28,174 nt of DNA from a virus: the IMG/VR virus record IMGVR_UViG_3300030090_002232, positions 592 to 28,765 of that record; one strand, given 5' to 3'. The position numbers were made by a program, and so were the translations under genes. Below, piece by piece: positions 1-28,174 of the stretch. The notes beneath the pieces were generated by a model, which worked only from the letters and a program-made list of their open reading frames with translations, was not told the origin of the DNA and did not search any database. Within the stretch, counting starts at the first letter, position 1, and each line of letters opens with the position of its first letter.

Positions 1-1
1 T

Positions 2-73
2 TTATCAGAAGCCGTTAATGCAGATTATGCATATAATGCTATAAGAACAAGGTCATTCCCTTTATATGACTAA
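2..73 (+). CDS. 3' end of an upstream gene (partial)
   Basis: Frame 2 is open from the window edge for 23 codons and ends with TAA, giving a C-terminus that reads ...RTRSFPLYD. The next gene starts 13 nt later behind its own ribosome binding site, which fits tight phage packing. The fragment is too short to assign; from its neighbours it is probably another tail gene. Confidence 0.55.
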   Translation, partial: LSEAVNADYAYNAIRTRSFPLYD

Positions 74-85
74 TGGAGGATTTAA

Positions 86-673
86 TTGGAAGCAAATTTA
101 AGTGTATTTTTAAGAGATAACACCCACAATGATGCAACTTGGAGGCTTTTATTAAAAGCAGACCAATTTTCTATTTCGTACTCTAGAACACCTATACACA
201 TAGCCATACCATATTCAGAACCTGAAATTTTTGATTTAGGTGCTACTAGACCTAGTATAACTATTTCAGGTGTAATTGACACTATTGGTGGAGACACCTC
301 TAATACTACTTCTAATTTTTGGGGGATGGCAAGTGAAACAATTGTAGGCCCCAATGGAAGTGGTGGGACTAATAGTAAAGTTTATTATATACCTTATAAA
401 AACTATTTAGAAGAAAAACTAGTAACATTAACAACAGACACTTCAAAAGATTTACAAATTGAAGTTGGAAATGCTTTATATGCTAAAGCTTTAAGTAGTT
501 CTAATCTTTCTACAGGAGGAGGTATTTACTCAGTAGGGGTACAACAATTTCAATTTGCCTTAGCTCCCGGAATGGAAGATAGATACCAATTTAGCATTCA
601 ATTTGTAGCTAAATTTAGAACTGGTTCTACTTATAGAGCTGCAGCTACTACCGATAAAATAGCATTTCCATAA
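86..673 (+). CDS. Probable phage tail structural protein
   Basis: A 195-residue protein that I cannot place in a named family. The start is TTG, chosen because GGAGGA lies 5 nt upstream (75-80) and the next in-frame Met is far inside (residue 80). The sequence is rich in Ser, Thr, Gly and beta-prone segments, with no signal peptide, membrane segment or catalytic motif. It lies directly before a very large tail-tip/fibre gene whose ribosome binding site overlaps its stop codon, so a virion tail role such as a baseplate or tail-tip component is the natural guess. That role rests on position and composition only. Confidence 0.6.
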   Translation: MEANLSVFLRDNTHNDATWRLLLKADQFSISYSRTPIHIAIPYSEPEIFDLGATRPSITISGVIDTIGGDTSNTTSNFWGMASETIVGPNGSGGTNSKVYYIPYKNYLEEKLVTLTTDTSKDLQIEVGNALYAKALSSSNLSTGGGIYSVGVQQFQFALAPGMEDRYQFSIQFVAKFRTGSTYRAAATTDKIAFP

Positions 674-682
674 GGAGTAATA

Positions 683-3600
683 ATGTCATCAAGAAAAAGA
701 AGAAGCATAGTATCGTACTATGAACCTAGCCCCAGTTCTGGAAGCGCTCGCTGGATAGATTTTAGAGACACCACATATAATACAAGTAGTAATGCATACG
801 TTTATTCAACAACGTCTAATACATCTTTACTAAGTTTAGAGATTGAAGATAGATTACACGAACCAAGAACAGCTAGAATCCTTATAAAAAATAGACCTGC
901 TAGACCATTTAGTGATGATGCTACAATACAAGGAACTCAAGGGCCTTGGAGTAACACAATCACTGAGTTTACTAAAATTAAAGTTAGAGATGGGGAAACA
1001 AACGACATTTATTTTTATGGTTTTGTTTATGATGTACAAGATTTTATGGATAAAGATGGAGGAATTTTATCTTTAACTTGTCATGACCAATTACAAGAAG
1101 TTATGGACAAAACAACTGAAGGTCAAGCGGGTTATCGTATATCCACAAAAAACACAGACTTTTTTAGGGCGTATGACAAAACAAGTCGTTTGACGAATGG
1201 TTTCTGGGGACAACCCGTATATACTTTTGCTCAAGACGTTTCTACATCAGACACATCTAATATAAAAGTTGATAGATTTGATGGTATTGAAGTGGGGGAC
1301 GAATATACAGCAACAAATGCAGCTGGGCAAACAGAAACTATAACGATTACAAGTGTAGGAACTATTGACAGTAAAATTAGTTTTTCAAGAGGTGGAACCC
1401 CCAGAGCGTTTACAGAAGGAGACCAGTTTCATAAAGCAGATTTAGTTACGTCTAGAAGCGGATTAATAAAATCTATATTAGCGCACCACAGTTCCAATAT
1501 AACGTTTGGGGATAATTCAGCTATTTCAACCGACGAAAGATTTCAAGACTCTTTAGTTGGGTATGTAACTGAAGATAATGAATACCCTTTATCAGATAGT
1601 AAAACGTCCATACTAACTAAAATTCAAAATTTAGCTGTAGAAGACCCACACAACAGTACTCTTACAGATGAAAGAACTTTTGGGTTTGACTATTTTATTT
1701 CTCCGAATTTTACAGATGCTTCTGTAAATAATGAAACCCCCAAAGGTTATTTTAATTATTTTCGTAGAGGAACGTTTCCCTCAGAGACACAAAGATTTGG
1801 AACAAGTGGGTCAACAACAGTACCATCTAATGGGTTATTTCAACAAGGATTAAACATTTATCATCCTTCCCCATCATCTACAGACGCAGGTTCATTTTCT
1901 GAAACAGGAAAATTGGTTCCAATGACTACATCTAGATTTTCTAGACCTAAAGATGAAATTTTTTCTGCTTTTGAGGTAAGTTATGTTGAAACCCCTCCTA
2001 ATAGGTCGGGCATAGACAACAAAGACCCACAAAGACGTCAGGCACTATTTATGTATGTAGAAGCAAATACTATTACTAATGCTGACTCTAGTTACGGTGC
2101 AGCAGACTTAGAATATGGATTTTTATGGAATCAAGATGCAGACTCAATGACTGTCGAAAATGCTAATGAAGGTGGCGTTTTATTAATTGACAGCTATCAT
2201 GTTTCACCAGAAGGTGAAAAACAAACATTTCTTCATGGAACACTGACATACAACGAATCGTCTGAATTTTTAAATGTTAGACTTAAACAATTAAATGCTG
2301 CTGTAAGTTCAACTAGTGCTACTACTATATCAGTAGATTCAGACGCAAGGACCGCCGGTTTTTATGTGGGTCAATACATTAGAGTTAACAACGAAATTAT
2401 GAAAATAACCGCTTTAGGTCATGCTAATAATATTACAGTAGAAAGAGGAGCGCTGGGTTCAGAGGCAGGCACACATAGTGATAATGATTATGTAGAAGCT
2501 CGGCATGTTGCTAAAATTCAATATGTAGCTAAAAAAGCTGCTTACTCAAGTGGAAGCTATCAAAATATTTCAGATACAGGAGTTTTGCTATCACACATTA
2601 ACCCCAGATTGTTTGATGGTGACTCTGCTTTTAACTTTGATGAATACTGGACAGTGGGTGGGTCTAGTAAAGAATGGATAGGGGATGAATCAAGAAGCAT
2701 TATGACACTATCTTATACACCACAAAATAGTTATGCCTTCCATAGGGTTGGAGCAATTACGTATGCTGAAAATGCTCTTTATACCCCAAATAATATAAGA
2801 GAAAGAATTTTTCAAGCAGCACAAAGGAATCATACTGAAACCTTAAGAGGTATGGTAACAACATACAGACCTCCATCTTTTTATTTTACACCTCAAATTG
2901 AGGTGGCAACAGGAGCGGGCACCCAGACTAACGCCCTAACAATACACTCATCGTCAGCTATATCTGGAAGCCAAAACCCACATCTTGCTGGTATAAAAGT
3001 AGGAACTACGTGTAATCAACTAGATAGTGATGAGAACGTTACGGGAATTTATGGTTACGTAGAATCTGTCACATCAAGCTCCTTTACTGTCAAATGGAGT
3101 AGTGGTTCTGGGGTAAGTACAAATGATAAAATTAGAATTGATATTCCAGTAAGAACTGGTATGGTAGTGAAGGTAAAAAATGATTTAGTAAATGTAGATA
3201 CAATTTTTGGTGTAACTAAAACTAAATTTACTGAAGATGAGGGAGTTAGGTTAACTTCATATAATATTGTTGGACAACAAGACCAAAAGAGGGCTTATGG
3301 ATATAAAACTTTTGAGGGCGCTAAAGGACCAGAGGGCCCTTCAGGAACCGCTGGGTTCGGGCAAGCAAGTGTTGTTTTAGGGTTTGATGTAAGAGCAACC
3401 AGTCGAACAAACGTTAAATGGGCGGGTGGTCCTTTAGTATATAAAGGAGTTACCTATGAAATAAATCCGGGAAGTTTGACACTAACCGGAGGAAAAGAAT
3501 ATGTTTTGTATTACAGGGTTGGTCAAAATTTTTTACAAGCCGCTGAAAGAAGTATTTACCTAAAACAAATCAAAGGCGTTATTAGTGGAGAACTAGTCAG

Positions 3601-5296
3601 TGTTGCAGTTATTAATACAGACGAAAGCACCTCAGCAGGAGAGTACCCCAGAATCGGACTTCAAAATCATGTAAAAGGACCCGCTGTTACAGACACAACA
3701 GCAATTGCTGAAGTAGTACCGGGGTCAGAACTTTTATTCACGTCAGACATGTCCACACTAACAGCAACAGGAACGATACATGGTTCATATACTTTAGATG
3801 AGACTACAACAGATGATATAGATGTAACTAGTTTAGGTTTTGGTGCTAGTGAAAGACCTTTTTATGTAGGACAAAAAATTGTAATAGAAAATGAAGAATT
3901 AGTAATCAAAGCAGTAGACGATTCGGCTTCTCCAAAACATATAGATGTTAGAGGAAGACCTTCAGGTGTTTCTCATGCCGCTGGAACGGCAATAAAGGGG
4001 GCTTATCGACACGGAAGAATAAGACCCTTTGAATTAGATACGGGAAAATTTGCGCTGGGTTTTGACATACCAGAAGTTGATACATCAAATGGGGCTTTTA
4101 GTTGGATTAACACTTTTAACGTAGGAACAAATATAGGTAGGAATTTTACAGCACATGGTGCTACTCAAAACGCACGCGTACAAATTGTAGATTCTCATTT
4201 AGAATTACATGGTAATGGTGCAGGTAATTTTAAAAATATTAGTTGGGATACAAATGACACTGCAGGCGGTTCAATATACATGAATGGAGGTGTTCTATAT
4301 GTAGTAAACACATTAGGAGTAGCTGCAGCAGTATCTACAGGTAGTGGTTCTACTACTGCAGATGACATCGTACTAGGTAGTGATGCACAGGGAGACATTT
4401 ATGTTAGAGGAAGCAGTGCCTTACAAAGAGTTGCAATAGGTACGACTACTTATGGAGGACAATTTCTTAGGGTAAATGCCGCAGGTAATGGTATTGAGTG
4501 GCAGGACCCCGCACATATATATTTAAGTGATGGTAATGCAAGTGGACCAGCTTACACCTTTAAAAGCGACCAAAATACAGGAATGTATAGACATGCTGCA
4601 GACACAATAGGGTTTGCTGCCGGAACTGGAGGAGCAGGACAGGCTTTTATAGATGATAGTGGTTATATATATGCCCGCTCAGGGTTTACATTTTCAACAG
4701 ACACTAACACTTATGCCGATTCAGGTGGGGACCTTTGGAGATTTTTCACAGGTGGAGCGAACCTTAGAGCATCTTTCGGGGCTAGCTCAGTAGATATAAC
4801 AAGTAGTTCTGGAACTACTTCTACCAGTATAAATTCCTACCTACAAGGCGTAACAGCATTATCAAGTACGGTTTATGCAGGGTCTGTTAGACCACATACA
4901 GACAACTCCTTAGATATTGGTGGTGCTATAAACAGATGGGATGACGTGTACGCAACAAATTCTACAATTCAAACATCTGACCTAAGACAAAAAGAAAATA
5001 TTAATGATACTAAATTAGGTTTAGACTTTATAAAAGATTTACGCCCTGTATCATATGACTGGAAGGACAAAAAAGAAAACAAGATAAATCAAACACATTA
5101 TGGGTTAATTGCTCAAGAAGTGCTAGAATCATTAAAGAAACATGGAATAGACTCTATAGAGGATTTTGGTGGAATATCACATGATGGTGACCCCGAACAT
5201 TTTTATGGGGCTAGATATGGAGAATTTGTACCAATTCTTATAAAGGCGGTACAAGAACTAAAAACAGAAATAGATACATTAAAGGAGAATAAATAA
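683..5296 (+). CDS. Tail tip/fibre protein with hub-like N-terminus and C-terminal S74 chaperone
   Basis: A 1537-residue virion protein. Residues about 50-145 have the beta-strand pattern of tail hub proteins (gp27/gpD-like): a strand ending in ARILIKN, then FYGFVYDVQ and LSLTCHDQLQEV. This part is inference. A related beta module occurs twice (about 543-607 and 1036-1108, each with FYVGQ-I---NE). Five collagen-like G-X-Y triplets at 879-893 form a probable hinge. Residues 1160-1430 look like repetitive fibre. The C-terminus is a peptidase S74 intramolecular chaperone: TSDLRQKENI places Ser1432 and Lys1437 five residues apart, like the known Ser-Lys dyad that cuts the chaperone off after trimerisation. 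It ends in a short coiled coil. ATG start with AAGGAG at 672-677. The protein likely contacts the host surface. Confidence 0.85.
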   Translation: MSSRKRRSIVSYYEPSPSSGSARWIDFRDTTYNTSSNAYVYSTTSNTSLLSLEIEDRLHEPRTARILIKNRPARPFSDDATIQGTQGPWSNTITEFTKIKVRDGETNDIYFYGFVYDVQDFMDKDGGILSLTCHDQLQEVMDKTTEGQAGYRISTKNTDFFRAYDKTSRLTNGFWGQPVYTFAQDVSTSDTSNIKVDRFDGIEVGDEYTATNAAGQTETITITSVGTIDSKISFSRGGTPRAFTEGDQFHKADLVTSRSGLIKSILAHHSSNITFGDNSAISTDERFQDSLVGYVTEDNEYPLSDSKTSILTKIQNLAVEDPHNSTLTDERTFGFDYFISPNFTDASVNNETPKGYFNYFRRGTFPSETQRFGTSGSTTVPSNGLFQQGLNIYHPSPSSTDAGSFSETGKLVPMTTSRFSRPKDEIFSAFEVSYVETPPNRSGIDNKDPQRRQALFMYVEANTITNADSSYGAADLEYGFLWNQDADSMTVENANEGGVLLIDSYHVSPEGEKQTFLHGTLTYNESSEFLNVRLKQLNAAVSSTSATTISVDSDARTAGFYVGQYIRVNNEIMKITALGHANNITVERGALGSEAGTHSDNDYVEARHVAKIQYVAKKAAYSSGSYQNISDTGVLLSHINPRLFDGDSAFNFDEYWTVGGSSKEWIGDESRSIMTLSYTPQNSYAFHRVGAITYAENALYTPNNIRERIFQAAQRNHTETLRGMVTTYRPPSFYFTPQIEVATGAGTQTNALTIHSSSAISGSQNPHLAGIKVGTTCNQLDSDENVTGIYGYVESVTSSSFTVKWSSGSGVSTNDKIRIDIPVRTGMVVKVKNDLVNVDTIFGVTKTKFTEDEGVRLTSYNIVGQQDQKRAYGYKTFEGAKGPEGPSGTAGFGQASVVLGFDVRATSRTNVKWAGGPLVYKGVTYEINPGSLTLTGGKEYVLYYRVGQNFLQAAERSIYLKQIKGVISGELVSVAVINTDESTSAGEYPRIGLQNHVKGPAVTDTTAIAEVVPGSELLFTSDMSTLTATGTIHGSYTLDETTTDDIDVTSLGFGASERPFYVGQKIVIENEELVIKAVDDSASPKHIDVRGRPSGVSHAAGTAIKGAYRHGRIRPFELDTGKFALGFDIPEVDTSNGAFSWINTFNVGTNIGRNFTAHGATQNARVQIVDSHLELHGNGAGNFKNISWDTNDTAGGSIYMNGGVLYVVNTLGVAAAVSTGSGSTTADDIVLGSDAQGDIYVRGSSALQRVAIGTTTYGGQFLRVNAAGNGIEWQDPAHIYLSDGNASGPAYTFKSDQNTGMYRHAADTIGFAAGTGGAGQAFIDDSGYIYARSGFTFSTDTNTYADSGGDLWRFFTGGANLRASFGASSVDITSSSGTTSTSINSYLQGVTALSSTVYAGSVRPHTDNSLDIGGAINRWDDVYATNSTIQTSDLRQKENINDTKLGLDFIKDLRPVSYDWKDKKENKINQTHYGLIAQEVLESLKKHGIDSIEDFGGISHDGDPEHFYGARYGEFVPILIKAVQELKTEIDTLKENK

Positions 5297-5487
5297 TGCC
5301 AGACATAACAGTATCATTTACAGATGCCCAATGGACAAGAATAGTTGCGGCTTCGCCATTAATTAGGAGTGGTCCGGGGGAATCGGGGGACGTTGACGTA
5401 GCTTTTTTAGCAGCTAAGTGGAAATCTCAAATATCTGCGGATGTAAAAGAGTATGAAAGACAGCAAGCGTCAATCTCAGACTTCTAA
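5296..5487 (+). CDS. Small hypothetical protein after the tail fibre
   Basis: 63 residues. The stop of the fibre gene and this start share one base (TAATG), and GGAG lies upstream inside the fibre gene, so it is probably translationally coupled to it. No motif, membrane segment or signal peptide is visible. It is a small soluble protein of mixed composition, with a central GPGESGD stretch and a helical C-terminal half. A role in tail or fibre assembly is possible from position alone. Confidence 0.6.
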   Translation: MPDITVSFTDAQWTRIVAASPLIRSGPGESGDVDVAFLAAKWKSQISADVKEYERQQASISDF

Positions 5488-5845
5488 AATTATACAGTAT
5501 AGATATGATAACCCACATGATACTCTCCAACAGATTGGGGATGCATTTAATGTGTCGAGACAGTATGTATTCAAAGTACTAAAACAATTTAATATTCCTA
5601 CTGTAAGGGCTAAAAAAATGAAAAACCCCAGACATTGCAAAATATGTGGGGAGCTTAGTACGAAATTAGTACATGATGGTTCTTGTCATTTTCAATATTA
5701 CAATCTAAAAATTAACTGTGCCACCTGTAGAATACCTTTTTATCGTAAACGTAGTCAAATAGTTCAAAAATACAAACAAAACTTTAAAAATAGTTACTGT
5801 TCTTTAGGTTGTTACCACAAAGCCCGGACAGCTAGACAGCTATAG
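5453..5845 (+). CDS. HTH protein with zinc-binding cysteine clusters
   Basis: 130 residues, overlapping the preceding gene by 35 nt. Residues about 23-47 (IGDAFNVSRQYVFKVL) read as a helix-turn-helix. The second half carries Cys62-x2-Cys65, Cys78, Cys89-x2-Cys92 and Cys116-x3-Cys120 followed by His122. The last set (ATCRIPF ... SYCSLGC) resembles the zinc-knuckle or treble-clef spacing seen beside HNH nucleases, but I see no HNH catalytic motif. It is strongly basic. The likely role is a DNA-binding transcriptional regulator, since it sits immediately before the sigma-like gene. Function is inferred from these motifs and from position. Confidence 0.65.
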   Translation: MKDSKRQSQTSKIIQYRYDNPHDTLQQIGDAFNVSRQYVFKVLKQFNIPTVRAKKMKNPRHCKICGELSTKLVHDGSCHFQYYNLKINCATCRIPFYRKRSQIVQKYKQNFKNSYCSLGCYHKARTARQL

Positions 5846-5860
5846 AAAACCTAATATAAT
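5833..5860 (+). promoter_or_regulatory. Sigma-70-like promoter for a leaderless sigma-like gene
   Basis: TAGACA (5833-5838, five of six matches to TTGACA), a 16-bp spacer, then a perfect TATAAT (5855-5860). The usual -10 to +1 distance puts the transcription start at about 5867, the A of the ATG. There is no Shine-Dalgarno sequence before that ATG, which supports a leaderless mRNA. Confidence 0.6.
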
Positions 5861-5866
5861 TACAAT

Positions 5867-6562
5867 ATGGAAATAAATGACAAATTAGTCCTTCAATGGG
5901 AACCTAAAATCCAAAAAATGTTATCTACTACAGATATTATTGGAATGGACCGTGAAGACATAGCTCAAGAGCTGAGAATTGCCTTAGTAAAATCGGCTAA
6001 GAAATTTGACGAAACTAAAGGAGTATTATTCCATACATATTTACACACATCTTTGGTAAACACAATACGTACCCTAATTACTAAAGCGCAAAGAATACCT
6101 ATATCAAGAAGTTTAGATGAAACATATAACGGAGATAATTTTCATGTATCAGCTAAAATTTTACAGGCCCTTATTAATCCTGTAGATGCTTTAGAAGAAA
6201 CTGAAATTTCTTTGTGGTTAGAAAACCAAGAGCTAGCAAACAACGAGAAATATTTTTTAGAGCTAAAGTTAAAAGGTTTGACTATGGATGAAATCACCGT
6301 AAAGCTAAGACACGAGTTTATAAAAAGAGTTTTATTTTTTGCAGACCTTTATCAAAGTTATTATCAAAAGTCAGACTTAATATTTTTTAGACATCTAGCT
6401 GATAAAGTATTAGACTTTTACAGTTCGTCTTACAAAGTTAGGGAAAACATAAAAACCAAACTAATACAAAGAATGGAGCAAGAAAATGCCCAGAAGGAAG
6501 AGGCTCAGAGGGAAACTAATACAGAAAACGAAACCCAAAGAGAAAGAATCGCAAAAATTTAA
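5867..6562 (+). CDS. Divergent sigma-70-family RNA polymerase sigma factor
   Basis: 231 residues. Residues 28-76 match the sigma-70 region 2 pattern: DREDIAQELRIALVKSAKKFD, then F-x-TYLHTSLVNTI, the segment that binds the core enzyme and the -10 element. A second helical segment, LKLKGLTMDEITVKL (133-147), resembles the start of a region 4 helix-turn-helix, and a further helical stretch follows. The C-terminus (from about 203) is a charged, low-complexity E/Q/R tail. The protein probably redirects host RNA polymerase to phage promoters. It has its own promoter and no ribosome binding site, and heads the replication block. The family call is from motifs; the exact sigma group is uncertain. Confidence 0.75.
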   Translation: MEINDKLVLQWEPKIQKMLSTTDIIGMDREDIAQELRIALVKSAKKFDETKGVLFHTYLHTSLVNTIRTLITKAQRIPISRSLDETYNGDNFHVSAKILQALINPVDALEETEISLWLENQELANNEKYFLELKLKGLTMDEITVKLRHEFIKRVLFFADLYQSYYQKSDLIFFRHLADKVLDFYSSSYKVRENIKTKLIQRMEQENAQKEEAQRETNTENETQRERIAKI

Positions 6563-6725
6563 AATAATTGCTGAAAACCTAAATCCACAAAATTTCTGGG
6601 TTTTTGGTGAGTACTCATCTTTTGACATTGCTAAGGAAGAAATTGACAAACTGCATACACCTGATGTAAATTATTATATATATTCAGATTTAAATACAGT
6701 TTTATACACAAAGATAGGCGAATAG
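6486..6725 (+). CDS. Small hypothetical protein with basic N-terminus
   Basis: 79 residues, overlapping the sigma-like gene by 77 nt. The ATG at 6486 has TGGAG 7 nt upstream and no better in-frame start follows, so I accept the overlap. The first 24 residues are mostly Lys and Arg (PRRKRLRGK...). The rest forms a compact alpha/beta segment, FWVFGEYSSFDIAKEEIDKL followed by YYIYSD and VLYTK. The basic tail suggests nucleic-acid contact. It ends 1 nt before the helicase start. No family recognised. Confidence 0.6.
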   Translation: MPRRKRLRGKLIQKTKPKEKESQKFKIIAENLNPQNFWVFGEYSSFDIAKEEIDKLHTPDVNYYIYSDLNTVLYTKIGE

Positions 6726-6726
6726 A

Positions 6727-7980
6727 TTGGCAAGCCCAAGTTATGAATTTATAGAGTCGGCCATAATATTTGGTTTAAACGACTCTGACAAGTTAAAAGA
6801 ATTTAATTATCATTCCAATGATTTTGCAAAGCATGGGGATGCGTTCAAGTTTATTGGGGATTATTTAGATAAGTACAATAACTTTCCTACTGAAGAGGTG
6901 CTTATAGAAAATTTTCCTACCTTAGACCCAACTGCGAAGTCGCAGACGTTCTCATACGCACTAGACATGTTTAAAAGCCAAGTCTTACAACGAGCCGTGG
7001 TTAGAACAGTGCAACAGCAAAGGGAATTAGTAAAAGAAAACCCTAAACAAGCAATAGCTAATATTATGAGTGGGTTATCTGACGTTGATTTAGTATATGA
7101 CGAAGATATTAAGACGTATGATGCTGGTACAACAGAAAGAGTACAGGAGTGGGAGAGCAGAAAAACACGTAGGAAAATGGGTGAAGGGCTTATGGGTGTA
7201 CCTACTAGCTTTAAATTCATAAACCAAAATGGTATAGGCTGGCAACCCGGAGAACTTATAGCAGCATTTGCTCGACCAACAGTAGGTAAAACATGGTTAT
7301 GTGTACATTCAGCAGCTACTGCAGTGCATAATGGGTATAAAACACTACTAATATCCACAGAAATGCCTAATCCACAGATTGTTATGCGTTTAGACGTGGC
7401 GCTGGCTAAAATGAAAGGTTACAATTTTTCCCATAGAGCTATACGTCATGGTGATGACATGGATATAGACTCTTATATAAAGTTCCTAAAAGAATCAAAT
7501 AAGCATTCTTTATTGATTTGTGATGGTATTGCAGGTCAAACAGGAATATCTCTTGAATCAATCGCAGGATTGATAAGAAAACATAACCCTAAATTTGTTG
7601 TTATTGATGGTGTGTATTTACTGACAACAAAAGATACAGATAAAGCTGCTTGGGAGCAGTCACATGGTATTTTTTATGGGTTAAAAAATTTAGCAATATC
7701 TACAAATACTCCAATTATGGTATCAACACAAGCTAACAGGGATGCCTCTAATGAATTTATGCCACCATCAGCTGCGCAAGTAGCTTTTGGGGACGCATTG
7801 ATTAGAGCAGCCGATGTAGCAGTTGCGATGGCTAAGGTCGAAGACTATGACGATAAGAGGTTAATACACTTTGCGAAATATCGAGATGGTGAGTTAGCGC
7901 ATGATAGGTTGTATATGCAGTGGGGTGTAGATAATGGTACAATACACGAACTAACCGACTTTGAAGTCGAGTATGAATAG
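6727..7980 (+). CDS. DnaB-type replicative DNA helicase
   Basis: 417 residues. The N-terminal ~130 residues are helical, like the DnaB N-terminal domain. The RecA-like motor follows: GELIAAFARPTVGKTW holds the Walker A P-loop (about 182-190), LLISTEMP follows as the motif 1a region, FVVIDGVYLL (290-299) is Walker B, STQANR (333-338) fits the motif 3 region, and AKYRDG (383-388) corresponds to the conserved C-terminal K-R-G segment. It unwinds DNA at the fork and should work with the primase two genes downstream. The start is TTG, 1 nt after the previous stop, with no strong ribosome binding site, so translation is probably coupled. Somewhat shorter than bacterial DnaB, as in many phages. Confidence 0.88.
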   Translation: MASPSYEFIESAIIFGLNDSDKLKEFNYHSNDFAKHGDAFKFIGDYLDKYNNFPTEEVLIENFPTLDPTAKSQTFSYALDMFKSQVLQRAVVRTVQQQRELVKENPKQAIANIMSGLSDVDLVYDEDIKTYDAGTTERVQEWESRKTRRKMGEGLMGVPTSFKFINQNGIGWQPGELIAAFARPTVGKTWLCVHSAATAVHNGYKTLLISTEMPNPQIVMRLDVALAKMKGYNFSHRAIRHGDDMDIDSYIKFLKESNKHSLLICDGIAGQTGISLESIAGLIRKHNPKFVVIDGVYLLTTKDTDKAAWEQSHGIFYGLKNLAISTNTPIMVSTQANRDASNEFMPPSAAQVAFGDALIRAADVAVAMAKVEDYDDKRLIHFAKYRDGELAHDRLYMQWGVDNGTIHELTDFEVEYE

Positions 7981-7990
7981 GAGGCCTATA

Positions 7991-8185
7991 ATGGGTATTT
8001 TTTCATGGTTAGGTGGCACTAGTGAAGATGACATAGTAGTCACAACAGGAAAAAGTAAAGGTAGAGGAAAACCAATAACAAAAATTACAGTTGGTGACAT
8101 CAGAAACAGAAGAGTTGTTGATGAAAACGGATTTGTAAATAAAGTTGTGTTATTTCTTACTACTACAAAAAGGAAACAAGATTGA
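7991..8185 (+). CDS. Small hypothetical protein between helicase and primase
   Basis: 64 residues starting MGIFSWLGG. I chose the ATG at 7991 over an upstream in-frame ATG at 7961 because AGGAGG (7979-7984) lies 6 nt before it and the longer form would overlap the helicase. After a short hydrophobic start comes a Gly/Lys-rich stretch (TGKSKGRGKPITKI) and a beta-like tail. It overlaps the primase start by 4 nt. No family recognised; its position inside the replisome block suggests an accessory role. Confidence 0.6.
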   Translation: MGIFSWLGGTSEDDIVVTTGKSKGRGKPITKITVGDIRNRRVVDENGFVNKVVLFLTTTKRKQD

Positions 8186-9042
8186 TTGATTGGCATTCTA
8201 TCCTTTTGAAATATGGTATCTCTGTAGAAAACACTGAAGAAGTAATGATAAGTTGCCCTTTTCACGAAGACAGACGAGAATCTTGCGCCCTAAATTTAGA
8301 AAAAGGTGTGTGGATTTGTTTTGCTGGTTGTGGACAAGGCGGCTTAAAAGGGTTTATAAAAGAATATTCAGGTAAATCTTGGAATGAGATAAATGCAGAA
8401 ATACAAGAAGAAGAGCTTGACTTAGACTGGAATTTCTTAGATGAACTAACAGTTGAAGAAAAGCCAATTTCATATGAAGAACCCGAAGGACTGGAAGATA
8501 TGCCAAGTAACCATTGGATTTATGAAAGGGGTTTTGATAAATCTACTATAAAACGATGGGATTGCAGGACTAATAAATACTTAGATTTTATGATACCTGT
8601 AAAAAATATAGATAACGAAGTGTTGGGTTGGATAGCAAGAAGAAGAAATGCTATTCCTAAATACATGTACTCCAAAGGATTTGCTAAAGCGCAAACACTC
8701 TTTGGTATAAACCAAATACTAGATACAAATAAAATTTATTTAGTAGAAGGTGCATTAGATTGTATGTGGTTGAATCAACACGGATATTCTAGTTTAGCCA
8801 TTTTGGGAGCAAGTATCTCCCGAAAACAAGTAGAGTTGATAAGTTCCTTACGACCATCAGAAGTTGTGTTGTCACTAGACAATGACGCTGCTGGGCAAAA
8901 AGGGATAAACAAAGCTACGGTTGACATGAACAATCGTTTTTTGTTATCATATTTAAGGTTACCCAAAAATTATAAAGATGTCCAAGAAATTAGAAATACC
9001 GAGACATTACACAAGGTAATAAAAAATACAACAATCTTTTAA
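8182..9042 (+). CDS. DnaG-like DNA primase (zinc-binding + TOPRIM)
   Basis: 286 residues. The zinc-binding domain shows Cys25-x2-His28 and Cys46-x3-Cys50 in the CHC2 style (SCPFHEDRRES ... WICFAGCGQGG). The TOPRIM core has YLVEGALDC with Glu189 and LSLDNDAAGQ with Asp233 and Asp235, the metal-binding acids needed for RNA primer synthesis. There is no helicase domain, so this is primase only, partnered with the separate DnaB-type helicase. The start is TTG overlapping the previous TGA stop, with AGGAAA upstream. It is short next to bacterial DnaG (about 580 residues) but normal for phage primases. Confidence 0.88.
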   Translation: MIDWHSILLKYGISVENTEEVMISCPFHEDRRESCALNLEKGVWICFAGCGQGGLKGFIKEYSGKSWNEINAEIQEEELDLDWNFLDELTVEEKPISYEEPEGLEDMPSNHWIYERGFDKSTIKRWDCRTNKYLDFMIPVKNIDNEVLGWIARRRNAIPKYMYSKGFAKAQTLFGINQILDTNKIYLVEGALDCMWLNQHGYSSLAILGASISRKQVELISSLRPSEVVLSLDNDAAGQKGINKATVDMNNRFLLSYLRLPKNYKDVQEIRNTETLHKVIKNTTIF

Positions 9043-9053
9043 TAGGAGAACAA

Positions 9054-9734
9054 ATGAGTGGTATAGCACGAATACAAAAAAGAATAGATGAGACTAGGAG
9101 ACCCGCTTCTGCTAACAATGCTCCCGGAAGGGAACTTTGGTTCAGAGATGGGGACCAAGTATTTATGTCTTCAATAGCTACTGGAGCTGAAGACGATAAG
9201 TTTTTAGACGAAATTTATCTATACACCCTAAGAGTAGGGAATGGATTTACAAACGTTCTAAAAGATGACAGGGTGGACACAAGTGCCATCCCAGACGAGA
9301 ACAGACCGTCACACAAGTTTGCTATATGGGCATACGTACACAACGTAATCCATACAGAAAAACGAAATGACGATTGGGAAGAAGTTGAAGGGCCTGCTGG
9401 CAAGAAAATGTATAGAGAAGATATAAACGATTTTAGAATTATATCTCTAAGCTTTGGAAGAAGCGACTATATATGGAATCAGCTAGTAGACGTTTATAGT
9501 GACTGGGGCGCTTTGAATAAAGGCGTTATAAGAGTCAAAAGAACAGGACAAGGGATGTATGACACATCTTACTCAATTACAGCTACTCCAAAACAGGATA
9601 CAATTCCTGAAGACAAGATGGCTGAACTTGATGACCTTCCACTAATCAAAGATTATTTCTTTGAAAGATACGGCACATTTACACTGCCCGAAGGTGGATT
9701 GACTGAAGACAAAGACGACGACGAACTTTTTTAA
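9054..9734 (+). CDS. Probable single-stranded DNA-binding protein
   Basis: 226 residues. The C-terminus is an acidic tail ending in Phe (TEDKDDDELF), the hallmark of phage and bacterial ssDNA-binding proteins whose tail contacts other replication proteins. The N-terminus is basic (RIQKRIDETRR) and the middle is rich in beta strands and aromatics, as expected of an OB fold. The gene lies between primase and DNA polymerase, exactly where an SSB would be expected. TAGGAG precedes the ATG by 5 nt. I see no zinc-binding residues as in T4 gp32. Family assignment is inferred from the tail and position rather than a diagnostic motif. Confidence 0.65.
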   Translation: MSGIARIQKRIDETRRPASANNAPGRELWFRDGDQVFMSSIATGAEDDKFLDEIYLYTLRVGNGFTNVLKDDRVDTSAIPDENRPSHKFAIWAYVHNVIHTEKRNDDWEEVEGPAGKKMYREDINDFRIISLSFGRSDYIWNQLVDVYSDWGALNKGVIRVKRTGQGMYDTSYSITATPKQDTIPEDKMAELDDLPLIKDYFFERYGTFTLPEGGLTEDKDDDELF

Positions 9735-9746
9735 GAAAGTTTTGTT

Positions 9747-11717
9747 TTGTCAGTAGTTACGAATAGTTCCTTTCAACACGACATTAATTCACTGAGGTCG
9801 GTATTAGAGGTAGCACCGACCTTGGTGGTTGATGTTGAAACAAATGGACTGGAACCATATAAATCCAATCAAATTTGCGGGGTAGGAGTTGGTGAACCAA
9901 ATCATTTAGGTTTGATGCAATACTACCCATTCAGACATCATCAAGGTGAAAACCTTACTTTCGAGAAGTTACAACAACTTATTAATCTTTTAAACGAGTC
10001 AGTAAAAACTTATATTGGTTACAACATAAAGTTTGACTTACATTTTTTACACAATGAGGGCTTAGAAGTTTTATCAAAAAAACTAGTTGATGTTATCGTC
10101 ATGGCACGTCTAATTGAGCACTCGGAAATAAAAGAACTTGGGTTGACCCCTACAGGTAAAAGAAGAGTAGGACAAGAAGCAGTTCAGTATGATATTGACA
10201 CTAAAAAAGTGTTACGTTCTAACAAGTGGAATAAAGATTTTTCTTTAGCGCCTCCTGACATATTAGGGGAGTACTGTAAAAAAGATGTTTCTTTAACCGC
10301 AGACCTTTATGAGAGATTTAGTAAAGAGGTACAAAGAACTAAACAACAACGTATATTTGATATGCAGTGTGATTTAACTAAGGTTTTGTATAAGATGGAG
10401 CGCAGAGGTATACCTATAGATATAGCATATGCCAAGCAATCTAAAGAAGCTATAAGTACAAGACTAGAAGAAGTACAACAAGAAATATATAACTTAGCTG
10501 GTAAGGAATTTAATGTTTCTAGTCCAGCGCAAATAGGGGTAGTCTTTACAGAATTAGGTATAGAGTCCCCTGTAAAAACCCCCAAAGGGCAAGACTCATG
10601 GAGTGAGGCGGCTTTAGTAAGTATAAACCATAGACTTGCAGGCCTAATTAGGCAATACAGAACCTTAGAAAAACTAGTATCTACATATATAGAGCCTTAT
10701 ATAGAAACAGATGTTATGCATACGTCTTTTTGTAATTGGGGTACTGCTACGGGTAGACTATCAAGTCGAGGGCCTAACCTACAAAATATACCTAGGAACC
10801 ACTTCAAACTAAAAGAACGGGACTTATCAGAGGACGAGCGCAAGGATATAAAAGGTAAAATTGCTGCAACTGTAAGCGCCAAAGGTATATCTATGAATAA
10901 GGATTTATCAGACGAGGTATTAAAAACTTGGTCTTTTGTAGGTGACGAGTCTTATGATACAGCTGACAGAGCCCAAATTTCTATAAGGCGTTTGTTTGTA
11001 CCTAGAAAAGGTTATTCTTTAGTGGGCTTTGATTATAGCCAAATGGAAGTACGTGTATTTATGTTTCACTTCAGAAACAAACAAATAGACGAGATATTGA
11101 ATAAAGATGATGTTGATTTTCATAGTGAAGCCGCTAAACTAGCTTTTAGTGTAGATGAGTCATCTGAAAAGTTCAAAGAGTATCGTCAGGCAGCTAAAGC
11201 AATTACATTTGGAACTATATATGGGATAGGAAATAAAAAACTGTCACAACAACTAAACACTACTCCTAGAGAAGCAGGGCAATATAAAAAACAATACTTT
11301 GCTGCTATGGAAGGGTCTAAAGAGTTCTTTGATAAAGCAGTCAACAAGGTAGCATTAGATGGGCAAATTAGAAGTAAATATGGCAGACTGTATAAAATCA
11401 ATCGAGACTTTGGGTATAAAGGTGTAAATTATTTAGTACAGGGACTTAGTGCAGATTTATTAAGTGAAAGAATGTTAGAAGTAGATAAGTATTTAGATAA
11501 CAAGAAGAGCAATTTATTATTACAAGTCCATGATGAAATTATATGTGAAATCCATGATTCTGAACTAGAGAGTGTTCCATATAAAATAAAAGAGCTGTTA
11601 AAAAATAATAGTCTTGAGATTCCACTAGATGTAGATATGGAAATATTTCAAGGTTCATGGGCAATAAAGAAAGACTTGAAGCCCTTAACCTTTGATGACC
11701 TGATTGACTGGAACTAA
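9747..11717 (+). CDS. Family A DNA polymerase with 3'-5' proofreading exonuclease
   Basis: 656 residues. Exonuclease motifs are intact: VVDVETNG (Asp29, Glu31), YNIKFDLHF (Asp97) and EYCKKDVSLT (Tyr176, Asp180). Polymerase motif A is FDYSQMEVR (Asp429), motif B RQAAKAITFGTIYG (Arg480, Lys484, Phe488, Tyr492) and motif C QVHDE (His595, Asp596, Glu597). No 5'-3' exonuclease domain is present. Phe488 corresponds to Phe762 of E. coli Pol I, a position used to classify viral polymerases. Between LQNIPR and motif A there are about 60 extra residues (352-412) where cellular Pol I has about a dozen. The start is TTG at 9747 with a weak AAGAAAG upstream; no in-frame ATG occurs near the N-terminus. This is the phage replicative polymerase. 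Confidence 0.93.
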   Translation: MSVVTNSSFQHDINSLRSVLEVAPTLVVDVETNGLEPYKSNQICGVGVGEPNHLGLMQYYPFRHHQGENLTFEKLQQLINLLNESVKTYIGYNIKFDLHFLHNEGLEVLSKKLVDVIVMARLIEHSEIKELGLTPTGKRRVGQEAVQYDIDTKKVLRSNKWNKDFSLAPPDILGEYCKKDVSLTADLYERFSKEVQRTKQQRIFDMQCDLTKVLYKMERRGIPIDIAYAKQSKEAISTRLEEVQQEIYNLAGKEFNVSSPAQIGVVFTELGIESPVKTPKGQDSWSEAALVSINHRLAGLIRQYRTLEKLVSTYIEPYIETDVMHTSFCNWGTATGRLSSRGPNLQNIPRNHFKLKERDLSEDERKDIKGKIAATVSAKGISMNKDLSDEVLKTWSFVGDESYDTADRAQISIRRLFVPRKGYSLVGFDYSQMEVRVFMFHFRNKQIDEILNKDDVDFHSEAAKLAFSVDESSEKFKEYRQAAKAITFGTIYGIGNKKLSQQLNTTPREAGQYKKQYFAAMEGSKEFFDKAVNKVALDGQIRSKYGRLYKINRDFGYKGVNYLVQGLSADLLSERMLEVDKYLDNKKSNLLLQVHDEIICEIHDSELESVPYKIKELLKNNSLEIPLDVDMEIFQGSWAIKKDLKPLTFDDLIDWN

Positions 11718-11731
11718 AAAACTGATAGAAT
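11704..11731 (+). promoter_or_regulatory. Promoter for a near-leaderless DUF3310 gene
   Basis: TTGACT (11704-11709) lies 16 bp before TAGAAT (11726-11731), inside and just after the end of the polymerase gene. The predicted start, about 11738, leaves only about 3 nt before the ATG at 11741, and no Shine-Dalgarno sequence is present. Confidence 0.5.
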
Positions 11732-11740
11732 ATACATACG

Positions 11741-12010
11741 ATGAGTAAGTACAACGAAGAAGCAATAATAAAAGAAATAGCTGAGTATGTAAACAATACA
11801 TACGACCAGCACTACAGTGAGGGTGAGGTACAGACCTTAGACTTTATAGAAGCCTGTGGTGATGCTAAAGCTTTCTGTCGAGGAAACATTCTAAAGTACG
11901 CCTCAAGATATGACAAAAAAGGCACACCTCGTAAAGATATACTAAAAATAATACACTATGCAATGTTGTTATTGCATTTTAGTGATAAGGAGAATAAGAA
12001 TGAAGACTAA
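11741..12010 (+). CDS. DUF3310-family small protein
   Basis: 89 residues. The pattern YDQHY...DFIEACG...FCRGNILKYASRYDKKG...DILKIIHYAMLLL fits DUF3310 (SaV-like), a small helical family common in phage replication modules and sometimes labelled nucleotide kinase without firm proof. The conserved F-x-x-GN-x-x-KY-x-x-RY-x-x-K core is clear at about 45-60. No Shine-Dalgarno precedes the ATG, and promoter elements end 9 nt upstream, so it probably heads a transcript running into the recombination genes. The next gene overlaps its end by 11 nt. Confidence 0.75.
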   Translation: MSKYNEEAIIKEIAEYVNNTYDQHYSEGEVQTLDFIEACGDAKAFCRGNILKYASRYDKKGTPRKDILKIIHYAMLLLHFSDKENKNED

Positions 12011-12386
12011 AATTAATATTGATGACTTTAAAAAAGGAATAATTGATGCTGTAAAGCATATGTCAAGAGGAAATACTGACGATGAATTAAGTGAGAAAAA
12101 GGATATGCAATCAGTAAAACGCTTTGTTTTAGACATTGTGGGAAATGATACTTCTACTTCTTATGCAGAGGGCTTTGAGTTTGGAATAGAATTGACAAAG
12201 GAGGGAGGCATTATTGAAACCGAAGAAGAAAAAGATATAGCTAGATTTTTTATGGAAGCTGGTGCCGAGAGTCTGTTTGGGGAGGACTTAATTTCTCAAG
12301 TAAAAGCGGAAGACCAATCAACAGAAGAAGGATTTTGGGATAATAGACCTGACATTGATAAATTATTAGATGACAAAGAAGAATGA
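12000..12386 (+). CDS. Hypothetical acidic protein
   Basis: 128 residues starting MKTKINIDDF. I chose the ATG at 12000 because AAGGAG (11987-11992) lies 7 nt upstream; a longer in-frame start at 11958 would overlap the previous gene by more and has no ribosome binding site. The protein is mainly helical and acidic, especially the C-terminal half (DIDKLLDDKEE). No catalytic motif, membrane segment or known family recognised. It overlaps the next gene by 4 nt (ATGA type), so translation is coupled. Confidence 0.65.
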   Translation: MKTKINIDDFKKGIIDAVKHMSRGNTDDELSEKKDMQSVKRFVLDIVGNDTSTSYAEGFEFGIELTKEGGIIETEEEKDIARFFMEAGAESLFGEDLISQVKAEDQSTEEGFWDNRPDIDKLLDDKEE

Positions 12387-12826
12387 TAACTAAGAAAAAA
12401 TACGAACTAAATAAAAACTTTTCACACGACTTGATACTTGGTGAAATAAGGGAAAAAAAGCTGGCTGAGATACTAGCAAATAAACCAATTGAAGTTAAAA
12501 CTGAAATGGGTGTGTGGCAAGAAAAAGGGAATTTAGCAATAGAAATAGAGTTTGATGGTGAGCCTAGTGGATTATATAAAACGCATTCTGAATATTGGTG
12601 GCACAACTTAGAAGTTAGAAATGAAGCATATATGTCTTTATTTTTTAAAGTAGATATTTTGAAAGCAATTGTAAAGAAAATTGAAGACAAATACCCACAC
12701 CGAATAGTTATGGGTGGAGATGACAACCTAAGTAAATTGGTGTTAGTTCCATTAGCAGGATTGTTTTTTCTAAAAGAAAAAGATTTAAACTGGCGAGAAG
12801 CGCCGGCAAACAAAAAAGGAGAGTAA
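12383..12826 (+). CDS. Possible PD-(D/E)XK-fold nuclease
   Basis: 147 residues. The stretch EIREKKLAEIL, then IEVKTE (Glu37, Lys39), then GNLAIEIEFDGEPSG (Glu54, Glu56) followed by THSEYWWHNL resembles the core of small phage PD-(D/E)XK proteins: a helix with Glu, an E-x-K strand and a further acidic strand. The remainder is a helical and beta C-terminal half ending in a basic, polar tail. The start overlaps the previous stop (ATGATAA) and is coupled. It lies just upstream of the RecA-like and other nuclease genes, which fits a DNA repair or recombination role. The fold call is tentative. Confidence 0.5.
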   Translation: MITKKKYELNKNFSHDLILGEIREKKLAEILANKPIEVKTEMGVWQEKGNLAIEIEFDGEPSGLYKTHSEYWWHNLEVRNEAYMSLFFKVDILKAIVKKIEDKYPHRIVMGGDDNLSKLVLVPLAGLFFLKEKDLNWREAPANKKGE

Positions 12827-12827
12827 A

Positions 12828-13046
12828 ATGGCAAAAGTTAGTGCTCATTTAGGATTTACATTTAGAGTAGGTCCATTAGAACAAAACCAATACGGAAGAG
12901 TTGACTTGACAGTTGACCAAATAGATACTGAACTTCCTGTAGAACCTCAGCTAGAAGAGTCAAAAAAAGTGGCTGATGTTGTCTGGGAGTTTATAAAAGG
13001 GAAGGTAGATGCTCAAATAGAGGACATGTTAGATGAAGGAAAATAA
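12828..13046 (+). CDS. Small hypothetical protein
   Basis: 72 residues, ATG start with AAGGAGAG about 6 nt upstream, 1 nt after the previous stop. The N-terminal half looks like a beta hairpin (SAHLGFTFRVG, GRVDLTVDQID) and the C-terminal half is an acidic helix (VADVVWEFIKGKVDAQIEDML). No family recognised. It sits in a row of small genes between the replication and recombination functions. Confidence 0.6.
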   Translation: MAKVSAHLGFTFRVGPLEQNQYGRVDLTVDQIDTELPVEPQLEESKKVADVVWEFIKGKVDAQIEDMLDEGK

Positions 13047-13047
13047 T

Positions 13048-13290
13048 ATGCCCAGCAGAGCGTCTGTTTTAGAAGCTATCTTAGCAGAAAGAGAAAGACA
13101 AGACCAGTTGTGGGGTGAACAGAATCACGACGACTCTTGGTGGAATATATTAACTGTTGAGAAAAATGGACATATTGCAGAAGAAATATTTGGCAATAAC
13201 GACACAAAACTATTTATAGAGCTTATTCAAACTTGCGCAACTTATTTTGCGTGGGCGGAATCAGTGAGAAGGAGACACCAAGATGGATAA
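13048..13290 (+). CDS. MazG-like / dNTP pyrophosphohydrolase-type small protein (divergent)
   Basis: 80 residues from the ATG at 13048, which has AAGGA (13036-13040) 7 nt upstream; an in-frame ATG at 13033 would overlap the previous gene. The pattern VLEAILAERERQDQLWGEQ...W-x-ILTVE...ELIQTCATYFAWAE follows phage MazG-like nucleotide pyrophosphohydrolase proteins. In that family the metal site is an E-E-x-G-E run; here I read E-K-N-G-H, so two acidic residues appear replaced and activity is doubtful. If active it would hydrolyse NTPs or dNTPs to monophosphates. Overlaps the RecA-like gene by 8 nt. Confidence 0.5.
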   Translation: MPSRASVLEAILAERERQDQLWGEQNHDDSWWNILTVEKNGHIAEEIFGNNDTKLFIELIQTCATYFAWAESVRRRHQDG

Positions 13291-14224
13291 AAATGCTGAA
13301 GATGCTATTGAAAAACTTTTAAAAAACAAAGATTTAAATTTTCAAAAAGGTGACAGCAATGATTTTGTAACAAATCGAATACCTTTTAATATACCAGCGT
13401 TAGATAAACTTACTGGAGGGGGCATACCATTCAAGAAAATGACTCTTATATATGGTCCGACCAATGTAGGGAAGTCTTATTTAGCATCACAGATAGTTGT
13501 AAATGCTCAGAAAATGGGAGGTAAAGCTGTTTGGATAGACACAGAGCTTTCATATGATAAAGATTGGATGAGAACCTGTGGGGTTGATGACCAAAAGATA
13601 CTTGTGTCTCAACCAACTACCGGAGAAGAAGCTTTAGAACACGTTCGACAAGCAATGATAAATGGTTTTGAGGTTATAGTATTAGATAGTATAGCTGGTC
13701 TTGTGCCAACAAATATATTAGAAGAAGAATTTGGTAAAAGCCCAATGGCGTGGCAATCAAGGTTTGTAAACACAGCGTTCCCTAGATTATTTCCACATCT
13801 CCAAAATGGTTCAGCTTTTGTTGCTATAAACCAAGTACGTGCTAGTATGGGTCCTGTAGCATTAGACGCAATGCCAGCAGGTCAAGGACAAGTGTTCTTT
13901 TCTCATTCTATTTTGCAAGTGCAGCGAAAGGGTTGGATAACAGAAGGAGATAAAAAAGTAGGGTTTGATATGAATATCAGATTACGAAAAACTAAAACAG
14001 GTGGTGAAAACTGGGATTCAGCTATTGTTCCGTTTAGGGTAGAAGGTGGAATTGATGTTCTTGAAAGTTATATTCGGGATGCAGTAGACCAAAAATTAAT
14101 TATACAAAAAGGCGCTTGGTATACTTATGGTGACATAAAAGCTATGGGCCTAAATGGTATAAAAGGAAAGTTTTTAGAGGATGATAAACTGTTTGAAAAG
14201 CTTCAAGATGAACTTACCTCCTAG
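13283..14224 (+). CDS. RecA/UvsX-like recombinase
   Basis: 313 residues. Walker A is GPTNVGKS (58-65). WIDTELSYD (84-92) places Glu88 where RecA has its catalytic Glu, VIVLDSIAGL (131-140) is Walker B, and AINQVRASMG (181-190) fits the NQ-R segment before the second DNA-binding loop. The N-terminus has NIPALDKLTGGGIP, as in RecA/RadA. It should form filaments on ssDNA and drive strand exchange for recombination-dependent replication and repair. It is shorter than RecA (about 350) or UvsX (about 390). The neighbours are nucleases and a RuvC-like resolvase, giving a recombination operon. AAGGAG precedes the ATG. Confidence 0.85.
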   Translation: MDKNAEDAIEKLLKNKDLNFQKGDSNDFVTNRIPFNIPALDKLTGGGIPFKKMTLIYGPTNVGKSYLASQIVVNAQKMGGKAVWIDTELSYDKDWMRTCGVDDQKILVSQPTTGEEALEHVRQAMINGFEVIVLDSIAGLVPTNILEEEFGKSPMAWQSRFVNTAFPRLFPHLQNGSAFVAINQVRASMGPVALDAMPAGQGQVFFSHSILQVQRKGWITEGDKKVGFDMNIRLRKTKTGGENWDSAIVPFRVEGGIDVLESYIRDAVDQKLIIQKGAWYTYGDIKAMGLNGIKGKFLEDDKLFEKLQDELTS

Positions 14225-14513
14225 AGATTTTACTGAACAGGAACTTATTATAGCTAAATGTTTAGATGAGTTTGGACTTAGATACGATGAGCAAGTTTAC
14301 TACCATCCTTATATAGTAGATTTCTACATACCAGAGATAAAAATGGTAGTTGAGGCTGATGGAATATATGGGCATCTTTCTAAAAGAGACGCGCAGAGAG
14401 ATAAAGAACTGCTATTATTAGAAGATATTGAGTATATTATACATATAAAAGAAAAAACACAAGAAAAAGTAAAGGAAAAATTATGGCTGGAATTAAACAA
14501 ATTAAGCCAATAG
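14208..14513 (+). CDS. DUF559/Vsr-like endonuclease
   Basis: 101 residues from the ATG at 14208; an in-frame ATG at 14181 is possible but has AGAGG directly against it with no spacing. It overlaps the recA-like gene by 17 nt. YIVDFYIPEIKMVVEADGIYGH carries Asp38, Glu49, Asp51 and a His, followed by RDAQRDKELL, which is the DUF559 / very-short-patch-repair pattern (vDf...vEvDG..H......R...RD..L). These small PD-(D/E)XK-fold enzymes nick or cut DNA. Given the context, it probably acts in recombination or repair. Confidence 0.7.
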   Translation: MNLPPRDFTEQELIIAKCLDEFGLRYDEQVYYHPYIVDFYIPEIKMVVEADGIYGHLSKRDAQRDKELLLLEDIEYIIHIKEKTQEKVKEKLWLELNKLSQ

Positions 14514-15157
14514 GTCCAAAGAACCACATAAAAAATGATTTGTGGTTATCGGAAATAATAGATGACCACCTACGAGGAACTATGACAGCGCCTAGAACAG
14601 GTGTATTTCACCCATCTGTTATTAGTAACGCTTGTGATAGGTACGTATGGTTATGCTATCACGGTAAAATGGTAGACCAACCATTACCAGCTAATCTACA
14701 GAGAATATTTCAAAATGGAAGTTTCTTAGAAGAACGTGTGGAAACGTGGTTCAAAGCTTTAAATATTTTAGTTGATAGAGAAGTATCTGTAAAACAAGAT
14801 ATTCCTCCAATTTCAGGACGTATAGACTTTTTGATAAAGCATTATAGTTATGGAATTACACCCATAGAATTGAAGTCTATAAATACTGCGGGTTTTTCAA
14901 AGCTTAGAGGTCCTAAACCAGAGCACCAAATTCAGATACAGATGTATTTAAATATGGGTGGCTATGAAAAAGGGACTGTTTTATATGAGAATAAAAACGA
15001 CCAAAAGATAAAAACCTTTATTGTTGACAGAGACCCTGAGCAGTGGAGTGGTATTTTAGAAAGGTGCTTTAGAATACAAGAATCATTAATTGCGCCAGAA
15101 AAATGTACGGGGAGTTCTTGGTGTAACTGTAAATTAGTGCCCATGGGGAGTGTATAG
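14483..15157 (+). CDS. Cas4/RecB-like PD-(D/E)XK exonuclease with probable Fe-S cysteines
   Basis: 224 residues. The nuclease core is SGRIDFLIK (Asp115), TPIELKS (Glu129, Lys131) and HQIQIQMYL (Gln151, Tyr155), the classic D...ExK...QxxxY set. An SNACDRYVW cysteine (Cys51) and C-terminal Cys208, Cys214 and Cys216 match the one-plus-three cysteines that hold a 4Fe-4S cluster in Cas4 and AddB-type nucleases. It is likely an ssDNA exonuclease making ends for the RecA-like protein. There are no CRISPR repeats nearby, so this is a phage recombination nuclease. It overlaps the DUF559 gene by 31 nt, with AAGGAAAA upstream of the ATG. Confidence 0.82.
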   Translation: MAGIKQIKPIGPKNHIKNDLWLSEIIDDHLRGTMTAPRTGVFHPSVISNACDRYVWLCYHGKMVDQPLPANLQRIFQNGSFLEERVETWFKALNILVDREVSVKQDIPPISGRIDFLIKHYSYGITPIELKSINTAGFSKLRGPKPEHQIQIQMYLNMGGYEKGTVLYENKNDQKIKTFIVDRDPEQWSGILERCFRIQESLIAPEKCTGSSWCNCKLVPMGSV

Positions 15158-15654
15158 TGGAAGAGAGGACTACTAAATGGACACCTATGAAGGCATTAGG
15201 TAGGGTAAATAAAAGAGTTGAGGCTTTAGGTATACCAATTTTTGACCCTAAGTTACCTGAGACAGAAGAGCTTGTTTTTTCAGAATTAGCAAACGCTACT
15301 GATAAAGAACTAGAAAAGTATTTAACTATTTATGGTGGTTATAATGCGTTCCTCCAAACAAAAATTGCTGACATAGAAGCGGTATTAGGAGCTTTAGAAG
15401 CCTCATTTAGTGAAGGGTACAGTAAAGCAGCATACACGGTTTCTAAGGAGCACGAACAAAAGGGTAATAAGCGCCCAACTAATGATTTGATTAGAGGCCA
15501 AGTATTAGACTCTTTTGACGCTTTGGCACAACTAAAGAAAGATATTATTGAGCAAACAGCAGAAGTAAAAAGACTAAGAGGATTACTCGAAACATATAAA
15601 GAAGCTTATGGAACAGTTAGTAGAGTAGTAACTCTTAGGACTAAAAGGGATTAG
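15157..15654 (+). CDS. Hypothetical helical protein in the recombination cluster
   Basis: 165 residues, GTG start overlapping the previous TAG stop by one base (TAGTG), with GGGGAG about 9 nt upstream. Nearly all of it is predicted amphipathic helix, with coiled-coil character at about 110-155 (LAQLKKDIIEQTAEVKRLRG). No catalytic motif. It lies between the Cas4-like nuclease and the RuvC-like resolvase and is coupled to the former, so a structural or mediator role in recombination (UvsY-like in function) is conceivable; there is no sequence proof of that. Confidence 0.6.
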   Translation: MEERTTKWTPMKALGRVNKRVEALGIPIFDPKLPETEELVFSELANATDKELEKYLTIYGGYNAFLQTKIADIEAVLGALEASFSEGYSKAAYTVSKEHEQKGNKRPTNDLIRGQVLDSFDALAQLKKDIIEQTAEVKRLRGLLETYKEAYGTVSRVVTLRTKRD

Positions 15655-15655
15655 T

Positions 15656-16111
15656 ATGCAGAAGTTTTTAGGGCTCGATACATCAAGCAGAGCAATTCAT
15701 GGTGCTGTAGTAGATGAAGACGAAAATTTAGTTGATTTATATAAATGGGGCAGTGACAAGAAAAGTTCTGCTGAAAGGTTTCCGGAAATCGTAGTTGAAT
15801 TTTCTGAGGAAATGAGTAAAATAAATATAATAGATAATGCTGCTGTAGAAGCTGCAATTTTTGTACAGAACAGAAAATCATTAATTGCATTGGCCAGTAT
15901 AATTGGAGCTACTTGGGCAGTCTTAGTATTGAATAATATACAAACATCTTTAATACATCATGCCGAATGGAAAAAAGAAATTTTAGGAAAAGGTAGTTTA
16001 AAGAAAGAAGATATTATGAAGTTTGCAATAGAAAAGTGGGGAGACAAATTTCCCGAACAAGACTACGCTGATGCTGCATGCATAGCGTTATGGAACAAAA
16101 GGAGGTTCTAG
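15656..16111 (+). CDS. RuvC-like Holliday junction resolvase
   Basis: 151 residues with the RNase H-fold acids of RuvC: FLGLDTSS (Asp8), AAVEAAIF (Glu65) and QDYADAACIA (Asp136, Asp139). A helix with AEWKKEILGKGSLKKEDI matches the RuvC segment preceding the last acids. It should cut four-way DNA junctions from recombination or branched replication products before packaging. The start follows the previous stop by 1 nt, with AAAGGG upstream. The length is close to bacterial RuvC (about 170). Confidence 0.85.
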   Translation: MQKFLGLDTSSRAIHGAVVDEDENLVDLYKWGSDKKSSAERFPEIVVEFSEEMSKINIIDNAAVEAAIFVQNRKSLIALASIIGATWAVLVLNNIQTSLIHHAEWKKEILGKGSLKKEDIMKFAIEKWGDKFPEQDYADAACIALWNKRRF

Positions 16112-16112
16112 T

Positions 16113-16628
16113 ATGAGTTTAGCTGGTGGATTAACCAAGGTAGTTAGAGGTTTTCAAATGTTCTTTCCGGGCAAGAAGGAAGGACCTAAAAGGGAATACA
16201 AAGATAAATTTCCAAAGAAACTTCCGACCATAGAAGATGTAAAAAAGAAATATGGCACAGTTGTTTGGTGCAAGTTCACAGACTGTGGAAGTAACCAAGA
16301 AGTAAAAAATTTACAAAGAACTACAGGTACTTTATTGAAAAGAACAAATTATACACCTATTGCAGAACAAGAACATATATGGGCTGGGATATGTACTAGA
16401 GGAGAAATAGGTATGAAATACGATGCTATAAAAATGCCTCATGGGGCTAAAATAAAATTCCCAAGTTGTTATACAGCCCACACAGATAAAACAGGATACT
16501 GGGACTTTTCTCAATTCCTAAACTCAGACGGAAGTCCATTAGGTGGTAATATTGATTCTCAACATGCATCTGATGATGGATATGGAATGATGGATAACAA
16601 CAGTATATACGATGATTATAAAGACTAA
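16113..16628 (+). CDS. Hypothetical protein with four cysteines, before terminase
   Basis: 171 residues; GGAGG lies about 8 nt upstream of the ATG. The N-terminus is basic (KVVRGFQMFFPGKKEGPKRE). The core contains VVWCKFTDCG (Cys53, Cys58), ICTRGEIGM (Cys93) and FPSCYTAH (Cys119), a set that could bind metal. The C-terminal ~30 residues are Asp/Asn/Gly-rich and probably disordered. No family recognised. The position between the resolvase and the small terminase suggests DNA processing or packaging. Confidence 0.6.
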   Translation: MSLAGGLTKVVRGFQMFFPGKKEGPKREYKDKFPKKLPTIEDVKKKYGTVVWCKFTDCGSNQEVKNLQRTTGTLLKRTNYTPIAEQEHIWAGICTRGEIGMKYDAIKMPHGAKIKFPSCYTAHTDKTGYWDFSQFLNSDGSPLGGNIDSQHASDDGYGMMDNNSIYDDYKD

Positions 16629-16630
16629 TT

Positions 16631-17131
16631 ATGCCTAAACACATACCAGAAGAAATTAAATTTCAAGCTATGGAACTTTTCTTACAAGGTGATAAATCTG
16701 CCAAACAGATAGCCGAGGAAGTTTCTACAGAAGAACACCCAGTAGCAGCCCCTACTATTTATATGTGGGCAAAAAGAAATAAGTGGGGAGAACAAAAAGC
16801 AGTGGCTATAGCTGACGAACAAACTAAGATAGCTGAAACTCAAGGACAGCGCTTCGCAAGATTACAGTCGGAACAGCTTGACACATACACAGAAATTGCT
16901 AATAAAGCTGGTAGAGAAATAAAAGGGCTAACTTTTGACCGCCCCTTAGATGCCGCTAGAGCTGCAGATATAGGGATAAAAGGACAGAGGGATGTGCTTC
17001 AAGGTATGGTAAACCTTCAGTTTGTTCAAGATATTATGTCCGTGCTAGTAGAAGAGGTTTCAGACACTGATGTTTTACAAAGAATTGGTGCTAAACTAAA
17101 AACTATTGAGCAGCAACACAGGAATCTATAA
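16631..17131 (+). CDS. Terminase small subunit
   Basis: 166 residues. The N-terminal ~55 residues form a DNA-binding helix-turn-helix of the IS3/terminase type: EEIKFQAMELFLQGDKSAKQIAEEV, then PTIYMWAKRNKW. The remainder is helical, suited to oligomerisation into the ring that recognises packaging sites. It lies 2 nt before the large terminase gene, the usual arrangement, and this supports the call. The ATG has no strong ribosome binding site (ACTAATT before it), so translation probably relies on coupling to the previous gene. Confidence 0.75.
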   Translation: MPKHIPEEIKFQAMELFLQGDKSAKQIAEEVSTEEHPVAAPTIYMWAKRNKWGEQKAVAIADEQTKIAETQGQRFARLQSEQLDTYTEIANKAGREIKGLTFDRPLDAARAADIGIKGQRDVLQGMVNLQFVQDIMSVLVEEVSDTDVLQRIGAKLKTIEQQHRNL

Positions 17132-17133
17132 GC

Positions 17134-18804
17134 ATGGCAAAAGATATTATCAGCGTTGAAGACGCGTTTAATTTGCTGTCTGATGGTTTAATAGAGCAAA
17201 AACGCTATGAAGTTGGCAGCTTTAGGGAGTTTATTGAAAATATATGGGCTCTTTCATATGATAACCCAGAGTATTTTAAAGCTTGGCATGTAAGTTTACT
17301 TGCCGAAGATATTGAAGAATGTTTAGAAACAGGGTTGAATTATGTTGGGGTGTTACCCAGAGGGCATTTTAAATCCACTATTCTGGGACACGCATTTAGT
17401 GTTTGGAGATTATTGAAAGCTCCTAGAGATATGTCCATACTTTATTTATCTTATAGTGATGGTATGGCTAAATACCACATCGCAGAAATAAATAAGATAA
17501 TTGCAAGGAATCCTATAATTCCAGAGCTATTGATAAACAGAAATCCAAAAGCAGATTACTCAGCTAGATTTTACAAAAACAATCAACCTATGGAAATAAT
17601 GCATGGTGGTTTGTTTTCTTTCAAACGAGGTATGCACGTGAATGGTGCGCTGATTGCTGATGACGTATTGAGAGACCCAGAGAACCCATTGAACATGGGA
17701 CAAATAACTAAAGTTGAAGACCATTTTATGACAGAAAGTTTGTTCATACCATTGAAAGAAGCACCTGTTATTGTTGTAGGAACACCTATGATGCCCGGCG
17801 ACATTTTATCTAAGTTACAAGAAGATGAAAGATTTAAAGCTAGAGTATTGCCTGCCTTGGACCCAGTGCCGGGCAGAAGGGTATTAGCTCCTGAGATAAT
17901 GAGTGAGGATTATTTATTAGCGCAACAAAAAGCTAGACCAAAATCTTTTGCATCAGAGTTTATGCTAGTGCCCCACTTTGCCACAGAGTCTTATTTTGAC
18001 GCTGAAGATATAGAAAAATGTGAAGTTGATACTTTAAGGTCTGCCCCAGCGACCAAAGAGTTTACTAACTATGAAGTAGCAGACCAGTTTTTCGGTGGGT
18101 ATGATGTGGGGAAGAAAAAACATCCATCTCATTTAGTAATATTTAGAAAGCGTGGGGAAAACATTGAGCAAATCCATTCTTCATTTTTAGACGGCTGGAG
18201 TTACTCAGACCAGATAGAATATCTAAATGAAGTAGCGGATAACTTCCATTTGACTTCAGGTTATATTGACAACACTAGAGGAGAGTTAGAAGACAGGGGA
18301 TTAGACACAAGATGGAGACCCATGAATTTCTCACAAAAAACTAAAAATACCATGGCTTCGGTCTTTGAAAATTTTGTACATTCGGGTATATTAAAACTAA
18401 TCAAAGACGAAAGACAAAAGCAGCAGATTCTGTCTGTGAGCAATGAATTAAAAGCACCGGATACTCCAATGGGACATGGGGATGCTTTTTTCTCAATTGC
18501 AATGGCGTTACAGGCAGCCCATGACACAGCGTATAAGTTTGTAGATTTAGGTAGCGCAGCCGATTGGTTTAATGCTGTAAGCCCGGGGGAAACCCCAGAA
18601 AGTCGAAGTCAGTTAATGGATGAGAACAAAGGTGATTTTAAAGAATCAAAACCTAAACCGAATCCATTACAAATGCAACCATTAAATCCTATTGACAGGG
18701 CAGGCACTGCTCCTAATCCTATGTGTAAGGAGTCTGTGTGCAACTCTAGTTTTTGGGTGCCAGAACGAGGTCTATGCCTTTATTGTGGGTTTAGACAAAA
18801 TTAG
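17134..18804 (+). CDS. Terminase large subunit (ATPase-nuclease packaging motor)
   Basis: 556 residues. ATPase: Walker A LPRGHFKST (74-82, Lys80), Walker B ALIADD (172-177) and coupling motif VVGTPM (214-219). Nuclease: FGGYDVGKKKHPSHLVIF (Asp324), a middle acidic site near YIDNTRGE (Asp379, Glu384) and GHGDAFFSIAMAL (Asp450), the RNase H-fold acids. This enzyme pumps DNA into proheads and cuts concatemers. The last 30 residues are unusual: Cys531-x4-Cys536 and Cys548-x2-Cys551, a probable zinc knuckle joined by a Pro/Gln-rich linker. Terminase large subunits generally lack this. Confidence 0.92.
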   Translation: MAKDIISVEDAFNLLSDGLIEQKRYEVGSFREFIENIWALSYDNPEYFKAWHVSLLAEDIEECLETGLNYVGVLPRGHFKSTILGHAFSVWRLLKAPRDMSILYLSYSDGMAKYHIAEINKIIARNPIIPELLINRNPKADYSARFYKNNQPMEIMHGGLFSFKRGMHVNGALIADDVLRDPENPLNMGQITKVEDHFMTESLFIPLKEAPVIVVGTPMMPGDILSKLQEDERFKARVLPALDPVPGRRVLAPEIMSEDYLLAQQKARPKSFASEFMLVPHFATESYFDAEDIEKCEVDTLRSAPATKEFTNYEVADQFFGGYDVGKKKHPSHLVIFRKRGENIEQIHSSFLDGWSYSDQIEYLNEVADNFHLTSGYIDNTRGELEDRGLDTRWRPMNFSQKTKNTMASVFENFVHSGILKLIKDERQKQQILSVSNELKAPDTPMGHGDAFFSIAMALQAAHDTAYKFVDLGSAADWFNAVSPGETPESRSQLMDENKGDFKESKPKPNPLQMQPLNPIDRAGTAPNPMCKESVCNSSFWVPERGLCLYCGFRQN

Positions 18805-18822
18805 ATAAGGAGAAATAAATAA

Positions 18823-20739
18823 ATGATATTAAAAGATAAATCAAACCCAATTACTGAACAAGCGGAAGTTATATTAAATCATAGGTATTATTTAAAAGAT
18901 AAACAGGGTGATGTCATTGAAGATTCTTCTCAATTATTTCAAAGAGTAGCTGACGCTATATCTAAAGTCGATGTTGACTATGGTAAGTTACCTGTAGATG
19001 CAGAACTTACTTCTAAAGAGTTTTATACTATTATGTCTAATTTAGAGTTTATTCCAAACTCCCCAACTCTTATGAATGCAGGGACTGAGCAAGGGACACT
19101 ATCTGCTTGTTTTGTTTTGCCTTTAGAGGATAGTATGGAAGGAATAATGAAAGCAGCACACGATGCCGCAATGGTTCAAAAATTTGGAGGTGGAACCGGG
19201 TTTGCTTTATCTAAGTTAAGACCAAAAGGAGATAAAATTCAATCTACTCATGGGATTGCCTGTGGGCCTATAGAAGTACTAAAGACACTTTCAAGAGTGT
19301 CATCTATGATAACCCAAGGTGGAAAAAGAGATGGCGCGAATATGGCAGTTATGTCTATATACCACCCAAATATTTTAGAATTTATTGACTGTAAAAAAGT
19401 TGAAGGTGAAATACATAACTTTAATATTTCGGTTGGGGTAGATTCAAACTTTATGAAAGCTGTTGAAAGTGGCAGTGAATATAATTTAATAAACCCTAAA
19501 GATAACACAATAGCTGGGAAACTAGATGCTCGAGAAGTGTTTAGTAAAATAGTATATGGCGCTTGGAGAAATGGTGAACCCGGAATGATATTCCTAGACC
19601 AAGTAAATAAAGATAATCACGTATCAGAAACATATGGAGAAATGATTGCTACAAACCCATGTGGCGAGCAACCACTACTGGGTAATGAGTCTTGCAACCT
19701 AGGTTCTATAAACTTAGCAAAATTTTATCAAAAAGCTGATGAAGGAAGTTCGTTTGGTTGGAACGATAAAATAGACTGGCCTCGATTAGAGAACGTGACA
19801 AGAAAGTCAGTTCATTTCCTAGATAACGTAATAGACGCAAACAAGTATGCTACACCTGAAATAGAGCACATGACTAAATCTACCAGAAAAATAGGTCTAG
19901 GTATAATGGGGTTTGCTGATTTATTAATACAAATGCATATCCCATATAATTCTGAATTAGCTAGAGAAGTAGGAGAAAGAGTTATGTCTAAGGTACGAGA
20001 GTGGGCAGACGACGAATCAAAAGTTTTAGCTAAGAGTAGAGGAGCCTTTCCAGCTTGGAAAGATAGTAATTATAATAAAGAAACAGAAGTCTACAGGAAT
20101 CATTGTAGACTAACAGTTGCTCCAACAGGAACTATATCAATGATAGCCGATACATCTAGTGGGATTGAACCTACATTTGCATTGGCTTGGAAAAAACAAA
20201 ACATATTAGAAGGTAAAACTTTGAATTATGTAAACAAGTATTTTGAAGCAGATGCTATAAAACATGGATTTCATTCAGAAGATTTAATGGACTATTTAGC
20301 AGAAGGCGGTTCATTAGCCACCGTACCCGAGGTACCAGACTGGGCTAAGGCTGTTTATGCTACAGCGCCTGACATTTCTCCTGAAGACCACGTACTGATG
20401 CAATCAGCTTTCCAAAGCTCTTGTGATTCGGGAATCTCTAAAACAATTAACTTTTCAAACTCAGCTACAATTGAAGATGTTGAAGATGCTTATATGTTAG
20501 CGTGGAAAGAAGGGTGTAAGGGAATTACTGTATACAGAGCGGGAAGTCGAGAGAAAGAAGTACTGGTAAAAGGTAATCAAGAAAAAGCCGAACAACCAAC
20601 ACTGGATGGTTTTGAAATAGAGGAAGCTCTTATAAATAAACCAACCCATATAAAATGTTGTAATAATCCTAATGTAGTTTTTGCTGATGGGTGCGAGACA
20701 TGCAAAACCTGTGGGTGGAGCGCCTGTCTAATTGCCTAG
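18823..20739 (+). CDS. nrdJ: Adenosylcobalamin-dependent (class II) ribonucleotide reductase
   Basis: 638 residues. It reduces ribonucleotides to deoxyribonucleotides using adenosylcobalamin, feeding phage DNA synthesis. Class II hallmarks: [18 protein letters not shown] with the first active-site Cys, [33 protein letters not shown] (split here; the radical Cys and conserved Glu lie in NPCGEQ and the segment after it) and [18 protein letters not shown]. The C-terminus carries paired Cys ([13 protein letters not shown]), which relay electrons to the active site. There is no ATP-cone at the N-terminus and no small-subunit gene beside it, both consistent with class II. AAGGAG lies 10 nt before the ATG. 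It stands between terminase and portal. Confidence 0.9.
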
Positions 20740-20747
20740 GAGGTAAC

Positions 20748-20969
20748 ATGGACAAAGAACAAAGAACTAACTTCGATAACACATTTTATAATCATCAGGA
20801 GGAAATGAAAGGCATATCTGCGATTTTAGACACTCAAGAAGATTTGAAAGAACAAATTGTATTGTTATCAGAAAAAGTAGATAAACTAACTCTTTTGTTT
20901 ACTGATTTACAAGAGAAATATGTGCATCAAAACAATCAACTTCGCCAAGAATTAACAGGTAGAAGATAA
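20748..20969 (+). CDS. Small coiled-coil protein
   Basis: 73 residues from the ATG at 20748, chosen because AGGAGGT (20738-20744) immediately precedes it and overlaps the end of the reductase gene. Residues about 28-68 show heptad-like Leu/Ile spacing (LKEQIVLLSEKVDKLTLLFTD), so a coiled coil is likely. The protein is hydrophilic, without a signal peptide or catalytic motif. It is the first gene of the head block. A structural or assembly role is a guess from position. Confidence 0.65.
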   Translation: MDKEQRTNFDNTFYNHQEEMKGISAILDTQEDLKEQIVLLSEKVDKLTLLFTDLQEKYVHQNNQLRQELTGRR

Positions 20970-20982
20970 ATATAAAAATTAT

Positions 20983-20990
20983 AGTATAAT
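20983..20990 (+). promoter_or_regulatory. Promoter-like -10 element (AGTATAAT) before the head module
   Basis: TATAAT at 20985-20990 lies in a 51-nt AT-rich gap upstream of the gene at 21021, which has its own AGGAGA ribosome binding site. No convincing -35 box is seen at 16-18 bp. The octamer AGTATAAT recurs at 25388 and 26232. Confidence 0.45.
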
Positions 20991-21020
20991 ATAAAGACAG
21001 AAAAGAATTAGGAGAAGTTT

Positions 21021-21467
21021 ATGGTAATTGGTAATATGTTATCAAATTCAGGACAGCAGTATGTAGCTACTAAAGATGATAAGAATACTTGGAGAATATT
21101 AGACACTTGGCATGCAGAGTTAAAAAATATGAATGCCGATGATGATATTTCTGACGATAATCCAGCTGTAGTAGCTTTATCTGAGGGTCAATTTATTGCC
21201 CTAATAAAGGAAGCTGCAAGTGAAGGAGTATTAGAGAATGTTAATATTACTTCTGATGTCGATACAGCTGAACTAGAATACGAAATAGACACTAAAAATA
21301 GTAAGATAGTAGAGTTAGAAGATAAAATAAAACAACTTACTTCAGAGAAACACGAAGTTGAAATAAAAGCTTCTCATTCTGAAGAGTTTGAACTAAAAGA
21401 AAAAGCTATGGATAACATACTAAAACTAGTATCCATGCAGGATATGACTAAACTAAGTAGGGATTAA
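21021..21467 (+). CDS. Hypothetical head-module protein with coiled coil
   Basis: 148 residues, ATG with AGGAGA 5 nt upstream. The N-terminal half is acidic and mixed (NADDDISDDNPAVV). Residues about 90-120 are a charged coiled coil (IVELEDKIKQLTSEKHEVEIK), followed by another helix. It is placed 2 nt before the portal gene, so it may be a capsid assembly or portal-associated protein. No family recognised. Confidence 0.65.
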   Translation: MVIGNMLSNSGQQYVATKDDKNTWRILDTWHAELKNMNADDDISDDNPAVVALSEGQFIALIKEAASEGVLENVNITSDVDTAELEYEIDTKNSKIVELEDKIKQLTSEKHEVEIKASHSEEFELKEKAMDNILKLVSMQDMTKLSRD

Positions 21468-21469
21468 TA

Positions 21470-23416
21470 ATGAAATTATCCGAATATATGCCTCAAGTGC
21501 CCCAAATGCAACAGCAAATGGCCGACTTGAACAAACAAATAAGTTTGCTTGAAGTTATGAAGTCTACTGGTGACACTGGTGCTGCGCCTACTATAGGACT
21601 TGACCAAATTGTTAATACATGGGTACGTCATCAAATGGCATACAGGCAACAGCTTGTACAAGACTTACAAACTATTGCAATGTCAGTCGAAGAAATCAGA
21701 GGGCCTGTATCTCACATTACAAGTGAGGTCTTTAGAAGAGGAATACAAATCCACCCTACGACTGATAACCCCGACCCGGAAGAAAGAAAAAGACTAAATA
21801 CGTGGTTAGCTGACTGTAACCTATTTGACCAATCTATAGAAGAAGTTCTTAGACAATTTCATCACGATTTAAATACTTTAGATGATGCCTTTATTTATTT
21901 AGCTAGGGAATACAAGGATGAGGGGGATGGTAAAATAACTTCGCGTCTTCGAGAAATAAGAAGACTAAATCCAGCACTAGTAGAATTTGACTTAGACCAA
22001 GCTGGGTTACCTAAAAACGCACACTGGATATGTTTGGTACACAGAGAAGTAGTTTCTGAGGATAAAGGTAAATGTGAAGATGATGGTTGTAAGGCTGAAA
22101 TGGTCCCAGCTATGTACAAATATTACCATAGAAACTCCCACTTATATTTTACAGATGATGAAGTAATTCATTTATCTAAGTTCTCACCATCTGAAACATA
22201 CGGATGGTCACCATTACTTACTATTTTTGAAAAGGCTTTGACGCTAGTAGGTATGGATAAGAACTTATATAGGTATTTTTATGAGAGAAAAATGCCGGCA
22301 AGTATGTTGATGGTAACTACAGATGACCCAGAGTCATTACGTAGAGAACGAGAACACATTGCAGCACAAACTAGGATGGACCCAAACTATATACCTATGG
22401 TAGCTGTATCTGCTAGAAACCAAAGAGGCAGAGTAGATATGGTAAGACTATTCCATACACTAAATGAAATGGATTATTTACCCGTAAGAGATGAGATAAG
22501 AGAACGTGTAGCTGCTATGTGGGGTGTTACACCGGCTTGGCAGGGTGCTCCAGAAGCATTTGGCGGACTATCTACACAAACACAACAACTAGTGGTTATG
22601 AGTCGGGTGGTTGAAGGAGACCAAAGATTATTTCACGAAAAAGTATTTCCTAAATTATTAAAAGCTTTTGGTATAGAAGGATATAAACTTGAATTACCTC
22701 AACCTGAAGAAAAAGCTGATTCTACTAGATTGGCTTTAGCTCAACAGAAAATAGCAATAGCTAATCAGTTTGCACAACTTGGGTTTGACCTTCAATTAAA
22801 AGAACAAGATGTTGATTTATATGATGCTGAGTTTATGATAAGCGGTAAACCTGTACAACTAGCTAGAATGCAGGCAGAACAACAGGCATTGAATTTAGCT
22901 CAAATGCAACAACAAATGGTTCAACAGGAAGAAATGGCTGCTCAACAGGAACAAATGCAAGAAGAGATTCAAAGCGAAGCTAATGAGGGTGAACCTGCTG
23001 AAGGAGAGCCTGTACAAGCTATGGAAAAGGCTTACAAGCCGCCATCACAAAGAAAATTTAAAGGGAGAACTGGTGGTGTAACCCCAGACTGGCATGATAA
23101 ATCCCCAGACGAAGAAAGAGATATTGACGAGTGGGCAGAAGCGCGGTCAAAAAATATATATTTATCTAAAAACTGGGTTGAATCTTTGAATGAAAAAGGT
23201 TTTGTTATGCCTATAATAAAACAAGTCTCTCCTGATATGGATAAAATATGGTTTGTAGATAACAATACAGACTATGTAGCTAATTTATCTGGAAGTAATA
23301 TAGTTCATGTAGAAAAAGCTATGTTCGGAGATGCCACTAGATTTAGTAGAAATAAACAAGAAAATCCAAAAGCAACGGAACCAACAAAAATTGATATAGA
23401 CGATGACCAAACTTAA
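21470..23416 (+). CDS. Portal protein
   Basis: 648 residues. The crown-to-stem region reads DEVIHLSKFSPSETYGWSPL (230-249), where YG-x-SPL is the typical portal motif before the long helices. IPMVAVSAR and RVAAMWGVTPAW (346-357) match the later portal core. A dodecameric ring at one vertex is the known role, forming the DNA channel and docking terminase. Residues 181-212 contain Cys188, Cys202 and Cys207, possibly a small metal site. From about 463 to 500 comes a Gln/Met-rich helix, then an acidic linker (GEPAEGEPVQ), and a separate C-terminal domain of about 110 residues beyond the usual portal end. ATG follows the previous stop by 2 nt; ribosome binding is weak (TAGGGA). Confidence 0.85.
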   Translation: MKLSEYMPQVPQMQQQMADLNKQISLLEVMKSTGDTGAAPTIGLDQIVNTWVRHQMAYRQQLVQDLQTIAMSVEEIRGPVSHITSEVFRRGIQIHPTTDNPDPEERKRLNTWLADCNLFDQSIEEVLRQFHHDLNTLDDAFIYLAREYKDEGDGKITSRLREIRRLNPALVEFDLDQAGLPKNAHWICLVHREVVSEDKGKCEDDGCKAEMVPAMYKYYHRNSHLYFTDDEVIHLSKFSPSETYGWSPLLTIFEKALTLVGMDKNLYRYFYERKMPASMLMVTTDDPESLRREREHIAAQTRMDPNYIPMVAVSARNQRGRVDMVRLFHTLNEMDYLPVRDEIRERVAAMWGVTPAWQGAPEAFGGLSTQTQQLVVMSRVVEGDQRLFHEKVFPKLLKAFGIEGYKLELPQPEEKADSTRLALAQQKIAIANQFAQLGFDLQLKEQDVDLYDAEFMISGKPVQLARMQAEQQALNLAQMQQQMVQQEEMAAQQEQMQEEIQSEANEGEPAEGEPVQAMEKAYKPPSQRKFKGRTGGVTPDWHDKSPDEERDIDEWAEARSKNIYLSKNWVESLNEKGFVMPIIKQVSPDMDKIWFVDNNTDYVANLSGSNIVHVEKAMFGDATRFSRNKQENPKATEPTKIDIDDDQT

Positions 23417-23981
23417 TAAAGGACAAGTAAATGGTAAGAAATTCTCTTATGATGATGATGGTCTAAGAGACGCTATTGCATATGCTACTAAATTAATGCA
23501 AGATAAAAAAGCAGTTGATTTTCAATGGCATGATGAATACGAGAAATCTCTTTCTAAAGAAGGTGGAGATGGTGGCGGTGGTAATGGTAGTGGCTCTTTC
23601 GGTGGAGGCACAGTTGCAGTATCCTCAGACTCTGGCTTTTTTACCCCTACTTATGGGGGCAGTGGTAAGAGAAAGAAACGCAGGAAAAAAACTGGCATAG
23701 ACAAATTATCTGATTTTGTTACAAACAATTCTCCAGAAAGAAAATCAATAGAAAAAAGTGAGATACTTGATTTTGTTGCTTGGGTAGAAAAAGAATATAA
23801 AAATAGAGAGACTGTTTTCCCAAGTGGGGAGACTATAAATCCCCAAATTCCAAGAGTAGATTACAAAAAAAGATGGGGTTCTAGTCAGTACGACTCTTTA
23901 GCTGCAGGAGGCTCAAAAGACAAAGAGGCTCAAGAAGTTCAAGAGTTAGACGAGGAAACCGAAAACATCCCATTCAAGTAG
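23403..23981 (+). CDS. Hypothetical Gly-rich head-module protein
   Basis: 192 residues, overlapping the portal gene by 14 nt. It has three parts: an N-terminal helix (about 1-50), a low-complexity Gly/Ser stretch with a strongly basic patch (GKRKKRRKK, near residue 90), and an acidic, helical C-terminus. It carries one copy of the hydrophobic-x-K-S motif (IEKS) seen in the scaffold and portal. No catalytic motif, signal peptide or membrane helix. The basic patch could contact DNA. Position suggests a minor head protein. Confidence 0.6.
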   Translation: MTKLNKGQVNGKKFSYDDDGLRDAIAYATKLMQDKKAVDFQWHDEYEKSLSKEGGDGGGGNGSGSFGGGTVAVSSDSGFFTPTYGGSGKRKKRRKKTGIDKLSDFVTNNSPERKSIEKSEILDFVAWVEKEYKNRETVFPSGETINPQIPRVDYKKRWGSSQYDSLAAGGSKDKEAQEVQELDEETENIPFK

Positions 23982-23987
23982 GTAAAG

Positions 23988-24296
23988 TTGAAAAATAATT
24001 CATTATATGCTAAACTATGCCCTAAGTGCAGTGGGCACATGTTTTTAAACGAAGATGAAGATTTACAGTGTATAACCTGTGGTAAAAGATTAGTAAGGAG
24101 AGTAGAGTTTGAGTACGATACCCGAGAAGGTAAAATCCGAGATAATAAAAAGAAGGCGCTTAGGGGCGACGTGGACAGCAATCAGCAACTGGTTACTGAA
24201 AGAACACGAAGTGGAAGTTCACCGGATAACAATTCAGCGCTGGTACGACAGAGAATGTTCCGAAGTAGAGGACGAGGCCTTACTTTTAGGAGATAA
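23988..24296 (+). CDS. Zinc-ribbon protein
   Basis: TTG start with TAGGTAAAG just upstream; 102 codons to the stop. The first 40 residues form a clear zinc ribbon: Cys11-x2-Cys14 and Cys28-x2-Cys31 (LCPKCSGHMF ... LQCITCGKRL). From about codon 41 on the frame overlaps the next gene by 188 nt and reads as an Arg/Ser-rich sequence (RTRSGSSPDNNS) that looks like a by-product of the other frame. The useful protein is therefore probably the ribbon with an uninformative tail, or the ribbon once belonged to the downstream HTH-phosphoesterase. Confidence 0.55.
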   Translation: MKNNSLYAKLCPKCSGHMFLNEDEDLQCITCGKRLVRRVEFEYDTREGKIRDNKKKALRGDVDSNQQLVTERTRSGSSPDNNSALVRQRMFRSRGRGLTFRR

Positions 24297-24819
24297 CGTT
24301 TCTGAAAGAGTAAAGCTTGATAAAAAAATAGCCACTCATAAAGGGGAGGCTAATTTCTATAAAAAACTTTACGAAACTTCTTTAAAAGACTCAGCTAAAA
24401 AAGAACTTATTGTTGAAACAATACAAGAGTACACAAAAGCCTTTCCGTCAGTTCCTTTAAGGCAATCTGAAAATACTAAAAATAATCCATTCGGAGAGAA
24501 AAGCCAAACTATGGTTGCTCCTTTATCTGACACTCACATAGGAGAACATGTATTCAAAGACCAAATGGGCGGCTTGAATGAGTATAACTTCGAGATATTT
24601 AATAAACGTATGTATGGTTGGGTGAACGAAATATTAAAGCACGCTTCGTATAGAAGACAAGCGGTGCCTGTAGACGAACTAATTATACCTATGCTAGGTG
24701 ACATGATTAGTGGAGACATACACGAAGAGTTAGCTAGGTCTAATATGGCTAACTGTATGGAACAAATGATTAGAGGAGCTAGTATTATTGGACAAGCTTT
24801 GGTAATCATGGAAGGATGA
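24109..24819 (+). CDS. HTH + metallophosphoesterase, N-terminal part (frame-disrupted)
   Basis: 236 codons, TTG start with AAGGAG (24095-24100) 8 nt upstream. Residues 1-50 form a helix-turn-helix (IKRRRLGATWTAISNWL ... ITIQRWYDR). A helical linker follows to about 110. Residues 135-205 begin a calcineurin-like phosphoesterase: LSDTHIGEH (Asp141, His143) and MLGDMISGDIHEE (Asp198). The frame then ends at 24819, before the GNH(D/E) motif. That motif is present in the DNA as GNHGR at 24801-24815 in the -1 frame, continuous with the next reading frame. So the two reading frames are parts of one ancestral enzyme. See the finding on the disruption. Confidence 0.7.
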   Translation: MSTIPEKVKSEIIKRRRLGATWTAISNWLLKEHEVEVHRITIQRWYDRECSEVEDEALLLGDNVSERVKLDKKIATHKGEANFYKKLYETSLKDSAKKELIVETIQEYTKAFPSVPLRQSENTKNNPFGEKSQTMVAPLSDTHIGEHVFKDQMGGLNEYNFEIFNKRMYGWVNEILKHASYRRQAVPVDELIIPMLGDMISGDIHEELARSNMANCMEQMIRGASIIGQALVIMEG

Positions 24820-25394
24820 CAAGAAAGCCACCTATGAAGGATAAGTATATGGATTGGGATTATATGCTGTATCAATGGATGGCCTCCTTTTGTAGAAACC
24901 AAGAAAACATAGAGTTTCATATTCCCAAAAGCTTTTACACTACATTTAAAGTACACGACCAAGTAGTTCTTATTACACATGGAGATTGTATATCAGGGGC
25001 GGGTAGTAGTGGAGCAATAACAAATTCAATGACTAAACTAAGAAGTGTTTTTCAATATAAAAAAACTTTGCAAAGAGAAATAGAAGATGCTTCAGATAAA
25101 GACGCAGAGGTAGAGTTTGATAGTGTTATGATGGGACACTTTCATAGGGTTGATGAAATAGATATAGGTACAGGAGTATTACTTATCTGTGGAACTATGA
25201 AAGGTCCAGACGAGTTTGCCTTGCAACGACTACAAGCAGCTACTAAACCAAAACAAATAATTACTTTTTGGCACCCACAAGATGGTTATAAAAGCAGAGA
25301 AATTATATCTTTAAATAAATATGACACAAGCAAAAGAAAATTTATAGACAAGATTCCTGAGAAGTGGATGGATTTAGAGCAAACGTCAGTATAA
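24816..25394 (+). CDS. Metallophosphoesterase, C-terminal part (frame-disrupted)
   Basis: 192 codons from ATG at 24816, which overlaps the stop of the N-terminal part (ATGA). The frame extends upstream through GNHGR (24801-24815), so the true join lies before this ATG. The remaining calcineurin-like metal ligands are here: LITHGD (His55) and MMGHFHR (His108, His110). The protein ends with a beta-rich strand set, WHPQDGYKSREII. A reinitiated product would lack the DTH, GD and GNH motifs and should be inactive alone unless it assembles with the N-terminal part. A substrate cannot be read from the sequence. Confidence 0.65.
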   Translation: MTRKPPMKDKYMDWDYMLYQWMASFCRNQENIEFHIPKSFYTTFKVHDQVVLITHGDCISGAGSSGAITNSMTKLRSVFQYKKTLQREIEDASDKDAEVEFDSVMMGHFHRVDEIDIGTGVLLICGTMKGPDEFALQRLQAATKPKQIITFWHPQDGYKSREIISLNKYDTSKRKFIDKIPEKWMDLEQTSV

Positions 25395-25395
25395 T
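25388..25395 (+). promoter_or_regulatory. -10 element of a predicted leaderless gene (AGTATAAT)
   Basis: TATAAT at 25390-25395 overlaps the stop of the phosphoesterase C-part. A standard -10 to +1 distance gives a start at 25402, the A of the next ATG, which has no Shine-Dalgarno. No good -35 box is seen. Confidence 0.45.
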
Positions 25396-25401
25396 AATAC
25401 T

Positions 25402-25950
25402 ATGGCTACCATTTCCCGACAAGAAGCATTTGAAATTTATAAGAAACTTGAAAAAGCTTTTAGGGCGTGGTGGACACAATTAGCAGAAGACACTTTTAAA
25501 ATTGCTCAAAATAAAGATGCTGGATTTGTACCCTATAAATCAGGTGACCTACAAAAATCTGGATATAAAGTTATAAGAGACACGAGTTTTAGTATAGGAT
25601 ATTCTGCTCCGTATGCTGGAGAAGTGTATAACCCTGACAAATATTTTGTTGGTTATGAAACTGCCCCACATACATCTGAGGTTCAACCATATATTAGACA
25701 AGGGAAACCTGTAAAAGGGCACTCAAAAACATATCAAAAAATTGGGCAGCGTCCTTGGAAGCTAAAAAATGGTCAGTGGAGGACGATTGACATAAATAAA
25801 GCCCGCGCAAATAGACCTAAAAATGAATGGATACAAAGGGCTTGGGCAGCAGTATATGAAGGGATTCATCCCAAAGACCGGAAAGCTTTAGGCTTAAAGA
25901 AAAGAGTTCCAGTACAATTCCCACAAAGTAGAATAAATTGGAGACAATAA
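25402..25950 (+). CDS. HK97 gp10-like head-tail protein
   Basis: 182 residues. The stretch VPYKSGDLQKSGYKVIRDTSFSIGYSAPYAGEVY (43-76, quoted in parts here: SGDLQKS, then FSIGYSAPYA) is the pattern of HK97-gp10-like tail-completion/minor capsid proteins: G-x-L-x-x-S, then a strand ending in pYA. An N-terminal helix and a basic C-terminal part (KKRVPVQFP) follow the same plan. Members help join head and tail. ATG without a ribosome binding site, behind a TATAAT element. Located between portal and scaffold genes, which fits. Confidence 0.65.
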   Translation: MATISRQEAFEIYKKLEKAFRAWWTQLAEDTFKIAQNKDAGFVPYKSGDLQKSGYKVIRDTSFSIGYSAPYAGEVYNPDKYFVGYETAPHTSEVQPYIRQGKPVKGHSKTYQKIGQRPWKLKNGQWRTIDINKARANRPKNEWIQRAWAAVYEGIHPKDRKALGLKKRVPVQFPQSRINWRQ

Positions 25951-25965
25951 ACATAGGAGATAGAA

Positions 25966-26166
25966 ATGGACAAAGACACAAGTATAGTAACACCAGAACA
26001 AGAGTATATATTCGCCAGACATTCTAAAATGGTGGGTAGAGTGCTAGACCAAGTGGAAGCAGCGCTTCCTGAAGGCAATCAATGCGAGAAAGTAAAGAAA
26101 CTAATACAAAATATTCTTTATGATTTTCGTAATGAAATGCTAGAAATGATTGCAAAAGAGCAATAA
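25966..26166 (+). CDS. Small helical hypothetical protein
   Basis: 66 residues, ATG with TAGGAGA about 6 nt upstream. The protein is mainly helical, with a C-terminal amphipathic helix (KLIQNILYDFRNEMLEMI). It has one Cys and no motif. It is the last gene before the terminator-like hairpin and the promoter region of the scaffold-capsid block. No family recognised. Confidence 0.6.
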   Translation: MDKDTSIVTPEQEYIFARHSKMVGRVLDQVEAALPEGNQCEKVKKLIQNILYDFRNEMLEMIAKEQ

Positions 26167-26194
26167 ATTCTAATTTATAATATATTTCTATTAT

Positions 26195-26221
26195 AAAATT
26201 CTACATCTCAGTAGGATTTTT
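26195..26221 (+). terminator. Candidate intrinsic terminator
   Basis: A 10-bp stem (26195-26204 with 26211-26220, one T-G wobble) closes a 6-nt loop, ATCTCA. The right arm runs into TTTTT (26217-26221). GC content of the stem is low, so strength is uncertain. It lies 28 nt after the last gene of the upstream block. Confidence 0.5.
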
Positions 26222-26231
26222 CGATTTCCGT

Positions 26232-26239
26232 AGTATAAT
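26232..26239 (+). promoter_or_regulatory. Promoter-like -10 element before scaffold/capsid genes (AGTATAAT)
   Basis: TATAAT at 26234-26239, just after the terminator-like hairpin. A start near 26246 would give a leader of about 109 nt before the scaffold ATG. No consensus -35 box is visible, and the octamer also occurs at 20983 and 25388. A second TATAAT at 26176-26181 lies before the hairpin and is less likely to drive the capsid genes. Confidence 0.5.
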
Positions 26240-26251
26240 GTAGTAACGTTT

Positions 26252-26269
26252 AAATATAACGTTATATTT
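26252..26269. repeat. 18-bp perfect palindrome (possible operator or 5' mRNA hairpin)
   Basis: AAATATAACGTTATATTT is its own reverse complement. AACGTT occurs at its centre and again at 26245-26250. Lying about 6 nt after the predicted transcription start, it could bind a dimeric regulator or fold as a hairpin at the mRNA 5' end. Confidence 0.7.
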
Positions 26270-26282
26270 CCCGATACATAGT

Positions 26283-26310
26283 AAGGTCGGAGGTGGCTTA
26301 GACCAACCTT
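26283..26310 (+). promoter_or_regulatory. Imperfect stem-loop in the scaffold gene leader
   Basis: AAGGT-c-GG pairs with CC-a-ACCTT (26283-26290 with 26303-26310) around a 12-nt loop that contains GGTGG, and the right arm is followed by two more T. It lies 45 nt before the scaffold ATG. It may be a structured leader element or a weak terminator; I recognise no riboswitch class in it. Confidence 0.35.
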
Positions 26311-26354
26311 TTATGAAAGCTGGGAGCAAATAATAATCATAGGAGGTTAATACT

Positions 26355-27206
26355 ATGGCAGACATCTCAGAAAGAATTGAGAAGCAGATGGAAGGCACAA
26401 ACCTCGCTCTTGCCGCAGTAGCTGAAGTTCTACAAAAAATGGACAGCAGATTACTAAAGGAAGAGGAAGATGAAGAAGAAGAGATTTCAAAGGCTGCAGC
26501 TGAACAAGCACAAGCAGAACTAGTGAAGTCTGTTGCTTCCGAGGTTGTTTCTATGTTAAAAGCTAGTGAAGGTGACAGTTATGCTGGTGCTGACGTTAGC
26601 GGTGACGAAAGAAAAGCCGCCCCAACTGGTGGGACACCACAAAACGCTGATGACTCTGAAAGTGATGCAGGAATAGATGCAAAAATCGAGGAACAGCAAA
26701 ACACAATACAAGCTGCAGACATGGGCGATGACGACGAAGATGAAATCGAAAAAGCTTATGGAAGAGGATATGCGGCTGCAATGAAAAAAGGTCATGATGA
26801 TGACGATAAGGATGGAATGGAAAAAGCACATGACGATGAGTCAGCTGATGAACCAGTAGCAGAGAAGGGTATGGACGATGATGACGATGACATGGACAAA
26901 ATGCAGAAGCAAATAGAATCTTTGAAGAAGCAAATTGCTGAAACAGAGACAAATATGCAGAAAGCAGTCCAAACAGAATCTGAAGCAAGACTAAGAAAAA
27001 TGGGATTCAGAGAGGAAACTGGATTACAAGCTCCAAAAGCAGTTAACGGATTGGGCGTAGATGGTTCTACACCTATACAAAAATCTACTGCTATTGAAGA
27101 CACACCAGCTCAACTAGCTGAACTTTCTTATTCAGAGCTCAGAAGAATGCAACACCAAATAGAAACTGGAAATACCGATGGTATTCCTAGGGAACTATTA
27201 GGATAA
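26355..27206 (+). CDS. Probable capsid scaffolding protein
   Basis: 283 residues, with AGGAGGT (26341-26347) 7 nt before the ATG. It is highly acidic: Glu-rich at 36-43 and Asp runs at 124-129, 148-151 and 174-179. Helical segments flank it (7-70) and a coiled coil runs at about 180-210 (MQKQIESLKKQIAETE). The gene sits directly before the major capsid gene, the usual place of a scaffold, and the elongated, charged, helical make-up fits. No protease motif is visible. Seven short hydrophobic-x-K-A/S repeats (such as IEKA, MEKA, MQKA) punctuate it. A strong ribosome binding site and a dedicated promoter region suggest high late expression. Confidence 0.65.
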   Translation: MADISERIEKQMEGTNLALAAVAEVLQKMDSRLLKEEEDEEEEISKAAAEQAQAELVKSVASEVVSMLKASEGDSYAGADVSGDERKAAPTGGTPQNADDSESDAGIDAKIEEQQNTIQAADMGDDDEDEIEKAYGRGYAAAMKKGHDDDDKDGMEKAHDDESADEPVAEKGMDDDDDDMDKMQKQIESLKKQIAETETNMQKAVQTESEARLRKMGFREETGLQAPKAVNGLGVDGSTPIQKSTAIEDTPAQLAELSYSELRRMQHQIETGNTDGIPRELLG

Positions 27207-27234
27207 TTAAAACAAACTATAGGAGATTATAAAC

Positions 27235-28174
27235 ATGGCTAATCCAAGTTTAAGTGAATATCTGTCGCAGTCTCAAAGAGGTTTGTACCAGTCCATATTC
27301 GGCCCAGACTATTTGTCAAAAACAGGGTTGGGTGCTGGTACTAGTTTCACAGTAGATACTGCTACAGGTATATTCAACACAACATATGGAAGAAAAGTTT
27401 GGCAAGCACTAAACAACCAAACTAGATTCTTCAATGCTATCCCAAGAGTGGTTTGGGGTAACACAGCTGGTTGGAGGGTAAGAACTGATAGAGGTTCTGG
27501 CCGTTCAAGACCAGTAACTGAAACTGGAAGTTTGCCAACAGTAGACGTTTCCAACATAGAAACAATTTCTAGTTTACCTAGAATAGTTTCAACTACATTC
27601 GGTGCTTCAGTGAAATCAGTATTCACTGCGCAATTAGAAGGTGGTGTTGGTGATGTTCTTGCGTTGGAAAATGAAAACGCTCAGTTAGACCACGTAAAAG
27701 AAATAAACGAAGAGCTACTAGCGGGTTCAGCGTATATTGTTTCTGGTGGTGCCGCAGGTTCATTTACAGTTCCTGCATCAATCGCCACCCACTTTAAAGT
27801 AGGTGACAAGGTCGCAATGTATGACCAAAGTGCTACTTCACACAAAAGAACTTCTGGTTCTGCTGTAAGCAGTGTTTCAGGTACTACAGTAAACGTTGCT
27901 GATGGAGCAGGCAGTGATAACTTTGCTGACAGTGACGTTGCTTACATTTTCTCGAGAGCGGGTATGACATCTATTGATGATATTGTTTCTGAAGATGGAG
28001 CTGCAGTTGGTGGGCAAGAAGCTAACACAAGAGCTTATGACTTAACACTATCTGGCAGAACCGCTGGTGCGTGGAACGCAGGTGCTTCTGTTTCTTATAA
28101 CTCAGGAACAGGGAGGGCACTAAGTCTAAACTTGTTAGACACAGCAATCCAAAAAATAAGAGAGAATGGTGGAG
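27235..28174 (+). CDS. Major capsid protein, HK97-like (5' part, runs off the window)
   Basis: 313 codons from the ATG at 27235 (AGGAG at 27221-27225), open to the window edge. The N-terminus (MANPSLSEYLSQSQRG) and the pattern NNQTRFFNAIPRVVWGNTAGWRVRTDRG ... (quoted in parts: FFNAIPRV, then TAGWRVRTDRG) resemble phage HK97-type capsid proteins, with a helical and E-loop-like region followed by ENENAQLDHVKEINEELL, probably the spine helix. Residues about 182-245 form a Ser/Gly/Val beta-rich stretch (FKVGDKVAMYDQS ... GTTVNVADG) that looks like an inserted domain. The call rests mainly on position after the scaffold-like gene and on this plan. Confidence 0.75.
   Translation, partial: MANPSLSEYLSQSQRGLYQSIFGPDYLSKTGLGAGTSFTVDTATGIFNTTYGRKVWQALNNQTRFFNAIPRVVWGNTAGWRVRTDRGSGRSRPVTETGSLPTVDVSNIETISSLPRIVSTTFGASVKSVFTAQLEGGVGDVLALENENAQLDHVKEINEELLAGSAYIVSGGAAGSFTVPASIATHFKVGDKVAMYDQSATSHKRTSGSAVSSVSGTTVNVADGAGSDNFADSDVAYIFSRAGMTSIDDIVSEDGAAVGGQEANTRAYDLTLSGRTAGAWNAGASVSYNSGTGRALSLNLLDTAIQKIRENGG

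Follow-up and report, generated by a model that had tools for sequence, protein, structure and literature searches.

Calcineurin-like metallophosphoesterases of PHROG 284, a profile named 'exonuclease', are SbcD/Mre11-like phage proteins in which the motifs D-x-H, GD, GNH, H and GHxH follow one another in this order within one polypeptide. Intact relatives read DTH, LGD, GNHGR, HGD and GHFH at these positions, and the predicted fold of the intact L002 protein is like those of PolD DP1, Mre11 and VPS29. They are usually encoded by a single ORF of ~ 445 aa, and a nuclease activity is putative, being taken from the name of the profile. Among named phages, the cyanophages S-CBS1 and KBS-S-2A and phages of Parabacteroides and Staphylococcus have DNA repair exonuclease genes that are homologous over 67–90% of the intact protein, at just 22–28% identity. 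A full-length relative with 44% identity (L162) is present in JACOXG010000010.1, a contig of a groundwater candidate-phylum genome (Candidatus Daviesbacteria MAG), which is possibly a prophage or a misbinned phage contig. Titles and the opening lines of abstracts gave no report of recoding in a phage metallophosphoesterase.

The window analysed here is a stretch of 28,174 nucleotides from an uncultivated tailed-phage contig in IMG/VR (28,765 bases), in which a gene for such a metallophosphoesterase, a probable nuclease of PHROG 284, is spread over two frames. The contig encodes a sigma factor-like protein, replicative helicase, primase, DNA polymerase, UvsX-like recombinase, Cas4-like exonuclease, RuvC-like resolvase, terminase, ribonucleotide reductase and portal. 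A small DUF559/Vsr-like endonuclease ORF (14181–14513) lies between the recombinase and the Cas4-like exonuclease and overlaps both. No close relative at the DNA level was found among 50,697 named phage records; the terminase shows weak similarity (25%) to those of Bacteroides phages, and the nearest named relatives of the portal (21470–23416) are the haloarchaeal tailed viruses HVTV-1, HCTV-1 and HCTV-5 (27% identity). The phosphoesterase gene sits between the portal and a minor head-like protein. The order terminase, reductase, portal, zinc-ribbon ORF, phosphoesterase, minor head-like protein is common to the window and to the IMG/VR phages compared (L002, L018, L032 and others), which differ from the window in that the phosphoesterase is intact in every contig covering it fully.

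The zinc-ribbon ORF (23988–24296) and the 5′ part of the phosphoesterase gene (24109 onward) have 188 nt in common, read in the +1 frame; in the relatives examined (L002–L081) an overlap of 158–206 nt is kept. Codon-position diversity indicates that all positions are constrained, as if in both frames, for the first ∼ 13 codons only, after which the phosphoesterase-frame profile alone is seen, so most of the tail of the zinc-ribbon ORF looks unselected. A Shine–Dalgarno-like motif lies 5′ of the phosphoesterase start in 64 of the 73 gene sequences assessed; having its own motif favours an independent start over a fusion to the zinc ribbon. The features of the interrupted gene are collected in Table 1.

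Table 1. Positions of the features of the interrupted phosphoesterase gene in the window.
Feature	Coordinates	Strand	Description
RBS AAGGAG and TTG start of the phosphoesterase gene	24095..24111	+	Inside the upstream zinc-ribbon ORF
N-terminal metallophosphoesterase fragment	24109..24819	+	236 aa; helix-turn-helix-like N-terminus, DTH, LGDM, out-of-frame tail VIMEG, TGA
Deletion junction	24798..24801	+	Lacks 49 nt that every intact relative has; ends in shared TTG
GNHGR metal-binding motif codons, GGTAATCATGGAAGG	24801..24815	+	Downstream frame, 5′ of its ATG; outside both ORFs
C-terminal metallophosphoesterase fragment	24816..25394	+	192 aa; HGD and GHFH; phrog_284

The upstream fragment shares 98% identity with the N-terminal half of the intact protein of the closest relative, L002, and ends in a TGA at 24817–24819; the downstream fragment is 100% identical to the L002 protein over its 192 aa. 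Both halves match the phrog_284 profile in order and in register (positions 19–221 with an E-value of 2.7e-19, and 256–386 with 1.9e-17). Codons for all five motifs are present in the window, but GNHGR lies in neither ORF; the ordered set that is complete within one protein in the intact family is thus broken here. This is the layout that the original prediction had described, with DTH and GD in a frame stopping at 24819, HGD and GHFH in the next, and GNHGR in the downstream frame ahead of its ATG, preceded by the residues YYWTSF; all of it is borne out by the ORFs. Neither half matched in a Pfam search, and the intact L002 protein gave a sub-threshold match to Metallophos_2 only. The Pfam model PF00149 detected no second metallophosphoesterase in the contig, a weak test, since intact L002 itself lies below the Pfam cut-offs. 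The split layout at 24109–25394 is not due to chance; it represents a single gene with a 49-nt gap.

The relatives give the size of the lesion. An IMG/VR viral-contig search with the downstream half as query gave 80 loci out of 197 matches. The whole gene lies inside the contig in 71 of these 80 and is a single open frame in all 71; of the other nine, eight run off the end of their contig and one starts after the motif. A second search with alignment enlarged the set to 75 distinct gene sequences, each one open ORF, and 67 distinct proteins. The LGDM–GNHGR spacing is exactly 52 codons (156 nt) in every one of the 67, compared with 107 nt in the window. The suspicion that GD and GNH stand too close together, through loss of tens of bases with a frame change, was thus well founded, and the homolog alignment that had been proposed as a check returns a loss of 16 residues (MYLAPHFTKIKVPCVV in L002) plus one base. 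The same single 49-nt gap is seen directly when the window is aligned with L002, in which the gene is intact and which is 92% identical over 8.4 kb; within this comparison it is the sole frame-breaking gap inside a conserved gene. Across 19834–28174, blocks a few hundred bases long alternate in their identity to L002, from ∼ 79% to 100%, a strong mosaicism.

At the site itself, L002 reads GGACAAGCCTTG, then ATGTACTTAGCC...GTAGTT, then GGTAATCATGG, and the window reads GGACAAGCTTTGGTAATCATGG. The gap begins after one TTG and ends after a second, so that three bases are common to its ends and the breakpoint can be placed only to within a few bases. We regard these shared bases as a microhomology signature. 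A hairpin able to drive slippage is unsupported, the predicted fold of the deleted stretch being weaker than that of its shuffles (z = +1.28). The junction is also similar to a stretch common in cloning vectors (AAGCTT...GTAATCATGG); vector trimming was considered and dropped, as conserved codons in the relatives explain all of it.

A predicted structure of the intact L002 protein (mean pLDDT 75) was used to place the missing residues, 233–248. They cover the end of helix 214–238 and strand 241–247, directly before GNHGR, and A236, P237, H238, P245, C246, V247 and V248 are invariant among 33 aligned relatives. In this model the GNHGR metal motif sits on the core β-strand that is lost. Sequence searches of the PDB returned no metallophosphoesterase. 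In a fold search with the L002 model the best PDB matches were metallophosphoesterases, the PolD DP1 exonuclease coming first and VPS29 and Mre11 near the top. Compared with its PHROG 284 relatives, the window copy is without the 49 nt, and hence without the strand leading into GNHGR and without a single frame.

The two halves differ from L002 by 2 nonsynonymous and 11 synonymous changes, against ∼ 22 nonsynonymous changes expected on the branch of the window had it been neutral throughout since the split from L002. Both halves look fully constrained, and the small number of nonsynonymous changes indicates that the gene kept its function until a very recent time, or keeps it now. All other ORFs in the window are open, and all but one have matches in relatives that are themselves close to full length and cover most of the ORF; divergence is seen in the tail-fibre ORF, and ORF 12383–12826, unmatched in the loci compared, has a PHROG match. 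No second broken gene was seen when all ORFs of the window were compared with relatives. The locus thus combines one lesion, an otherwise constrained gene and intact relatives, as in a recent deletion pseudogene. On these comparisons the break is either young or artefactual.

The reading we favour, with a probability of about 0.6, is that the virus itself suffered a recent deletion of 49 nt that left a null allele. The deletion would have occurred between two TTG trinucleotides, probably by replication slippage or end joining at microhomology, and would have removed the last helix turns and the core β-strand leading into GNHGR while changing the reading frame. Translation would stop five codons past the deletion (VIMEG, TGA), and any translation of the downstream ORF would have to begin at the inherited ATG, giving a product without GNHGR; a null allele of very recent origin would result. 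We prefer this to an artefact because a graph assembler would probably not be misled by an overlap of three bases: ordinary k-mer graph collapse needs a longer overlap. An artefact nevertheless keeps a substantial, if smaller, share of the probability. The contig may combine two strain variants or derive from a chimeric amplification product, the 49 nt having dropped out at the join while the gene is intact in the living virus. As an assembled virus contig the record is fragmentary, and its junction occurs in this contig alone among the IMG/VR contigs searched; the single match to the junction pattern, L083, was rejected as a second carrier because its sequence is unrelated. Neither half shows relaxed selection, and one edge of the mosaic blocks that run throughout 19.8–28.2 kb relative to L002 coincides with the junction. 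Against a join of this kind, L002 is the best long-range relative on both sides, the right flank at 24978–25391 being identical to it, and the absence of any other break in the window argues that the assembly is not generally error-prone. Closer in, the 110 nt to the left of the junction match L002 and L019, and the 60 nt to its right match L008/L009 exactly and better than L002, which counts against a real deletion. The deletion thus lies near a local strain switch that a chimeric join could also have produced; natural recombination and a chimeric join fit this switch alike.

Explanations in which the interrupted gene still works fare much worse. It is improbable that the virus truly lives with the allele and that coupled fragments keep a non-catalytic role, e.g. 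structural or DNA-binding, in head assembly, though such a role is consistent with the place of the gene between portal and minor head genes. A functional split enzyme, in which stop/start-coupled translation yields two polypeptides that assemble, is less credible still. The ATGA overlap (24816–24819) to which the original prediction pointed is present, and both halves remain constrained. However, GNHGR and its preceding strand are in neither polypeptide, and the intact relatives have the same ATGA as ordinary codons for a conserved M-T after GNHGR, so the overlap is inherited from the intact gene and is not an adaptation. The sequence CATGGAAGG before the ATG is fixed by the GNHGR codons and lies too close for a normal ribosome-binding site. 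No two-gene split occurs among the fully covered relatives (71 loci, 67 proteins), and the proposal of a true split is disfavoured by this comparison. Least credible of all is programmed −1 frameshifting that restores one protein. The downstream frame is indeed −1 relative to the upstream one and GNHGR is preserved in it, but a fused product would still be without ∼ 16 residues, including the core strand, in a spacing that is invariant among the 67 proteins. As first noticed, there is no slippery heptamer at the join, and the intact relatives, with their single frame, need no shift. Recoding and a working split enzyme are both unlikely because a frameshift cannot restore the strand and a coupled second ORF would also be without GNHGR. 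Thus, of the four options originally listed, split gene and recoding are disfavoured, and recent inactivation and assembly error both remain.

We conclude that either the gene was broken recently in an ordinary way or the assembly slipped at this point, recoding or a natural split being unlikely. The finding itself is of little weight: single viral contigs commonly contain deletions that break a frame, and these are often artefacts. Its use is in striking out one possible case of recoding or of a split enzyme, and in showing that this phage family holds exactly 52 codons between two metal motifs in 67 distinct proteins. In the source virus population, the 49-nt gap would be a clear marker for a null allele of an otherwise strictly kept gene.
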